A DNA stretch of 64,000 bases from Tistrella mobilis KA081020-065. Its GTDB lineage: Bacteria > Pseudomonadota > Alphaproteobacteria > Tistrellales > Tistrellaceae. Below the pieces are notes generated by a model, which saw nothing but the letters and a program-made list of their open reading frames with translations, was not told the origin of the DNA and ran no database searches. Location: positions 417,501 to 481,500 of the forward strand of contig NC_017956.1 of the NCBI RefSeq assembly GCF_000264455.2. Reading direction: 5' to 3'. Numbering within the stretch: position 1 is the first letter of the stretch; each line of letters starts with the position of its first letter. This document shows positions 1 through 64,000 of this stretch, piece by piece. Position numbers and translations under genes: made by a program.

Positions 1-1365
1 ATGGCCGAGGGCTCGGTTTACGAGGTCGAGGTGGATGCCGACGGCAAGGCGGATCGGGTCGATGTCACCGGCAGCGCCTCCCTTGCGGGGTCGGTGCTGG
101 CGATGGCGGCGGGCGGCAATTATGCGCCGCTGACCGACTACACCATCCTGACCGCGGAAGAGGGTGTGACCGGCAGCTTCGGCACCGTGACCAGTTCTCT
201 GGCCTTCCTCGACCCGACGCTCCGCTATGGGGCGAAGGACGTCACGCTCCGCCTGGAGCGCAACGACACCTCGTTCAGGAGCGTGGCCGGCACGGCCAAT
301 CAGCGCGCCACGGCCGCCGCGGTCGAAAGCCTCGCCATGGGCAATGCCGTCTATGATGCGGTGGTGCTGACCGACACCGGGACGGCGAGTGCCGCCTTCG
401 ACAGCCTGTCGGGCGAGCTGCATGCCTCGGCGGCCGGTGCGCTGATGCAGGGTGCGATGGCGGTCGGCGACGTGGTCGCCGCCCAGGGCGCGCTCAGCGC
501 CGGCAGTGCCGGCATCGAGGCCCCGGCTTCGGCGGCCTTCGGCGCCGGGCGGATGTGGCTGCAGGCCTATGGTGCCTGGGGCTCGAATGATGGCGACGAC
601 GTCACCTCGATCGACCGCAACACCTCGGGCACGCTGTTCGGCCTGGATGCCGCGGTCGGCGAAAACTGGCGGATCGGTGCCTTCGCCGGCTTCGGTCAGG
701 CTTCGGTCAAGCAGGACGGCACGGGGAGCAAGCTCGATGCCGACAGCTATCATGTCGGTCTTTATGCCGCGACCCGCATGGGCGGCTTCGGCGCGCATCT
801 GGGTGCGGCCTACAGCCTGAACGACGCCGAGACCACCCGCCATGTCGCCTATGCCGGCACCACTGAAACCCTGACCGCGGATTACGACGTCAATGCCGCC
901 CAGGTCTTCGGCGAGGTGAACTATCGCTTCGACACCAGCCATGGCGCTTTCGAGCCTTTCGCCGGCGTGGCCCATATCAGCCTGTCGGGCGACGACTTCA
1001 CCGAGACCGGCGGTGCTGCGGCCCTCGCGGGCGATGGCGTCGACATGCGCACCACCTTCACGACCCTCGGCCTGCGCACCGTGCAGGAATTCGGCCTGGG
1101 TGAGACCCCGGCGGCCTTCCGGGCGGAACTGGGCTGGCGTCATGCCTTCGGCGATGTCGACCCCGATGCGGATCTGCGCTTCGCCGTCGGCGGCTCGGGC
1201 TTTGGCGTGACCGGTGCCGCGATTGCGGAGAACACCGCCGTCCTGCGCACCGGTCTCGAGGTCGGGCTCACCGACGACACCGCCCTGTCGGTCGGCTATG
1301 GCGGCCAGTTCGGCGGCGACGTCACCGACCACTCGGTCACCGCGAAGCTGCGCATTCAGTTCTGA
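1..1365 (+). CDS. Autotransporter, C-terminal part (5' end outside window)
   Basis: This is the C-terminal part of a type V autotransporter, which secretes its own passenger domain across the outer membrane. The frame is open from base 1, so the ATG there is probably an internal Met and the gene continues upstream. Residues 1-95 look like the end of a beta-helical passenger (Gly/Ala/Thr-rich, with the segment NYAPLTDYTILTA typical of the passenger-barrel junction). Residues from about 180 to 454 form the translocator barrel, with alternating aromatic and small residues (MWLQAYGAWG near the start). The protein ends in LRIQF, and a C-terminal Phe is the usual barrel-assembly signal. A strong hairpin follows 21 bases after the stop. 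The passenger function cannot be judged because that part is missing. Confidence 0.9.
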   Translation: MAEGSVYEVEVDADGKADRVDVTGSASLAGSVLAMAAGGNYAPLTDYTILTAEEGVTGSFGTVTSSLAFLDPTLRYGAKDVTLRLERNDTSFRSVAGTANQRATAAAVESLAMGNAVYDAVVLTDTGTASAAFDSLSGELHASAAGALMQGAMAVGDVVAAQGALSAGSAGIEAPASAAFGAGRMWLQAYGAWGSNDGDDVTSIDRNTSGTLFGLDAAVGENWRIGAFAGFGQASVKQDGTGSKLDADSYHVGLYAATRMGGFGAHLGAAYSLNDAETTRHVAYAGTTETLTADYDVNAAQVFGEVNYRFDTSHGAFEPFAGVAHISLSGDDFTETGGAAALAGDGVDMRTTFTTLGLRTVQEFGLGETPAAFRAELGWRHAFGDVDPDADLRFAVGGSGFGVTGAAIAENTAVLRTGLEVGLTDDTALSVGYGGQFGGDVTDHSVTAKLRIQF

Positions 1366-1386
1366 TCGCAGTCACCGTCGTCAGAA

Positions 1387-1419
1387 CGGACGGGGAGGGG
1401 GACACCCCCTCCCCGTCCG
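1387..1419. terminator. Perfect 15-bp hairpin after the autotransporter
   Basis: Bases 1387-1401 (CGGACGGGGAGGGGG) pair perfectly with 1405-1419 around the 3-nt loop ACA. There is no T run, only a short AT-rich stretch (GTATATAG) downstream. The position between a stop codon and the next gene on the same strand fits a terminator or an mRNA 3'-end stabiliser. Confidence 0.7.
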
Positions 1420-1472
1420 CGTATATAGTGAGGTCTTATCGACGCGAGACCTCATCCGGTTTCGGGGGACGA

Positions 1473-2252
1473 ATGGACGACACGGACAAGAAGAGCCGAC
1501 GGCAGGCGCAACTCGTCGCGCATCTTCAGCAACATCGCTTCATCTCGCTCGACGAGATTTCGACCCGCTTCGGGGTGACCACCCAGACGGCCCGCCGCGA
1601 TCTCATCGATCTGGAAGAGGCGGGGCTGGTCCGCCGGCTCCACGGCGGCGGCACGCTTGCGGCGCCGCCCATAGACCCGCCGACCTATCGTCAGCGCCGG
1701 GTCGAGAATGCCGACGGCAAGGCCCGGATCGGTGCGCGGGTGGCAGAGCTGGTCGGGGACGGATCAGCGGTCTTCCTCGACACCGGCACCACCTGCGAAG
1801 CGGTGGCGCAGGCGCTGACCGGGCGGCAGAACCTGCGGGTCGTGACCTACAGCCTGCGCAGCGCAGCCCTGTTGAGCGAGGTGGAAAGCGCCACCGTCGC
1901 GGTTCCGGGCGGGTTCGTCCGCCATGTCGATGCCGGCGTCTTCAGCCACGAGACCGTCGATTTCATCGGCGCCTTCCGCTTCGACACCGCGGTGATCTCG
2001 GTCAGCGGCATCGACGAGCACGGCATCATGGGCGATGACGATCATGGCGAGGTGCAGGCGGTGCGCGCGGCCATGCAGCAGGCGAAGCGCACCATTCTGG
2101 CGGTCGACGGCAGCAAGTTCTTCCGCCGTGGTCTGGTCTCGCTGGCGGTGATCACCGAGGTCGACCTGGTGGTGACCGATACCCCGCCGCCGCCCGCGAT
2201 CACGGCCCTGCTCGCCGTGGCCGGGGTGGGGGTGGAACTGGCGGGCGGCTGA
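1473..2252 (+). CDS. DeoR/GlpR-family transcriptional regulator
   Basis: A 259-residue DeoR-type regulator. Residues 7-60 form the N-terminal winged helix-turn-helix (RRQAQLVAHLQQHRFISL, then TTQTARRDLIDLEEAGLVRR and the HGG turn that is standard in this family). The rest is the sugar-phosphate isomerase-like sensor domain with the DTGTT phosphate-loop motif and the late IAVDGSKF-like motif, here ILAVDGSKFFRRG. DeoR proteins usually repress sugar or nucleoside catabolic genes and respond to a phosphorylated sugar. I start it at 1473 because GGGGGACG lies just upstream; an in-frame start at 1428 has no clear ribosome site. No catabolic operon sits beside it, so its target is unknown. Confidence 0.9.
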   Translation: MDDTDKKSRRQAQLVAHLQQHRFISLDEISTRFGVTTQTARRDLIDLEEAGLVRRLHGGGTLAAPPIDPPTYRQRRVENADGKARIGARVAELVGDGSAVFLDTGTTCEAVAQALTGRQNLRVVTYSLRSAALLSEVESATVAVPGGFVRHVDAGVFSHETVDFIGAFRFDTAVISVSGIDEHGIMGDDDHGEVQAVRAAMQQAKRTILAVDGSKFFRRGLVSLAVITEVDLVVTDTPPPPAITALLAVAGVGVELAGG

Positions 2253-2271
2253 CCGCGGCTTATGGCGGACC

Positions 2272-3657
2272 TCAGGCCTCGACGCGCAGATAGCCGGTCA
2301 GCCCGGTCTTCTGATGTTCGATGACGTGGCAGTGGAAGGCCCAGTCGCCGGGATTGTCGGCGACCAGGGCCACGTCCATGGTCTCGCCGGATTGCAGCAG
2401 GGCGGTGTCGGTGAGCAGCGGCAGGATCTCGCGCTTGTCCGACCGCAACAGCCGGAAGGTCAGCCCGTGAAGATGGATCGGATGGTCGTTGGGCGATTCG
2501 TTCCGCAGCCGCAGCACATAGGGCTTCCCCTGTTTCAGAACCGCGAGCGGCGCCATCGGGTCGGGGGTATCGCCTTCCCAGGCGATGCGGTTGATCGACC
2601 AGAAAGTGTAGCCCAGCGTGCCGCAGATGCTGGCGACCGGCGGCTTGCCGCCGGGCGACCAGCCGAAGACGAATTCCAGGATCTCCGCCCGGGCCAGATC
2701 GGGCTCCGCAACCGGGTTCGCCACCAGCGGCTTCAGCTCCATCAAGCTGCGCCGGGCGCTCTTGCCGGCCGGCCGGAAGCGGGCGATGGGCTGGGGCCCC
2801 TGGGGCAGGCGCAGGGCCAGGGTGACGATCTCGTCCGCGCTGTCGGGCATGCGTAGCGCAATATCGGCGCGCTGGCCGGGGGCCAGCAGCACGCCCCGGG
2901 GCGGCAGCGGCCGGGCCAGGGGGTTGGAATCGAGTGCGATCACCTGCGCCTCGCCGCCGGTCACCTCGTAGAGGCCGACCCGGGTGACGTCGGTGACCGC
3001 CAGCCTGAGGCGGATCAGCCCGCCCGCCGGCAGATCGTAGACCGGCTCCACCTGCCAGTTCACGGTCGACACCGTGCCCAGCGTGCCGCCACGGGCGGCG
3101 GCACGGGCGCGGAAGAATTCGATGAACTGGCCGTCCTGACCCAGGCGGAAATCACGGATGTTGAGCGGCAGATCCCGGTCGAAGCCGGGATCTTCGTCCT
3201 CTTCCACCACCAGCAGCCCGGTCAGGCCGCGGCCCATCTGTTCCAGCGTGTTGCAATGGGGATGGTACCAGAAGGTGCCGGCATCCGGCGGCGTCAGGGT
3301 GTAGCGGAAGCTCTGCCCCGGATCGATCGGGGCCTGGGTCAGATAGGGCACGCCGTCCATGGCGTTGTCGATCCGCAGGCCATGCCAGTGGACCACGGTC
3401 GTCTCGGCCAGGTTGTTGACCACATCGACGGTGAACGGCCGGCCGCGGCGCATGCGCAGCACCGGCGGCGGGCCGTCGGTGGCGAAGCTCATCATGTCGC
3501 GGGTGACCGTGCCCGGCACGATCGGATGGTCGAGCCCGCTCACCGGCAGGGTCAGGTCGGCGGCAGCCATGCCCCGGCGGGTGATCAGGCTGGTGCCGGC
3601 GGCGATGGCGAGGCCGGCGGCGCTGCCGAGCAGGAGTTCGCGGCGGGTCACGGCCAT
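2272..3657 (-). CDS. Tat-exported multicopper oxidase
   Basis: A 461-residue periplasmic multicopper oxidase (laccase/CueO type), which oxidises substrates such as Cu(I), Fe(II) or phenols while reducing O2 to water. All four copper motifs are present: HWHG at residues 90-93, WYHPH at 130-134, HPIHLHG at 392-398 and HCHVIEHQKTGL from 442. The last supplies the type 1 Cys443, with Leu at the axial position. The N-terminus has a twin-arginine signal (VTRRELLLGSAAG), as expected for a protein exported with copper bound. It diverges from an AraC-type regulator, and a Fur-like site lies between them, so a role in metal handling is plausible. No methionine-rich CueO-type insert is obvious, so the substrate is open. 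Confidence 0.92.
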   Translation of the reverse strand: MAVTRRELLLGSAAGLAIAAGTSLITRRGMAAADLTLPVSGLDHPIVPGTVTRDMMSFATDGPPPVLRMRRGRPFTVDVVNNLAETTVVHWHGLRIDNAMDGVPYLTQAPIDPGQSFRYTLTPPDAGTFWYHPHCNTLEQMGRGLTGLLVVEEDEDPGFDRDLPLNIRDFRLGQDGQFIEFFRARAAARGGTLGTVSTVNWQVEPVYDLPAGGLIRLRLAVTDVTRVGLYEVTGGEAQVIALDSNPLARPLPPRGVLLAPGQRADIALRMPDSADEIVTLALRLPQGPQPIARFRPAGKSARRSLMELKPLVANPVAEPDLARAEILEFVFGWSPGGKPPVASICGTLGYTFWSINRIAWEGDTPDPMAPLAVLKQGKPYVLRLRNESPNDHPIHLHGLTFRLLRSDKREILPLLTDTALLQSGETMDVALVADNPGDWAFHCHVIEHQKTGLTGYLRVEA

Positions 3658-3768
3658 TGTCGACTGCCCTTTGTCATGGAACTACCGGGCCGATCCTGGC
3701 AGGACCTGCGCGAGTTTCAAGCCGCCAGCCCCGCGCAAATCGCCGCAGCTGCCGGGTCGGGCTTTGTT

Positions 3769-3787
3769 GCGACTGATTCTCAATAAA
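3769..3787. promoter_or_regulatory. Candidate Fur box between multicopper oxidase and AraC regulator
   Basis: The 19-mer GCGACTGATTCTCAATAAA matches the classical Fur consensus GATAATGATAATCATTATC at 11 of 19 positions, including the ACTGATTCTCAAT core. It lies 62 bp before the AraC start and 112 bp before the divergent oxidase start. It is a visual match only. Confidence 0.45.
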
Positions 3788-3848
3788 TGCTAGGGTCGCG
3801 GCAAGTGATTCCTGTCCTGCCCCGTCGACGGGGGCTGGAGGTGTGCGC

Positions 3849-4661
3849 ATGTCGGTCTCCTCGTTCAGCATCGCGGTTGCGGATGGTGTCTTCCGCGCTG
3901 ATCCGTCGGCCTTGCCGACAGAGACGGTGCTGCCCGGTCTGAAGCTGGGTCTTGTCATGAGCGGTCGTTTCGGCCTGACGGTCGACGGCGGCAGGGATCT
4001 CGACATCGCCGGGCCGGCCATCTGCCTGCTGGTGGCCGAGCGGGCCTTCGAGACCCGCCACGGCATGACGGCGCAGGATGGTGTGCGCTACGTGACCATC
4101 GCCCTCGATCCCACCTCTCGCGATGATCTGCTCGGCAGCGATGCTGAACGGCTGGGCGCCGGATCCGGCGCACCCGGCATTCACCAGGCCCGGGCCGGGC
4201 GGACGGCCTGCGCTTTGGCCCTGCAGATCGCGACCTGCCCGTTCTCGGGCGGTGTCGGCCGGGCCTGGCGAGCGGCCAAAGGGCTGGAACTGGTCGCGAC
4301 GGTTGCAGCCGGCTTCCTTGAGACCGATGGCCGGGGTGCGCGCCTGACCAGCCGCGATCTGGAACGGTTGCGAGAGGCATATCACATCCTGAAGACCGCG
4401 CCGGCCGATGCGCCGACGCTGCCGGTGCTGGCAAGGCGGGTGGGGATGAATGTGCGCAAGCTGACCGACGGCTTCCGTCGCCAGTTCGGCACCAGCATCG
4501 CCGATTTCGTCGCCGAGGAACGGTTACATCTGGCTTATCGCCTGATATCGACCGGCGAGATGGGGGTCGCCGAGGCGGCCTATCGGGTCGGCTACAGCCC
4601 CAATCATCTGTCCACCGCCTTCCGCCGCCGTTTCGGCATCTCGCCCGGGCGGCTGCGCTGA
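3849..4661 (+). CDS. AraC-family transcriptional regulator (PchR-like context)
   Basis: A 270-residue AraC/XylS regulator. The C-terminal 100 residues hold the two helix-turn-helix motifs, ending in the signature VAEAAYRVGYSPNHLSTAFRRRFGISPGRLR region (RVGYSPNHLSTAFRRRFG is the diagnostic second motif). The N-terminal 150 residues are a poorly conserved sensor domain. I chose ATG 3849 because GGAGG at 3837-3841 sits 7 nt upstream; the GTG at 3843 is too close. It lies next to a siderophore receptor and its permease, the arrangement of PchR-type regulators that activate uptake of the siderophore they bind. The ligand is not known. Confidence 0.88.
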   Translation: MSVSSFSIAVADGVFRADPSALPTETVLPGLKLGLVMSGRFGLTVDGGRDLDIAGPAICLLVAERAFETRHGMTAQDGVRYVTIALDPTSRDDLLGSDAERLGAGSGAPGIHQARAGRTACALALQIATCPFSGGVGRAWRAAKGLELVATVAAGFLETDGRGARLTSRDLERLREAYHILKTAPADAPTLPVLARRVGMNVRKLTDGFRRQFGTSIADFVAEERLHLAYRLISTGEMGVAEAAYRVGYSPNHLSTAFRRRFGISPGRLR

Positions 4662-4738
4662 TCCGGTCCCGCCGCCCGTCCGCGGAGATCTGACTCCTGC
4701 CATCGTAGGCCTCCGGCATTTCGGAGACCGGCCACAGA

Positions 4739-4753
4739 TGCGATTCATTCGCA
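4739..4753. promoter_or_regulatory. Fur-like palindrome upstream of TonB receptor
   Basis: TGCGA-TTCAT-TCGCA is a perfect 5-bp inverted repeat. On the minus strand it reads TTGCGAATGAATCGCA, close to the TTGCGAATGATTC-type Fur sites of many proteobacteria. It lies 52 bp before the receptor start. It resembles the site in front of the second receptor near 49.7 kb. Confidence 0.55.
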
Positions 4754-4805
4754 ACATGACGCGCGCCGTCCGTCTCCGTTCCTGCCGATATCAGAGGCCT
4801 CTCTC

Positions 4806-6953
4806 ATGCCGCTCTCCCGTTCCGGCTCCGCCCGGCTGTCGCCCACGCTCCTGATTGCTGCCGGGCTGCTTTCCCAGGCCTCGCCGGTTTTTGCCGCCGA
4901 TGCAGAGGATGCCGAGACCCTGCCCGCCCTTCAGGTGCAGGAGACGCGCCCCGCGTCGTGGAGGCCGGCCGGCGGTGTGGTCGCCCAGACCGCGACCATC
5001 GGCACAAAGACCGATGCCCCGCTGTCCGAGACGCCGCAATCGGTGTCGGTGGTGACCCGCGAACAGATGGAGATGCAGCAGGCCCAGAGCCTGGGGGAGG
5101 CACTGCGCTACACGCCGGGCATCGTCACCGGCCTCGCCAATGCCGACAATCGATACGACCAGCTCACCATCCGCGGCTTCAATGCCACCACGCTCGGCCT
5201 CTATCGCGACGGGCTCCGGCAGATGTCGAACCAGATGACCACCCGGATCGAGCCCTTCGGCCTGGAGCGGATCGAGGTGCTGCGCGGCCCGGCCTCGGTG
5301 CTCTATGGTCAGGCGGCACCGGGCGGGCTGGTCAATGCGATCACCAAGCGCCCGACCGCCGATCCGCTGCACATGGTGGAAATCTCGGGCGGGAGCCACG
5401 ATCGGCTGCAGGCGGCCGTGGATCTGAGCGGGCGGCTGGTGGATGACGGCCGCGCCCTGTTCCGGCTGACGGCCCTTGCCCGCGACGCCGATGCCCAGAT
5501 CGACCATAACCGCGACGACCGGATCTATGTCGCCCCGGCGCTGACCCTGTCGCTTGGCGAGGATACCAGCCTCACTTTGCTCGCCAGCCGTCAGCAGGAC
5601 GAGGCGGGAACTCCGGGCCCGCTGCCCGCCTCGGGCACGGTGCTGCCCAACATGCACGGGCGGATCCCGATGACCCGCTATTCCGGTGATCCGTCGCTCA
5701 ACGAATTCGACCGTACCCAGACCGCTTTCGGTTGGGCTTTCGAGCATCGTTTCGACGACCGCTGGCAGCTGCGTCAGAACACCCGCTATGACCGGCTCGA
5801 TTTCGATCAGGCCAATGTCTACGCCTACACCCCGCTTGCGACCGACGGCACCATGGTCAACCGGGGCGCCTATCGCTTCGGTGTCGATGCGGATCTCTTC
5901 AACACCGACACCCAGCTCCAGGCGGACTGGCAGGCGGGGCCGGCGTCCGTCACCTCGCTCTTTGGCCTCGATTACCGCTACAACGCCGAGGATTTCTACC
6001 AGTTCATGGGTGCGGCAACGCCGATCGACCTCTATGACCCGGTCTATGGTCAGGCGATCGCCAACCCGTCGCTGAAGGTCACGGACAACACCACCCGGAT
6101 CGACCAGATCGGCGTCTATACCCACCAGCAGATCCGCCTGCCCCAGGGGCTGGTGCTGAGCCTGGGTGGCAGGCAGGACTGGGCCCGCAGCCGGGTCACC
6201 AACCATATGGACGATGACGCCCGCACCAGCCAGTCAGATGATGCCTTCACCTGGCGGGCGGGGGCGGCCTGGGCCTTCGAGGCGGGCCTGACCCCTTATG
6301 TCTCCTGGTCGACCTCGTTCTCGCCGGTCTCGGGCACGGATGTCGATGGCCGGGCGTTCCGGCCGTCGGAGGCGGAGCAGCTGGAAGTCGGGGCCAAATT
6401 CCAGCCCGACGGTTTCGACAGCTTTTTCACCCTGGCCTGGTTCGATCTGACCCAGACCAATGTCGTCACGGCGAGCGCCACCAACCCGGCTGCCCGTTAC
6501 CAGATCGGCGAGATTCGCAGCCGTGGTATCGAAGTGCAGGCGGTGGCCGAGCTGGGCAGGGGGGTCAGCCTGATCGGCGCCTACACCTGGCAGGATCCCG
6601 AAGTGACCCGCAGCCTGGGCGCCGATCTGCATAAGAAGCCCACCGGCATCCCCGATCATATGGCGTCGCTCTGGGGCGACTATACGGTTCAGTCCGGGCC
6701 GCTGGCCGGGCTGGGGCTGGGGGCCGGTGTCCGCTATGTGGGCGAAAGCGCCGGCGATGCCCGCAACAGCTTCACCGTGCCCGATGTCACGCTCGTCGAT
6801 CTTGGGGTGCGCTATCAGGCGGGCGACTGGCGGGTGGCGGTGAATGCCAGCAATCTCTTCGACCGCTATTACGTCGCCGGCTGCTCGTCCGAGGCCAATT
6901 GCAGCCTGGGCTATGAGCGCACGGTCGTGGCCAGCCTGCGCTACAGCTGGTGA
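4806..6953 (+). CDS. TonB-dependent siderophore receptor (FhuA/FpvA-type)
   Basis: A 715-residue outer-membrane TonB-dependent receptor for a ferric siderophore. Residues 1-30 are a signal peptide (cleavage after SPVFA). The plug domain spans about 55-180 and includes TPQSVSVVTREQM, YDQLTIRGFN, GLYRDGLRQM and IEVLRGPASVLYGQAAPGG, all typical of siderophore receptors. The remainder is a 22-strand-type barrel ending in the aromatic residue W (SLRYSW). It is preceded by a Fur-like palindrome and an AraC regulator and followed after 4 bp by an inner-membrane siderophore permease, so iron-repressed, ligand-induced expression is likely. The siderophore is not identifiable by eye; the ferrichrome/hydroxamate class is a guess. 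Confidence 0.95.
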   Translation: MPLSRSGSARLSPTLLIAAGLLSQASPVFAADAEDAETLPALQVQETRPASWRPAGGVVAQTATIGTKTDAPLSETPQSVSVVTREQMEMQQAQSLGEALRYTPGIVTGLANADNRYDQLTIRGFNATTLGLYRDGLRQMSNQMTTRIEPFGLERIEVLRGPASVLYGQAAPGGLVNAITKRPTADPLHMVEISGGSHDRLQAAVDLSGRLVDDGRALFRLTALARDADAQIDHNRDDRIYVAPALTLSLGEDTSLTLLASRQQDEAGTPGPLPASGTVLPNMHGRIPMTRYSGDPSLNEFDRTQTAFGWAFEHRFDDRWQLRQNTRYDRLDFDQANVYAYTPLATDGTMVNRGAYRFGVDADLFNTDTQLQADWQAGPASVTSLFGLDYRYNAEDFYQFMGAATPIDLYDPVYGQAIANPSLKVTDNTTRIDQIGVYTHQQIRLPQGLVLSLGGRQDWARSRVTNHMDDDARTSQSDDAFTWRAGAAWAFEAGLTPYVSWSTSFSPVSGTDVDGRAFRPSEAEQLEVGAKFQPDGFDSFFTLAWFDLTQTNVVTASATNPAARYQIGEIRSRGIEVQAVAELGRGVSLIGAYTWQDPEVTRSLGADLHKKPTGIPDHMASLWGDYTVQSGPLAGLGLGAGVRYVGESAGDARNSFTVPDVTLVDLGVRYQAGDWRVAVNASNLFDRYYVAGCSSEANCSLGYERTVVASLRYSW

Positions 6954-6957
6954 CGCC

Positions 6958-8220
6958 ATGACCCTCGGAACCGGTCGTCCCTTCGCCTTCCTGATGATCG
7001 CCGTCCTCTACATGACCCAGGGCATTCCGCTGGGCCTGGCGATGGAGGCGCTGCCGGGCTTGCTGCGCCAGCAGGGAGCGGCCCTTGACAGGCTCGCCTT
7101 CCTGCCGCTGGTCGGGCTGCCCTGGGTGCTGAAATTCCTCTGGGCGCCGCTGGTCGACGACCGGTGGTCGCCGCGCCTCGGCCGTCGGCGGAGCTGGGTG
7201 CTGCCGATGCAGTCGCTGGTGCTGGCAACCCTGCTGGCCGTGGTGGCGACGGGGGTGTCCGAGACCGTCTCGGGCTGGCTGGTGGCGGGTTTTGCGCTTG
7301 CCTCGCTTGCCAGCGCCACCCAGGACACCGCCACCGACGGGCTTGCGGCCGAACACTTCCAGGGCCGCGATCTGGCCCGAGCCAACGGCATTCAGGTGGG
7401 CGGGACCATGATCGGCTTCTTCTTCGGCGGCTCCGGCACGCTGGTGATGGCCGGCATGATCGGCCTGACCGGGGCGCTTCTGGTGGTGGCCGGGGTGGTT
7501 GCGGCCGGGCTGGTGCTGGCCCTGTTCTGGCGGGAGGGGGTACCCCCGCAGCCTGGGGCTGCGCCGTACATGCGGGCCAGTCTCAGGGGGTTCGCGGCGC
7601 GGCCCGGCGCGCTGCCCCTGCTGGCGGTGGCGCTGCTTTCCGCCGTCACCGCCAGCGCCGGCTTTGGTCTGTGGAAGCTGTTCCTGATCGATGCCGGCTG
7701 GACGATCGCGGCGGTCGGCCGGCTCGGCATCGCGGCCGGTGCCGTCACCATTCTGCTCGGCTGTGGTGGCGGGGCCTGGATGGTGGCGCGCCTCGGCGCC
7801 TGGCGGGCGCTGTTCGTCGGGCTTGGGGCATCGGGGCTGGCGGCACTGATCTGGGCAGCGCAGGCGGCGGGTCTTCTGCCCCTCACGCCCGGACCGTCGC
7901 TTCTGTCGCTGCCTTTTCTCGCCGCCTCGCTCGGTGCCTTCGGGGCCGGGGCGGCCTCGGTCGCGGCCATGGCCCTGGCCATGCGCTTCGCCGCCGCCGC
8001 CGGCCAGGCCGGTACCGACATGACCTCGGTGCAAAGCACCCGGGATCTGGGTGAGATCGGCACCTCGTCGGCGATCACCGCCTTTGCCGCCGCCGCTGGC
8101 TATGGTGCTGCCTTCCTGGCGGTGGCCGTTGCGGCCGGTCTCACGATCGCGGCCGTGCTGCATGCCCGGCGGTCGGCGGCGCTGCGCCTGGCCGAGGCCG
8201 GGCTCAGGGAGGCGCCGTGA
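6958..8220 (+). CDS. RhtX/FptX-like MFS siderophore permease
   Basis: A 420-residue inner-membrane major-facilitator protein with about 12 hydrophobic helices. The opening FLMIAVLYMTQGIPLGL and the WVLKFLWAPLVDD motif are typical of the AmpG-like branch that includes RhtX and FptX, single-protein importers of ferric siderophores that replace an ABC system. ATQDTATDGLAAE near residue 120 fits the same branch. It begins 4 bp after the receptor stop, so the two are surely co-transcribed. The frame is open further upstream inside the receptor gene, but ATG 6958 is the natural start. The assignment rests on motifs plus context. Confidence 0.85.
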   Translation: MTLGTGRPFAFLMIAVLYMTQGIPLGLAMEALPGLLRQQGAALDRLAFLPLVGLPWVLKFLWAPLVDDRWSPRLGRRRSWVLPMQSLVLATLLAVVATGVSETVSGWLVAGFALASLASATQDTATDGLAAEHFQGRDLARANGIQVGGTMIGFFFGGSGTLVMAGMIGLTGALLVVAGVVAAGLVLALFWREGVPPQPGAAPYMRASLRGFAARPGALPLLAVALLSAVTASAGFGLWKLFLIDAGWTIAAVGRLGIAAGAVTILLGCGGGAWMVARLGAWRALFVGLGASGLAALIWAAQAAGLLPLTPGPSLLSLPFLAASLGAFGAGAASVAAMALAMRFAAAAGQAGTDMTSVQSTRDLGEIGTSSAITAFAAAAGYGAAFLAVAVAAGLTIAAVLHARRSAALRLAEAGLREAP

Positions 8221-9314
8221 TGCCCCGCCCTGTCCGGCCATCCTGGAGGAAGATCTGGCTGCAGCTGCATCTCTGGCTGGGGCTGACCATCGGGGCGGTG
8301 GCGGCCCTGCTGGGGGTGACCGGTGCCGCCCTTGTGGTGAAGGAGCCGTGGCTCCGCCTGGAACTGGGGGCGATGGCAAGACCGGTCGATCCTGCCGCGG
8401 CGCCCCTGCCGCCCGATCTTCAGGTACAGGCGGCCCAGGCGATCGCAACCGGGCCGCGTCGCCTGCTGTCTGTCACGGCCCCCGGCAGCGGGCCGATGCC
8501 GGTCGCCACCGTGCTTGCCCTGTTGACCGAACCGGCCGGCGAAGGTGGTCCGCGCTTTCTTGTCGCGACCTTCGATCCCGCGCGCGGCGACCTGCTCGGC
8601 ATCCGCCCGTTCGGGGATCTCGCCTTCGCGCAGGTGCTGGATCTGCATCGGGCGTTGGCTGGCGGCCCGACCGGCGCCGGGCTGGTGGCGGTGGTCGGGG
8701 TGGTGCTCTGCCTGTCGCTTGCGACGGGGGCCTGTCTCTGGTGGCCACGGCGACCGGAAGGCGGGCGGCGGCCGGGTGCCTGGCGCCGCCGGCTGCTGCC
8801 GTCGCTCGCTGGGCCCTGGCATCGGCAGATCAGGGTGCTGCACGTGACCGCAGGCATCTGGCTGCTGCTGCCGCTGGCGGTGGTGGCGGTGACCGGCACG
8901 CTGCTTGCGCGCCCCGATCTGATTGGCGCCGCGCGGCGTGGTCTGCCGCTCGCCGCTGCGGCCCCACCAGCGCCGGACGATGCCTGCGTAGCCGTGCCGG
9001 ATGCTGCCACCGCGGTGCGCCTGGGGCTCGCCGCATCGCAAAGCGGTACCTTCCTGGGTGTGATGGCGGCCGGGTCGGGCTGGATGGTCACGACGACCAC
9101 CGGCATGCTCATGGTCGACCCGGGTATGCTCGATCCGGGCTGTGGCACCGTGACGGCGATGCCCCGCGGTCCGGATCTGCACGGGGTCATGAACGCGCTG
9201 CACGGCCGGCTGATGCTGGGATGGCCCGGGCAGGTGGTGGCCTTTCTGGCCGGGCTCGCCCTGCCCGTGTTCTATGTCACAGGTCTCGTCATCTGGCTGC
9301 GCCGCCGACGGTGA
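8220..9314 (+). CDS. PepSY-associated membrane protein of the iron-uptake operon
   Basis: A 364-residue inner-membrane protein with the PepSY-TM layout: an N-terminal helix (LHLWLGLTIGAVAALLGVTGA), a periplasmic PepSY-like part, a central helix pair with the WWPRRP motif, the segment HVTAGIWLLLPLAVVAVTGTLL, and a last helix near 335-360. Conserved His residues (LHLW, LHRALAG, LHVTAG, LHGVMNALHG) resemble those of the ferric-siderophore reductase-like members of this family. Its ATG shares one base with the stop of the permease (TGATG), so translation is coupled. Reduction of the imported ferric siderophore is an inference from this context. Its last 26 bp overlap the convergent azoreductase. 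Confidence 0.82.
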   Translation: MPRPVRPSWRKIWLQLHLWLGLTIGAVAALLGVTGAALVVKEPWLRLELGAMARPVDPAAAPLPPDLQVQAAQAIATGPRRLLSVTAPGSGPMPVATVLALLTEPAGEGGPRFLVATFDPARGDLLGIRPFGDLAFAQVLDLHRALAGGPTGAGLVAVVGVVLCLSLATGACLWWPRRPEGGRRPGAWRRRLLPSLAGPWHRQIRVLHVTAGIWLLLPLAVVAVTGTLLARPDLIGAARRGLPLAAAAPPAPDDACVAVPDAATAVRLGLAASQSGTFLGVMAAGSGWMVTTTTGMLMVDPGMLDPGCGTVTAMPRGPDLHGVMNALHGRLMLGWPGQVVAFLAGLALPVFYVTGLVIWLRRRR

Positions 9315-9969
9315 GGCGGTCGACCAGGCGGTCCACTGCCGCCTCCGCCGCGACGATCGAAGTTGCAAGGCGGTCGTCGCCGAATTCGTCGCCCTCGATC
9401 GCCACCACATCCACCGCGCCCATGCCGATATAGCGCAACGGGGCGGCGAGACCGGGCACCACCAGCTCGTTATGGGCCTGAATGCCGCCCGGCTCATATC
9501 CCAGGTCGCCGCGCGCCGTCAGGACCACCGCCCGCTTGCCCGCCGGCAGCATCGGCCAATAGGGCGTGTCGCCGCGGGCGCGGTCGAAGCCGAAGGTGAC
9601 ACCGACCCGCACGATATTGTCGATCCAGGCCTTCAGCGCTGACGGCAGGCCGAAATTGTACATCGGCGCCCCGAAGACCACGATGTCGGCGGCAAGGAGT
9701 TCCGCCGTCAGCCGGTCGCTTTCGGCAAGCCGGGCCCGCATGGCGTCGTCGCGCGCCTCAGGCCGGGTGAAGGCAGCCCTGACCCAGTCGGCATCGACGG
9801 GGGCCGGTGGCGCGAGGCCGACATCGCGGCAGGTGATTTCATCGCCGGGGCGATGCTGCCGCCACCGGTCTGCGAAACGCGCGGTCAGCCGGCGGGTGTG
9901 AGAGCCATGAGGGTCTGTGCCCGAGCGGCCGGGGCGGGCGCTGGCATCGATTTGCAGCAGCCGGATCAT
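9289..9969 (-). CDS. azoR: FMN-dependent NADH-azoreductase
   Basis: A 226-residue flavodoxin-fold enzyme of the AzoR family, which uses NAD(P)H and FMN to reduce quinones and azo compounds in the cytosol. Diagnostic segments are the N-terminal LLQIDASAR (FMN phosphate binding), APMYNFGLPSALKAWIDNI (residues about 100-118) and the late TARGDLGYEPGG loop. Length is slightly above the usual 200. It diverges from a LysR regulator across 88 bp holding two palindromes, the usual arrangement for a quinone- or oxidant-responsive azoR regulated by its neighbour. The 3' end overlaps the PepSY gene on the other strand by 26 bp. Confidence 0.92.
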   Translation of the reverse strand: MIRLLQIDASARPGRSGTDPHGSHTRRLTARFADRWRQHRPGDEITCRDVGLAPPAPVDADWVRAAFTRPEARDDAMRARLAESDRLTAELLAADIVVFGAPMYNFGLPSALKAWIDNIVRVGVTFGFDRARGDTPYWPMLPAGKRAVVLTARGDLGYEPGGIQAHNELVVPGLAAPLRYIGMGAVDVVAIEGDEFGDDRLATSIVAAEAAVDRLVDRLTVGGAAR

Positions 9970-10015
9970 GATGCATCTCCTTCATCTGTGGAGTGTGAAT
10001 GACATGAGGATTGCC

Positions 10016-10026
10016 CTGAATTTCAG
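10016..10026. promoter_or_regulatory. Palindrome CTGAA-T-TTCAG in azoR/lysR intergenic region
   Basis: A perfect 11-bp palindrome midway between divergent azoR and the LysR gene. It adjoins a second, longer inverted repeat. It is a candidate operator; no motif was recognised for certain. Confidence 0.4.
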
Positions 10027-10054
10027 CGGCTGACAAAATCGTATCCCTCAGCCG
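10027..10054. promoter_or_regulatory. Inverted repeat CGGCTGA-N14-TCAGCCG before LysR gene
   Basis: Seven-base perfect arms at 10027-10033 and 10048-10054 sit directly before the LysR start. The position fits LysR autoregulation plus control of azoR, but a 14-nt spacer is not diagnostic. Confidence 0.45.
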
Positions 10055-10057
10055 ATA

Positions 10058-10972
10058 ATGAAGATGGATTCATCCATGCCCCCTTCCCGCAGGCTGCCAC
10101 CACTCCAGGCGCTCAAGACCTTCGAGGCGGCGGCCCGCCATCAGAGCTTCCGGCTGGCCGCGGCCGAGCTTGGTGTCACCCCCACCGCCGTCAGCCATCA
10201 GATCCGCCTGCTGGAAGAGACGCTGGGCCTGCCCCTGTTCGAACGGCGGGTACGGCAGGTGGTCACCACCCCCGCCGGCGACCGGCTGTTTCCCGTACTG
10301 CGCGACGGCTTCGACGCCATGGCGGCGGCGGTGGCGGCGCTTCGCCCCCCGGCGCCGCGGCGGGCGGTGACACTGACCGCACTCGGCCTGTTCACTGCGA
10401 AGCGGCTGATCCCGGCACTCGGCCGGTTCCGGGCGCGGTTCCCCGATCACGAGCTTCGCCTGCACGCCTCGGATGATGTGGTCGAGCTTGGCACCGGCAT
10501 TGCCGATCTGGCGGTGCGCTACGGCCGGGGGCCGTTCCCGGGGCTCGTGGCCGAAACCCTGATCACCGATCGCTTCGGCGTGGTGGCAAGCCCGCGGCTG
10601 GGCCTGCGGTCGCCCGAGGATCTGGAGAAGGTGCCGCTGCTCAGGGTCGACTGGCGGCGGCAGGAACGCGTACCCGACTGGCGGGCCTGGGCCGGCGCCG
10701 CCGGCCGGCTGGAACCTGCAGGCACGGCGGTGCTCACCTTCACCGACGATGCCCATGCCATCCAGGCGGCGATCGCCGGCCATGGGGCGCTGATCGCCAG
10801 CCTGACCCTGGTCGCCGACGACCTTGCCGCCGGCCTGTTGACGGCGCCCTTCGGCCCGGAATTGCCGGGGGACGGCTATCACCTGCTGATCCCGGAAGCG
10901 GAACGGTCGGCACCGGATGTGATCGCGGTGCGCGACTGGCTGCGGGAGATCGCCGCCGGGAGCGCCGCATGA
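10058..10972 (+). CDS. LysR-family regulator (GcvA-like)
   Basis: A 304-residue LysR-type regulator. The N-terminal helix-turn-helix is clear (PPLQALKTFEAAARHQSF, then AAELGVTPTAVSHQIRLLEE), and RRLPPLQALKTFEAAARH is the pattern of GcvA-like members. The effector domain follows to about residue 300. In-frame starts at 10058, 10064 and 10076 are all possible; none has a good ribosome site, and GATAAT at 10054-10059 could even be a -10 box, which would favour 10076. It diverges from azoR and probably controls it. The next gene, another LysR, overlaps its stop by 4 bases. Confidence 0.88.
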   Translation: MKMDSSMPPSRRLPPLQALKTFEAAARHQSFRLAAAELGVTPTAVSHQIRLLEETLGLPLFERRVRQVVTTPAGDRLFPVLRDGFDAMAAAVAALRPPAPRRAVTLTALGLFTAKRLIPALGRFRARFPDHELRLHASDDVVELGTGIADLAVRYGRGPFPGLVAETLITDRFGVVASPRLGLRSPEDLEKVPLLRVDWRRQERVPDWRAWAGAAGRLEPAGTAVLTFTDDAHAIQAAIAGHGALIASLTLVADDLAAGLLTAPFGPELPGDGYHLLIPEAERSAPDVIAVRDWLREIAAGSAA

Positions 10973-11877
10973 CCGCATCATGGCCGAAGCTCACTCTTGG
11001 CCAGCTGCGGTTGCTGCTGGCGGCGGTGGAGACCGGCAGCGTCGGTGCCGCGGCCCGGCGGCTGGGACTGACCCAGTCGGGCGCGTCGCAGGCGCTTGCG
11101 GCACTCGAAAAGGGGCTCGGCGTCGAGCTGCTGGTCCGAACCCGTGGCGGGGTGACTGCAACCGCCATCGCAGAGGCCCTGCTGGCCGATGCTGCCGATG
11201 CGGTTGCCGCCGTCGACCGCATCGCGGCTCGGGCCCGGGCAGCCTCGGGACGCCCTGAGCGTCCCTTGCGCATCGCCGCAATCCCGAGCATTGCCGAGCG
11301 GGCACTGCCCGGCTGGTGCCGGCGGTTGCGACAGCTTGCCCCTACCCTGGTCACCGGCGCCTTCGAAGGTGGCCATGGCGAGGTGGGAGATTGGGTTGCC
11401 CGCGGTCTCGCCGACATCGCCGTCACCTCGGTGGTGCCCGAGGGGCTGCCTTCGGTCGCACTCCGGCCCGAGGCGCTGCTGGTGGTGGGGCGCCGAGACG
11501 ATCCGGATCTGTGGCCGGCATCGCTGCCTGTTGCCCTCCTGGCCCGCCGGCCGCTCGTGCTGGCGGGGGGCTGCGAGCCGGTGGTGGAACCGCTGCTTGG
11601 CGGCGGCGCCGTGCCGCGGACCGGCGATATCACCACGGCCGGCCTCGCGACCGCGCTGGAAATGGTACGCCAGGGACAGGGGTTGACCCTGTTCGCGGAG
11701 ACGTCCTTCCCCCGCGGTGACATGGACGGGCTGACCATCCGACCCTTGGATCCTCCGGTCACCCGCACGCTGCATCTGGTGTTTCGCGCCGAGACCGCGG
11801 AGGGGGGCGTCGTCGACCTGCTGCTCAGGGTGCTGGAAGACGAGGGATGGCGGGCTGCAGGTCATAAGCCGGACTGA
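10969..11877 (+). CDS. LysR-family regulator (second of tandem pair)
   Basis: A 302-residue LysR-type regulator with helix-turn-helix at residues 9-68 (LTLGQLRLLLAAVETGSVGAAA and GLTQSGASQALAALEKGLG). The effector domain is unusually rich in Ala and Gly. The start ATG overlaps the stop of the first LysR gene by ATGA, so the two are translated together, which is uncommon for LysR genes. The sequences are clearly different (this one has ASQALAALEKGLGVELL where the other has VSHQIRLLEETLGLPLF), so this is not a recent duplication. It may regulate the EamA exporter 80 bp downstream. Confidence 0.88.
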   Translation: MTASWPKLTLGQLRLLLAAVETGSVGAAARRLGLTQSGASQALAALEKGLGVELLVRTRGGVTATAIAEALLADAADAVAAVDRIAARARAASGRPERPLRIAAIPSIAERALPGWCRRLRQLAPTLVTGAFEGGHGEVGDWVARGLADIAVTSVVPEGLPSVALRPEALLVVGRRDDPDLWPASLPVALLARRPLVLAGGCEPVVEPLLGGGAVPRTGDITTAGLATALEMVRQGQGLTLFAETSFPRGDMDGLTIRPLDPPVTRTLHLVFRAETAEGGVVDLLLRVLEDEGWRAAGHKPD

Positions 11878-11957
11878 TGGCCGCTCATGCGTGCATTCCA
11901 TGACGTCGGCGCGGCGGCTGGGTGGGATGATGCGGTATCGAAGAAAGGCCCGCTCCC

Positions 11958-12902
11958 ATGCCCCTGCGTGACACCACCATGACCGGGTCCATCCGTCGGA
12001 CCCCGGCCTCCGCCGCGCCGTCCGGTTCTGCCGTCATCATCGGCCTCGCCTGGGGGCTGTTGGGGGTGCTGGTGTGGTCCGGTTCCTTCATCCTGACCCG
12101 TTTCGGGGTCCGCACGAGCCTGGGCCCCTTCGACATCATCGCGCTCCGTTTCATGGTGGCCGGCCTGTTGCTGGCGCCGGTGATCCTGCGCCGCGGGCTG
12201 GCCTGGCGGCGGCTCGGGCCGCTCGGGCTCGGACTGCTCGTCTTGGGCGGGGGCGCGCCTTATGCCCTGCTTTCGGCCGCCGGGCTGCAATATGCGCCGG
12301 CGGGGCAGGCTGCGGCGCTGATCCCGGGGCTGATGACCGCCGCCGTGGCCCTGATCGGCATCAGGGCGCTGGGGGAACCGCTGACCCGGCCGCGTATGGC
12401 CGGCGTCGCGGCGGTTCTGGCGGGCAGTATCACCATCGCTGCGGTTTCCGCGGGGCCGGGCCAGACCCCGGGTCATGCGATCTTCCTGTGTGCAGCCCTG
12501 GTCTGGACGGGTTATGTGATGGTGCTGCGGCGTTCCGCCATTGATGGTCTGCACGCCACGGCGATTGCCGCCGTGGTCTCGGCCGTCTGCTACCTGCCGG
12601 TCTACGCTTTGTTCCTGCCCTCGGCGTTCGGCACCGCGCCGGTCGCCGACATGGCAATCCAGGCGATCTATCAGGGGGTGGGGGCGACCGTTTTCGGGCT
12701 TTACGCCTTCAACCAGGCGGTCCGGCGTCTGGGGGCGGCCGGAGGTGCCGCGCTGAGTGCGTTGATCCCGGTGGTCACCATGGCGCTTGCGGCCCCTCTG
12801 CTGGGGGAGGTGCCGGGTCCGATCGATCTGGTGGCGGCGCTTCTGATCACCGCGGGCGTGCTGCTGCTGACCGTCCTGCGCGGGTGCCGCCGGCTGGGTT
12901 GA
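11958..12902 (+). CDS. EamA/DMT-superfamily transporter
   Basis: A 314-residue inner-membrane protein with ten hydrophobic segments in two EamA repeats. The first begins GLAWGLLGVLVWSGSFILTRFGV, and the second begins near residue 170 (HAIFLCAALVWTGYVMVLRRSA). The RFMVAGLLL segment after helix 2 is typical. DMT proteins of this type export amino acids or other small metabolites. A residue-8 Met at 11979 is an alternative start. It follows two LysR genes, one of which may control it. The substrate is unknown. Confidence 0.88.
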   Translation: MPLRDTTMTGSIRRTPASAAPSGSAVIIGLAWGLLGVLVWSGSFILTRFGVRTSLGPFDIIALRFMVAGLLLAPVILRRGLAWRRLGPLGLGLLVLGGGAPYALLSAAGLQYAPAGQAAALIPGLMTAAVALIGIRALGEPLTRPRMAGVAAVLAGSITIAAVSAGPGQTPGHAIFLCAALVWTGYVMVLRRSAIDGLHATAIAAVVSAVCYLPVYALFLPSAFGTAPVADMAIQAIYQGVGATVFGLYAFNQAVRRLGAAGGAALSALIPVVTMALAAPLLGEVPGPIDLVAALLITAGVLLLTVLRGCRRLG

Positions 12903-12934
12903 CCTGCGGCTTGCGGCTTCCTTGACCGTCCTGC

Positions 12935-13007
12935 GGGGGCGCCCGATACTCTGGCCGGGCTACTCTCGCCGGGCATTTTCTCCCCTCCCTGCGGAGAGGG
13001 GGCGCCC
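12935..13007. other. Potential nested hairpin between eamA and FAD oxidoreductase genes
   Basis: Two copies of GGGGGCGCCC at 12935-12944 and 12998-13007 can pair with each other through their self-complementary GGGCGCCC cores. An imperfect CT-rich/GA-rich hairpin lies between them (around 12979-13001). It may end the eamA transcript. It is only a visual fold. Confidence 0.35.
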
Positions 13008-13037
13008 TCGTGCTGCCAGAAGGAAGGTTCTGCCCCG

Positions 13038-14351
13038 ATGTGCGCCGACGTCACCACCGCCCCTGTCCCGGCGCTTGCGCCCGAACCGCATGTCCGGTCG
13101 CGCTATGCCGCAGACAATCTGGGGCGCATGCGCCGGCGGCCGCCGCTGGAGGGTGATCTCAGGGTCGATCTCTGTGTCATCGGCGGCGGACTGGCGGGGC
13201 TGTCGACGGCGATCGAGGCGGCGGAGCGCGGGCTCAGCGTGGCGGTCGTGGAGGCGCGGCGAATCGGCTGGGGGGCCTCAGGGCGCAATGGCGGCCAGCT
13301 GCTGAACGGCTTCGCGGCCGGCACCGACCGGCTGATCGCCAAGGTGGGGGAAGACAAGGCCCGCACCATGTGGCGGATGAGCGTCGAGGCGCTGGACCTG
13401 GTCCGCGATCGCATCTCTCGTCATGAAATCGACTGTGATTTTGCCGAGGGTGTTCTGATGGCCGCGCTGAAGCCCCGCCATATGCGGGGGCTGGAAGCGG
13501 AGCTGGCCCGCGAGCGCGCCTGGGGCTATGACCGGTCGGAGCTGATCCCCGCCGCCCGTATCGGCGAGCATGTCGGCAGCCCGCGCTATATCGGCGGCAT
13601 GCTGGACCGCGGCGCCGGCCATCTCGATCCGCTGGCCTATGCGCTCGGTCTGGCGCGCGTGGCCGAAGAGGCGGGGGTCCGGATCTTCGAGGAGACATCG
13701 GCCACCGCCCTTCACCGGGGCGCGCCGCCCCGGGTGGAGACGCCGCATGGCAGCATCACCGCCGATGCGGTGGTCGCCGCCGCCAATCACGAGAACGGGC
13801 GGCTGATCCCCGAGGTGCGCTGGAAGGTGATGCCGGTCGGCACCTATGTACTGGCGACCGAACCGCTGGATCCGGCATTGGCCGAGCGGCTGCTGCCCGG
13901 CCGGGTGGCGGTGTCCGACTGCAAGTTCGCGCTCAACTATTTCCGCCTGGCCGGCGACCGCCGGATGCTGTTCGGCGGCCGGGTCAGCTATTCGACTCTG
14001 GAGCCGCTGAACCTGGACACCGCGATGCGCCGGACCATGATCGGCATCTTCCCCGATCTGGCCGATGTGCCGACCGCCGAGGTCTGGGGCGGGTTCGTCG
14101 ACATCACCCATGACCGCACGCCGCATTTCGCCGCGGTGACGCCCGAGATCCTGGTGCTGCAGGGGTTTTCAGGCCACGGCCTGGCCGCCACGGCGCTGGC
14201 CGGGCGTCTGGCGGCCGAGGCCGTGACCGGTGATCGCAGCCGTTTCGATCTGTTCCACGGCCTGCGCCACATCGATTTTCCCGGCGGTTGGGCGCGCACC
14301 CCCCTGCTGGTCGCGACCATGGCATGGTTCCGGCTCCGCGACATGCTGTAG
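13038..14351 (+). CDS. FAD-dependent amine/amino-acid oxidoreductase (PuuB/DadA-like)
   Basis: A 437-residue flavoprotein of the DAO family. The dinucleotide-binding motif is at residues 43-73 (DLCVIGGGLAGLSTA, ending in the acidic residue of VVEA). The following RIGWGASGRNGGQ is the FAD contact typical of PuuB/OrdL-type gamma-glutamylputrescine oxidases, and GFSGHGLAATALAG near residue 380 closes the FAD site. It likely oxidises an amine or N-substituted amino acid to an aldehyde with release of peroxide. RBS AGAAGGAAGG lies 10 nt before the start. It stands alone; the convergent neighbour is a TRAP transporter. The exact substrate is unknown. Confidence 0.88.
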   Translation: MCADVTTAPVPALAPEPHVRSRYAADNLGRMRRRPPLEGDLRVDLCVIGGGLAGLSTAIEAAERGLSVAVVEARRIGWGASGRNGGQLLNGFAAGTDRLIAKVGEDKARTMWRMSVEALDLVRDRISRHEIDCDFAEGVLMAALKPRHMRGLEAELARERAWGYDRSELIPAARIGEHVGSPRYIGGMLDRGAGHLDPLAYALGLARVAEEAGVRIFEETSATALHRGAPPRVETPHGSITADAVVAAANHENGRLIPEVRWKVMPVGTYVLATEPLDPALAERLLPGRVAVSDCKFALNYFRLAGDRRMLFGGRVSYSTLEPLNLDTAMRRTMIGIFPDLADVPTAEVWGGFVDITHDRTPHFAAVTPEILVLQGFSGHGLAATALAGRLAAEAVTGDRSRFDLFHGLRHIDFPGGWARTPLLVATMAWFRLRDML

Positions 14352-14371
14352 GCCGCGGCGCCGGAACCCGT

Positions 14372-14395
14372 GACCCGGGATTTGGGACCCGGGAT
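14372..14395. repeat. Two-copy 10-bp direct repeat with SmaI palindromes
   Basis: GACCCGGGAT occurs at 14372-14381 and again at 14386-14395 in the 54-bp gap between two convergent genes. Each copy contains the palindrome CCCGGG, so the region can fold back on itself. No T run follows. Confidence 0.5.
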
Positions 14396-14405
14396 TCGGG
14401 GCACT

Positions 14406-16367
14406 TCACTCTGCGGCAAGCACGGCGGGCCGCGTTGCCCGTTCGCGCCGGGCCAGGACGATCTGGACCGTCATCACCAGGGCCAGCGCCGCCACGGCCG
14501 CAACCGTGGACAGGGGCTCGGGCAGGATCAGCCCGAAGGCCGCGGCTGCCAGCAGCAACCGCCAGCCCGGATGGAGCCGGCGGATCAGCCAGCCCTGATC
14601 GGCCGCCGCCAGCGCCGTCACCGCCACCAGGCAGGCGAGGGTGGAAGAGAGGATGGTGAGCGGCGCCTGGTCCACGATCAGCACCCCCGGATGGTAGACC
14701 ATCAGGAAGGGGATGATGAAACCGGTCGCCCCCAGCCGGACCGCCGCCATGGCCTGCCGCATGGGATGAACGCGCGAGATCGAGGCGGCCGAGAAGGCCG
14801 ACAGCGCCACGGGCGGTGTGATCGCCGACATGATGCCGAAATAGAAGATGAACAGATGCGCCGTGATCACCGACAGCCCGAGCTGGGTGAGGGCTGGCAC
14901 CACGGTGAAGGCGAGCAGCAGATAGGCGGGTGTCGTGGGCAGGCCGGTGCCGAGCACCAGAGAGGCGGCCATGGTGGCCAGAAGCGCCATGAACAGGTCG
15001 TCGCCGCCGACCGCCAGAACCAGCTTGCTGAAGGCGAGGCCGATGCCGGTCATGTTGACCACGGCCAGGATGATGCCGACGGCGGCGCACATGGCGAGCA
15101 GGCCCAGCCCGTCGCGGGCCGCTTCGATCAGGACGCGCATGACGACCCGCGGCCCCATGCGCATCGGCGCATGCCAGATGCCGCCGAGGAAGATCACCGC
15201 GATACCGGCAAGACAGGCATAGGCGGGTGAATAGCCCGAGGCGAGCAGGGCGACGATGCTGCCTGCCGATGCGGCGACCGTCAGGCCCTGGATCACATCC
15301 CCCCGGTCGACCGGGGGCAGTTCGGCGGCGGCACGGGCATCGGCCGCTTCCATGCCGCCGGCCCGGGCCGCGAACAGGACCCTGAGCGAGATGCTGGCAT
15401 AGAACAGCAGGCAGGGCAGGATCGAGGCGATCACGATAGTGACGTAGGGGATGCCGGTGATGTCGGCCATCAGGAAGGCCACGATGCCCATGACAGGCGG
15501 GGTGATCTGGCCGATGGTCGAGGCGCAGGCTTCGACCGCGCCGGCAAAGGCGGGGCGATAGCCGGCCCGGATCATGAAGGGAATGGTGAACGAGCCCGTG
15601 GCGAGCACGTTTGCCGGGCCCGAGCCGGACAGGGACCCGAAGCCCATGCTGGCGACGACGGCGGCCTGGGCGGGCCCGCCGGGAACGCGCCGGGTGGCGC
15701 GACCGGCAAGACGGATGATCGAGTCGCCGGCACCGCTGGCCCGCAGGACGGCACCGTAAAGCACGAAGACATAGATCATCGACGCCATCAGGCCGAGCGA
15801 CGAGCCCAGGATGCCGCCCTGGCCGAACATCTCTTCAAGTGCCACTTCCAGCCGGACGCTGGAATGGTGCAGCACGCCCGGCAGCCAGGGGCCCGCCCAG
15901 ACGAAGCCCATGAAGCCGACCACCAGCAGGGCCATGCCCATGCCGCAGGCCCGGCGGGTGATTTCCAGCGTCACGATCAGCGTGGCGCAGAACACCATCA
16001 CGTCTTCAGGCAGCGGAAAGCCCATGCGGTACGAGAACATCTCGAACCAGTCGATGAACACATAGACCATCGCCGCCAGAATCGCGGTCAGAAAAGCGAG
16101 GGTCAGGGCGCGATCGGCCAGGCGACCGGCCCGGCCGCTGCGCCAGGTGGCGGGCAGTGTGGGGGTGGAAAACAGGATGGCCGCGGCGCCGAGCAGCAGC
16201 ACCGCACCGCGCTGCACGGGCAGTGGCAGCTCCCCCAACGCGATCGTCGCCAGGATGAAGATCATGAGGGCGAGGCCGCAGGCATCGGCAAGGCCGCGGG
16301 TGGTCCGCGTCCAGCCGTCGGAACGGGCCGCCGGCCTGAGGCCGGGGCCGTCGGTAATGACGCTCAT
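14406..16367 (-). CDS. TRAP transporter fused permease (4TM/12TM, TAXI type)
   Basis: A 653-residue inner-membrane protein joining the small (4-helix) and large (12-helix) TRAP permease subunits in one chain, the form paired with TAXI binding proteins. The N-terminal third has four helices, and the C-terminal DctM-like part carries GSGPANVLATGSFTIPFMIRAG-type segments (ATGSFTIPFMIRAGYRPAFA) and GQITPPVMGIVAF, a signature of this family. It uses a Na+ or H+ gradient for uptake. The binding-protein gene is upstream on the same strand, 135 bp away. The substrate is not predictable; some TAXI systems carry glutamate or alpha-ketoglutarate-like acids. Confidence 0.93.
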   Translation of the reverse strand: MSVITDGPGLRPAARSDGWTRTTRGLADACGLALMIFILATIALGELPLPVQRGAVLLLGAAAILFSTPTLPATWRSGRAGRLADRALTLAFLTAILAAMVYVFIDWFEMFSYRMGFPLPEDVMVFCATLIVTLEITRRACGMGMALLVVGFMGFVWAGPWLPGVLHHSSVRLEVALEEMFGQGGILGSSLGLMASMIYVFVLYGAVLRASGAGDSIIRLAGRATRRVPGGPAQAAVVASMGFGSLSGSGPANVLATGSFTIPFMIRAGYRPAFAGAVEACASTIGQITPPVMGIVAFLMADITGIPYVTIVIASILPCLLFYASISLRVLFAARAGGMEAADARAAAELPPVDRGDVIQGLTVAASAGSIVALLASGYSPAYACLAGIAVIFLGGIWHAPMRMGPRVVMRVLIEAARDGLGLLAMCAAVGIILAVVNMTGIGLAFSKLVLAVGGDDLFMALLATMAASLVLGTGLPTTPAYLLLAFTVVPALTQLGLSVITAHLFIFYFGIMSAITPPVALSAFSAASISRVHPMRQAMAAVRLGATGFIIPFLMVYHPGVLIVDQAPLTILSSTLACLVAVTALAAADQGWLIRRLHPGWRLLLAAAAFGLILPEPLSTVAAVAALALVMTVQIVLARRERATRPAVLAAE

Positions 16368-16502
16368 CGGATGTGTCCTCGATTCTGGTCGGGAAGACGC
16401 AACGACCCGTGCCGGCCCGCCATGCGCCTGGTCAGGCCGCCGGCCGGTCGGTCGAGCTTCTTCGGGATGCGTCTGTGGCGGGCGGCGGGGGCGCCCGGGA
16501 AA

Positions 16503-17570
16503 TCAGGGCTTCATGACGCCGGCTTCGACATAGAAGCGCTTGGCGCCGGGATGAATGATGCCGCTGGCGCTCCGCACGGCCTCGTCGAGCGACATGATCG
16601 AGAGTTCGCGCGAGGCATGCCGCACCTCGTCGATGTTCTCCCACAGCGTCTTGACCAGCCGGTAGGCGACATCGTCAGGCATGTCGCGATGGACGATGAT
16701 CTGCATGCGCGTCGTCCAGCTCACCACCGGCGCCTCGGGCTTCAGATGGCCGTCATAGGCCGCCGAGATACGCTCCGGGGCAAGCGTGACCAGATCGTAA
16801 TAATCCGCGGCCGGAAAGGTCTTGCGCCAGCTGTCCATGGCGACCGGATCCAGGCCCACATAGGCGAGGTCGCTCTGCAGCGCCGCCGAGGCGACGGCCC
16901 CCTGCGGCAGGCCGCCCCAGAGATAGACCGCATCGATCATGCCGTTGCGCAGCTCGTCCATGGCGGTCGAGTATTCAAGGTATTGCGCCTTAACCTGACC
17001 CTTGGCCGGATCCAGCCCATGGGCGGCCAGAAGGGCGAGATTAACCGTGCCCGAGAAGCCGCCCGGCGTGCCGACCGCAATGGACTTGTCCCGAAGATCG
17101 GCCAGGGTGCGGATGCCTGATCCGGCGCGCGTCAGATAATGTGCGACACCGCTTTCCAGCGTCAGCAGTACGCGGACGTCGTCATAGTATTTCCCGTCCT
17201 CGGCCCTGCCCTTGAACATGAACAGCCCGTCACGGGCATAGAGCAGATGCGGTGAGGCGATGATGCCGATATCCCAATCTTTGTCGACGACGCCGCGCAG
17301 CAGCTTCGGCGTGCCGCCATGGGCCACCACTTCCATGGTGATGCCCGACCGGGTCTTGTCGAGCAGGGTGGACCAGGTGACCCCCAACGCGTATTCATCC
17401 GACGTATTGCTGATGGTCGCGAATTTGACCTCGACCGGGTCTGCGGCTGCGGCCGGCCCGATCGGTGACAGGCCGGCTGCCACCCAGACGCAAAAGGCCA
17501 TCGTTCCGGCAGCCGCTTTCAGGGCGGCTGCCAGTCCGCCGCGCCATGCGCGGCCCGTGCTCGTCGTCAT
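16503..17570 (-). CDS. TAXI-family TRAP substrate-binding protein
   Basis: A 355-residue periplasmic binding protein of the TAXI family that delivers substrate to the fused permease downstream. The signal peptide spans residues 1-43 (cleavage near GPAAAA-DP). Family features are the opening VKFATISNTSDEYALGVTW, the segment IAVGTPGGFSGTVNLALL around residues 180-200, and YLEYSTAMDELRNGMIDAVYLWGG. The start has AGGGGCAG just upstream. The promoter region on its 5' side is strikingly AT-rich and contains an inverted repeat that may be an operator. Confidence 0.93.
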   Translation of the reverse strand: MTTSTGRAWRGGLAAALKAAAGTMAFCVWVAAGLSPIGPAAAADPVEVKFATISNTSDEYALGVTWSTLLDKTRSGITMEVVAHGGTPKLLRGVVDKDWDIGIIASPHLLYARDGLFMFKGRAEDGKYYDDVRVLLTLESGVAHYLTRAGSGIRTLADLRDKSIAVGTPGGFSGTVNLALLAAHGLDPAKGQVKAQYLEYSTAMDELRNGMIDAVYLWGGLPQGAVASAALQSDLAYVGLDPVAMDSWRKTFPAADYYDLVTLAPERISAAYDGHLKPEAPVVSWTTRMQIIVHRDMPDDVAYRLVKTLWENIDEVRHASRELSIMSLDEAVRSASGIIHPGAKRFYVEAGVMKP

Positions 17571-17924
17571 CTGCCCCTGTTCTCCCCTCTTCGCTCCATC
17601 CCACGGAGCGCGTCGATGCGGATGCGGGTCCGGCTCGCCTTGGCGTTTCTCGTATCGGTATATGATACTTCTTATAAATCGCCTTATACGTTGTTTTTAT
17701 ATCTTTAATTGAATCCGTTGCGCATATCCATCCCGAATTACGCGAATCCGGGTGGCGCAATGCGGCTGTCTGCCCCGCGGCACGGCACCGTCGCATGCCG
17801 TGAACACCGTGACGATTCGGGGGCCAGTGGTGCAGTGATTGACGCAGGGATGCGGGCTAAATACGGTCTCCACAGTCCCGGTCGTGCCGGTTCAGGCACG
17901 GTTCCATTCGTGTCGAGCGAGACG
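17571..17924. promoter_or_regulatory. 354-bp divergent intergenic region with AT-rich core and GTATC-N7-GATAC repeat
   Basis: This gap lies between the TAXI binding-protein gene and the MscS-type channel gene. Bases 17645-17715 are strongly AT-rich in a GC-rich genome and should hold promoters. GTATC at 17652-17656 and GATAC at 17664-17668 form a perfect inverted repeat, reading GTATCGGTATATGATAC, which resembles operators of GntR-type regulators that often control TRAP genes. No such regulator is next door. The channel-gene frame stays open back to 17709, but that part looks non-coding. Confidence 0.45.
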
Positions 17925-20528
17925 ATGATGCTGCGCCTTACCGCCTTCGCCCGCCTGCTCCGGATTGTTCCGGCTCTTCTGGTCTGCCTGCTTCTTCTGA
18001 CGACGATCGCCGTCGCCCCGCTGCAGGCCCAGACCCTGCCCGGACTGCCCTCCACAGGTTCCGGCTCCGCCGATACCGCCACCAGCGACGGTCAGGCGGA
18101 GGTCGATGCGCTGATCAAGCTGCTCGAGAACCCGGAGGGCCGGGAGAAGCTGATCGAGCGCCTGAAGGCGGCGGAAACCCCGGCGGAGCCCGCCGAGGGC
18201 GAGGAACTTGCAGCCGAACTGGTGATGCCTTTCCTTGACGGTCCGGCGACGGTGATCGCCAACCGCCTGGATGCGCTGGGGCGTGATCTGCAGAAGGCGG
18301 CGGTCGCGCTGTCGCATACGCCCGACGAGCTGGAGCGTATCGGCCGCGGCCTTGCCAACGACAGGAAGCGGGAGCAGTGGATTGAGCTGATCGGCCGTCT
18401 GGCGGCGGTGGTTGCTGCGGGCTTTCTGCTGGAATGGATTGTAAAAGCGCTGCTGTCGCGCCCCCGTCGCCGGCTCGGGACCAACCCGCCGGCCTCGCGC
18501 TGGCGCCGGGCTGCACGCGGTATCTGCCTGCTGCTGATCGATCTTCTGGGTATTGCCGGCTTTGCGGGCGGTGCCGCCGCGGCCACCGCCCTGGTGCGCC
18601 CGACGGGCGACGCTGCGATGATCGCGATCGCCGTCGTGCAGGCCAATATCGCCGTGCGCGCGATACTGGCGGCCGGGCGCATGGCGCTTCGTCCGCAGGT
18701 GCGCCGGCTTCGGCCGCTGCCCTTCTCTGACGAAACCGCCGCCTATCTCTACATCTGGCTGAAGCGCTTTGCGCGCATCACCGTCTATGGCTGGTTCCTG
18801 TACGACGTCGCCCGGACGCTCGGGGTCTCGCCGCCGGTGCTGCTGGTCGCGTCCAAGGTCTTCGGCCTGTTCGTGGCCAGCCTGGCGGCGGTGGTGGTGC
18901 TGCAGAACCGCCGCGAGGTCGCCGATGTGATCGCCGGCCGCCGGCCGCTCCAGTTCGGTGCCGACGACGTGCCGGGCACCGAGGCGGCGATGGCCGATCC
19001 CGGCGACGGGTCGGCACCGCTCGGGGTGACGCCGGCAGAGGCGGATGTCCGGACCGCCGACGACGACGTTCCGCCCGATCTTGCCGCCGCCGCCGCCGAC
19101 CGGGCGCGCGAGGTGACGCGTGCGGGCATGGCGACCCTGCGCGCGCGTCTCGCCGATGTCTGGCATGTGCTGGCGCTGGCCTATGTCGCCATTGCGGCCG
19201 GGATCTGGCTGCTGGGGGTCGATGGCGGTTTCACCTTCCTGGCGCAGGCGACCGGCGCCACCGTCCTGATCCTGCTGCTGGACCGGGTGGCGGTGATGGC
19301 GGCGGAACGGATGCTGGAGCGGCTGTTCTCGGTCTCGGACGAGTTCATCCTGCGCCATCCCGGCATCGAAACCCGGGTGAACCGCTATCTGTCCATCACC
19401 CGTACCGCCATCGTCGGCTTCATCCATGTCTTTGCGGTGCTGGCGCTGCTCGAAGTCTGGGGGCTGGGCGGTCTGGCCTGGCTCGCCTCCGACGCCGGCG
19501 CCCGGGTGGTGGGGGCGCTGGTCAAGATCGTGGTCTTCGTGGTCGGTGCCGCGGTGATCTGGGAAATGGTCGATGGGGCCATTTCGCGGCGCCTGCAATC
19601 CGATGGCGATCGCGCGCCCACCACGCGCGCCAAGACCCTGCTGCCGATGCTGCGCAACGTGGTCATGATCATCCTGACCCTGGTGGTGGTGCTGACCGTC
19701 TTCTCGGAAATCGGCATCGACATCGCGCCGCTGCTGGCCGGTGCCGGCGTCGTCGGCCTCGCCATCGGTTTCGGTGCCCAGACGCTGGTCAAGGACTTCA
19801 TCACCGGCGCCTTCATCCTGTTCGAAGACACGATCTCGGTTGGCGACGTGGTCACCGTCGCCGGCCAGACCGGGGCGGTGGAACGCATGACCGTGCGCAC
19901 CATCCGCCTGCGCGACGTGGAGGGTGTGGTGCGGACCGTGCCGTTCAGCGCCGTCGACATCGTCCAGAACCTGACCAAGGACTTCTCCTACGCCCTGCTG
20001 GATATCAGCGTCGCCTATCGCGAGAATGTGGGCGAGGTGGCCGAGATGATGCGCGAGGTCGGGCTGGCCATGGGGCACGATCCGGAGTTCCGGGATCTGA
20101 TCCTTCAGCCGATCGAGATTTTCGGCCTCGACCGCTTCGGTGCCAGCGACGTGGTCGTCCGCGGCCGGATCATGACGAAGCCCGGCCAGCAATGGGGGAT
20201 CAAGCGCGCCTTCTTTGCCCGCATCAAGCAGGTCTTCGACGAGCGCGGCATCGAGATCCCCTTCCCGCACACCACGCTCTATTTCGGCGTGGGCAAGGAT
20301 GGCAAGGCGCCGGCTGCGCCGGTGCAGGTGCTCAAGGCCGAAGGCTCCTGGCGCTCGGGTGCGACGGGACATGCGGCCCCCAAGCTGCCGGCGGTGGCAC
20401 CAGCGGCAGAGGATCCCGAGGACCGGCGCGACGTTCGTGCGGTACCCGGCGACGAAGACAGCCGTCGCCCGCCGCGGATCGACGAGGAGTCGGGCGAAGC
20501 GGGTGGCGACTCCCAGCCCTCACGTTGA
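17925..20528 (+). CDS. Large MscS-family mechanosensitive channel
   Basis: An 867-residue inner-membrane channel that likely releases solutes on osmotic downshock. Residues 1-33 resemble a signal peptide (LLVCLLLLTTIAVAPLQAQ). A periplasmic segment and several additional helices follow, then the MscS pore. Pore helix TM3 is AGAGVVGLAIGFGAQTLVKD at about residues 603-622, followed by FEDTISVGDVV, the beta domain and a cytoplasmic alpha/beta domain ending around residue 790 (GIEIPFPHTTLYFG). The tail is charged and disordered. It is larger than MscS (286 residues) and resembles YbiO/MscM-type proteins. The start is uncertain: ATG 17925 precedes the signal peptide, and ATG 17928 is equally possible. 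Confidence 0.92.
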   Translation: MMLRLTAFARLLRIVPALLVCLLLLTTIAVAPLQAQTLPGLPSTGSGSADTATSDGQAEVDALIKLLENPEGREKLIERLKAAETPAEPAEGEELAAELVMPFLDGPATVIANRLDALGRDLQKAAVALSHTPDELERIGRGLANDRKREQWIELIGRLAAVVAAGFLLEWIVKALLSRPRRRLGTNPPASRWRRAARGICLLLIDLLGIAGFAGGAAAATALVRPTGDAAMIAIAVVQANIAVRAILAAGRMALRPQVRRLRPLPFSDETAAYLYIWLKRFARITVYGWFLYDVARTLGVSPPVLLVASKVFGLFVASLAAVVVLQNRREVADVIAGRRPLQFGADDVPGTEAAMADPGDGSAPLGVTPAEADVRTADDDVPPDLAAAAADRAREVTRAGMATLRARLADVWHVLALAYVAIAAGIWLLGVDGGFTFLAQATGATVLILLLDRVAVMAAERMLERLFSVSDEFILRHPGIETRVNRYLSITRTAIVGFIHVFAVLALLEVWGLGGLAWLASDAGARVVGALVKIVVFVVGAAVIWEMVDGAISRRLQSDGDRAPTTRAKTLLPMLRNVVMIILTLVVVLTVFSEIGIDIAPLLAGAGVVGLAIGFGAQTLVKDFITGAFILFEDTISVGDVVTVAGQTGAVERMTVRTIRLRDVEGVVRTVPFSAVDIVQNLTKDFSYALLDISVAYRENVGEVAEMMREVGLAMGHDPEFRDLILQPIEIFGLDRFGASDVVVRGRIMTKPGQQWGIKRAFFARIKQVFDERGIEIPFPHTTLYFGVGKDGKAPAAPVQVLKAEGSWRSGATGHAAPKLPAVAPAAEDPEDRRDVRAVPGDEDSRRPPRIDEESGEAGGDSQPSR

Positions 20529-20682
20529 GGCCTGGGCCGGCGTGTACGACAGGCGTTCCCGCCCCGCTCTTGCCCCTCCGGCCCATGGCGCTTATCCTCC
20601 GGCGGCCCCATCCGGCTCGTGAACGGCCTGAGGCGGGGGCGGCGGCGCGTGCCGTCGGGTCCGGTGGAAGCGAGGTGACGAC

Positions 20683-21471
20683 ATGGGCGAACCGCGACAG
20701 ATGGGGGCGGTCAACTGGCGGGGCTTCGCGACCCTCTACTTGCGCGAGGTGCGCCGCTTCGTGAAGGTGGCGGGCCAGACCCTGACCGCACCGGTGGTGA
20801 CGGGTCTGCTGTTCCTCGCGATCTTCTCGCTCGCCCTCGGCCGGGCAGTCGAGACGGTGGGCGACGTGCCCTATCTGGAATTCCTGGCGCCCGGCCTGAT
20901 CATGATGCAGGTGGTCCAGAACGCCTTCGCGAACTCGTCTTCGTCGCTGATGATTTCGAAGGTACAGGGCAATATCGTCGACGTGCTGATGGCGCCGCTT
21001 TCAGCCGTCGAGATGACGCTGGGCTATGCGCTGGGGGCGGTGACCCGCGGTGTGACCGTGGGCATCGTCCTCATCGCGGCGATGAGCCCCTTCGTGCATT
21101 TCGAATTCGCCCATCCGGGCTTCGTGATCTATCACCTGGTCGCCGCCTCGGCGATGATGGCGCTGATCGGTATTCTGGTGGGCGTCTGGGCCGACAAGTT
21201 CGACCAGATGGCGGCGATCACCAACTTCGTGATCACCCCGCTTTCCTTCCTGTCGGGCACCTTCTATTCGGTCGCGCGCCTGCCCGAAGGCTGGAGCTTT
21301 GCGGCGCATCTCAACCCGTTTTTCTATATGATCGACGGGTTCCGCTATGGCATCACCGGCCATGCCGATGGCTCTGTGCTGGCGGGCATGGCCGTGCTGG
21401 CCGGCGTCGACCTGGTGCTTGGCATCGCCTGCTGGCGGGCACTGGCCCGCGGCTGGAAGCTCAAGGCCTGA
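20683..21471 (+). CDS. ABC-2 type transporter permease, no ATPase alongside
   Basis: A 262-residue inner-membrane permease with six hydrophobic helices. It belongs to the ABC-2 type exporter family (DrrB/NodJ-like; the YadH-like branch is possible). Typical features are an N-terminal cytoplasmic helix (LYLREVRRFVK), LEFLAPGLIMMQVVQNAF near residue 65, and the late SGTFYSVARLPEGW and LNPFFYMIDGFRYG segments. The RBS GAGGTGA precedes ATG 20683. An ATP-binding partner normally lies directly beside such genes, but none is present here, so the ATPase must be encoded elsewhere. The exported substrate is unknown. Confidence 0.9.
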   Translation: MGEPRQMGAVNWRGFATLYLREVRRFVKVAGQTLTAPVVTGLLFLAIFSLALGRAVETVGDVPYLEFLAPGLIMMQVVQNAFANSSSSLMISKVQGNIVDVLMAPLSAVEMTLGYALGAVTRGVTVGIVLIAAMSPFVHFEFAHPGFVIYHLVAASAMMALIGILVGVWADKFDQMAAITNFVITPLSFLSGTFYSVARLPEGWSFAAHLNPFFYMIDGFRYGITGHADGSVLAGMAVLAGVDLVLGIACWRALARGWKLKA

Positions 21472-21583
21472 TCCGGCGGATCGTCCGCGACGGTCGTGGC
21501 CGGCAGGCCTGCCGGATGCGGCCGTCTTCGGCGTTGCGTCGGCCTCGTTCCGTTCCGTCTCTCCAACCGTAATCGGTTCCGCG

Positions 21584-22030
21584 ATGTCCTCATCCACTCT
21601 GGCGCTCGTCGTGCGGCATCCCAAGCTGAAGGCCCTCTATGGCCTCTGGCTGCGGCTGTGCGCCGGCGGCAGCTTTCCCGCCCTCGACGGCATGTCGCCG
21701 GCCGACCTCAGGCCCTGGCTCGACAACATGGCCATCCTGGGTCTGGACGAAACCGGTGGTTACGTCTATCGCTATTACAGCCCTGCTTATGCATCCGCCT
21801 TCGGCGGCGACCTGACCGGCTGCACCCTGGCCCGGATCGCGGCCGATCGGGCAGCCGTGCTTGCCGCCGAATACGACGCGGTGCGTGCCGACCGGCTGCC
21901 GGTCTCGCGGGTGTACACGGCGATGTTCGACGGCGAGCAGCAGACCTGGGAACGTCTGGTGCTGCCCTTCTTCGATCTCGACGGCGAGGTGAGCAAGCTC
22001 CTCGTCGCCGCCTACAGGGTGGACGCATGA
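21584..22030 (+). CDS. PAS_5-type protein upstream of FtsK-like motor
   Basis: A 148-residue soluble protein of the PAS_5 type common in alphaproteobacteria. It opens VVRHPKLKALYGLWLRLCAGGSFPA, followed by MSPADLRPWLDNMAILGLDE and GYVYRYYSPAYASAFGGDLTG, which is the usual PAS_5 pattern (short helical lead, a DP-like turn, then the PAS core). No output domain is attached. The stop overlaps the start of the FtsK-like gene by ATGA, so the two proteins are made together. No ligand is known for the family, and a sensory or adaptor role is an inference. Confidence 0.75.
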   Translation: MSSSTLALVVRHPKLKALYGLWLRLCAGGSFPALDGMSPADLRPWLDNMAILGLDETGGYVYRYYSPAYASAFGGDLTGCTLARIAADRAAVLAAEYDAVRADRLPVSRVYTAMFDGEQQTWERLVLPFFDLDGEVSKLLVAAYRVDA

Positions 22031-24480
22031 CCGCACGGCGCCCCTATACGCTGCCCGATCTGGACCCGCGCCGCGAGCCCGAGCAGGACAACGCCATGCC
22101 ACCGCGTGCCGAGGAATTCGGCCTGTGGTGCGCGATGACCGACCGCCCCTTCCGTCTGATCAAGCTGGCGCTGGACGATAGCGGCCAACCGGAATGGGCG
22201 ATCGAAGCCCATCCCGGCACCGAGCAGGCGGCCGTCATCTATGCCACCGGCACCGTCGACGAGGCGCAGGCGCTGGCGGTTGCCTATGGCTTCCTGGCGG
22301 GGGTGGAATGGTCGGAAGCGGCCCTTGCCCCGGCGCTGGAGCCCGAGGATGGCGAAGACTGGCCCGACGAGGCGGAAGCCCTCGCCCTGGCTTTGTCCGT
22401 GCCCCTGGTTCTGCCGCCGCCGCTGATGGAAGGCGAGTTGCTGACGGCCGAGGTGATCCCGGGCGAAGAGCCGGTGTTCGACTTCCAGGCGCTGGCCGCC
22501 GCCAATGAAGCCGATGCCGAGGCAGAGGTCGTCGATATGGCCGGGCCCGTCACCGAAGAGTCCGTCACCGAAGAGTCTGAGGCGGCACCCGTCACAGACG
22601 ACGCCGGCGAGGATGATTCCGACGCGGATGCGGTGGGGCCTGCCGACGCCACAGCGGACGAAGATGCGGCGGGGGATGTCTCCGAAGCGCCGGTCCACGC
22701 CGATCCGCAGCTCGACGACGCCTTTGCCGACGAGGATGCAGAGGCGGATCCCCTCGACGACATCCTCGATGAGGATCTCGACGACGCGGACGCCGATGAT
22801 GCCGTCGAGGCCGAGGCTGTCGACGAGAACGAGGCGGATGACGTAGCGGCCGCCGATGAAGGGGCCGGCGAGGACGAGGCAGCTGAGGACGGTGCAGGCG
22901 ACGACGAGCCGGCGAGCTGGGACGACACGGAACAGGATGCCGGCTATGTCCTGCCCGCCCTCGCTCTGCTGGCGACATCGGAAGCCGAGGACGACCCCGC
23001 GCTCGACGAGGGTGTGCTGGCCGACAAGACCCGCAAGCTTGAAACCGTGCTCAGGAACTTCCGGGTGCGGGGCGAGATCATGGAGGTCCGGCGCGGGCCG
23101 CTGGTGACCCTGTTCGAGCTGGAGCCGGTGCCCGGCACCAAATCCTCGACCGTGATCAATCTCGCCGACGACATCGCCCGGTCGATGAGCGCCATCACCG
23201 CGCGTATCGCCGTGGTGCCCGGACGCAGCGTGATCGGTATCGAACTGCCCAACGAGTCGCGTGCGACCGTCTATCTCCGCGAAATCCTGGCCTCGCCCGC
23301 CTATACCCAGGCGCATCACCGCCTGCCGCTGGCGCTGGGCAAGAATATCGGCGGCGAGCCGGTGGTGGTCGATCTGACCCGCATGCCGCATCTGCTGATC
23401 GCCGGCACCACCGGCTCGGGCAAGTCGGTCGGCATCAATGCCATGATCCTGTCGCTGCTCTACCGGTTGCCGCCGGAACAGTGCCGGCTGATCATGGTCG
23501 ACCCCAAGATGCTGGAACTGTCGGTCTATGACGAGATCCCGCATCTGCTGACCCCGGTCGTCACCGACCCCAACAAGGCGGTCGCCGCGCTGAAATGGGT
23601 CGTGCGCGAGATGGAGAGCCGCTACCGCTCCATGTCGCTTTTGGGCGTGCGCAACATCGAAGGCTATAACGGCCGGGTGGCCGAGCTTGCCGAGCGCGGC
23701 GAGCAGGTGACCCGCCGGGTGCAGGTCGGCTACGACAAGGCGAAGCAGGAGCCGATCTTCGAGGAGCAGATCGTCGACCTTGAACACCTGCCCTATATCG
23801 TGGTGGTCGTCGACGAGATGGCCGACCTGATGCTGGTGGCGGGCAAGGAGATCGAGACCCTGATCCAGCGGCTGGCCCAAATGGCCCGCGCCGCCGGCAT
23901 CCATCTGATCATGGCCACCCAGCGGCCCTCGGTGGACGTGATCACCGGCACCATCAAGGCCAATTTCCCGACCCGGATTTCCTTCCAGGTCACCAGCCGC
24001 ATCGACAGCCGCACCATCCTGGGCGAAGCGGGGGCCGAGCAGCTTCTGGGCCAGGGCGACATGCTGTTCATGGCGGCCGGCGGGCGCATCACCCGCGTCC
24101 ACGGGCCCTTCGTGAGCGATCGCGAGGTCGAGGAGGTGGTCGAGCATCTGCGCGGCCAGGGCCGGCCCGACTATGTCTACAGCGTCACCGAAGAGGATGA
24201 CGGCGATGGTCCGGTCGAGGGTCTGCCGTCGGATGACGTCACCCCTGAGGGGGAGGATGACGGCGACATCTTCGCCCAGGCGGTTTCGCTGATCCTGCGC
24301 GAAGACAAGGTCTCGGTCAGCTTCATCCAGCGCCATCTGCAGATCGGCTACAATCGTGCCGCCCGGCTGGTGGAGCGGATGGAGTCCGAAGGCATGATCA
24401 GCCCGCCCGACCATGTCGGCCGGCGCCAGATCCTGGTCAATGCCCGCAACTACTTCGCCGAGCGTCGCCAGCAGAGCTGA
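22027..24480 (+). CDS. FtsK/SpoIIIE-family DNA translocase lacking the membrane domain
   Basis: An 817-residue hexameric-motor protein of the FtsK family, which pumps double-stranded DNA. Residues 1-110 are a compact segment I do not recognise; about 115-330 form a very acidic Ala/Asp/Glu-rich linker. The motor follows: alpha domain from about 332, Walker A GTTGSGKS at 460-467, Walker B IVVVVDE at 591-597, then ATQRPSVDVITG. The gamma (KOPS-reading) domain is about 745-815, with YNRAARLVERMESEGMI. Ordinary FtsK begins with four transmembrane helices; none is visible here, so it should be cytosolic. ATG 22027 overlaps the PAS gene stop by ATGA. Whether this is the only FtsK of the cell cannot be seen. 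Confidence 0.93.
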   Translation: MTARRPYTLPDLDPRREPEQDNAMPPRAEEFGLWCAMTDRPFRLIKLALDDSGQPEWAIEAHPGTEQAAVIYATGTVDEAQALAVAYGFLAGVEWSEAALAPALEPEDGEDWPDEAEALALALSVPLVLPPPLMEGELLTAEVIPGEEPVFDFQALAAANEADAEAEVVDMAGPVTEESVTEESEAAPVTDDAGEDDSDADAVGPADATADEDAAGDVSEAPVHADPQLDDAFADEDAEADPLDDILDEDLDDADADDAVEAEAVDENEADDVAAADEGAGEDEAAEDGAGDDEPASWDDTEQDAGYVLPALALLATSEAEDDPALDEGVLADKTRKLETVLRNFRVRGEIMEVRRGPLVTLFELEPVPGTKSSTVINLADDIARSMSAITARIAVVPGRSVIGIELPNESRATVYLREILASPAYTQAHHRLPLALGKNIGGEPVVVDLTRMPHLLIAGTTGSGKSVGINAMILSLLYRLPPEQCRLIMVDPKMLELSVYDEIPHLLTPVVTDPNKAVAALKWVVREMESRYRSMSLLGVRNIEGYNGRVAELAERGEQVTRRVQVGYDKAKQEPIFEEQIVDLEHLPYIVVVVDEMADLMLVAGKEIETLIQRLAQMARAAGIHLIMATQRPSVDVITGTIKANFPTRISFQVTSRIDSRTILGEAGAEQLLGQGDMLFMAAGGRITRVHGPFVSDREVEEVVEHLRGQGRPDYVYSVTEEDDGDGPVEGLPSDDVTPEGEDDGDIFAQAVSLILREDKVSVSFIQRHLQIGYNRAARLVERMESEGMISPPDHVGRRQILVNARNYFAERRQQS
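22549..22578 (+). repeat. 15-bp tandem duplication in the FtsK linker
   Basis: GTCACCGAAGAGTCC (22549-22563) is followed directly by GTCACCGAAGAGTCT, encoding VTEES twice. It lies in the acidic linker and keeps the frame. Confidence 0.8.
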
Positions 24481-24531
24481 GATTCAGGGCTTTGCGGGGT
24501 AGCCCCCCGGTTCCGGGCTTGAACGACCGAT

Positions 24532-24576
24532 GGACCGTCCTAATCTCTCCCCTGACGGGAGAGGGCAGGACGGTCC
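24532..24576. terminator. Two-tier hairpin after ftsK-like gene
   Basis: Outer arms GGACCGTCCT (24532-24541) and AGGACGGTCC (24567-24576) pair perfectly, and inner arms CTCTCCC (24545-24551) and GGGAGAG (24557-24563) form a second stem with a 5-nt loop. The stems are separated by a symmetric 3-nt internal loop. No T run follows beyond TT. It probably ends the PAS-ftsK transcript; the CTCTCCC/GGGAGAG type may also be a dispersed repeat. Confidence 0.6.
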
Positions 24577-24637
24577 TTGACGTTTCAGGCATATCCGACG
24601 TGTCAGGCACGGTGTCTCAGCCGGAAAGGTGCGCATC

Positions 24638-25279
24638 ATGACCATCGCCAGGATCCTGGCGGCAGGGATCGCGGTGACGGCAGCGGCGACGATCGCGGCG
24701 GTCGCAGTGCTACCGGCCTCTGCGCTGCCGCGCAGCACCGGCGGCGAGGCATCGAAACATGCGACGGCGGAGGCGACCGGTATGACGGCCTATGATTTTT
24801 CCCTGCCGGCCATCGATGGCGGCACCATCGACATGGCGGCCTGGCGCGGCCAGCCGCTGCTGATCGTCAACACCGCCTCGCTCTGCGGCTTCACCCGGCA
24901 GTATGAGGGGCTGGTGAAGCTCTGGCAGGACTATCGCGACCGTGGCCTGGTGGTGGTCGGTGTCCCCTCGGGTGATTTCGGCGGCCAGGAATACGACGAG
25001 GCCGGTCGCACCAAAGAATTCTGCACCGTCACCTATGGCGTCGATTTCCCGCTGGCTGAAAAGCAGACGGTGCGCGGCAGCGAGGCGCATCCGCTGTTTC
25101 GCTGGCTGACCGCCTCGCTCGGCGAGGACGCGGCGCCGCGCTGGAATTTCCACAAATACCTGATCGATGCCCAGGGGCGGGCGGTGAAGAGCTGGCCCTC
25201 GCGGGTGGAGCCGACCGATCGTGAGATCGTCTCGGCGATCGAAGCCGTCCTGCCTCAGCGGCAGGCCAGACTGAACTGA
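24638..25279 (+). CDS. Exported glutathione peroxidase-family protein
   Basis: A 213-residue thiol peroxidase that would reduce hydrogen or lipid peroxides. Residues 1-29 form a signal peptide or anchor (AAATIAAVAVLPASAL), so it acts outside the cytoplasm, where thioredoxin-like donors rather than glutathione are likely. The catalytic set is present: Cys83 in NTASLCGFTRQYEGL, Gln in FGGQE, and Trp-Asn in RWNFHKYLI. A second Cys lies in KEFC. The start ATG 24638 is 8 nt after GGAAAGG; a GTG at 24629 is too close to that site. It stands alone after a terminator-like hairpin and converges on mmcB. Confidence 0.9.
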   Translation: MTIARILAAGIAVTAAATIAAVAVLPASALPRSTGGEASKHATAEATGMTAYDFSLPAIDGGTIDMAAWRGQPLLIVNTASLCGFTRQYEGLVKLWQDYRDRGLVVVGVPSGDFGGQEYDEAGRTKEFCTVTYGVDFPLAEKQTVRGSEAHPLFRWLTASLGEDAAPRWNFHKYLIDAQGRAVKSWPSRVEPTDREIVSAIEAVLPQRQARLN

Positions 25280-25305
25280 CCCCCGTTCGGGAGGCCGGGT
25301 CCCCT

Positions 25306-25776
25306 TCAGGCGTCCCTGGGCATCGTGCCGCCCGAAAGTCGCCGCGCCGCAATCCGCGCGAAGCGCAGGGTCAGCGCCTTGCGGCGGGCAGGGGCGAGCG
25401 GCGGGCGTGGTTTCGCCTCGCGCAGGATCGCCGCCTCGAAGGCGTCGGCCAGGATCAGCCCCTCGTCTTCGGGCAGGATCTGCTGCGGAAAATCCGGGGC
25501 GACGGCGAACAGGAAACGGTCGGCCCAGTCGGCATATTCCGGCCATTTCCGGTCGGTGCGAAAATCCGCGGCGCCGCTCTTGATCTCGATCAGCGTGAAC
25601 TGCCCTCTGGCGTCGAGCGCCATCAGATCGGCCCGCCGACCTGAGGCGAGCGGAAATTCGGCGAGCACGGCCATATCCATCGCCTCTTCCAGCATCCGCC
25701 TGGTTCCGGCGGCCACCATGGCCGCGATGCCCGCGACCGAATTGCCGGCAGCGGGGGGCTTCGCCTCGTCGTCCAT
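25306..25776 (-). CDS. mmcB: MmcB-family DNA repair protein
   Basis: A 156-residue protein of the MmcB family (formerly DUF1052), which in Caulobacter is needed for normal tolerance to mitomycin-C-type crosslinks. It has a PD-(D/E)XK-nuclease-like core: RRADLMALDARGQFTLIEIKSGAADFRTDRKW, with the Asp and the EIKS active-site pattern in residues about 48-75, followed by WPEYADWADRFLFAV. The family is essentially alphaproteobacterial. The ATG shares one base with the stop of the deacetylase gene upstream; a GTG three bases earlier is an alternative. Coupling to a deacetylase is unexplained. Confidence 0.88.
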   Translation of the reverse strand: MDDEAKPPAAGNSVAGIAAMVAAGTRRMLEEAMDMAVLAEFPLASGRRADLMALDARGQFTLIEIKSGAADFRTDRKWPEYADWADRFLFAVAPDFPQQILPEDEGLILADAFEAAILREAKPRPPLAPARRKALTLRFARIAARRLSGGTMPRDA

Positions 25777-26693
25777 CACAATCTGTAGGCCTCTGCAAGT
25801 CTGACGGCGGTTTCGATCGCGAGCGCATGGCGGCGTGCCAGGGCCTCGACATCCTCGTCATAGCCGCCACCCAGCACCGTGGCCACCGGAATGCCACGGG
25901 CGAGACACCGGTCGAGCACGAGATGTTCTCGGGCGGCCAGGCCGCGATCGGTCAGCGCCAGCCGGCCCAACCGGTCGTCCCGATGCGGATCGACCCCCGC
26001 CAGATAGATGACCAGATCCGGCCGGGGCGCGTCCAGAAGCCCGGGCAGGGCGTCTTCCAGCTGATCGAGATAGGCCGCGTCGCCGGTGCCGTCCGGCAGC
26101 TCGATATCGATGGTGCTGCGGGCCTTGCGGACCGGGAAGTTGCGGGCCCCGTGCATGGAGAAGGTCACCGCCCAGGGCTGATCCTCCAGAATGCGGGCGG
26201 TGCCGTCGCCCTGATGAACATCCAGGTCGATGATCACCACCCGCCCGGCCCGACCCGTGGCATGCGCGTGACAGGCGGCCACGGCGACGTCGTTGAACAC
26301 GCAGAACCCGGCACCGAAGCCCGCATGGGCATGATGACTGCCGCCGGCGGTGTTGCTGGCGATGCCGCGGTCCAGGGCTGCCTCGACCGCTGCCACCGTG
26401 CCGCCCACCGAGGCCGTCGCCCGCATCACCACCGGCGGGGTGACGGGCACGCCGATGCGGCGGATCGCCGTCGGATCCAGCCGGCAGGCCAGTACGTCGG
26501 CGACGTAATCGGGCGTATGGGCCCGCTCCAGCAGGGCAGCATCCGCAGGCTCGGGCACGACATGGCGAAACCTGTCGGCGAACGGCCCGCGGTCCAGATG
26601 CGCCTTCAGGGCCGCGAACTTGCCGATCGGGAAACGATGCCGTGGCGGGAAGGGCACAGTGTAGCAGGAATGATGCACCAAGCTCAGACTCAT
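25776..26693 (-). CDS. Histone deacetylase-family hydrolase
   Basis: A 305-residue zinc amidohydrolase of the histone deacetylase/AcuC superfamily. Motifs are the double-His segment GGSHHAHAGFGAGFCVFND (residues about 124-142), the zinc ligands DLDVHQGDGT (about 158-167), YLAGVDPHRDDRLG, and the closing VLGGGYDED. In bacteria these enzymes deacetylate proteins, polyamines or acetoin-related substrates. A longer open frame extends 5' to 26996, but I start at 26693, where the conserved family N-terminus (LVHHSCYTVPFPPRHRFP) begins. It is the first gene of a two-gene unit with mmcB. The substrate is unknown. Confidence 0.9.
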   Translation of the reverse strand: MSLSLVHHSCYTVPFPPRHRFPIGKFAALKAHLDRGPFADRFRHVVPEPADAALLERAHTPDYVADVLACRLDPTAIRRIGVPVTPPVVMRATASVGGTVAAVEAALDRGIASNTAGGSHHAHAGFGAGFCVFNDVAVAACHAHATGRAGRVVIIDLDVHQGDGTARILEDQPWAVTFSMHGARNFPVRKARSTIDIELPDGTGDAAYLDQLEDALPGLLDAPRPDLVIYLAGVDPHRDDRLGRLALTDRGLAAREHLVLDRCLARGIPVATVLGGGYDEDVEALARRHALAIETAVRLAEAYRL

Positions 26694-27211
26694 TCGACGC
26701 AACCCTTGACCTGACCCCGTGTCGCGAAACATTAAGGATGCTGTGACAATATGTGGCGTCAATCCGGTCCGCCCATCATGGATCGTAAAACGGCCGCAGG
26801 AGTTGAGCGACGGAAGGCACGCCCGAGGCCGCCCGTCGCGAAGCCCGATCGGCCGGAACGGCGCCGGTTGCCTGTTTTTCCCGGCCGGTTTCGGGAGTAT
26901 TCTCGAAGCCGCGCCTTCGTGCGAAGCCTGCCGCCATTCCCCTCGCCGGGCGGCGTGGAGAAGGTGCAGGCTCGCGAAGCACAGCGGGGGTTGCATGATC
27001 TCCGAATGGCAGCGTGAGCTGCGGTGCCCGACCGTCTGAAATCCGGCCGGATACCGGAAATCACGCGCCAGAAGCCCTGATGCAGGCCGTGTTCTATGGT
27101 GGGCATCAAGGGTGACGAAAAAGCCACGACGATGACTCGGGCATCATCTGCCGTATTCGATAGGATGCCCGGCAACCACCCCAACGGCTTCACCAAGGAG
27201 GGTAATCCATA
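26694..27211. other. 518-bp intergenic region between deacetylase and OmpA-like genes
   Basis: No convincing gene is seen. Short Arg/Pro-rich open frames on the plus strand (for example 26751-27017, 88 codons) lack a ribosome site and family resemblance. The region must contain the promoters of both flanking genes, and a very strong RBS (AAGGAGGGTAA) precedes the OmpA-like gene at its right end. Confidence 0.5.
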
Positions 27212-28057
27212 ATGAACGCGCTGAACCGCATTGCCGTGGTCGGCCTCGTTGCCGGCAGCATCTCTGCCTGCGGTCTGATCGACCCCGACAGCATCGCGCA
27301 GACCCCCGCCCCGGCCGATCCGTTCCTGGCGGCGCTGTCGGACGAGTATCTGGCGCTGGCCCGCGCCGAGCGCGCCGAGTTCGACTGGGTCGACGGCGAC
27401 GTCTTCGCGCAGAAGGGCGAGTGGGCCCGCGAGGGCACCATGGTGCCGCCGGAGCAGCTCTCCGACTGGTACCTGCCGGCCGCCTCGGTTCCGGCCCTGT
27501 CCTCGGCCCGTCAGCGTCTGATGACTCAGCTGAACGGCGGCGCCACCTCGGCCAAGCCGGTTGCGGCCGCCAAGGCCCAGGCCGGCTTCGACTGCTGGGT
27601 CCAGGAGCAGGAAGAGAACCATCAGCCCGAGGACATCGCGGCCTGCCGCAAGATGTTCGAGGATGCGATGGCCGAGCTCGAGGCCAAGGCCGCCCCGGCG
27701 CCGCAGCCGGTCGCCGTCGTGAAGCCGGTCGAGTTCCAGATCTTCTTCCCGTGGGACAGCGCCCAGCTGCACGGCCAGGCCTATGACATCATCCGTGATG
27801 CCGCCCAGGCCTATAAGGAGCGCAAGTCGGTCGCGCTGCGTCTCGACGCGCACACCGACCGTTCGGGCCCGATCCCGTACAACGACCGCCTGTCGACCCG
27901 CCGCGCCGAGTCGGTGACCGCCGAGCTGGTGAAGCTGGGCGTGCCGCGCAACGCGATCACCGCCGTCGCCCATGGCGAGCGTGACGTGCCGGTGCCGACC
28001 GCCGACGGCGTGCGCGAGCAGCGCAACCGCGTCGTGATCATCCGTCTGGCGCAGTGA
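27212..28057 (+). CDS. OmpA-family lipoprotein
   Basis: A 281-residue outer-membrane-associated lipoprotein. Residues 1-20 form a lipoprotein signal with lipobox ISAC, giving lipidated Cys20. Residues 40-165 are a helical Ala-rich region of unknown fold. Residues 170-281 are the OmpA-like peptidoglycan-binding domain (FFPWDSAQL, LDAHTDRSG, YNDRLSTRRAESV, and NRVVIIRL at the end). It is probably an anchor between outer membrane and wall. Codon use is visibly biased to a few GC-ending codons, the RBS is excellent, and two strong hairpins follow, all signs of high expression. It is monocistronic. Confidence 0.92.
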   Translation: MNALNRIAVVGLVAGSISACGLIDPDSIAQTPAPADPFLAALSDEYLALARAERAEFDWVDGDVFAQKGEWAREGTMVPPEQLSDWYLPAASVPALSSARQRLMTQLNGGATSAKPVAAAKAQAGFDCWVQEQEENHQPEDIAACRKMFEDAMAELEAKAAPAPQPVAVVKPVEFQIFFPWDSAQLHGQAYDIIRDAAQAYKERKSVALRLDAHTDRSGPIPYNDRLSTRRAESVTAELVKLGVPRNAITAVAHGERDVPVPTADGVREQRNRVVIIRLAQ

Positions 28058-28079
28058 TCCCGGCGGATCCTGACCGACG

Positions 28080-28101
28080 CCGGCCCGGGTGACCGGGCCG
28101 G
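28080..28101. terminator. 9-bp GC hairpin after OmpA-like gene
   Basis: CCGGCCCGG (28080-28088) pairs with CCGGGCCGG (28093-28101) around the 4-nt loop GTGA. It precedes the intrinsic terminator by about 20 nt and may protect the mRNA 3' end. Confidence 0.6.
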
Positions 28102-28119
28102 AGATCGCGAAGACGACAG

Positions 28120-28156
28120 AAAGGGTGGATCCGCTCCGGCGGGTCCACCCTTTTTT
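28120..28156 (+). terminator. Rho-independent terminator of OmpA-like gene
   Basis: AAAGGGTGGATCC (28120-28132) pairs with GGGTCCACCCTTT (28141-28153) with one G-T wobble and an 8-nt loop. Six Ts at 28151-28156 follow on the plus strand. Confidence 0.9.
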
Positions 28157-28309
28157 CGTCGGGTGACGTAGGCCTGCGGGTTTCACGGTGCGGGTGCAGC
28201 CATTCGGGCCGTGACATGTTCTGTCACCGGACAACCGGGCCGGGATGAGGCATGGTGGGCTCGGAACATCTGACAGACCGTATCCTGGTCCCCGGGGAGA
28301 GAGGCGCGG

Positions 28310-30292
28310 ATGATGAAGAAGATCCTGATTGCAGCTGGGGCGCTGGTGGTCGTGCTGGCCGGCGCCGCGATCGCGGCCCCCTTCCTGATCCCGACTGAGG
28401 CGATCGTGCAGCGGGTCACCGCCGAGGTGGAGGCCCGCACCGGGCGCAAGCTGGTGATCGAGGGAGATGTCGGGCTGAACGTTCTGCCCGATCTTGCGGT
28501 CCGGGTGGACGGCGCCCGCTTCGCCAATGCCCCCTGGTCGGATGCCGGCGACATGGCGCGTATCGGCCAGTTGCAGGTTGAACTCGCCCTCTGGCCGCTG
28601 CTGTCGGGCGATGTTCAGGTGCGGCGTTTCGTGCTGGACGAGCCGGTGATCCGGCTGGAGCGTAACGCCGATGGCGCGGCCAACTGGCAGATCCATGCGG
28701 GCGGACAGACGAGCACGGGCACCCTGACGCCGGCGGCACCCGCGGCCGGCGGGTCGGCCCCGGCTGCGCCGGCTGCAACGCCGTCTTCCGGTGGCGGGCT
28801 CTCGGGTCTCAGTCTCGGCGAGGTGAAGATCACCAACGGCACGGTCATCTATACCGATGCCATGAGCGGCACCGACGAGCGGCTCGACGATGTGAACCTG
28901 ACCCTTGCCGCCCCCGATCTCGAGAGCAGCCTGACGCTTGCGGGCGATGCCAGCTGGCGGGATCAGCCGGTGACGATCTCGGCCGAAGCGGGGCAGACCC
29001 GGGCGGTGCTTGAAGGCGGCAAAACCCCCGTCAGCCTGGATCTCGGCCTGGGTGAGGGCAAGATCCATCTCGCCGGCGATGCCAATCTTGGTGCCTCGCC
29101 GGGCTTCAACGGGACGGCCGGGCTGTCGCTGCCGGATCTCCGGTCGATCATTGCTGCCGCGGCCCCCGGGCCGGCCCTGCCGGATGGCGTCGCCACCCGG
29201 TTGAACCTCGACGGCCGGATCGACGCCACGGCGACGCGGGTCGCATTCACCGACATGAAACTGGGCGTCGACGATATCGAGGCCACGGGCTCCCTCTCGG
29301 CCGATATCGCAGGGCCGCGCCCGAAGATCACCGCCGGCCTGACCACCGGCGATCTGGTGCTTGATCGCTATATCGCAGGCGGATCGGAGCCCGGTGCCGG
29401 GAACGGCGCGGCCGGGACGGACAAGGCCGCGGGCGGCTGGAGCGACGATCCGATCGATCTCTCCGCCCTGGGGCTGCTCGATGCCGATGTCACGCTGAAT
29501 GCGACCTCGGTCAGCCTCGGCGATACGAAGCTGGGGGCGACCGAACTCCGCCTGGCCATCGATGACCGGCGGGCGCGGATCGAGGTGCCGAAGACCACGC
29601 TTTATGGCGGCAGCGGTTCGGCGACGATCGGCCTTGATGGCCGGGCGGCGCCTGCGTCGATGAGCGTCAAGGCGACCTTCAGCGGTCTCGACATGCTGCC
29701 GCTGCTGAAGGCGGCAGCCGATTTCGACCGTCTGGAAGGCAAGGGCCGGCTGGAGGCCGATCTGACGGCGCGCGGCAACAGCCAGCGTGCCCTGATCGGG
29801 TCGCTCGGCGGCAAGGGGCTGTTCGAATTCACCGACGGCGCGATCCGCGGCATCAACATCGCGGCGCTGATCCGTGATCCGACCGGCGCCCTGCGCGGTG
29901 ATACGGCTGATGCGCGCAAGACCGATTTCGCCCGCCTTGCCGGAACCTACACCCTCGACAAGGGCATCCTGACCAATCGCGACGCCGAAATGCAGGCGCC
30001 GCTGCTGCGGGTCGGCGGGCAGGGGACGGTCGATCTGCCGGCGCGGCGGGTCGATTATCGCATCGAGCCCAAGGCCGTGGCCAATCTGGAAGGCCAGGGC
30101 GGACAGACCGGGCTCTCCGGCGTGATGGTGCCGGTTCTGGTTCAGGGCCCCTGGGACAACCTGTCGTTCCGGCCCGATCTGGAAGGGACGGTCAAGCGCA
30201 CGCTCGAAGATCCCGACGCCACGCGCAAGGCGCTCGACGACGTCCGCTCGGGCAATTTCGGCGATGCGCTGAAGGGGCTTCTGGGGCGCTGA
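28310..30292 (+). CDS. AsmA-family protein
   Basis: A 660-residue AsmA-family envelope protein, thought to be anchored in the inner membrane and to help lipid transport to, or assembly of, the outer membrane. Residues 4-24 are the N-terminal anchor helix (ILIAAGALVVVLAGAAIAAP). The AsmA N-terminal domain follows with the typical lines RKLVIEGDVGLNVLPDLAV, ARFANAPWS, and VQVRRFVLDEPVIRLERNADGAANW. A Pro/Ala/Gly linker around 145-165 leads to the long beta-rich body, and the C-terminal part has GKGLFEFTDGAIRGINIAALI, the AsmA_2 signature. RBS GGGGAGAGAGG precedes the start. It stands alone. Confidence 0.9.
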   Translation: MMKKILIAAGALVVVLAGAAIAAPFLIPTEAIVQRVTAEVEARTGRKLVIEGDVGLNVLPDLAVRVDGARFANAPWSDAGDMARIGQLQVELALWPLLSGDVQVRRFVLDEPVIRLERNADGAANWQIHAGGQTSTGTLTPAAPAAGGSAPAAPAATPSSGGGLSGLSLGEVKITNGTVIYTDAMSGTDERLDDVNLTLAAPDLESSLTLAGDASWRDQPVTISAEAGQTRAVLEGGKTPVSLDLGLGEGKIHLAGDANLGASPGFNGTAGLSLPDLRSIIAAAAPGPALPDGVATRLNLDGRIDATATRVAFTDMKLGVDDIEATGSLSADIAGPRPKITAGLTTGDLVLDRYIAGGSEPGAGNGAAGTDKAAGGWSDDPIDLSALGLLDADVTLNATSVSLGDTKLGATELRLAIDDRRARIEVPKTTLYGGSGSATIGLDGRAAPASMSVKATFSGLDMLPLLKAAADFDRLEGKGRLEADLTARGNSQRALIGSLGGKGLFEFTDGAIRGINIAALIRDPTGALRGDTADARKTDFARLAGTYTLDKGILTNRDAEMQAPLLRVGGQGTVDLPARRVDYRIEPKAVANLEGQGGQTGLSGVMVPVLVQGPWDNLSFRPDLEGTVKRTLEDPDATRKALDDVRSGNFGDALKGLLGR

Positions 30293-30444
30293 GATCGTCC
30301 CGGGCGCGGGCCGTAAGGATCGCGCAAGCCGTGGGTAAGTGGGGTGAAAGCCCGCATGGGTAGGCTGATGACGTGGCGCGGGACGGTGCCGTCCGTGCCG
30401 CCACATCGGATCAGCTTCCCCACTGCCCTCTGGAGCCTCTCCCC

Positions 30445-30735
30445 ATGTCGTTTGCCCGTCTGTTTGCCGCCGTCGCGGCCCCCGCCGCCGTTCTGACCGT
30501 CCTGGCCGCGCCGGCCCTGGCCAGCACGACCTGCACCAGCGCCCCCAAGGATAAGTGGATGTCCGAAGACCAGATGAAGGCGAAGATCGCCGAAATGGGC
30601 TACAAGGATATCCGCACCTTCAAGACCACCAAGGGCAATTGCTACGAGATCTACGGCCACGACAAGGAAGGCCGGAAGGCCGAGGTCTATTTCGACCCGA
30701 CCGACGGCCATATCGTGAAGCAGGAGATCGATTGA
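30445..30735 (+). CDS. Small periplasmic PepSY-domain protein
   Basis: A 96-residue exported protein. Residues 1-26 are a signal peptide (cleavage after APALA). The remainder is one PepSY domain (WMSEDQMKAKIAEMGYKD, then FKTTKGNCYEIYGHDKEGRK and VYFDPTDGHIVKQ), with two Cys (in TTCTS and GNCYE) that could form a disulfide. Such proteins are frequently encoded directly before a cytochrome b561, as here: the next start is 4 bases past the stop. An electron-transfer accessory role is inferred. An upstream in-frame start at 30373 would add a non-signal leader and is rejected. Confidence 0.85.
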   Translation: MSFARLFAAVAAPAAVLTVLAAPALASTTCTSAPKDKWMSEDQMKAKIAEMGYKDIRTFKTTKGNCYEIYGHDKEGRKAEVYFDPTDGHIVKQEID

Positions 30736-30738
30736 GCC

Positions 30739-31296
30739 ATGGCTGCGGGGATCGAGGCGGCCGCGCGGCCGGGCGGGCCCGGGGTCCGGGTCTGGGATCC
30801 GGTCGTGCGTGCCTTCCACTGGATTACGGTCGTGGGCTGCGTGCTCGATCTGGGTCTGCTTGAAGAAGGCGAAGGTCCGCATCGTCTGGTCGGCTATGTG
30901 CTGGCGGCGGTGCTGGCCATACGGATCCTCTGGGGGTTCGTGGGCACGCGTCATGCGCGCTTCGCCGACTTCATCCCCGCGCCGCGCCGGTTGACCGGCT
31001 ATTTTCGCGACCTTCTGGCTGGCCGAGCCCGAGACTATGTCGGGCACAATCCGGCGGGTGCGGTCATGATGCTGGCGCTGATGGCCCTGCTGGTCGTGGT
31101 CACGGTGACGGGCATCATGACGACCACCGATACCTTCTGGGGCGTCGAGTGGGTGGAAGGGCTGCATGAGGCCGCGGCCGAGGCGATCATCCCGCTCGCC
31201 CTGGTCCATGCGGCGGTTGCGATCCTGGAGAGCCTGTTCGGCCGGGTCAATCTGGTCGCAGCCATGGTCACCGGCCGCAAGCGCTGGCGACGCTGA
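30739..31296 (+). CDS. Cytochrome b561-family membrane protein
   Basis: A 185-residue inner-membrane diheme cytochrome b with four to five hydrophobic helices. Four candidate heme-ligand His residues are well placed: His27 (RAFHWIT), His48 (GPHRLVGY), His143 (GLHEAAAE) and His157 (LVHAAVAI). The VWDPVVRAFHW opening is typical of the b/b6-type hydrogenase-like cytochrome b family. It probably passes electrons between the quinone pool and a periplasmic acceptor, perhaps with the PepSY protein encoded just upstream. A perfect intrinsic terminator follows 33 bp after the stop. Confidence 0.88.
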   Translation: MAAGIEAAARPGGPGVRVWDPVVRAFHWITVVGCVLDLGLLEEGEGPHRLVGYVLAAVLAIRILWGFVGTRHARFADFIPAPRRLTGYFRDLLAGRARDYVGHNPAGAVMMLALMALLVVVTVTGIMTTTDTFWGVEWVEGLHEAAAEAIIPLALVHAAVAILESLFGRVNLVAAMVTGRKRWRR

Positions 31297-31329
31297 GCCG
31301 CTCCGCCCGGCTGCCCCTATCTGCTGTCG

Positions 31330-31366
31330 CCGCACCGCCGCGCCTCGCGCGGCGGTGCGGTTTTTT
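31330..31366 (+). terminator. Rho-independent terminator of PepSY-cytochrome pair
   Basis: CCGCACCGCCGCG (31330-31342) pairs perfectly with 31348-31360 around a 5-nt loop, and six Ts follow at 31361-31366. Confidence 0.93.
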
Positions 31367-31498
31367 CGGCAGGGGGCGTCTGGAAAGGCGGGATCGCATG
31401 CACTGCCGTCAGCGGCACTTTGCGGCCGGTGGCGACGGCGCTAGGCTGTCGGCCCACCCTTGCCGGTGGCAGATCGCCCGTGCCCGGAGCCGCCCTTC

Positions 31499-32113
31499 AT
31501 GACCGAAGTCGACATCGCCCCTGATATTGGCGTCAGCCTCCAGCTCGTGGTTGCGACCGCAGCGATCCTCGGCAATATCGCACTGCATACAATTGCGACC
31601 GTTGCAGTGATCGCCGGGCTCCGGCGCTTCGAGCCGACGATGTCGAAACTTCTGGGCGATGCCTTTATTGCGGTTCCGATGATGGTTGCGGCCGCCACCC
31701 TCGGCATGCTGGTCGCCCATACCATCGAGATCTGGGGTTGGGCGGTGATGCTGCTCTGGCTGGGCGAGTTCTCGAACCTCGAATCCGCACTCTATTTCTC
31801 GGTGGTGACCTTCAGCACGCTTGGCTATGGCGATATCGTGCTCGACCACCAGTGGCGGCTGCTGGGGGCGATGGCCTCGGTCAACGGTATCATCCTGTTC
31901 GGCTGGACCACCGCCGTGGTGGTGGCGGTGCTGACCAGCGCGATCGAGCGCCATGACGAGCGCCGGTCGGCGCGCAAGGCGCGAGAGGGCCAGCCCGAGG
32001 GGCATCATGCCTGGCAGCCCTGGCATCCGCATGCCCCGTGGCGGCCGCATATTCAGGAGGTGCGCCACCGCGCCGACCATATCTCAGATCATAACGCCGG
32101 CGCGGGCGACTGA
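31499..32113 (+). CDS. Two-pore-helix potassium-type ion channel
   Basis: A 204-residue membrane protein of the ion-channel 2 family. Hydrophobic helices lie at about 14-40, 57-76, 78-92 and 124-147. The selectivity filter TFSTLGYGD is at residues 104-112, directly before the last helix, as in K+ channels (the ordinary form is T-x-x-T-x-GYGD). The C-terminal 55 residues are charged and His-rich (HHAWQPWHPHAPWRPH) with no RCK or nucleotide domain. K+ selectivity is likely but unproven; gating is unknown. ATG 31499 precedes the first helix. Confidence 0.88.
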   Translation: MTEVDIAPDIGVSLQLVVATAAILGNIALHTIATVAVIAGLRRFEPTMSKLLGDAFIAVPMMVAAATLGMLVAHTIEIWGWAVMLLWLGEFSNLESALYFSVVTFSTLGYGDIVLDHQWRLLGAMASVNGIILFGWTTAVVVAVLTSAIERHDERRSARKAREGQPEGHHAWQPWHPHAPWRPHIQEVRHRADHISDHNAGAGD

Positions 32114-32127
32114 TCGGGACCCCGCGC

Positions 32128-33153
32128 TCAGGGTACCGGCGGCGGGTTGCGGGCGGCCATGGTCCGCTGCTGATGCCAATAGGGATAGGGTGGGCTGACG
32201 GCGCTGGCGGCGTCGAGGCGGGCGATCTGGTCGGTGTCGAGCATGATCTCACCGGCCGTCAGATTGGCCGCCAGCTGTTCCGGCGTGCGGGCGCCGATCA
32301 CCAGCCCGGAAATTCCCGGCCGGCCCAGCAGCCAGGCGAGGGCGAGGCGGGGAATGCTGTGCCCCGTCTCGGCTGCCAGGGCCTCGAGCACATCGGTGAT
32401 CGCATAGAGCCGTTCGTCCGGTACCTGCCAGCTGGCATCGGTCGCGGCCCGGCTGTCGGCCGGTGCCGGGCGGTTGCGGCCGACACGGCCCGAGAGCCGG
32501 GCCCCGCCGAGGGGGCTCCAGACCAGGGTGCCGACCTTCTGGTCGAGCCCGAGCGGCATCAGCTCCCATTCGGCATCCCGGGCGACGAGGGAATAGTAGA
32601 CCTGGTGCGCCACCGGCCGTGGCAGACCCAGGCGGTCGGCCGCCGCCAGCATCTTCATCAGGTGCCAGCCGGAATAGTTCGAGACCCCGGCATAGCGGAT
32701 CTTGCCGTCGCGGATCAGCGTGTCCAGCGCATGCAGCATCTCGTCGACCGGTGTCACCGCATCGAAAGCGTGAAGCTGGTAGAGGTCGATCCGGTCAGTG
32801 CCGAGCCGCTTCAGGCTCGCCTCGCAGGAGGCGATGATCCGGCTGCGCGAGGTGCCGAGATCATTGGGGCCGGGCCCCAGCGCCATGCCGGTCTTGGTCG
32901 CGATCAGCAGCTGGTCGCGCCTGCCGCGGATCGCCTGCCCCAGGATTTCTTCCGACCGGCCGAGCGAGTAGCTGTCGGCGGTGTCGAACATGGTGCAGCC
33001 GGCATCCAGCGCCAGATCGACCAGCCGGGTGGCCTCCGCCACCCCCGTCTCCCCCCATTTGCGGAAGAAATCGGTGCCGCCGCCGAAGGTGGCGGTGCCC
33101 AGGATCAGCGCCGGGACCTTCAGCCCCGAACCGCCGAGCGTGCGGTATTCCAT
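32128..33153 (-). CDS. Aldo/keto reductase
   Basis: A 341-residue NADP(H)-dependent oxidoreductase with a TIM-barrel. It opens MEYRTLGGSGLKVPALILGTATFGGG, the usual start of the Tas/YghZ-like group. The catalytic tetrad is visible: Asp and Tyr in MFDTADSYSLGRSEEIL, Lys in LLIATKTG, and His in LYQLHAFD. The NADP-binding end contains LVIGARTPEQLAANL. RBS GGGGAGGA lies before the start. It is convergent with the ion channel gene and stands alone; the physiological carbonyl substrate is unknown. Confidence 0.92.
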   Translation of the reverse strand: MEYRTLGGSGLKVPALILGTATFGGGTDFFRKWGETGVAEATRLVDLALDAGCTMFDTADSYSLGRSEEILGQAIRGRRDQLLIATKTGMALGPGPNDLGTSRSRIIASCEASLKRLGTDRIDLYQLHAFDAVTPVDEMLHALDTLIRDGKIRYAGVSNYSGWHLMKMLAAADRLGLPRPVAHQVYYSLVARDAEWELMPLGLDQKVGTLVWSPLGGARLSGRVGRNRPAPADSRAATDASWQVPDERLYAITDVLEALAAETGHSIPRLALAWLLGRPGISGLVIGARTPEQLAANLTAGEIMLDTDQIARLDAASAVSPPYPYWHQQRTMAARNPPPVP

Positions 33154-33280
33154 GGATCGTCCTCCCCGGTTGCGGTCTGCCGCGCAAGGCGGCAGACCCG
33201 CAGCAGAGCGGAAGCGGACGGTCGGGTCACCCCCAAATCGGCCGGGGGGCAGCCTGAGCGGAATTCAACCTGGTGGGCGA

Positions 33281-33754
33281 TCAGCCCTGGCGCAGCCGCG
33301 CCACCAGCCCCTCGGCCCCGGCCGTGACCTGGGCCCAGGTGAGGTCGAAGCCTGCATCGGCGCCGTAATAGGGATCGGCCACCGCCTGCCCCAGCCGGCC
33401 GGGGACATGATCCAGCATCAGCGACAGCTCTGCCGTGGCCCCGGCGGGGGCCAGTCGGCGCAGCGCCTCCAGATTCTCGTGATCCATGGCGACCAGATGG
33501 GTGAAGCGGGTGAAGTCGGATCCCTTCACCTGACGGGCACGATAGCCGCTGATATCGATGCCGTGACGGGCGGCCACGGCCCGGGCCCGTCCGTCGGGCA
33601 TCTCGCCCGCATGCCAGCCGCCGATGCCGGCTGAGTCGATCACCACCTCCAGCTCCGCCGCCGCGGCCGCCCGGCGCATCGCGGCTTCGGCAAGGGGGGA
33701 GCGGCAGATATTCCCCAGGCAGACAAACAGAATGGCGGGCGGCGTGGTGGCCAT
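33281..33754 (-). CDS. Low-molecular-weight protein tyrosine phosphatase
   Basis: A 157-residue cytosolic phosphatase. The P-loop VCLGNICRSP contains the nucleophile Cys12 and Arg18, and the general acid is the Asp in ADPYYG, about residue 127. Length is normal for the family. Targets are phosphotyrosine proteins or small phosphoesters. An open frame extends to 33802, but the conserved N-terminus starts near 33754. It diverges from ppc, with a 157-bp region between them. Confidence 0.93.
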   Translation of the reverse strand: MATTPPAILFVCLGNICRSPLAEAAMRRAAAAAELEVVIDSAGIGGWHAGEMPDGRARAVAARHGIDISGYRARQVKGSDFTRFTHLVAMDHENLEALRRLAPAGATAELSLMLDHVPGRLGQAVADPYYGADAGFDLTWAQVTAGAEGLVARLRQG

Positions 33755-33911
33755 GATCGGATTCCGGTGACGGTGGCTGGCATGAGGCTTTCTCTGCCGC
33801 ATTGCGGCGAAAGGAGCAAGTCTCCGCCTTGTGATGCCGCGCCCGCAGCCTTACCAATAGATGGAGGCGGTGGCGGATGGCACGACCCCGCGGAAGAGCA
33901 GGGAGCAGGGT

Positions 33912-36707
33912 GTGAGCGACGACGACGGCATGACGCGCGGTCCCGCCAGGGCGGCCAACGGCAACGGGTCCGATGCAGCTCTGAAGGACGATATCCGCTT
34001 CCTCGGCCGGATCCTGGGCGACATCGTCCGCCTCAACGAGGGGGCGGAGGTCTTCGATCTGGTGGAGCGGATCCGCCAGACATCGATCCGCTTCCATCGC
34101 GACGAGGATCGTGCCGCGCATGACGAACTCGATGCGCTGCTCGGCGGCATGGACACGGTGCAGGGGCTGAAGATCGTCCGTGCCTTCAGCTATTTCTCCC
34201 ATCTCGCCAACATCGCCGAGGATCAGGACCGGTTGCGCCAGTCGCGCGCCGGCATGCCCGACGGCGACGGTCCGGCGGCCGGAACGCTCGACTATGCGAT
34301 GGCGCGCGCGGCGACCGACGGGCTCGATCCCGACCGGCTCGCGGCCTTTTTCGACACCGCGCGGGTGGGGCCGGTGCTGACCGCCCATCCGACCGAGGTG
34401 CGCCGCAAGAGCACGCTGACGCGCGAGGCGGAAATCGCCCGCCTGCTCGACCGTCGCGACCGCGAGCGGCCGCAGGGCGAAGAGGCGGCGGCGATCGAGG
34501 AAGAGGTCACCCGCGCGGTGCTCACCCTCTGGCAGACTGCCATGCTGCGCCGCACCCGCCTGACCGTGATCGACGAAGTGGTCAACGGGCTCAGCTATTA
34601 CGACGAGACCTTCCTGACCGAGGTGCCGGCCGTTCACGCCCGGGTGGAAGACATGCTCGCCCGCCGCGCCGGCAGCACCGCCGAGGCGCGGGCGGGTGTC
34701 GCCTCGTTCCTGAAGATGGGCAGCTGGATCGGCGGCGACCGCGACGGCAACCCGTTCGTGACCGCCGACGTGTTGCGCACGACCATGCGGCTGCACACCC
34801 GCCAGGCGATGAAATTCTATCTTGCCGAATTGCACGAACTTGGGGCCGAACTCTCGCTGTCGGCGACGCTGGTGCCGGTGAGCGACGATCTGGCGGCACT
34901 GGCTGCGGCCTCGCCGGTGACGCCCGAGCATCAGCGCCAGGAACCCTATCGCCTGGCGGTGGCCGGCATTCATGCCCGGATGGCGGCGACGGCTGAGGCG
35001 CTCGACGCGGCCGATGCGGTGACCCGCCCGGTGCCCGCGGCGCCGCGCTATGCCGATCCGGCCGGACTTGCCCGGGATCTCGACGTCGTTCATGAGAGCC
35101 TGGTGGCCAATGGCTCGGTTCTGCTCGCCCGCGGCCGGCTGCGGCGTCTGAGGCGGGCGGTCGACTGTTTCGGCTTCCATCTGGCGGTGCTCGATCTGCG
35201 CCAGAATTCGGCGGTGCATGAGCGCACGGTGGCCGAACTGCTGGAGGTGGCCGCTCCCGGCACCGACTATCTGTCGCTGGACGAAGAGGCACGCATCGCG
35301 GTTCTGGAGCGCGAGCTTGCGACCACCCGGCCGCTGGTGTCGCCCTTCGCAAAATATTGCGAAGAGACCACGGCCGAATTCGCAATCTTCGCAGAGGCGG
35401 CGGCGACCCATCGTCGCCTCGGGCCCCAGGCGATCGAGAACGTGATCATCTCGAAGACCGACGGGGCCTCGGACCTGCTGGAACTGGCGCTGCTGCTGAA
35501 GGAGGTCGGGCTGGTGCGGCCCGACGGAACCGCCGCGGTGAATATCGTACCGCTGTTCGAAACCATCGCCGACCTCAGGGCCGCGCCCCAGATCATGCGG
35601 CGGGTCTTTGCCTGCCCGGCCTATCGCCGTCTCGTCGCCTCGCGCGGCGAGATGCAGGAGGTCATGCTGGGATATTCCGACAGCAACAAGGATGGCGGCT
35701 TCGTCACCTCGCGCTGGGAACTCTACAAGGCGGAGACGGAGCTGGTCGCCTGCTTCCGCGAGGCCGGGGTGGCGCTGCGCCTGTTCCACGGGCGCGGCGG
35801 CTCGGTCGGCCGGGGCGGCGGATCGGCCTATGACGCGATCCTGGCCCAGCCGGCCGGCGCTGTGGGCGGCCGGATCCGGGTCACCGAACAGGGCGAGATC
35901 ATCTCCAGCAAATACGCCAATCCGGGCCTCGGCCGGCGCAACCTCGAAACCTTCGTCGCCGCCACGCTGGAAGCGAGCCTTCTGCCGCAGCCGGCCTGCG
36001 CCGACCTCGAGGCCGACATGGCGGCGATGGAAGAGCTGTCCGACACCGCCTTTACCGCCTATCGGGCCCTCGTCTACGAAACGCCCGGCTTTGAAGACTA
36101 TTTCTGGGCCTCGACCGTCATCACCGAGATCGCCTCGCTCAATATCGGCAGTCGTCCGGCCTCGCGCAGCCGCACGCGGCGGATCGAGGATCTGCGGGCG
36201 ATCCCCTGGGTGTTCTCGTGGTCGCAGTGTCGGGCGATGCTGCCCGGCTGGTACGGGTTCGGGGCGGCGGTGACCGCCTGGCGTGACCGTCATGGCGAGG
36301 CAGGGCTCGACCGGTTGCGGCGCATGTATCGCGACTGGCCCTTCTTCACCACGCTGCTGTCGAACATGGAGATGGTGCTGGCCAAGACCAGTATGGCGAT
36401 CGCATCCCGCTATGCCGAACTGGTGCCCGACGAGGCGCTGCGCGAAGCGGTGTTCGGCCGGATCCGTGCCGAATGGCAGTCGTCCGAGGCGGCACTTCTG
36501 GCGATCACCGGCCAGACGATGGTGCTGGAGCGGACGCCGCAGCTGGCGCGGTCGATCCGCGACCGCTTCCCCTATCTGGATCCGCTGAACCATGTTCAGG
36601 TCGAAATGCTGCGCCAGCACCGGTCGGAGGCGGGCAGCGACCGCCATCTCTCCGGCATCCATCTCACCATCAACGGGATCTCGGCCGGGCTGCGCAACAG
36701 TGGCTGA
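33912..36707 (+). CDS. ppc: Phosphoenolpyruvate carboxylase
   Basis: A 931-residue PEP carboxylase, which combines phosphoenolpyruvate with bicarbonate to refill the TCA cycle with oxaloacetate. The catalytic [13 protein letters not shown] carries His159, and the second site [13 protein letters not shown] carries His626; [10 protein letters not shown] and the C-terminal LRNSG (usually QNTG) are also present. I favour the GTG at 33912, which has GGGAG 6 nt upstream; an ATG at 33861 would add 17 residues without a ribosome site. A LysR gene begins only 20 bp downstream, followed by the dabBA bicarbonate module. Bicarbonate, not CO2, is the substrate, so the neighbourhood is suggestive. Confidence 0.95.
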
Positions 36708-36727
36708 CCCCGCAGATCCGGGGAGGC

Positions 36728-37627
36728 ATGTCTCCGGTGCATGACATCGACACCGCGCTGCTGCGCAGTTTCGTTTCTCTGGCGGAAACGCGCAGTTTTT
36801 CCCGCACCGCCGAACGGGTCGGACGGTCGCAGTCGGCCGTCAGCACCCAGATCCGCAAGCTGGAGGATCTGGTCGGTTGCACCCTGTTCGACCGGGACAA
36901 GCGCAATGTCCGCCTGACCCGCGAGGGCGAGGTGCTGCTGGGCTATGCCCGCCAGATGATCCGGCTGTCGGATACGATGCTCGACCGGTTCCGCACGCCC
37001 GAGATCGCGGGCGAGGTCCGCTTCGGCTCGCCCGAAGACTTCGCCACGCGCTATCTGCCCGAGATCCTGGCGGCCTTCGCGGCCGCCCATCCCCGCATCC
37101 GGCTGGATGTGAACTGCGATCTGACCCTGCATCTGATCGACGGCCTGAAGGCCGGGCGCTACGACCTGATCGTCATCAAGCAGGATCCGGACGATCTGCA
37201 TGCCGACAGCATCCGGCTCTGGCGGGAACATCTGGTCTGGGTCGGGGGGCCGGAGATGAGCCCCGAGACCCCCTTTGCCGAGGTGGCCGAGGCGGCATCC
37301 GCCGACCCGTTGCCGCTGGTATTGTCGCCGCCGCCCTGCGTCTACCGGGCGCGTGCGACCCGCGCGCTGGCCGAAATCGGCCTGCCCTGGACGGTGGCCT
37401 ATTCCAGCCCGAGTTTTGCAGGCGCGGTTGCGGCGGTGAAGGCCGGGCTGGGCTTCACCGTGCTGCCCCGGACCATGGTGCCTGAAGGGCTGGTCGGGTT
37501 CGATGCCCGCCGTGGCTGGCCGGCGCTCAGCGATGCCGAGATCTGCCTGCTGTCGGTGCCGCGGCCGGATCCCGCCACCGATGCCCTTGCCGGTTTCATC
37601 CGCGATCGGGTCCAGACTTATCGATAA
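36728..37627 (+). CDS. LysR-family regulator of the ppc-dab region
   Basis: A 299-residue LysR-type regulator with helix-turn-helix at residues 8-65 (LLRSFVSLAETRSFSRTAE and RSQSAVSTQIRKLEDLVG). The effector domain follows. The RBS GGGGAGG lies just before ATG 36728. It sits between ppc and dabB on the same strand. LysR proteins of the CbbR type often control dab and carbon-fixation genes, but I cannot show that this is a CbbR; its relation by sequence needs comparison. Its stop codon lies inside the palindrome TTATCGATAA, and an intrinsic-type hairpin follows. Confidence 0.88.
   Translation: MSPVHDIDTALLRSFVSLAETRSFSRTAERVGRSQSAVSTQIRKLEDLVGCTLFDRDKRNVRLTREGEVLLGYARQMIRLSDTMLDRFRTPEIAGEVRFGSPEDFATRYLPEILAAFAAAHPRIRLDVNCDLTLHLIDGLKAGRYDLIVIKQDPDDLHADSIRLWREHLVWVGGPEMSPETPFAEVAEAASADPLPLVLSPPPCVYRARATRALAEIGLPWTVAYSSPSFAGAVAAVKAGLGFTVLPRTMVPEGLVGFDARRGWPALSDAEICLLSVPRPDPATDALAGFIRDRVQTYR
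37618..37627. promoter_or_regulatory. Palindrome TTATCGATAA at the end of the LysR gene
   Basis: A perfect 10-bp palindrome covering the LysR stop codon. Two more GATAA words follow at 37632 and 37646 in the AT-rich leader of dabB. It is a candidate regulator site for dabB. Confidence 0.35.
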
Positions 37628-37648
37628 AAGTGATAAGATTGATTAGAT

Positions 37649-37669
37649 AAATCCGTTTCACGGATTTTT
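37649..37669 (+). terminator. Hairpin with T run between LysR gene and dabB
   Basis: AAATCCG (37649-37655) pairs with CGGATTT (37661-37667) around TTTCA, and a run of five Ts (37665-37669) begins inside the right arm. It could terminate the ppc-LysR transcript, or act as an attenuator in the dabB leader. Thirty-odd bases downstream is the dabB RBS ACGGAGGTG. Confidence 0.65.
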
Positions 37670-37719
37670 CTGCATATGCGAAAAGCGGCCACGTCCCCAC
37701 GCAACGGAGGTGTCCGCAG

Positions 37720-39189
37720 ATGACCGGTTTTCAGACAGCGATCCGCAGCGCTCAGCCCCTGCCGCAGGCTTCCGGCCGTCGCCCGGGGCTTCGCCATCTG
37801 ACCGGCGCGGCCGCGCTGGCGGCAGCGGCTGCGCTTGTGGCGCTGCCGGTCGGCGACGGCATTACCCTCGGCCCGCTCACCATCGACAGGGCGGCGCTCT
37901 TCCTGGCCACGGCCGTGCTGGGCCTGTCCGCCCTGGTACAGGGCTTCGCCTGGCGCTACATGGACGGTGATCGCGACCGTCGCGGCTTCGATCTCCGGCT
38001 CGGCATCCTGACGCTTGCCGCTCTGGCCCTGGCCGCCTCGGACCATATGCTCGCCTTCCTGGTCGCCTGGTCGGTCGTGGCACTGGTGCTGCCGCGGGCA
38101 ATCGGCCATGTCCGGGGCTGGGCGGCCGCCGATGCCGCCGCCTCCCTTGCGCGCCGCAGCCTGATCGGCGGCACGGTGCTTCTGGGGGGCGGCCTGCTTC
38201 TGCTCTGGCTGGCCACCGGTGCAGACCGCTTCTCGGCGCTTGCGGCGGGGCTGCCGGCGGCGGATCCGATGATGGTCACCCTTGCGGCTCTCGGATTCGT
38301 GGCCGTGGTCGTGGTGCAGTGCGCCCTGCCGCCCGCCCATGGCTGGCTGATGGCCTCGATGACCGCGCCCACCCCCGTCTCCGCCTTCATGCATGCGGGC
38401 CTGGTCAATGCCGGCGGCATCCTGATGCTGCGGACCCTGCCGGTCTTTGAAGCGGTGCCGGCGGCAACCGTCGCGGCCTTCGCCATGGGCAGCCTCGCGA
38501 TGTTGATCGGGACTGCCGCGTCCCGGGCACAGGCGGGTGTGAAGCGGGGGCTGGCTGCCTCTACCAGCGCGCAGATGGGCTATATGACGGTCCAGGCCGC
38601 ACTGGGCTTCCCCGGCGCCGCTCTTGCCCATCTGGTTCTGCACGGGCTCTACAAGGCGAGCCTCTTCCTGGGGGCGGGCTCGGCGCTGGCCGGTGCCCAT
38701 GCACCCCGGGCGTCGGTGCCGGTGACGGCGTCCCGCCTGATGTTCGCCTGGCCTGCGGCCATCGCCGCAGGCGCCGGCTTCGCCCTGGTGACCGGCAAGC
38801 TCGACGCCACGCTTGGGGGCCGGGTCGATACCGGCGCCATCCTGGTGGCGATCGCGGGCCTGGCCGGGCTGCAGCTTGCAACCGGTGTGCTGCGCACCGG
38901 CGCCCGGACCATGGTGGTGCTGCTGGCGCTGCCGGTGGCGGCCCTGATCGCCGGCGGTCTCTACGGCGCCGTCATTCTGATCGTCGATGCCCTGACGGGC
39001 GTCGCGGCGGCACCGCAGCCGCTCGCCCTGTATCACCTTCTGCTGCCGGTGGCGCTGCTCATGGGCTGGGGCGGAATCGCCCTCGGCCTCGATCGCCGGG
39101 CCGCCGCTGCCTGGACCTTCTTCGCCACGGCGGCACGGCCCGCCGCTGCCACCACCTCCTCCGTCACGAAGGGTGCTTCCCATGCCTGA
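37720..39189 (+). CDS. dabB: DabB: NADH dehydrogenase subunit 5-like subunit of inorganic-carbon pump
   Basis: A 489-residue membrane protein of the proton-conducting (NuoL/MrpA-like) family with 13 or more hydrophobic segments. Conserved elements include LPPAHGWLMASMTAPTPVSAFMHAG around residues 205-230 and LAASTSAQMGYMTVQAALG around 285-303. It is not part of a complex I cluster; dabA follows immediately and overlaps by 8 bases. In the characterised DAB system DabB supplies a cation gradient to DabA to drive one-way CO2 hydration to bicarbonate in the cytosol. The RBS ACGGAGGTG is strong. Confidence 0.93.
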   Translation: MTGFQTAIRSAQPLPQASGRRPGLRHLTGAAALAAAAALVALPVGDGITLGPLTIDRAALFLATAVLGLSALVQGFAWRYMDGDRDRRGFDLRLGILTLAALALAASDHMLAFLVAWSVVALVLPRAIGHVRGWAAADAAASLARRSLIGGTVLLGGGLLLLWLATGADRFSALAAGLPAADPMMVTLAALGFVAVVVVQCALPPAHGWLMASMTAPTPVSAFMHAGLVNAGGILMLRTLPVFEAVPAATVAAFAMGSLAMLIGTAASRAQAGVKRGLAASTSAQMGYMTVQAALGFPGAALAHLVLHGLYKASLFLGAGSALAGAHAPRASVPVTASRLMFAWPAAIAAGAGFALVTGKLDATLGGRVDTGAILVAIAGLAGLQLATGVLRTGARTMVVLLALPVAALIAGGLYGAVILIVDALTGVAAAPQPLALYHLLLPVALLMGWGGIALGLDRRAAAAWTFFATAARPAAATTSSVTKGASHA

Positions 39190-41656
39190 GACCGCACGGC
39201 TCCTGGCCGAGATCGAAGCCGCTGCCGCCTGCATCGCTCCCTGGCGGCCCCTCCACACCATGATTGCCATCAACCCCCTTCAGGGGCTTGAGGATCTGCC
39301 CTTCGAGGCGGCGACCGCCGAGGCGGCCCGGCTGTTCGGCGGCCGGCCCTGGCCCGATGCCGGGATGGTGGCCCCGGCCCTGGCGGATGGCCGCATCTCC
39401 ACCACCATGCTGACGGTTGCGGCATTGCGCCACGGCCGGCCCGAGCTGGCCGATCCCGACCGGTTGATCAAGGCCCTGCGGCACGAGGTCGTGCCCGGCC
39501 GGCAGGCGGCCATCGGCGCCGCCGCAGACCTCGACCGGCTGACCGGCTTCTGGCTTGCTGCCTTCCTCGACCAGGGGCAGGCGACATGGGCGATGCCGGA
39601 TCGGGAGCTGGGCTTCTACCGGGCCTGGCGGCGGCTGGCGCGCCATGATCGGGCGATCCCCGACCGGCGCCGGATCGACCGGCTGCCGGACGATCCGGCG
39701 GTGCTGGTTCACCAGCGGCTGGGCGGGCTGGACGCAGCCACCCGGGAAGACATCATCCGGGCCCATCTGGTCGCCCTGCCGGGCTGGGTTGCGCATCTGC
39801 GCTGGCGGGTGGCCGAAGGGGGGCATCATCCCTGGAACGCCGTCGCCCCTGCCTCTCTGCTCGACTATGTGGCCGTGCGGCTGGCGCTCGCGGATCTGCT
39901 GGGGGTGACCCTGCCGCCGGTCGCGGCACCGGCCGGGCCCGCGGACAGGCGGCTGCGCGCACCGGCCGGTCTGGTGGCGCTGGAAGCCTGGGAGGAAAGC
40001 CATCGCCAGCGGCTGCTGACGATGCTGACCTCCACCCCGCCCGCCGCGGATGCTGGCGGTTCGGCGCAGCCCCTCGGTCAGATCGTTCTCTGCATCGACG
40101 TGCGCTCGGAAGTGCTGCGGCGGCATCTGGAGGCGACGGGCCCCTGGGCGACGCTCGGCTTCGCCGGCTTCTTCGGCGTCCCGGTCGCGGTGCGGCCCTT
40201 CGGCGAGGATGACCCCCATGCCTCCTGCCCGGTGCTGCTCCGGCCCCGTCATCTGGTCGACGAACACCCGCTGCCCGAGGCGGCGGATCTGGCGGTGCGG
40301 CACCTTGCCGGCCGGCGGCGGCTGGGCGGGCTGAAGTCCCTGGTCAAGGAGCTGAAGGCGGGCGTTGCCGGCAGCTTCGGCTATATCGAGGCGACGGGCC
40401 TTGTCCATGGTGCGGCCATGATGCTGCGCACGCTGACCCCCCGGCTGGCGGAGCGGCTGTCGACCGGCTTCGGCCGGGCCGTCATGCCCGAGGTGCCGGT
40501 GGCGCCGGGCCTGGATCTGCATCACGATCATGATCACGACCATGATCATCACCACCACCATGGCGACGCGGAGGATCTGATCCTGGGGCTGTCGCCCGCC
40601 GAGCAGGCCTTCTTCGCCGAGGGGGCACTGCGGGTGATGGGCCTGACCAAGGGCTTCGCCGAGCTGGTGGTCTTCTGCGGTCATGGCGGTCATACGGTCA
40701 ACAACGTCTTCGCCTCGGGCCTCGATTGCGGTGCCTGCGGCGGCAATCGGGGCGGGCCCAACGCCCGGATCCTGGCGGCGCTGCTGAATGCGCCGGCGGT
40801 GCGGGCGGCGCTGGCGGAGCGGGGCATCGTGATCCCCGAGATCACCCGCTTCCTGTCGGCAGAGCACGACACCACCACCGATCGGGTCGCGCTCGATCCC
40901 GATCCGGTGGCGGCGTCCCGGCAGAGCTTCCGGCGGCTCCAGGCCGATCTGGACCGGGCGCGGCGGGCGGCGGCTGCCGAGCGGGTGTCGCACCTGACCG
41001 GTGCCGATGCGGTCGATCCGGTCCGGGCGGTGGAAAAGCGGGCTGCCGACTGGTCCGAAGTGCGGCCCGAATGGGCGCTGGCCGGCAATGCCGCCTTCAT
41101 CGTCGGCGATCGGGCGCTCACCCGCCATCTCGACCTTGGCGGGCGGACCTTCCTGCATTCTTATGACTGGCAGGCGGATGCCGACGGCCGGCTCCTGGAA
41201 GTGATCCTGACCGCACCGATGGTGGTCGCGGAGTGGATCAACACCCAGTATCTGTTCTCGACGCTCGACAACGACACCTGGGGGGCAGGGTCGAAGACCA
41301 TCCACGATCCGGTGGCGGGTCTCGGCGTGCTGAAGGGCAATGGTCCCGATCTCGCCGTCGGTCTGCCGCTCCAGTCGGTGATGGTGGCGGACGGCCAGAT
41401 CCGGCACGAGCCGCTTCGGTTGATGGCCGTGGTCCAGGCGCCGCGTACCCGGGTGGAGGCGGCCATCGAACGCCATGCCGTGCTCTCCACCCTGTTCGAC
41501 AATGGCTGGGTCGCGCTCGCGGTGCTCGATCCCGAAACCGGATGCAGCTGGCGGCGCGACCGCAGCGGCACCTGGATTGAGGCGCTGCCCGAACAGGCGC
41601 CCGAGGTGATGTCCGAGACCGGTGCCCTTGCCTCCGCAACCCCGATTCCGGCCTGA
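39182..41656 (+). CDS. dabA: DabA: vectorial carbonic-anhydrase-like subunit of inorganic-carbon pump (DUF2309)
   Basis: An 824-residue protein of the DUF2309/DabA family. In the characterised DAB complex it hydrates CO2 to bicarbonate at a beta-carbonic-anhydrase-like zinc site. The four zinc-site residues are all here: Cys304 and Asp306 in IVLCIDVRSE, His501 in CGHGGH, and Cys516 in GLDCGACGGN. The His-Cys spacing of 15 equals that of the studied H. neapolitanus protein. Residues 447-460 form a run of only His and Asp (HHDHDHDHDHHHHH), an insertion I do not associate with the family. ATG 39182 is 8 nt after GAAGGG; a GTG at 39173 is less likely. Translation is coupled to dabB. Confidence 0.95.
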   Translation: MPETARLLAEIEAAAACIAPWRPLHTMIAINPLQGLEDLPFEAATAEAARLFGGRPWPDAGMVAPALADGRISTTMLTVAALRHGRPELADPDRLIKALRHEVVPGRQAAIGAAADLDRLTGFWLAAFLDQGQATWAMPDRELGFYRAWRRLARHDRAIPDRRRIDRLPDDPAVLVHQRLGGLDAATREDIIRAHLVALPGWVAHLRWRVAEGGHHPWNAVAPASLLDYVAVRLALADLLGVTLPPVAAPAGPADRRLRAPAGLVALEAWEESHRQRLLTMLTSTPPAADAGGSAQPLGQIVLCIDVRSEVLRRHLEATGPWATLGFAGFFGVPVAVRPFGEDDPHASCPVLLRPRHLVDEHPLPEAADLAVRHLAGRRRLGGLKSLVKELKAGVAGSFGYIEATGLVHGAAMMLRTLTPRLAERLSTGFGRAVMPEVPVAPGLDLHHDHDHDHDHHHHHGDAEDLILGLSPAEQAFFAEGALRVMGLTKGFAELVVFCGHGGHTVNNVFASGLDCGACGGNRGGPNARILAALLNAPAVRAALAERGIVIPEITRFLSAEHDTTTDRVALDPDPVAASRQSFRRLQADLDRARRAAAAERVSHLTGADAVDPVRAVEKRAADWSEVRPEWALAGNAAFIVGDRALTRHLDLGGRTFLHSYDWQADADGRLLEVILTAPMVVAEWINTQYLFSTLDNDTWGAGSKTIHDPVAGLGVLKGNGPDLAVGLPLQSVMVADGQIRHEPLRLMAVVQAPRTRVEAAIERHAVLSTLFDNGWVALAVLDPETGCSWRRDRSGTWIEALPEQAPEVMSETGALASATPIPA

Positions 41657-41702
41657 ACCGATTTCTGATCCGGCCCCGATCCGATCCCGAGGAGACGTAC
41701 CC

Positions 41703-42059
41703 ATGACCGACGCAGCCGCTTCCGATCAGATCCTGTTCCACCCGCTCAAGAAGATCGAGATCATCGTCATCGGTGAGACCGAGCCCTTTGTCCGGCGCCT
41801 GCTCGACGACTCGGGCGTCTCCGGCTACACCCTCATCCGCGACGTCGCCGGCAAGGGGCATCACCGCTTCCAGGAGGGGCGGCTGCTGTTCAACGACCAG
41901 GCCAGCCTGGTGATGCTGCTCGCCGTGGCGCCTGAGAATGCCATCCGTCGGATCGCCGCCGGCCTGGCGCCGCTCTTCCGCAAACAGTCGGGGGTGATGT
42001 TCATCTCGGATGTGCAGGTGGTGCGCCTGGAGCACTTCACCCGGCCCGAGGCCGGATGA
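41703..42059 (+). CDS. PII-like signalling protein of the dab module
   Basis: A 118-residue protein with the ferredoxin-like PII fold: strand HPLKKIEIIVI, helix ETEPFVRRLLDDSG, then GYTLIRDVAGKGHHRF (the base of the T loop), LVMLLAVAPENAIRRIAAGLAPLFR, and a closing VMFISDVQVVRL. The T loop is short and lacks the uridylylated Tyr of GlnB/GlnK, so this is not a nitrogen regulator of that type. PII-like proteins near DAB or carboxysome genes bind adenine nucleotides and bicarbonate and probably tune carbon uptake. RBS GAGGAG precedes ATG 41703, 46 bp after dabA. Confidence 0.85.
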   Translation: MTDAAASDQILFHPLKKIEIIVIGETEPFVRRLLDDSGVSGYTLIRDVAGKGHHRFQEGRLLFNDQASLVMLLAVAPENAIRRIAAGLAPLFRKQSGVMFISDVQVVRLEHFTRPEAG

Positions 42060-42105
42060 TTCTCGCGACCAGCGGCGATGAGGCCGGTCGACAGCCAAAG
42101 CATGG

Positions 42106-42137
42106 ACGTGCACGTGGCCCCCGGGCCACGTGCACGT
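42106..42137. terminator. Perfect 15-bp inverted repeat between convergent PII-like and fruR genes
   Basis: ACGTGCACGTGGCCC (42106-42120) and GGGCCACGTGCACGT (42123-42137) are perfect complements separated by only CC, so a real loop would be a little larger. It lies between two convergent stops and likely acts as a bidirectional terminator, although no T run is present. Confidence 0.65.
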
Positions 42138-42182
42138 GTGCGTTCGTCGTGGGCCGATCTGTCGGTATCGGTCGCGGCAGGG

Positions 42183-43193
42183 TCAGTTGGCGACGGCGCG
42201 CAGCCGTGCCCCGGTTGAGCCGCGCAGGATCGGCCGGCCCGAGAGCACCATCTTGCGGGCGGGGCCCCCCGGACGCTGCAGCCGGTCGAAGAGCAGCGAC
42301 ATCGCCGTGGTGCCGATTTCGTGCACCGGCTGTTCGATGACGGTCAGGCCGGGGCCGACCAGGCCGGTCCAGGTCTCGTTGTCGAAACCGGCAACCGCCA
42401 GATCGTGGGGCATGCTGAGCCCCAGCCGGCGGACGGCACGGGCGACGCCCAGGAGAAGCTGGCCGTTGCTGGCGATCAGCGCATCGGGGCGATCGGCCGA
42501 CTGCATCCAGTCCAGCAGCTCCGCCTCGCCCGCATCCGCGGTGGGCGGAACGAAACGGGCGGGGGCGGGCAGACCGCGGGTGGCGAGGGCCGCGGCGAAA
42601 CCGGCATGGCGTTCGATGCCGGTGGTGCTGGTGTTGCCGAACAGGCCGCCGATGCGGCGATAGCCCTGTTCCATCAGATGCGAGACCAGGGTGTGGGCGG
42701 CGGCGGCATTGTCGAGCACCACGGCATCGTGCAGGCCCGGGGGGCCGACGCGATCGATCAGCACCGCCGGGAAGTCGAGCGCGGTCTGCGACAGGGCCTC
42801 GGCCGAGGTGCGGGTGGGTGCGAAGATCAGCCCGGTCACCCGTTCCTCCTGCATGAGGCGCAGATACATCGCCTCTTTCTCAGGGTTCTCGTCGGTGTTG
42901 CACAGGATGACCCGCATGCCGGCCTCGTAGGCGGCATCTTCCACCGCCCGGCTGACCGCGGTGAAGAAGGGGTTGCGGATGTCGGACACGATCAGTCCGA
43001 TCGTCCGGCTGTGCTGCGATCGCAGCCGTCGGGCCGACAGATTGGGGCGATAGCCGGTGGCGCGGATCGCCGCATCGACCTTGTCGCGCAGCTGTGCGCT
43101 GACCGGGCCGCCGGTCAATGCCCGGGAGACGGTTGCGACCGAGACCCCGGCTTCGCGGGCGACATCCTTAATTCTGGCCTTGAGCGTGGACAT
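42183..43193 (-). CDS. LacI-family fructose-operon repressor (FruR-like)
   Basis: A 336-residue LacI-type regulator. Residues 6-55 are the DNA-binding domain (RIKDVAREAGVSVATVSRALTG and the hinge RPNLSARRLR), and the rest is the periplasmic-binding-like sensor domain. It faces the fruB-fruK-fruA operon and has matching LacI-type operators 4 bp before its own start and in the fru promoter. It therefore most likely represses fructose uptake and itself, with fructose 1-phosphate as the probable inducer. It is not Cra of enterobacteria by sequence, so I give no symbol. Confidence 0.92.
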   Translation of the reverse strand: MSTLKARIKDVAREAGVSVATVSRALTGGPVSAQLRDKVDAAIRATGYRPNLSARRLRSQHSRTIGLIVSDIRNPFFTAVSRAVEDAAYEAGMRVILCNTDENPEKEAMYLRLMQEERVTGLIFAPTRTSAEALSQTALDFPAVLIDRVGPPGLHDAVVLDNAAAAHTLVSHLMEQGYRRIGGLFGNTSTTGIERHAGFAAALATRGLPAPARFVPPTADAGEAELLDWMQSADRPDALIASNGQLLLGVARAVRRLGLSMPHDLAVAGFDNETWTGLVGPGLTVIEQPVHEIGTTAMSLLFDRLQRPGGPARKMVLSGRPILRGSTGARLRAVAN

Positions 43194-43196
43194 AGC

Positions 43197-43212
43197 CTGA
43201 AATCGTTTTCAG
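43197..43212. promoter_or_regulatory. LacI-type operator O1 (fruR autoregulation)
   Basis: CTGAAA-TCGT-TTTCAG has perfect 6-bp arms and a central CG, the LacI-family pattern. It ends 4 bp before the repressor start codon. Read on the other strand it shares CGATTTCA with the second site at 43309. Confidence 0.75.
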
Positions 43213-43225
43213 TTCCGTAGATCGG

Positions 43226-43254
43226 ATTTTCGCCCATCGGCTGGCGGAATGCAA
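43226..43254 (-). promoter_or_regulatory. Candidate fruR promoter
   Basis: On the minus strand TTGCAT (43254-43249) and GAAAAT (43231-43226) are separated by 17 nt. The expected start lies near 43219, just before operator O1, so bound repressor would block it. Confidence 0.4.
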
Positions 43255-43259
43255 GCATT

Positions 43260-43274
43260 TGCTGCGGTGCAGCA
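43260..43274. promoter_or_regulatory. Palindrome TGCTGC-GGT-GCAGCA in fruR/fruB region
   Basis: A perfect 6-bp inverted repeat midway between fruR and fruB, unlike the LacI-type sites. Its role is unknown; it could bind another regulator. Confidence 0.35.
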
Positions 43275-43295
43275 TATGTGTGAAAGGGTGCTGTC

Positions 43296-43324
43296 TTGAC
43301 AGTGTTTGTGTAATCGATTTCAAT
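43296..43324 (+). promoter_or_regulatory. fru operon promoter
   Basis: TTGACA at 43296-43301, then 17 nt, then TTCAAT at 43319-43324 (4 of 6 matches to the -10 consensus). The second LacI-type operator covers the spacer and the -10 hexamer. Confidence 0.6.
43309..43322. promoter_or_regulatory. LacI-type operator O2 (fru operon)
   Basis: TGTAATCGATTTCA is a near-perfect palindrome centred on CG with one mismatch. It overlaps the -10 region of the fru promoter, so repression by steric block is expected. It shares CGATTTCA with O1. Confidence 0.72.
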
Positions 43325-43470
43325 TCACCCCGAGGTGCCGTTCGGCACGAAAATTCCGCACGCCCCAAGCCGGCCCCGCGGGCCGCCCGGGGGCGTGCCT
43401 GTCGACACGCCCGGTGGCCCCGACAACAGGGGCGGACCCAGACGGCCGGGCAGGGGAGGAAGACCAGACG

Positions 43471-46014
43471 ATGACGCCAGCCCCCGAGCTCTTCGCGCCG
43501 CCGGCCGACGGCGCCGCCGCCATCCGCCGCGATCTCATCCGGCTGGGGGCCGTCCCTGCCGACAAGGCGACAGCCATCCGCGAGGCGGCGCAGATGCTGG
43601 TGGCCGCCGGCGTCTGCGCACCGGCCTATGTCGACAGCATGTTGAAGCGCGAGGCGGTGGCGAACACCTTCCTCGGCGCCGGCGTGGCCATCCCCCATGG
43701 CATGGTCGACGACCGCGCGCTGGTCCATGGCAATGCGGTGGCGGTGCTGCAGGTGCCGGCGGGCGTGACCTGGAATGACGGCCAGACCGCCCGCCTGGTG
43801 GTGGCGATCGCCGCCAGATCCGATGCCCATATCGCGATCCTCCGTCGCCTGACCCGGCTGCTGAACGACGAGGCGCGGCTGGCCGAACTCACCCGCACCA
43901 GCCGTGCCGAAGACATCATCCGGGCGCTGTCGGGCGAAGATCTGCCCGCGGCTGCGGCGGGAGAGGCGACCGATTTCGCCGAAGGCTTCGACTGGGCGGT
44001 CGACTACCCGACCGGCCTTCATGCCCGTCCCGCCTCTGTCTGGGCCGATACGGCCCGGCGGTTCCAGGCCCGGATCCGTATCCGCCATGGCGGCGAGGCG
44101 GCGGACGCCAAAAACATGATCCCGCTGCTCCAGCTTGGTCTGAAGCAGGGCGACAGCGTCCGGGTTTCTGCCGAAGGGGCCGATGCCGCCCGGGCGCTGC
44201 AGCAGATGAAGGCGGTGATGGATCGCCTGGGGCAGGAGGAGCGGGCGGCAGCCGGCCGAGCGGCCGAGCGGGCCGCCGCGCCGGTCGCCGGCTGGACCCC
44301 GCCCGCCGATGCCGGGCTGGTGCCGGTGGCCGGCCTGCCTGCTGCGCCCGGCATCGCCATCGGCCGGGTCCATGTGCTGGCGTCCGGGCCGATCACGGTC
44401 CCGGATCGGCCGGTTTCGCTGATCGAGGGCGGCGATGCCCTCCACGGTGCATTGCAGCTGACCCGCGAGCAGCTCAAGGTTCTGGCCGACGATACCTCCC
44501 GCCGGCTGGGGGCTGCGGAAGCGAAGATCTTCGAGGCCCAGGCTGAGCTGCTGAACGATGCCGATCTGGTGACCCTTGCCTGCCAGCTGATGGTCGAAGG
44601 CCATGGCGTCGCCTGGTCGTGGCACGAGGCGGTGGAGCGGCTGGCCGGGCGGCTGGCGGCCTCCGACAATCCGGTCCTCGCCGCCCGGGCCGCGGATCTG
44701 CGCGATGTCGGCCGGCGGGTGCTGCTGCGGATCGAGCCGGGCCTCGCCCAGGGCGGCATCGGTGACCTGCCCGAGGGGCCTGTGATCCTGCTGGCCACCG
44801 ATCTGTCGCCCTCCGACACGGCCGGGCTGGATACGGGGAAAGTGATCGGCCTCGCCACCGCCCAGGGCGGCCCCACCTCTCATACCGCGATTCTGGCGCG
44901 CACGCTGGGGCTGCCGGCGATGGTGGCCGGAGGCGGTGCGCTGCTCGACATTACCCCCGGCACCCAGGTGATCCTGGATGGTCAGGCCGGGCGGCTCTAT
45001 GTCGAGCCGTCGGATGCGGCGCTCGCCTCCGCCCGCGCCTGGGCCGACGAGCAGGCGGCCCTGCGGGCGCGGGCGGCGGAGGAACGGGGTCTGCCGGCCC
45101 GGACCACCGACGGCCATACCGTCGAGATCGGGGCCAATGTCAACCGGCCCGATCAGGTGCCGCTGGCACTCGATCAGGGGGCCGAGGGCGTCGGCCTGAT
45201 GCGGACGGAATTCCTGTTCCTGGAACGCGACCGCACGCCGGATGAGGACGAGCAGTACGCCTTCTACCGCGACATGGCGGCGGCGCTCGACGGCCGGCCG
45301 CTGATCGTGCGGGCGCTCGATATCGGCGGCGACAAGCAGGTGGCGCATCTGCATCTGCCGCATGAGGAGAACCCGTTCCTCGGCGTGCGCGGCGCCCGGC
45401 TGCTGCTGCGCCGGCCCGATCTGCTGGAACCCCAGCTGCGTGCGCTCTATCGCGCCGCCCGCGAGGGCGCGAAGCTTTCGATCATGTTCCCGATGATCAC
45501 CTCGCTGGGCGAGGTGCTGGAGCTGCGCCGGATCGCCGACAGCATCCGCGCCGATCTCGATGCGCCGCAAGTGCCGCTCGGCATCATGGTCGAGGTGCCG
45601 TCGACCGCCGTGCAGGCGGATGTCTTCGCCCCCCATGTCGACTTCTTCTCGATCGGCACCAACGATCTCACCCAGTACGGCCTGGCGATCGACCGTCAGC
45701 ATCCGGACCTGGCCGCCGAGGCGGACAGCCTGCATCCGGCCGTGCTGCGCCTGATCCGGATGACGGTCGAAGGCGCCGCCCGTGCCGGCCGCTGGGTCGG
45801 TGTGTGCGGCGGCATCGCCGGCGATCCGTTCGGCGCGGCGCTGCTGGCCGGTCTTGGTGTGCGCGAGCTGTCGATGACGCCGCGCGATATTCCGGCGGTG
45901 AAGGCCCGGCTGCGCGGCCTGGACCACGGGGCGCTGAAGGCGCTGGCCGAAGAGGCCCTTGCCGCCGGCACCGCGGCCGATGTCCGGGCGCTGGAGGCGA
46001 GGCTCGGGGCATGA
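43471..46014 (+). CDS. fruB: Fructose PTS multiphosphoryl transfer protein (EIIA-HPr-EI)
   Basis: An 847-residue cytosolic protein combining three phosphotransferase parts. Residues 1-150 are fructose-type EIIA with phospho-His76 in AIPHGM. Residues 167-250 are HPr with phospho-His184 in TGLHARPAS. From about 280 to the end is Enzyme I with phospho-His471 in GGPTSHTAILAR, GIMVEVPS and the C-terminal GTNDLTQY and CGGIAGDP segments. It passes phosphate from phosphoenolpyruvate to FruA, so this operon needs no separate ptsH or ptsI. RBS GGGGAGGA is strong. The stop overlaps fruK by ATGA. Confidence 0.96.
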   Translation: MTPAPELFAPPADGAAAIRRDLIRLGAVPADKATAIREAAQMLVAAGVCAPAYVDSMLKREAVANTFLGAGVAIPHGMVDDRALVHGNAVAVLQVPAGVTWNDGQTARLVVAIAARSDAHIAILRRLTRLLNDEARLAELTRTSRAEDIIRALSGEDLPAAAAGEATDFAEGFDWAVDYPTGLHARPASVWADTARRFQARIRIRHGGEAADAKNMIPLLQLGLKQGDSVRVSAEGADAARALQQMKAVMDRLGQEERAAAGRAAERAAAPVAGWTPPADAGLVPVAGLPAAPGIAIGRVHVLASGPITVPDRPVSLIEGGDALHGALQLTREQLKVLADDTSRRLGAAEAKIFEAQAELLNDADLVTLACQLMVEGHGVAWSWHEAVERLAGRLAASDNPVLAARAADLRDVGRRVLLRIEPGLAQGGIGDLPEGPVILLATDLSPSDTAGLDTGKVIGLATAQGGPTSHTAILARTLGLPAMVAGGGALLDITPGTQVILDGQAGRLYVEPSDAALASARAWADEQAALRARAAEERGLPARTTDGHTVEIGANVNRPDQVPLALDQGAEGVGLMRTEFLFLERDRTPDEDEQYAFYRDMAAALDGRPLIVRALDIGGDKQVAHLHLPHEENPFLGVRGARLLLRRPDLLEPQLRALYRAAREGAKLSIMFPMITSLGEVLELRRIADSIRADLDAPQVPLGIMVEVPSTAVQADVFAPHVDFFSIGTNDLTQYGLAIDRQHPDLAAEADSLHPAVLRLIRMTVEGAARAGRWVGVCGGIAGDPFGAALLAGLGVRELSMTPRDIPAVKARLRGLDHGALKALAEEALAAGTAADVRALEARLGA

Positions 46015-46991
46015 CGGCCGCGATCATCACCGTCACCCTCAACCCGGCGATCGACCAGACGATCGTGATCGACCATCTGGTGCCGGGAGAGGTTCATCGG
46101 GCGAAGCGGGTGGAACGCAGCCCCGGCGGCAAGGGCGTCAATGTCGCAAGCTGCCTGGCCGATTGGGGGCTTCGGGTCACCGCGACCGGCATTCTGGGGC
46201 GCGACAATGCCGCTGCCTTCGACGAGATCTTCGCCGCCGGCCGCATCGCCGACCGCTTTCTCAGGGTGCCCGGAGAAACCCGGGTCAATGTGAAACTGGC
46301 CGATCTGGCCGCAGCCGACACCACCGATATCAACCTGCCCGGCCTGGCAGTCGGGGCCGCCGATCTCGGCCGGTTGCGCACCGTGCTCGACGAGGTGGCT
46401 GGGGCCGGATCGGTGGTGGTGCTGGCCGGCAGCCTGCCTTCTGGGGTGGCGGTCGGGATCTATCCCGATCTCTGCCGCAGGCTCCGCGCCCGCGGCGCCC
46501 GGGTGGTGCTGGATACGAGCGGTGCGCCGCTCGCCACCGCCCTGGGTGCCGACGAGGATGCGCTGCCCGACTGCGTGAAACCCAACCGGGACGAGCTTGC
46601 CGCCTGGGCCGGCCGGCGGCTCGAAACCAGGGCCGATCTGCTGGCGGCGGCGCAGGGACTGGTGGCGCGGGGCATAGCGTTGGTGGTGGTCTCGATGGGG
46701 GCAGAGGGGGCCCTGTTTGTGACCGCCACCCGCGCGATCCATGCCGGCCTGCCGCCCGAGCGCGTGCTGAGCACGGTGGGGGCGGGCGATGCCATGGTTG
46801 CCGGTATCGTCGCTGCCCATGCGGAGGGGGGGGATCTGGAGCGGATCGCCCGCGCCGGCACCGCTTTCGCCGCGACCAAGCTTGGCCTTGTGGGGCCGCA
46901 TCTGCCGGCGCGGGGCGTGGTCGAGGCGGCCATGGCCCGCGTGCATCTGGCCGAGGCCGATATCGCCGACCGTCTTCAGGTCCGGAACTGA
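46011..46991 (+). CDS. fruK: 1-Phosphofructokinase
   Basis: A 326-residue cytosolic PfkB-family kinase that phosphorylates fructose 1-phosphate to fructose 1,6-bisphosphate. Diagnostic points are [12 protein letters not shown] at the start, [11 protein letters not shown] around residues 37-47 (substrate binding) and [12 protein letters not shown] near residue 255, with the catalytic Asp. It overlaps fruB by four bases and precedes fruA by 34 bp, so the three are one transcript. Length and order are typical of alphaproteobacterial fru operons. Confidence 0.95.
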
Positions 46992-47025
46992 TCCGCTGCC
47001 GCATCATCCGGCAGAAGGGGGAAAC

Positions 47026-48807
47026 ATGTCGAAACTGGTGGCTGTGATCACGGCCGAAGAGGCCGGGACCGAACGGCTCGGCACACGGGCGGTGCTGGCG
47101 GCCGAAGCGCTGCGCAAGCATGCCCATGACGGCGGTCATGCGATCGCGATCGAATTCCACGACGGCGAGACCGCCCGCGATGTGCTGACCGCCGCCGCCA
47201 TCGCCGATGCCGATGCGGTGCTGGCCATCGGCGGCAGCGGCGGTGATCCGCGCTTCGCCGGTAAGGCCGTGACGACTGCAGGCGTCGACGATGTGCTGCG
47301 CGACCCGGCGGCGGTGCTCACCCGTGCCCTGGCGGGGCAGGCGGCACCCGCCCCGGCGGCGGCCACTGCTGCGCCACAGGCCGGCGGCCGGCGGATCGTC
47401 GCCATCACCTCCTGCCCGACCGGTATTGCCCACACCTTCATGGCTGCGGAGGGCATCCTCCAGGCGGCGAAGGCGCTGGGGCACGAGGCGCGGGTGGAGA
47501 CGCAAGGCTCGGTTGGCGCGCGCGACGGCCTGACGGCCGAAGAAATCCGTGCGGCGGATCTGGTGATCATCGCGGCTGACACGCAGGTCGACCTGTCGCG
47601 TTTCGACGGCAAGCGGGTCTATCTCTCCGGCACCAAGCCTGCGATCAATGACGGTCAGGGGTTGATCAACCGCGCCTTCGCCGAGGCGAAGCTTCAGGGC
47701 AAGGGCGCTGCGGCCCCGGATGATGCGGCGCCGGCTGCGGCGAAGGCGGCCGCCGGACAGGGATCCGGCCGCACGGGTCCCTATCGTCATCTGATGACCG
47801 GCGTCTCCTTCATGCTGCCCTTCGTCACCACGGGCGGCCTGCTGATCGCGATCGCCTTCGCGCTGGGCGGCATCTATGCCTATGAGGACGCCAATCAGGG
47901 TACGCTCGCCTATGCCCTGTTCCAGATCGGCGCCAAGGGCGCCTTCGCCCTGATGGTGCCGGCGCTCGCCGGCTATATCGCCTATTCGGTCGCCGACCGG
48001 CCGGGCATCGCCCCGGGCATGATCGGCGGCATGATCGCCACCCAGATCGGCGCTGGCTTCCTGGGCGGCATCGTGGCCGGCTTCATCGCCGGCTACGGCA
48101 CCGCCTGGCTCAATCGCAACATCCGCCTGCACAAGAATCTGGAGGGGCTGAAGCCGGTCCTGATCCTGCCGATCCTGGGCTCGCTGCTCACCGGGCTGCT
48201 GATGCTGTTTGTGGTGGGTGAGCCGGTGGCCCAGCTCCTGGCGACGCTCAGCGACTGGCTGCGCAACATGCAGGGCGGCAGCGCCATCCTGCTCGGCCTG
48301 ATCATCGGGCTGATGATGGCCTTCGACATGGGCGGGCCGGTCAACAAGGCCGCCTATGCCTTTTCCACCGGCCTGATCGCCTCCGAGATCTACGGGCCGA
48401 TGGCGGCGGCCATGGCGGCCGGCATGACCCCGCCGCTCGGCATTGCGCTCGCGACCAAACTCTTCCCCGGCCGGTTCACGGGTGACGAGCGCGAGGCGGG
48501 CAATGCCGCGGCGGTGCTCGGCCTCGCCTTCATCAGTGAGGGGGCCATCCCCTTCGCCGCGCGCGATCCGTTCCGGGTGATCCCGTCGCTGATGGTCGGC
48601 TCGGGCCTTGCCGGCGCCATCTCGATGGCGGTGGGCGCCCAGCTCAAAGTGCCCCATGGCGGCATCTTCGTGCTGCCGATCCCCAATGCCGTGGTCTCGC
48701 TCGGCGGCTATCTGGTCGCGCTGATCGCGGGCACGGTGGTGACCGCGATCATGCTGCGCATCCTGAAAAAGCCGCTGGCCAAACCCGCGGCACCGGCCGC
48801 GGTTTAA
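47026..48807 (+). CDS. fruA: Fructose PTS permease, EIIB'BC
   Basis: A 593-residue inner-membrane transporter and phosphotransferase that takes up fructose as fructose 1-phosphate. Residues 1-100 are the degenerate IIB' copy without the active Cys. Residues 123-215 are the active IIB domain, with phospho-Cys130 in [13 protein letters not shown]. After an Ala/Pro-rich linker, residues 245-580 form the IIC membrane domain ([19 protein letters not shown]; later [12 protein letters not shown] and [14 protein letters not shown]). The RBS AAGGGGGAA is good. An intrinsic terminator lies 20 bp past the stop. Confidence 0.96.
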
Positions 48808-48827
48808 GCCGGTCTGCCTTTGGGCTC

Positions 48828-48862
48828 GCGGGCGGGATGGCGATCATCCCGCCCGCTTTTTT
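48828..48862 (+). terminator. Rho-independent terminator of fru operon
   Basis: GCGGGCGGGATG (48828-48839) pairs perfectly with 48845-48856 around GCGAT, then six Ts at 48857-48862. The right arm and T run are also the last codons of the convergent hydrolase gene. Confidence 0.93.
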
Positions 48863-49545
48863 GCAGCGGGCTGCCGCTCCTGCCAGGCGCCGAGCAGATC
48901 CTCCGCATCGGCGACCAGCCCCAGATGCATGGCGACGATCTTCAGCGATGCGGCTTCCAGGTCCCCGGTCGTGCCCGCCACCAGATCGCGCAGCACCGTG
49001 ACCCGATAGCCCATATTGGAGCCGTCGAAGGCGGTGTTGAGCACGCAGCAATCGGCCAGGCAGCCGTTCAGGATCAGCGCCTCGACGCCCATATTGCGCA
49101 GCAGGAAGTCGAGATCGGTGGGGTAGAAGGCCGAAAGCCGCTTCTTGCCCGAAACCACCAGATCGCGATCGTCGACCTCGGTCACGAACTCAGTCCAGTG
49201 CGAGCCTTCGATCGCATGGCCGTCGGAATTGGGGATCGGGCCGACATGAAGCGGGAACACCCGCCGCCAGGCCGAGGGAATGCCGGCGATGTCGTCGACG
49301 CCGCCCTTGCGCAGCGTGCTGCGGACATGGATCACCGGCACGCCGGCCGCGCGCGCCGCGGCGTGAAACCGGTTCACGCCCCCGACGATCGCCCGCGCCC
49401 TGGGGGCGGGGCAGGGGCAGTCGGGATCATCCTCCAGATGGCCCCGATGCAGATCGATCGACACCACCGCCGTGCGGCCAGGGTTCAGATAGTCGTCGAA
49501 CCCGGCGCCCAGCGGCTGCCGGGCACCATCGATATAGACATGCAT
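48844..49545 (-). CDS. Isochorismatase-family cysteine hydrolase
   Basis: A 233-residue cytosolic hydrolase of the isochorismatase/nicotinamidase superfamily. The triad is visible: Asp in VVSIDLHRGH, Lys in VSGKKRLSAF, and Cys in LNGCLADCCVLN (the second Cys of DCC is the usual nucleophile). Members hydrolyse amides such as N-carbamoylsarcosine, ureidoacrylate or nicotinamide; the exact substrate is unknown. The C-terminal codons overlap the fru terminator hairpin, giving the KKRAG end. A perfect 26-bp palindrome begins 21 bp before the start codon and may be an operator. A longer open frame upstream is not supported. Confidence 0.88.
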   Translation of the reverse strand: MHVYIDGARQPLGAGFDDYLNPGRTAVVSIDLHRGHLEDDPDCPCPAPRARAIVGGVNRFHAAARAAGVPVIHVRSTLRKGGVDDIAGIPSAWRRVFPLHVGPIPNSDGHAIEGSHWTEFVTEVDDRDLVVSGKKRLSAFYPTDLDFLLRNMGVEALILNGCLADCCVLNTAFDGSNMGYRVTVLRDLVAGTTGDLEAASLKIVAMHLGLVADAEDLLGAWQERQPAAKKRAG

Positions 49546-49566
49546 CACGCGCAGATTCTCCTGGTC

Positions 49567-49592
49567 GGCGCGACGATCCGGATCGTCGCGCC
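49567..49592. promoter_or_regulatory. Perfect 26-bp palindrome before the cysteine hydrolase
   Basis: GGCGCGACGATCC (49567-49579) is followed at once by its complement GGATCGTCGCGCC (49580-49592). It begins 22 bp upstream of the hydrolase start on the minus strand. A perfect palindrome without a loop fits a dimeric repressor site better than a terminator. Confidence 0.6.
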
Positions 49593-49673
49593 AGCATGCG
49601 CAGGGGTGCCGACGATGGTAGATGGGGTGGGGCGGGACGATCCAGCCCCCAGCTGCACCGTCGTACCTGAGAA

Positions 49674-49703
49674 TGCGCAGTGCACGCCAAAGACTGCGCA
49701 GTG
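49674..49703 (+). repeat. Direct repeat TGCGCAGTG upstream of second TonB receptor
   Basis: TGCGCAGTG occurs at 49674-49682 and 49695-49703, exactly 21 bp apart (two helical turns). AraC-type activators bind direct repeats with this spacing. The site lies about 130 bp before the receptor start. Confidence 0.45.
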
Positions 49704-49727
49704 TTGGGATATATGGGGTCACATATT

Positions 49728-49750
49728 TTGCGAATGAAAATGAATTGCAA
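49728..49750. promoter_or_regulatory. Fur box upstream of second TonB receptor
   Basis: TTGCGAATGA (49728-49737) and TGAATTGCAA (49741-49750) flank three A bases, forming an imperfect palindrome with the GCGAATGA...TGAATTGC pattern of Fur sites. It is closely related to the site before the first receptor (4739-4753). It lies about 80 bp before the start. Confidence 0.6.
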
Positions 49751-49832
49751 CATAAGCCGATGCGATGGCATTCAAGGGCCAGGATGACGCCCCGTTTGCG
49801 GGGCAGGTCATGCAATTGATCGGGATCTGACC

Positions 49833-51902
49833 ATGCGCCGCCTCCTCCTCGCCTCCACCGCGCTTTCACTCATCGCCCCGTCTCTGTCCTTCGCTGCGGA
49901 AGACGGTGCCACCATGCTGGGGCCGCTGATGGTCGAATCCGAAAGCGGTGAGACGCTGCAGCAGGACGGCTATGTCGCGATCCAGGGGCAGCAGGCGACC
50001 AAGGTCGATGCGCCGATCGCCCGGATTCCACAGGCGGTCTCGACCGTTACCCAGGCGCAGATGGAGGATCAGAAGCCGCGGACGCTGAACGAGGCGATCA
50101 GCTATTCCGCCGGCGTCGATACCGGCACCTTCGGTTTCGACACGCGCTATGACGCCTTCAAGCTGCGCGGCTTCCCCGCCCATTATACCGGCATGTTCCG
50201 GGACGGGCTGCGGCAGTATAACGGCCCCTCGGCCTGGTTCCGCAACGATCCCTATACGGTCGAGGGCATCGCCATCCTCAAGGGGCCGGCCTCGTCGCTC
50301 TATGGCGTCAGCGGCCCGGGCGGGCTGGTCAATCTGGTCACCAAGCGCCCGAAGGATCAGCCCTTCCACGAGATCGAACTGCTGGGCGGTACAGATGACC
50401 GGCGCCAGGCGGCCTTCGACCTGTCGGGCCCCGTCGATGACGAGGGGCGGGTGCTCTACCGCCTGACCGGGCTTGCCCGCGCAAGCGACACCACGCTCGA
50501 CGGCTATCCCGACGACAAGACCCTGATTGCGCCGGCCGCGACCATCCGCTTCGACGAGGACACGCAGCTCACCCTTCTGGGGGAATACGCGGATGCGACG
50601 GTGGGCGGGACCGCGGTCTTCTACAATCCCAGCTACGGGGTCGCCTCTCACCGCTATGCCGGCGATCCCGACTACAATGATTTCGACCAGATCCAGTGGC
50701 GGGCCGGCTATGAGTTCAGCCATCGGGTCGACGACGTGCTGACCCTGGAGCAGAAGCTGCGCTACACCGACGTCTCCTCCGACCTCGAATATCGCAGCTA
50801 TCAGGTGGGCGGGCTCGCCTTTCCCTATTGGGGACATTACCGCGAGGCCATGGATGCGGTGACCGTCGACACCCTGGCCAAGATGGTGTTCGACACCGGC
50901 CGCGTGACCCATGAACTGGTCACCGGGTTCGACTATACCCGGGCGAGCTATGACGCCTGGTCTGCCGGCAGTACCGTTTCGTCTGCCGCCGCGGCCGCGG
51001 CGCGGCTCGGCTATGGCGGCGGTCAGGAAACCGACCAGTACGGCCTTTATCTGCACGACCAGATGGTGTTCGGCGGCTGGACCGTTTTCGCCAGCGGCCG
51101 ATATGACCGGGTCGATACCAGGGTCGTGGCAGCCGACCGCAGCAGCTCGGACCAGGACGACCAGGCCTTCTCGGGCCGGCTGGGGGTGTCCTATGCCTTC
51201 GAGAACGGCCTTACCCCCTATGCCAATGTCTCGAGCTCGTTCTCGCCCAATATCGGCCTGGTCTATGACGACCCCTATACCGGCACCGGCCGGGCGGCGG
51301 AGCCGACCCGGGCGCTGCAGAAGGAAATCGGCGTCAAATACCAGATCCCCGGCACCAACAGCCTGCTCTCGGCGGCGCTGTTCGATATCGACCAGGAGGA
51401 CGGGGTGGTCTTCGACGCCACCACCGGCGTGAACAGGCAGCGTCAGCTCGACATGAATTCTCGCGGCATCGAGCTTGAAGCCGTGGTCTCGCTGGACGAC
51501 GGCTGGAGCCTGGTCGCCGCCTATACCCATCAGCGGGTGAAGATCGAGAAGGGCATCGTCGGCGCTGAAGGCAAGGAGCTGTCGGCAACCCCCAACGATA
51601 TCGCCTCGCTCTGGGTGCATTACGACATTGCAGGCGGGGCTCTGGACGGGCTGGGCCTGGGGGCGGGCCTGCGCTATTTCGGCAAGAGCTGGGGCGACGA
51701 CGTCAACAGCTTCAAGAACGACGACCGCGCCTTCCTGGATGCCGCCATCTCCTACAATCTCGCCAGCCTGGGCCAGCCGGGGGCAGAGATCCAGCTCAAC
51801 GCCCGCAATCTTTTCGACTCCGACGACCAGAGCTGCAGTGCCGGTTATTGCTATCGCGACGAGGGCCGCGTCGTCACCACCTCGCTGCGCTATCGCTTCT
51901 GA
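49833..51902 (+). CDS. TonB-dependent siderophore receptor (second)
   Basis: A 689-residue outer-membrane siderophore receptor. The signal peptide ends near residue 21 (PSLSFA). The plug includes [41 protein letters not shown] and [18 protein letters not shown]. The barrel follows and ends in SLRYRF. It is similar in build to the receptor at 4806 but clearly diverged, so it should take a different siderophore. It has a Fur box upstream and a permease joined by TGATG downstream, so the locus is a second complete uptake unit. No AraC gene is next to it, but a direct repeat of AraC type is present. Confidence 0.95.
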
Positions 51903-53137
51903 TGGCGCGCCGCGGCCTCTGGTCGCTGATCGGCTCGATCGGCGGACTCTATGTCGCGCAGAGCGTCATCGGCGGCGTCACCTGGACCGGGTTGCCGGCG
52001 ATCCTGAGAGCAGAGGGGCTGCCGCTCGATCATGTCGGGCTGCTCTCGCTGCTGGTTCTGCCCTGGGCGCTGAAGGTGCTGTGGTCCCCGGCGGCAGAGC
52101 GCTGGCGCCTGCCCGCCCGAGGCGGTGACCGGTCCGCGCTGATGGTCGCTGCCGGTGGCGGCTTTTCGGTGGCGGGGCTGGCATTGGTCGGGGCGATCGG
52201 GCCGGCCCCCGTGCTGCCGGTTCTGGCTGTGCTGCTGGCGGTCGCCTTCGCGACCGCCACCGTCGATATCGCCTGCGACGGCTATGCGGTCGAAAGCCTG
52301 CGCGAGGCCGAACTCGGCTGGGGCAATGCCGCCCAGGTCGGCGGCGCCTATGTGGGCGCGGCTCTGGGGGGCGGGCTGCTGCTGGTGATCGTCGACCGGG
52401 CCGGCTGGCAGGCGGGGATCTGGACCATGGCGGCCCTGGTGGCCCTGCTCGGCCTGCCCTTCCTTGCCCATGCCCGCCGTCGGGCGGGACACAGGCCATC
52501 CGGCACCGGCCATATACCCTCGCTTCGCGCCACGCTCCGGCGGCCGGAGGTGCGGCGCGGGCTGGCGCTGACCGCCTTGTTCGTCATCGCCCAGAAGACG
52601 GCGATGGGCATGGTCGGCCCCTTCCTGATCGACCAGGGCATCGGCCTCGACGAGGTGGGCGTGCTCAACGGGCTGGGCAGTTTGACCCTGGGCTTCACCG
52701 GCGCACTGGCCGGCGGCGCGCTGGTCCGCTGGCTGGGTATCGGTCGGGTGATGATCCTGACGGTTCTCCTCCAGGCTCTGGTGCTGGCGGGGTTCGCCGT
52801 CCAGGCGGCCACCGGCCTTCTGCCGCGCGAGGCGGCGATGGGGCTGGCGCTGGCCGGTGCCTCCTTCGTGATGCCGATCGGCTTCGTGGCCCTCTATGCC
52901 CAGTTCATGCGCTGGTCCGATCCCCGTCAGGCGGGGGTCGATTTCACCCTGTTCCAGTGCATGGACGCGTCGGTCAGCATGCTCGCCGGCCTGACGGCGG
53001 GGGTGGTGGCGCAGCATCTGGGCTATGGCGTCTTCTTTGCGCTGGCGGCGGCCCTGGCGCTCGGTGCCCTGCCGCTCATCCGGCGGCTCGGGCGTGCGCC
53101 CCTGCGGTCCGGGCCTGTGGGATCCGGGGCAGAATGA
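51902..53137 (+). CDS. RhtX/FptX-like MFS siderophore permease (second)
   Basis: A 411-residue inner-membrane facilitator with about 12 helices and the same AmpG-like features as the permease at 6958: [14 protein letters not shown] near residue 57 and [15 protein letters not shown] around 120. It probably imports the ferric siderophore passed by the receptor encoded before it. The ATG shares one base with the receptor stop. The 3' end overlaps the convergent bioA gene by 62 bp, a large overlap in which both reading frames look authentic at their C-termini. Confidence 0.85.
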
Positions 53138-54410
53138 CCTCCGCCGCCTCGGCGATCGCCTCCCAGGCGCGGTCGATGTCTTCCGCCGTGCTGCAATAGG
53201 GCGGCATCAGATAGATCACATTGCCGAGCGGCCGGATCAGCAGGTCGCGATCGCGGAAGAAGGCGCGCAGCCTTGGCCCGACCTCCGAGAGGTAGCCGGC
53301 TTCCGCCACGTCGAGGTCGAGGGCTGCGATGGTGCCCGTCCGGCGGACATTGCGGAAGCGCGGGTTCTGGCGGAAGCGGGTGACCCAGGCCTCCTGCCGG
53401 CGGGCGAGGGCAGCGATGCGGGCCACCACCGGTTCCTCCTGCCAGATCCGGAGATTGGCGAGGGCTGCCGCACAGGCGATCGGGTTGGCGGTGTAGGAAC
53501 TGGAGTGGAAGAAGGTCCGGGCGCGGTCGGTGGACAGATGCGCCTCGAAGACGGGCCCCGTGCACAGCGTCGCCGCCAGCGGCAGGGTGCCGCCGGTGAT
53601 GCCCTTGGACACACACATGATGTCCGGGGTGATGCCGGCCTGGTCGCAGGCGAAGAGCGTGCCGGTCCGTCCCCAGCCGGTCATCACCTCGTCGGCGATC
53701 ATCAGCGTGCCGTGGCGTTCGGTGATCCGGCGGAACTCGGCCAACAGATGCGGCGGATACATTTTCATGCCGCCTGCCCCCAGAACCAGCGGCTCGATCA
53801 GCAGCGCCGCCGCCCGGCCGGTCCGGCAGAAGCCCTCCAGCGCATCCAGCGTCGCCTGTTCCCGGCCGGGTTCGGGGAAGGGGATGGTGTCGACATCGAA
53901 CAGCAGCGGCGAATAAGCGGCATTGAACACGCCGCGGGCCCCTGCCGACATGGTGCCGATGGTATCGCCGTGATAGCCGTGGTCCATGACCACGATCCGC
54001 GATCGCGGCGCGCCGCGGTTGTGGAACCAGCCCAGTGCCATCTTCAGCGCCACTTCGACCGATGTCGATCCGCTGTCGGAATAGAAGACATGGGCAAGGC
54101 CGGGCGGGGCGAGGTCGATCAGCCCACGGGCCAGATCCTCGGCCGGCTGGTGGGTGAATTCGGCGAAGATCACCTGGTCGAGCCGAAGGGTGGCGTCGCG
54201 GATCGCGGCCATGATCGCCGGCGGACGATGGCCATGGGTGATCACCCACCAGGACGAGATCGCATCGAAGATCGACCGGCCCTCGGCGTCGATCAGCCGG
54301 GCGCCCTCGGTGCGGGCGATAGCGCGGGTGACGGGTTCGGTCAGGTGCTGGCGGAACGGATGCCAGACAGGAGAGGTGGTGGCAGGCGCGGTGGGGGCAG
54401 GCGCGCTCAT
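53076..54410 (-). CDS. bioA: Adenosylmethionine-8-amino-7-oxononanoate aminotransferase
   Basis: A 444-residue PLP-dependent class III aminotransferase that makes 7,8-diaminopelargonate using S-adenosylmethionine as amino donor, the third step from pimeloyl-thioester. The opening [24 protein letters not shown] and [15 protein letters not shown] are BioA signatures; Lys269 in [10 protein letters not shown] is the PLP lysine. It is the last gene of the bioBFDA operon and overlaps bioD by ATGA. Its 3' end overlaps the convergent permease gene by 62 bp. The C-terminal Ala/Arg-rich tail is dispensable-looking. Confidence 0.96.
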
Positions 54411-55045
54411 TCTCTGATCCTTTCAATCCGGGCGAGATCGATCCCGCGGCGGATGGCTGCCGCCAGTGTGTCTGCGTCGAGCGGATCAAGCTGGGGCAGG
54501 CGGCCCAGATGCGGGACCCGTCCGCGGGTCGTGATGATGGCTTCGCTGTCGGGCTGCGCCTCGCCGATGAAGACGACCCCGGCGACCGGCACGGCCCGGG
54601 CTTTCAAGGCTTCGAGCGAGAGCAGGCTGTGATTGATGGTGCCGAGGCTCGTGCGGGCACAGAGCACCACCGGCCATTGCCAGCGGGCGAAGAGGTCGGC
54701 GAACACGACCTGCCGGGTCAGCGGCACCAGCACGCCGCCCGCCCCTTCGATCACCAGCGGACCGGCCGCCGGCGGCGGGTCGATGGCGGCCGGGTCGATG
54801 GCCACGCCGTCGACATCGGCCGCCAGATGCGGCGAGGCCGGGGTGGTCAGCCGCCAGGTTTCGGGCAGAACCCGCTCGGGCGGCAGCTGGCCGAGCCGGG
54901 CCGCCACCTCGGAATCGGTCTCGCCGTCCAGCCCCGACTGGACCGGTTTCCAATAGCCGGCGCCGAGGGCGGCGGCGAGGCCGGCTGCGACCACGGTCTT
55001 GCCGATGCCGGTGTCGGTGCCGGTCACGACCAGATGTCGGGTCAT
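54407..55045 (-). CDS. bioD: Dethiobiotin synthetase
   Basis: A 212-residue cytosolic ATP-dependent ligase that closes the ureido ring of dethiobiotin from diaminopelargonate and CO2. The P-loop [11 protein letters not shown] is at residues 7-17, with Lys33 in YWKPVQSG binding substrate; [11 protein letters not shown] is the second motif. It overlaps bioF by four bases on one side and bioA by four on the other. Length is normal. Note that CO2/bicarbonate chemistry recurs in this window by chance. Confidence 0.95.
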
Positions 55046-56178
55046 GGCGTGGCCTCCTCTGCCACCGCGACGGCAAGGGTGGCGAACAGCGCCTCGATCA
55101 GGGCGTCATCGATGTTGAGGGTGATCGAGATCCGCAGCCGGGCGGTGCCCGGGGGCACGGTCGGCGGGCGGATGGCGCGGATGTCGAAGCCGGCGGTCTG
55201 CATCCGTCGGGCGACGCGGACCGTGCGGGCATCATCGCCCAGGATCACCGGCAGGATCTGGGTGGTGCCGGCGCTGAAGCCGTGCCGGGCGGCGGCGGCA
55301 TGGGCGGTGGCGATCAGGCCATGCAGGCGACTGCGGCGTTCCGGCTCGCCGGCCAGGATCCGGAGGGCCGCCCGCACCGCGGCCGCCTGAAGCGGAGAGG
55401 GCGCGGTTGCATAGATGAACGGCTTCGCCCGGTTGATCAGATAGTCGCAGAGGACGGCATCGGCGCCGACCAGGGCACCGGCCGCCCCCAACGCCTTGCC
55501 GCAGGTGTGCAGCACGATCACCTCGGGCCGGCCCTCCAGCCCGGCGGCGAGACCGCGCCCGTCCGGGCCGTGGACGCCGGTCGCATGGGCCTCGTCGATG
55601 AACAGGAAACCGTCATGGGCGCGGGCGATCGCTGCCAGATCGGCGAGTGGTGCGGTATCGCCATCCATCGAATAGAGGCTTTCGGCCACGATCCAGGGAT
55701 GGCCGGTGCCGCCGGCCCGGCGCCAGCTGCGGATGGCGTCGTCCACCGCCCCGGCATCGTTATGCGGGACGGCGACGGATGCGGCCCGGCCCAGCCGCAG
55801 GCCGCTATGGGCGCTGGCATGGATCAGCCTGTCATGCACCACCAGGTCGCCATCCTGCGGCAGGGTGGCGAGCACCGCCTGATTGGCGGCATAGCCGGCA
55901 CCGAAGAACAGCATCCGGTCGGCGCCGAAAAACCGCGCGGCCTCGGCTTCGAGCGCCTCATGCTCGGCATGATTGCCGCGCAGCAGGCGCGAGCCGCCGG
56001 CGCCGACCGGCACGCCCCGGGCCAGGGCCTCGGCGACCGCGGCTGCCATCCGTTCCGAGGCGGCAAGGCCAAGATAGTCGTTGGAGGTGAAGTCGAGCCC
56101 CCCGCGGGGCATCAGCGTCCGGCGGCGGCTGCCCTCTGTCAGCTGCGCCAGCCGGTCGGCATGGCGGGCGAGGATCAT
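55042..56178 (-). CDS. bioF: 8-Amino-7-oxononanoate synthase
   Basis: A 378-residue PLP enzyme that condenses pimeloyl-thioester with L-alanine, releasing CO2, in the first ring-building step of biotin synthesis. Features are [11 protein letters not shown] near residue 30, [38 protein letters not shown] and the PLP Lys228 in [11 protein letters not shown] 56178 overlaps the bioB stop by four bases. A longer frame to 56301 is rejected because it would reach far into bioB. Confidence 0.96.
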
Positions 56179-57161
56179 CCCGCCGTCTCCGCGGTCATGC
56201 CCAGCCGGCGCAGCAGGGCGGCATCGCGGTCTTCGCCCGGATTGGCGGCGGTGAGCAGGGTATCGCCCACGAAGATCGAATTGGCCCCGGCCAGGAAGCA
56301 CAGCGCCTGAAGCTCGTCGCTCATCATGCTGCGTCCCGCCGTCAGCCGGACATGGGATCGCGGCATCAGAATCCGGGTGAGCGCGATGCTGCGCACGAAA
56401 TCGAACGGGTCGACCGGATCGGCATCGGCGAGCTCGGTTCCCGGCATGCGGATCAGCATGTTGATCGGCACGCTTTCCGGCGGCTCGGGCAGGTTGGCGA
56501 GCGTCACGATCATGTCGATGCGGTCGGCCGCGCTTTCCCCCAGGCCCAGAATCCCCCCGGCGCAGACCCTGATGCCGGCGGCACGCACCCGCGCCAGGGT
56601 GTCCAGCCGGTCGGCATAGCTGCGGGTGGTCACGATTTCGGGATAGAAGCGCTCGGAGGTGTCGAGATTATGGTTGTAGTAGTCGAGCCCGGCGGCGGCG
56701 AGGGTGTCGGCCTGATCGTCGGAGAGCATGCCGAGCGTCATGCAGGTCTCCAGCCCCAGCGCCTTCACCGCCTGTACCATCGCGACCAGGGTGTCCATGT
56801 CGCGATCCTTGGGGCTCCGCCAGGCGGCCCCCATGCAATAGCGGGTGGCGCCGCCATCGCGGGCCTTGCGCGCTTCGCGGACCACCTGCTCTACGGCCAT
56901 CAACCGCCCGGCCTTGAGGCCCGTGGCATTGCGAGACGACTGGCTGCAATAGCCGCAATCTTCGGGGCAGCCCCCGGTCTTGATGTTGAGCAGCCGGCTG
57001 AGTTGCAGCCGGTTCGGATCGAAATGCGCCCGATGCACCGATTGGGCCCGGAACATCAGATCTGCAAAACCCATGTCGTGGATCTCGCTTGCGGCCTCGT
57101 GCGTCCAGCGGGCCGGACTCAGGGCGGGCGTTGTGGGGGCAGGGATGACTTCGGCGGGCAT
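56175..57161 (-). CDS. bioB: Biotin synthase
   Basis: A 328-residue radical-SAM enzyme that inserts sulfur into dethiobiotin in the last step of biotin synthesis. The 4Fe-4S cysteines are Cys65, Cys69 and Cys72 ([14 protein letters not shown]); the 2Fe-2S cluster residues include the Cys of RYCMGAAWR and TCMTLGML, with the Arg of GRSMMS. The start has an ideal RBS, AAGGAGGATGCC directly before ATG 57161. It is first in bioBFDA and diverges from a BioR-like regulator across two identical 16-bp sites. Confidence 0.97.
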
Positions 57162-57213
57162 GGCATCCTCCTTGATCCGGCCCAAAGACTGGTATGGACG
57201 CCTAAAAGGCCAA

Positions 57214-57229
57214 ATCATAGATAATCTAT
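57214..57229. promoter_or_regulatory. BioR-type operator, bioB side
   Basis: ATCATAGATAATCTAT, identical to the copy at 57287-57302. It holds TCATAGATAA, one mismatch from the TTATAGATAA-type BioR site reported in alphaproteobacteria, within the palindrome ATAGAT-A-ATCTAT. It lies 53 bp before the bioB start. Confidence 0.75.
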
Positions 57230-57231
57230 TA

Positions 57232-57260
57232 TTGATGCGTCTCTGGAATTACTATATCAA
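57232..57260. promoter_or_regulatory. Candidate face-to-face promoters for bioB and bioR-like gene
   Basis: On the plus strand TTGATG (57232-57237), 17 nt and TATCAA (57255-57260) form a promoter; the complement gives TTGATA, 17 nt and CATCAA toward bioB. The same 29 bp would serve both directions, and each operator lies just past the -10 of its promoter. Confidence 0.4.
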
Positions 57261-57286
57261 CCGGATCAGCGGAGGCATCCGTTATT

Positions 57287-57302
57287 ATCATAGATAATCT
57301 AT
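57287..57302. promoter_or_regulatory. BioR-type operator, regulator side
   Basis: Second copy of ATCATAGATAATCTAT, here within the perfect 15-bp palindrome CATAGAT-A-ATCTATG (57289-57303). It ends 11 bp before the regulator start, which suggests autoregulation. Confidence 0.78.
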
Positions 57303-57313
57303 GAGGGGGGGTC

Positions 57314-57955
57314 ATGGCTGAGACCACCGCAGAACGCATTGCCCGGGTGCTGGGAGACAGGATCGTGTCCGGCGAGCTGGCGCCCGGCACGCCGGTGCGG
57401 CAGGACCGGATCGCCGAGGAATTCGAGGCGAGCCATGTGCCGGCGCGCGAGGCCTTTCAGATGCTGAAGGCCCAGGGGCTGCTGGTGTCGGAGCCCAGGC
57501 GCGGCATGCGGGTCGCGCCGCTGGATGCGGCTGCGGTGCAGGAAATGACCGAGATCCGGGCCTCGCTGGAGGTGCTGGCGCTGAAATATGCCGTGTCGAA
57601 GCTGAATGCCGCAGCGCTGGAGCGGATCGAGCGGGCGCTGATCGCGGGCGACGAGGCCCGGACCATGGCGGAATGGGAGCGCGCCAACCGCGCCTTTCAC
57701 CGCGAACTGGCCGCCCCCTGCCGGATGCCGCGGCTGATCGCGATGATCGAAGATCTGCAACTGGCCAATGCGCGGATCATCCTGTCGGCCAATCGCAGCG
57801 CCGGCTGGCGGCCGGGGTCCAATCTCGCCCACCGGCAGATCTTCGAGGCGCTGAAGGCGCGCGACGGCGCCCGCGCCGTCACCCTGCTCGATCAGCATAT
57901 CCGGGTGCTGGAACGGGCGGCCGCACCGGTGGCGAAGGCGGCACCGGCAGGATGA
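57314..57955 (+). CDS. bioR: GntR-family biotin regulator (BioR-like)
   Basis: A 213-residue GntR-type regulator with the FCD sensor domain. The N-terminal winged helix (TAERIARVLGDRIVSGELAPG, then RQDRIAEEFEASHVPAREAFQML) is followed by the all-helical FCD domain with its metal/ligand His residues (NRAFHRELA, LAHRQIFEAL, LLDQHIRVLE). BioR is the known GntR-type repressor of biotin genes in alphaproteobacteria lacking a BirA DNA-binding domain. The divergent bioBFDA operon and two matching sites, one just before its own start, make this assignment strong. The RBS is GAGGGGGG. Confidence 0.85.
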   Translation: MAETTAERIARVLGDRIVSGELAPGTPVRQDRIAEEFEASHVPAREAFQMLKAQGLLVSEPRRGMRVAPLDAAAVQEMTEIRASLEVLALKYAVSKLNAAALERIERALIAGDEARTMAEWERANRAFHRELAAPCRMPRLIAMIEDLQLANARIILSANRSAGWRPGSNLAHRQIFEALKARDGARAVTLLDQHIRVLERAAAPVAKAAPAG

Positions 57956-57991
57956 CGGAACCATCGGCGCGGGCACCGGTTCGCCGGAGAG

Positions 57992-58007
57992 GTCACCGCC
58001 GGGTGAC
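57992..58007. promoter_or_regulatory. Inverted repeat GTCACC-N4-GGTGAC before ydeP-like gene
   Basis: Perfect 6-bp arms at 57992-57997 and 58002-58007, 22 bp before the start of the molybdopterin oxidoreductase. A small hairpin or an operator are both possible. Confidence 0.35.
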
Positions 58008-58028
58008 AACCGGATGGAGGTTCCGCCC

Positions 58029-60359
58029 ATGTCCCGCCCGCTCCGCCATCACCCCTATGACGCACCTTCGGGCGGCTGGGGGTCGATGCAGTCGCTTGTC
58101 CGCCATGCCAGCCGTCAGCAGGTCTGGGGCAGTGCGCTCGGGGAACTGCCGCGCCAGAACAAGCCCGACGGCTTCATGTGCGTCAGCTGCGCCTGGGCCA
58201 AGCCGGCCGAGCCCCATGCGGCGGAATTCTGCGAGAACGGCGCCAAGGCGACCTTCTGGGAGCTGACCTCGAAACGGGCGACGGCCGATTTCTTTGCCCG
58301 GCACACCACGGAAGAGTTGCGGGGGTGGGAAGATTTCGACCTGGAGAACGAGGGGCGGCTGACCTGCCCGATGCGGCACGACCCCGAAACCGACCGCTAT
58401 CTGCCGGTGTCGTGGGACGAGGCCTTCGCGGCGATCGGCCGCCGGCTGAAGACCTTCGATCCCGACCGGGTGGTGTTCTATGCCTCGGGGCGGGCCTCGC
58501 TCGAAGCCTCGTACATGTACCAGCTTTTCGCGCGGATCTATGGCACCAACAACCTGCCCGACAGTTCCAACATGTGCCACGAGACGACCTCGAAGGCGCT
58601 GCCGAAGAGCATCGGCGTGCCGGTCGGCACGGTGGAGCTGGATGATTTCGAGCACACCGACTGCATCCTGGCCTTCGGGCAGAATGTCGGATCCAACGCG
58701 CCGCGGATGCTGCACCCCCTGCAGCGCGCGGCGGAGCGCGGGGTCTCGATGCTGGTCTTCAACCCGATGCGCGAGCGGGGCTGGCTGACCTTCGTCGATC
58801 CGCAGAACCCTGCGCAGATGCTGTCGGGGCGGCCCACGCGGCTCGCCTCGCGCTATTATCAGCCGCGGCCCGCGGGCGACATCGCCGTCATGACGGGCAT
58901 GGCCAAGACGCTGCTGGCGCTGGATGATGCGGCGCAGGCGGCGGGTGAGCCGCGCGTGCTCGACCAGGCTTTCATCGACGAGCATTGCCACGGGTTCGAG
59001 GATTTCGAACGGATGGTCCGCAAGACCGGCTGGGACGAGATCGAGCGCAATGCCGGCCTGACCCGCGAGGCGATCGAGGATGCCGGCCGCATCTATGCCC
59101 GGGCCGAACGCGCGATTGCGATCTACGGCATGGGGCTGACCCAGCACAGGCTTGGATCCGACAGTGTCGGCATGCTGGTCAATCTGCTGCTGATGCGGGG
59201 GCATATCGGCCGTATCGGCACGGGGATCCTGCCGGTGCGCGGCCATTCCAACGTGCAGGGGCAGCGCACCGTCGGCATCGCCGACGATCCGGCCCTGGTG
59301 CCGATCGACCGGCTGGGCGAGATGTACGGCTTTGCGCCGCCCCGAAAAAAGGGCTTCACCACGGTGGAGGCCTGCGAAGCCATGCTTGAGGACGGCGTCG
59401 ACGCCTTCATCGGCCTTGGCGGCAACTTCCTGCGCGCGGTGCCCGATCATGCGCGGATGGAACCCGCCTGGGGCCGGCTGAAGCTGGCGGTGCATGTGGC
59501 GACCAGGCTGAACCGCAGCCATCTGGTGACGGCGGAAGAAACCTATCTTCTGCCCTGTCTGGGCCGTCTGGAAGAGGATGTGCAGGCCGGCGGTCCGCAG
59601 GTGGTGACGATGGAGGATTCGACCGCCCATATCCATGCCTCGCGCGGGCGGGCGCGGCCGGCAAGCCCCGATCTGCTGTCGGAAATCCGGATCGTCGCCG
59701 AACTGGCCAAGGCGACGCTTTCCGGAGCCGCACGGGTGCCCTGGGACGACTGGGTGGCGGATTACGGCCGCATCCGCGATGCCATCGCCCGAACCTTCCC
59801 CGAAGACTTCCACGACATGAATGCGCGCATGTTCACCCCCGGCGGCTTTGCCCGGCCGCTGGCGGCACGCGACCGGCGCTGGAACACCGACACCGGCAAG
59901 GCCAATTTCCGGACGCCGGCCGCGCTCAATGCCAGCTTCGACCCGGATGACGACGACACGGTCTTCCGGCTGATCACGCTCCGCTCCAACGACCAGTTCA
60001 ACACCACGATCTATGGCTATCGCGACCGCTTTCGCGGCATCGACGGTTCGCGGATGGTGGTGATGATGAACCCGGACGACATCGCGCGGATGGGGCTGGT
60101 TTCAGGGGCTCGCGTGGCATTGACCACCGTTGCGGAAGACGGCATTCCGCGCCGCAAGGCCGGGCTCACTCTGCTGGCCTATGACGTGCCCAAAGGCTGT
60201 CTCGCCGCCTATTACCCGGAATGCAACGTGCTGGTGCCGCTCTCTCATCACGAGCGCGACAGCCTGACACCGGCGGCCAAATCGGTGCCGGTCAGGATCG
60301 CCGCCGAGGTGGGCGATGCGCGTGTCCGAGGCGGCCGTCCTCAGATCGAGGCCATGTAG
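58029..60359 (+). CDS. FdhF/YdeP-family molybdopterin oxidoreductase
   Basis: A 776-residue cytosolic molybdopterin enzyme of the YdeP branch (TIGR01701-like), related to formate dehydrogenase H alpha subunits. The N-terminus has CVSCAWAKP and a further Cys in EFCENG, fewer than the four Cys of canonical FdhF iron-sulfur domains, which is normal for YdeP-like proteins. SNMCHETTSKAL carries a Cys where FdhH has selenocysteine. Later motifs are AFGQNVGSNAPRM, RGHSNVQGQRTVG and RSNDQFNTTIYGYRDRFRG. The substrate is not known; E. coli YdeP is linked to acid tolerance. RBS GGAGG is 8 nt before ATG 58029. The 3' end overlaps the convergent SDR gene by 19 bp. Confidence 0.9.
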   Translation: MSRPLRHHPYDAPSGGWGSMQSLVRHASRQQVWGSALGELPRQNKPDGFMCVSCAWAKPAEPHAAEFCENGAKATFWELTSKRATADFFARHTTEELRGWEDFDLENEGRLTCPMRHDPETDRYLPVSWDEAFAAIGRRLKTFDPDRVVFYASGRASLEASYMYQLFARIYGTNNLPDSSNMCHETTSKALPKSIGVPVGTVELDDFEHTDCILAFGQNVGSNAPRMLHPLQRAAERGVSMLVFNPMRERGWLTFVDPQNPAQMLSGRPTRLASRYYQPRPAGDIAVMTGMAKTLLALDDAAQAAGEPRVLDQAFIDEHCHGFEDFERMVRKTGWDEIERNAGLTREAIEDAGRIYARAERAIAIYGMGLTQHRLGSDSVGMLVNLLLMRGHIGRIGTGILPVRGHSNVQGQRTVGIADDPALVPIDRLGEMYGFAPPRKKGFTTVEACEAMLEDGVDAFIGLGGNFLRAVPDHARMEPAWGRLKLAVHVATRLNRSHLVTAEETYLLPCLGRLEEDVQAGGPQVVTMEDSTAHIHASRGRARPASPDLLSEIRIVAELAKATLSGAARVPWDDWVADYGRIRDAIARTFPEDFHDMNARMFTPGGFARPLAARDRRWNTDTGKANFRTPAALNASFDPDDDDTVFRLITLRSNDQFNTTIYGYRDRFRGIDGSRMVVMMNPDDIARMGLVSGARVALTTVAEDGIPRRKAGLTLLAYDVPKGCLAAYYPECNVLVPLSHHERDSLTPAAKSVPVRIAAEVGDARVRGGRPQIEAM

Positions 60360-61126
60360 CCGCCATCGACATAGAGCAGGGTGCCGGTGACATAGGCGGC
60401 GGCTGGCGAGGCGAGGAAGACGGCGGCGCCGATCAGGTCGTCGACCTCTCCGAAGCGGCCGGCCGGGATGCTGGCCTGCATGCGCCGGGCCCAGGCCTCG
60501 TCCTCGAAGAAGACTTCGGTCATGTCGGTGCGGAAATATCCGGGGCCGATGCCGTTGACCCGGATGCCCCGGCCGGCCCATTCGGTGGCAAGCGTGCGGG
60601 TGAGGCCCAGAAGGCCGCTCTTGGAGGCGCCATAGGCGGCAGCTGTCGGCACGCCGACCTCGGAGGTGAGCGAACAGAGATTGATGATCGCGCCGCCGCC
60701 GGTGTCGCTCATGATCCGGGCGGCCGCCTGGGCGCAGAAGAAGGCGCCCTTGAGATTGGTGTCCTGGATCCTGTCCCACAGGTCCTCGTCGACATCGAGC
60801 GAGGGGCAGACCTGCTCCATGCCGGCATTGTTGACCAGGATGTCGAGCCCGCCGAGCTTTTCGGCGGCCTGCGCCACCCCGGCACGGATCTGTTCGACCG
60901 AAGAGACGTCGAAGGGTACGGCGACCGCACGGCCGCCGGCGCCGATGATGCGGGCGATGACCCCTTCGAGTGCCGCCTCGTCGCGGCCGGAGACAGCCAC
61001 TGCCGCCCCGGCTGAGGCGAGGCCCGTGGCCAGCGCCCGGCCGATGCCGCGGCTGGCGCCGGTGACCAGTGCCTTGCGGCCGGCCAGGGAGAAGCGGGAG
61101 AGGACTGCGGCTGTCGTATCGGACAT
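60341..61126 (-). CDS. Short-chain dehydrogenase/reductase
   Basis: A 261-residue NAD(P)-dependent oxidoreductase of the classical SDR family. The Rossmann motif TGASRGIGRA is at residues 22-31, NNAG near 98, the catalytic Ser in LCSLTSEVG, and Tyr-Lys in AAAYGASKSG. The C-terminal segment has RVNGIGPGYFRTDMTE and YVTGTLLYVDGGYM. The pattern resembles gluconate 5-dehydrogenase or KduD-like enzymes, but the substrate is not certain. I start at ATG 61126; a TTG 9 bp earlier is possible. It converges on the molybdopterin gene, sharing 19 bp. Confidence 0.92.
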   Translation of the reverse strand: MSDTTAAVLSRFSLAGRKALVTGASRGIGRALATGLASAGAAVAVSGRDEAALEGVIARIIGAGGRAVAVPFDVSSVEQIRAGVAQAAEKLGGLDILVNNAGMEQVCPSLDVDEDLWDRIQDTNLKGAFFCAQAAARIMSDTGGGAIINLCSLTSEVGVPTAAAYGASKSGLLGLTRTLATEWAGRGIRVNGIGPGYFRTDMTEVFFEDEAWARRMQASIPAGRFGEVDDLIGAAVFLASPAAAYVTGTLLYVDGGYMASI

Positions 61127-61259
61127 GGGAGACAATCCCGAGCGCTGGAGGACAGGGTGGCGTTCGGGTGATGATCGGACGCGGGCGATGCGGTATCAAT
61201 CCTTCCATCGCGTGCCGGCCGCAATCACCGGCATCGCCCATGACCCCGAGGCCTGCCCG

Positions 61260-62627
61260 ATGACTGCGACCGCCGCCACCACGTCCTCTACCGCCCAGGC
61301 TCCCACCGCGCTCGCTCGTGATCTGGCCCGCGCCGGCCGCATCGCCGAAGCCGAGGCGGTGATCGCAGGCCTGGTGGCCGAGGTCGCGGATTTCACGCCA
61401 GCGCATGTGACCATCAACCGCGACGGCTACAGCCTGAATTCGGTCAACGGCTTCATCGAGGCCGCCGATGGCCGATCCTTCTTCTTCAAGTTTCACCAGG
61501 AGGAGGACGAGGCCGAAACCGTGGGCGAATACTACCGTGCCGAGCTGCTCGCCGGGGCCGGATTTCCGGTCGACCGGCCGGTGGTCGCCTCGGGGGCAGT
61601 CGGCCGGCAGATCCTGATCTATGCCCGGCGTGATCAGCCGCGGCTGGCCGATCTGGCACGCGCGGTGGAGGCGGAGGCGGGCGGCATCGGTGGGCCGGCA
61701 CCGGTTGCGGCCGCTCGGCTGATTGCCGCCCAGGCCGATGCCGACCGGCTGGTCGCTGACCGCTATCTGGCGACGCTTCACGACATCACGGCAGACGAGG
61801 CCGCCGCCGAGCCGCTGCACCGGCTGTTCCATGACCGGCTGATCGATCATGGTGCGCCGGAGCGGCCGGGCGGTCGGATGGTGCGGTTCTATGAGGGACA
61901 GGTCTTCCATCTGGGCGGCCGGGCCGAGGCGCCGGACCTCACCCTGTCCTGGCATCAGCTCAAGGATCTGCGCTGGACGGTGGGCGGCATCACCTATGAC
62001 CGGGGCCTGGGCGCGCTGTTCGACGAGGCCCGTGCGCGGCTGCTGCCGGCGCGCTTCGCCGGGGCCGGCGTCGTGGCCCATGGCGATGCGCACAACGCCA
62101 ATGTCTGGTTCGAAGCGGGGGCGGGGGATGTGGCCGATCGGCTGGTCTTCTTCGATCCGGCCTTCGCCGGTGCCCATGTGCCGGCCCTGCTGGCCGAGGT
62201 GAAGGCGACCTTCCACAACATTTTCGCCCATCCCTTCTGGCTCTATGATGCGGCGGTGGCCGAGGGGCTCTACACCGTGCGGGCGCGGCTCGATGCCGAC
62301 GGGCGGGGGATCACCATCGATCACGATCATGATCCGGGCCCCCTGCGCCGGGCCTTTCTGGCGGCCAAAGGGGATCTGCTCTGGCGGCCGCTGCTGCAGG
62401 CCCTGGCGGCATGCGGGCAGCTTGATGCAGACTGGCGACGGGTGGTGAAGCTGGCGCTGTTCTGCTGCCCGACCCTGGTGATGAACCTGCGTGCCGGCCC
62501 GGATGGCGGCCATCACGGCCCCGCCGCCTCGGCGCTGGGGCTTGCGATCGCGGTCGCCATGGGGGCCGAGCCTGCAGGCGGCGCCACCGATCCGCTCTCC
62601 ACCATGCTGGACGCCGTCACTCCCTGA
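61260..62627 (+). CDS. Phosphotransferase-fold (aminoglycoside phosphotransferase-like) protein
   Basis: A 455-residue protein with the kinase-like APH fold. The catalytic loop VVAHGDAHNANVWFE and the metal Asp in LVFFDPAFAG lie around residues 272-303, and an N-lobe with SFFFKFHQEED carries the ATP lysine. APH-fold proteins phosphorylate small molecules (choline, homoserine, sugars, drugs); the natural substrate here is unknown, and resistance is not implied. The start is uncertain: ATG 61260 or an in-frame ATG at 61188 that adds 24 residues. It precedes an ABC transporter, but a hairpin and promoter separate them. Confidence 0.78.
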   Translation: MTATAATTSSTAQAPTALARDLARAGRIAEAEAVIAGLVAEVADFTPAHVTINRDGYSLNSVNGFIEAADGRSFFFKFHQEEDEAETVGEYYRAELLAGAGFPVDRPVVASGAVGRQILIYARRDQPRLADLARAVEAEAGGIGGPAPVAAARLIAAQADADRLVADRYLATLHDITADEAAAEPLHRLFHDRLIDHGAPERPGGRMVRFYEGQVFHLGGRAEAPDLTLSWHQLKDLRWTVGGITYDRGLGALFDEARARLLPARFAGAGVVAHGDAHNANVWFEAGAGDVADRLVFFDPAFAGAHVPALLAEVKATFHNIFAHPFWLYDAAVAEGLYTVRARLDADGRGITIDHDHDPGPLRRAFLAAKGDLLWRPLLQALAACGQLDADWRRVVKLALFCCPTLVMNLRAGPDGGHHGPAASALGLAIAVAMGAEPAGGATDPLSTMLDAVTP

Positions 62628-62633
62628 CGGAAA

Positions 62634-62667
62634 CCGCCCGTGCCGCATGCTGCGGCAGGCCGGGCGG
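62634..62667 (+). terminator. Bulged 14-bp hairpin after phosphotransferase gene
   Basis: TGCCGCA (62641-62647) pairs with TGCGGCA (62651-62657) and CCGCCCG (62634-62640) with CGGGCGG (62661-62667), with a 3-nt bulge. Only a weak T run follows. It should separate the transcripts of the flanking genes. Confidence 0.6.
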
Positions 62668-62673
62668 GCGATC

Positions 62674-62702
62674 TTGACAGTTTTCCGACGATCCGGTGGA
62701 CT
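62674..62702 (+). promoter_or_regulatory. Promoter candidate of ABC transporter operon
   Basis: Consensus -35 TTGACA at 62674-62679, 17 nt, then TGGACT (3 of 6 to the -10 consensus) at 62697-62702. It lies 33 bp before the ATPase start and directly after the terminator-like hairpin. Confidence 0.5.
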
Positions 62703-62735
62703 GGCCGCCGAACCCTTCCCTGGAGCAGAACATCG

Positions 62736-63863
<1,128 letters not shown>

Positions 63864-63870
63864 GCGATGA

Positions 63871-63901
63871 CCCCGGCCTACGACGACCCCCGGCCTACGA
63901 C
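63871..63901 (+). repeat. Two-copy 14-bp direct repeat downstream of ATPase gene
   Basis: CCCCGGCCTACGAC at 63871-63884 recurs at 63888-63901 (17-bp period). It may reflect a small replication-slippage duplication in the short intergenic gap. Confidence 0.7.
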
Positions 63902-63955
63902 TTCACGATCAGGGACGGCCGCCGCATGCGGCCTGCAAGAACAGGGAACAGGGCG

Positions 63956-64000
63956 ATGACCAAGCATGACGACGCGATGCGCGGCGCCAGCCGCCGTCAG
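63956..64000 (+). CDS. Partial gene, probable start of ABC substrate-binding protein
   Basis: An open frame begins at ATG 63956 after the purine-rich site AGGGAACAGGG and runs off the window after 15 codons, ending MRGASRRQ. The twin Arg just inside the N-terminus resembles a Tat or secretory signal, which would suit the periplasmic binding protein expected next in this operon. Only 15 residues are visible, so the call rests on context. Confidence 0.4.
   Translation, partial: MTKHDDAMRGASRRQ

Follow-up and report, generated by a model that had tools for sequence, protein, structure and literature searches.

A histidine/aspartate run in a loop of the carbonic-anhydrase-like protein DabA of Tistrella mobilis: a candidate metal-holding appendage

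The DabA protein encoded in the analyzed stretch of the Tistrella mobilis KA081020-065 genome (64,000 nucleotides, hereinafter the window) contains an uninterrupted run of ten His and four Asp residues, which, judging by comparison of its homologs, is probably a genus-specific low-complexity insertion. We give even chances to the proposal that this run, as a weak metal-holding appendage, helps DabA to get or keep its zinc; the case would represent a known protein in a lineage-specific version, carrying a metal-binding tract of a known type in an unusual place. The preliminary description, made from the sequence alone, had reported that residues 447-460 consist exclusively of His and Asp, are followed by GD and further acidic residues, and precede a zinc ligand by about 40 residues. 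All of this is confirmed: the in-frame codons (CAT CAC GAT CAT GAT CAC GAC CAT GAT CAT CAC CAC CAC CAT) translate to HHDHDHDHDHHHHH, the tail GDAED follows directly, and the measured spacing to His501 is 41 residues (Table 1). A chance origin is ruled out by three observations, namely that a pattern of eight consecutive His/Asp codons gives 7 overlapping matches at the run versus none in 100 shuffles of the window, that a nine-codon version read backwards has no match throughout the window's genome, and that the His and Asp frequency of DabA outside the run predicts approximately 3e-12 runs of 14 in this protein. Likewise, some form of the run occurs in three separate assemblies of the source genus, and it is therefore no assembly or tag artefact.

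Table 1. Features of the dab region, in positions of the window; residue numbers of DabA are counted from the ATG at 39182
Feature	Coordinates	Strand	Basis and remarks
dabB, NuoL-like membrane partner	37720..39189	+	PF00361, E=6.5e-29
dabA, 824 aa	39182..41656	+	PF10070; nearest solved structure 9rd0 (DabA2), E=2e-113
Cys304	40091..40093	+	zinc ligand by homology (Cys351 in DabA2); invariant in 91 rows
Predicted helices 365-393, 395-418, 420-434	40274..40483	+	AlphaFold2; taken as the membrane 'finger' region (a16/a17 of DabA2) by homology, from part of PMC13144422
Glu403	40388..40390	+	aligned with Glu444 of DabA2; nearly invariant among 91 rows
His/Asp run HHDHDHDHDHHHHH	40520..40561	+	DabA residues 447-460
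Acidic tail GDAED	40562..40576	+	directly 3' of the His/Asp run
His501	40682..40684	+	zinc ligand by homology (His524 in DabA2); invariant in 91 rows
Cys516	40727..40729	+	zinc ligand by homology (Cys539 in DabA2); invariant in 91 rows
P-II-like regulator gene, after dabA	41697..42059	+	PF00543, E=8.5e-22

Apart from the run, the protein appears from its sequence to be a genuine and ordinary DabA: residues 11-777 align with the complete PF10070 profile (1-747 of 747; E=2e-244; 813.9 bits against a cut-off of 25). This is the only profile matched at E 0.001, with no GTPase domain of the CobW, HypB or UreG type. The homology to DabA2 of Halothiobacillus neapolitanus (PDB 9rd0/9rd8/9rd9; PMC13144422) is near full-length, and the two proteins have in common the zinc ligands, the Asp-Arg dyad, the finger glutamate, and a NuoL-like partner. 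The portion of the DabA2 report drawn on here (PMC13144422) identifies Cys351, His524 and Cys539 as ligands of a single zinc per molecule and Asp353-Arg355 as the dyad, describes a buried active site reached by narrow tunnels, proposes a model in which the proton of the zinc-bound water leaves via Asp353 and nearby residues, and states in a legend that some regions of the structure were left unresolved; the same portion reports that replacement of Glu444, which may take part in proton transfer, abolishes activity. The corresponding dyad of the window's DabA, Asp306-Arg308, is invariant at both positions in 91 aligned DabA proteins. At the place aligned with the run, DabA2 has a shorter segment of a similar type, GLTPEERARLHPQLVKLDGG, which contains a single His and lacks the run. 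The AlphaFold2 model of the window's DabA (91 aligned sequences, mean pLDDT 90.4, pTM 0.92) predicts a β-carbonic-anhydrase-like fold, with β-carbonic anhydrase chains at the top of the list of fold matches (CsoSCA 2fgy, Z 11.6, rmsd 4.5 over 320 residues); Foldseek alone returned no match for the model with E below 0.65. By homology, its activity would be a carbonic-anhydrase-like hydration of CO2 driven by the proton motive force.

The dab genes lie within a co-directional array, ppc (PEP carboxylase, PF00311)-lysR-dabB-dabA-P-II-like gene (33861-42059, all on the + strand), in which the dabB and dabA frames overlap by 8 bases (39182-39189), suggesting translational coupling. In a second genome of the genus, G002, ppc and lysR likewise adjoin dab (L252; dab placed by position). 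With a complex that makes bicarbonate next to a carboxylase that consumes it, the arrangement suggests a unit supplying bicarbonate for anaplerosis. We found no match in the window to the consensus of Zur-type sites as commonly given. A palindrome, ATGTTATAACAT, which we take to resemble a Zur box, occurs shortly before a ZnuD-like receptor gene (L228:1024-1035); the window contains two 3-mismatch matches to it, a number equaled by shuffled sequence, and one of the two lies before dabB, at 37628. Zur control of the dab operon was thus rejected, there being no match to the palindrome above chance in the window.

In the predicted structure, the membrane finger is followed by a short strand (residues 440-443), a segment devoid of regular structure (446-462), a helix (472-486), and the strand (495-502) that bears His501, so that the loop with the run is predicted to join the finger to the β-carbonic-anhydrase-like core. 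The first four residues of the run fall in a block with a mean pLDDT of 86, residues 451-460 average 50, and residues 457-460 lie below 50; the loop that holds most of the run is accordingly predicted to be largely disordered. The preliminary description had placed the run close to the zinc site, which holds along the sequence only, and had named a disordered surface loop far from the zinc as the setting that would speak against a function. Placed on the model, most of the run falls in a loop of low confidence that follows the finger and precedes the helix toward His501, which bears out the disorder, by AlphaFold2 prediction.

The same position bears on two further readings. The preliminary description had also suggested a buffering of the protons released by CO2 hydration, and one may more generally envisage that imidazoles near the proton-conducting finger relay protons or gate the complex according to cytoplasmic pH. 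The loop does come after the finger, whose glutamate may join proton transfer in DabA2 (Glu444, as given in part of PMC13144422), and one of the non-DabA proteins matching the run, an NhaB Na+/H+ antiporter (L175:125-1714), possesses a similar H/D-rich loop, HHDHDHTHDDHVNH. Against this stand the differences in order and length of the run between sister genomes, the lack of any His from the loop segment in 95 of 180 DabA rows, and the exit of the zinc-water proton via Asp353 and nearby residues in the DabA2 model (same part of PMC13144422), leaving slight support for what we regard as an improbable role. Alternatively, in an interface or stability role, a charged loop might make contact with DabB, with lipid head groups, or with a further protein (the P-II-like neighbor, for example), its composition mattering only as that of a hydrophilic spacer. 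It adjoins the finger, and the loops of the two nearest relatives outside the genus are acidic; however, a spacer has no need of histidine and those relatives do with shorter loops, and we attach very little probability to this reading.

To establish the phyletic spread of the run, DabA matches were collected from sampled genomes of the class (48 of 385) and the phylum (73 of 398), part of which were fetched; of these totals, 1 and 5, respectively, are weak matches confined to about the run, and the 4 of these 6 that were inspected are His-rich proteins other than DabA (one CDF, two CobW-type, one NhaB). A single-protein search of genome contigs with DabA found no relative, whereas a profile search with an alignment of the family (A1) did find loci, of which the best 80 of 588 formed a second collection. 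One further family (9 of 61 genomes) and its order (11 of 76 genomes), which are overlapping sets, were added. Removal of 2 duplicates and 4 fragments from the 185 candidate loci left 179, which together with the window's DabA make up 180 rows. All three genomes examined from the source genus (that of the window, a conspecific one, and a third) have a form of the run, and the order-level search returned the same three genomes as the genus-level search. One of the other two forms, HHDHDHHHHHHHDD (L002), is two residues shorter overall; the second, HHDRDHGHDHHHHHHDD (L003), is broken up by Arg and Gly. The two nearest outside relatives among the matches listed, L004 (56%) and L031 (52%), have short acidic loops in place of the run (PAGEDPEAATGF and CDDGGAEPTGL).

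Across the family, the loop segment spans 13 to 46 residues, and five or more His within 12 loop residues were found in 5 of the 180 rows, namely the three genus members and a pair, L240 and L015, whose two genomes belong to a different family of the class; two haloarchaea have four His within such a stretch. The loop's His content without the genus, 3.7% against 3.0% elsewhere, amounts to a slight family-wide excess. These observations rule out the run as a fixed feature of DabA, in keeping with the preliminary description, which did not recall it as one, and the alignment of homologs that it had proposed identifies a lineage feature. In L240 and L015 the expansion sits at the same loop and is composed of His-Gly-His-Asp rather than His-Asp repeats; L015 is 36% identical overall to the window's DabA. 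Among the 11 loci (10 genes, L247 and L249 being the same one) of that family, the expansion is restricted to L240 and L239, the latter being the same gene as L015. In a FastTree tree computed without the loop columns, the genus and this pair, on a far branch, fall in separate starred sets, the nearest other members of both of which lack the expansion, and the label 'four or more His' needs 4 changes. The simplest reading is that of two separate gains of a His-rich loop; on its own, the tree does not discriminate between gains and losses.

Within the genus, the run region evolves differently from the remainder of dabA. Between the window and L003, the 16 codons of the region (447-462) show 4 non-synonymous and 1 synonymous differences and one gap, versus 42 non-synonymous, 91 synonymous and no gap in the other 808 codons; relative to L002, the figures are 2 and 3 in 14 codons with two gap columns, versus 31 and 54 with no gap in the other 808. 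The excess of non-synonymous change in the run has a Fisher p of 0.009 for L003 and 0.1 for L002, and all indels of dabA among the three genomes lie inside the run. These features favor the main rival of metal holding, a near-neutral repeat in which CAY/GAY units slipped and drifted in a length-tolerant loop without benefit to the enzyme, and the raised change is as expected of such a repeat. The length range of the segment in the family, the confinement of the run to a few lineages, and the low pLDDT of the loop point in the same direction, and we consider this origin a serious possibility, somewhat short of an even chance. Conversely, the His and Asp codons are mixed, and the run is thus no fresh slippage of a pure triplet. 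The segment also has 10 His in each of the three genomes even as its length and order vary, a constancy that fits selection on composition and equally short common ancestry, between which three related genomes cannot decide.

A further point against a near-neutral repeat emerges from HxH pairs in the loop. With the genus and L015/L240 left out, and the expectation taken from windows of equal length elsewhere in the same proteins, 16 of 175 rows have such a pair versus 2.9 expected, and none of 2000 simulations, in which rows are taken as independent, reached this count; for single His the loop's enrichment over elsewhere is only 1.16-fold, and other residues at the same spacing, other polar ones among them, occur at 0 to 1.5 times expectation. 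The exception is Pro at 6.3 times, and the enrichment of HxH alone therefore proves no metal binding. Moreover, the HxH rows are not independent, because 10 of the 16 are haloarchaea and hence kin (10 of 21 are archaeal when the five left-out rows are counted in); on the tree, the HxH label requires 15 changes, 13 of them forced by starred branches. Of the 25 archaeal rows, 10 have the haloarchaeal type of the pair, often HHQHTYAGDLP, at this loop. In the model of one haloarchaeal DabA (L040:4010-6364), HHQH at 437-440 is confidently ordered (block mean 94), unlike the run, and may act otherwise than as a floppy tag.

Scanning the window's genome with the nine-codon His/Asp pattern yielded 29 overlapping matches at 6 places: DabA, NicO (PF03824), ZnuA (PF01297; best NCBIfam model AztC), a TonB receptor (best NCBIfam model ZnuD), CbiX, and one frame without a Pfam match. 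The four recognizable carriers besides DabA thus appear, from their profile matches, to belong to zinc, nickel or cobalt protein families; their Pfam matches are above the cut-offs and their NCBIfam matches below the curated ones, which leaves the exact metal unsettled. The pattern gives 50 overlapping matches in G002, distributed over nine genes or frames that comprise DabA, two CobW-type GTPases, DmeF and a cupin as recognized by profile scan, counterparts of NicO, the ZnuD-like receptor and CbiX as recognized by eye, and one further frame. The small cupin (L236:2014-2607), which has no named metal role, bears the stretch HDHDHDHDHDHDHHH near its N-terminus. The confinement of the other runs in both genomes to metal-protein families, bar this cupin and, per genome, a single frame that had no match or was not scanned, also argues against a near-neutral repeat.

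Some bacterial Cu,Zn superoxide dismutases carry a His-rich N-terminal extension, which, as the DabA run may be, is a metal-binding stretch inside a metalloenzyme that it may serve, although it is terminal, periplasmic and concerned with copper, whereas the DabA run is internal and cytoplasmic. ZnuA, CDF/DmeF, NicO and ZnuD proteins, all with representatives in the source genus, have comparable H/D-rich stretches; they move metal, whereas DabA is an enzyme subunit keeping its zinc. In vitro, any such stretch of ten His and four Asp will bind Zn, Ni or Co, as His tags do, and so would a near-neutral repeat. Natural His-rich loops with micromolar zinc sites that are disordered without zinc are described for PA4063 (in the part of PMC8561739 drawn on), and the run also fits the minimal His motif HxHxHxH (x = 0-4 residues) given for COG0523 proteins (in part of PMC2770081); COG0523, HypB and UreG proteins differ from the window's DabA in having a GTPase domain.

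On this basis, the suggestion of the preliminary description that the run binds or stores Zn(II) is plausible, and it gains indirect support since the other recognizable H/D-run genes of the window's genome appear to belong to zinc, nickel and cobalt families and since HxH pairs recur in the loop. The second expansion in L240/L015, the constant number of His, and a zinc-enzyme host likewise favor metal holding. On the other side are the lack of the run in most DabA proteins, its fast change, the want of a Zur site in the window, the enriched Pro pairs, the ordered motif of L040, and the presence of such stretches in the cupin and NhaB; zinc loading as such does not need the run, given the 95 of 180 rows with no His in the segment. 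Under metal holding, the imidazoles and carboxylates would bind Zn(II), and also Ni or Co, weakly and in several interchangeable ways in the cell, thereby raising the local zinc supply for nascent or apo DabA, and the Cys304/His501/Cys516 site would be filled with this help when zinc is scarce, to the benefit of the enzyme. The timing would suit such a transfer, as the run would emerge from the ribosome shortly ahead of His501 and Cys516 and could take up zinc in advance; zinc may have to enter during folding because the DabA2 site is buried behind narrow tunnels (as presented in part of PMC13144422).

More speculatively, and with a probability that we put well on the low side, a DAB enzyme with a zinc-capture tether might have evolved more than once at the same loop, as an internal metallochaperone-like segment that is translated just ahead of the last two ligands and secures zinc for a site buried later. 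We know of no account of the route by which zinc reaches the buried site of DAB enzymes. If the run helps, deleting it would offer a simple way to test metal delivery inside a single protein, and efforts to load DAB complexes with zinc for carbon-capture engineering would gain a handle; if it is without benefit, it would serve as a clean case of a His-tag-like repeat from which no function should be deduced.
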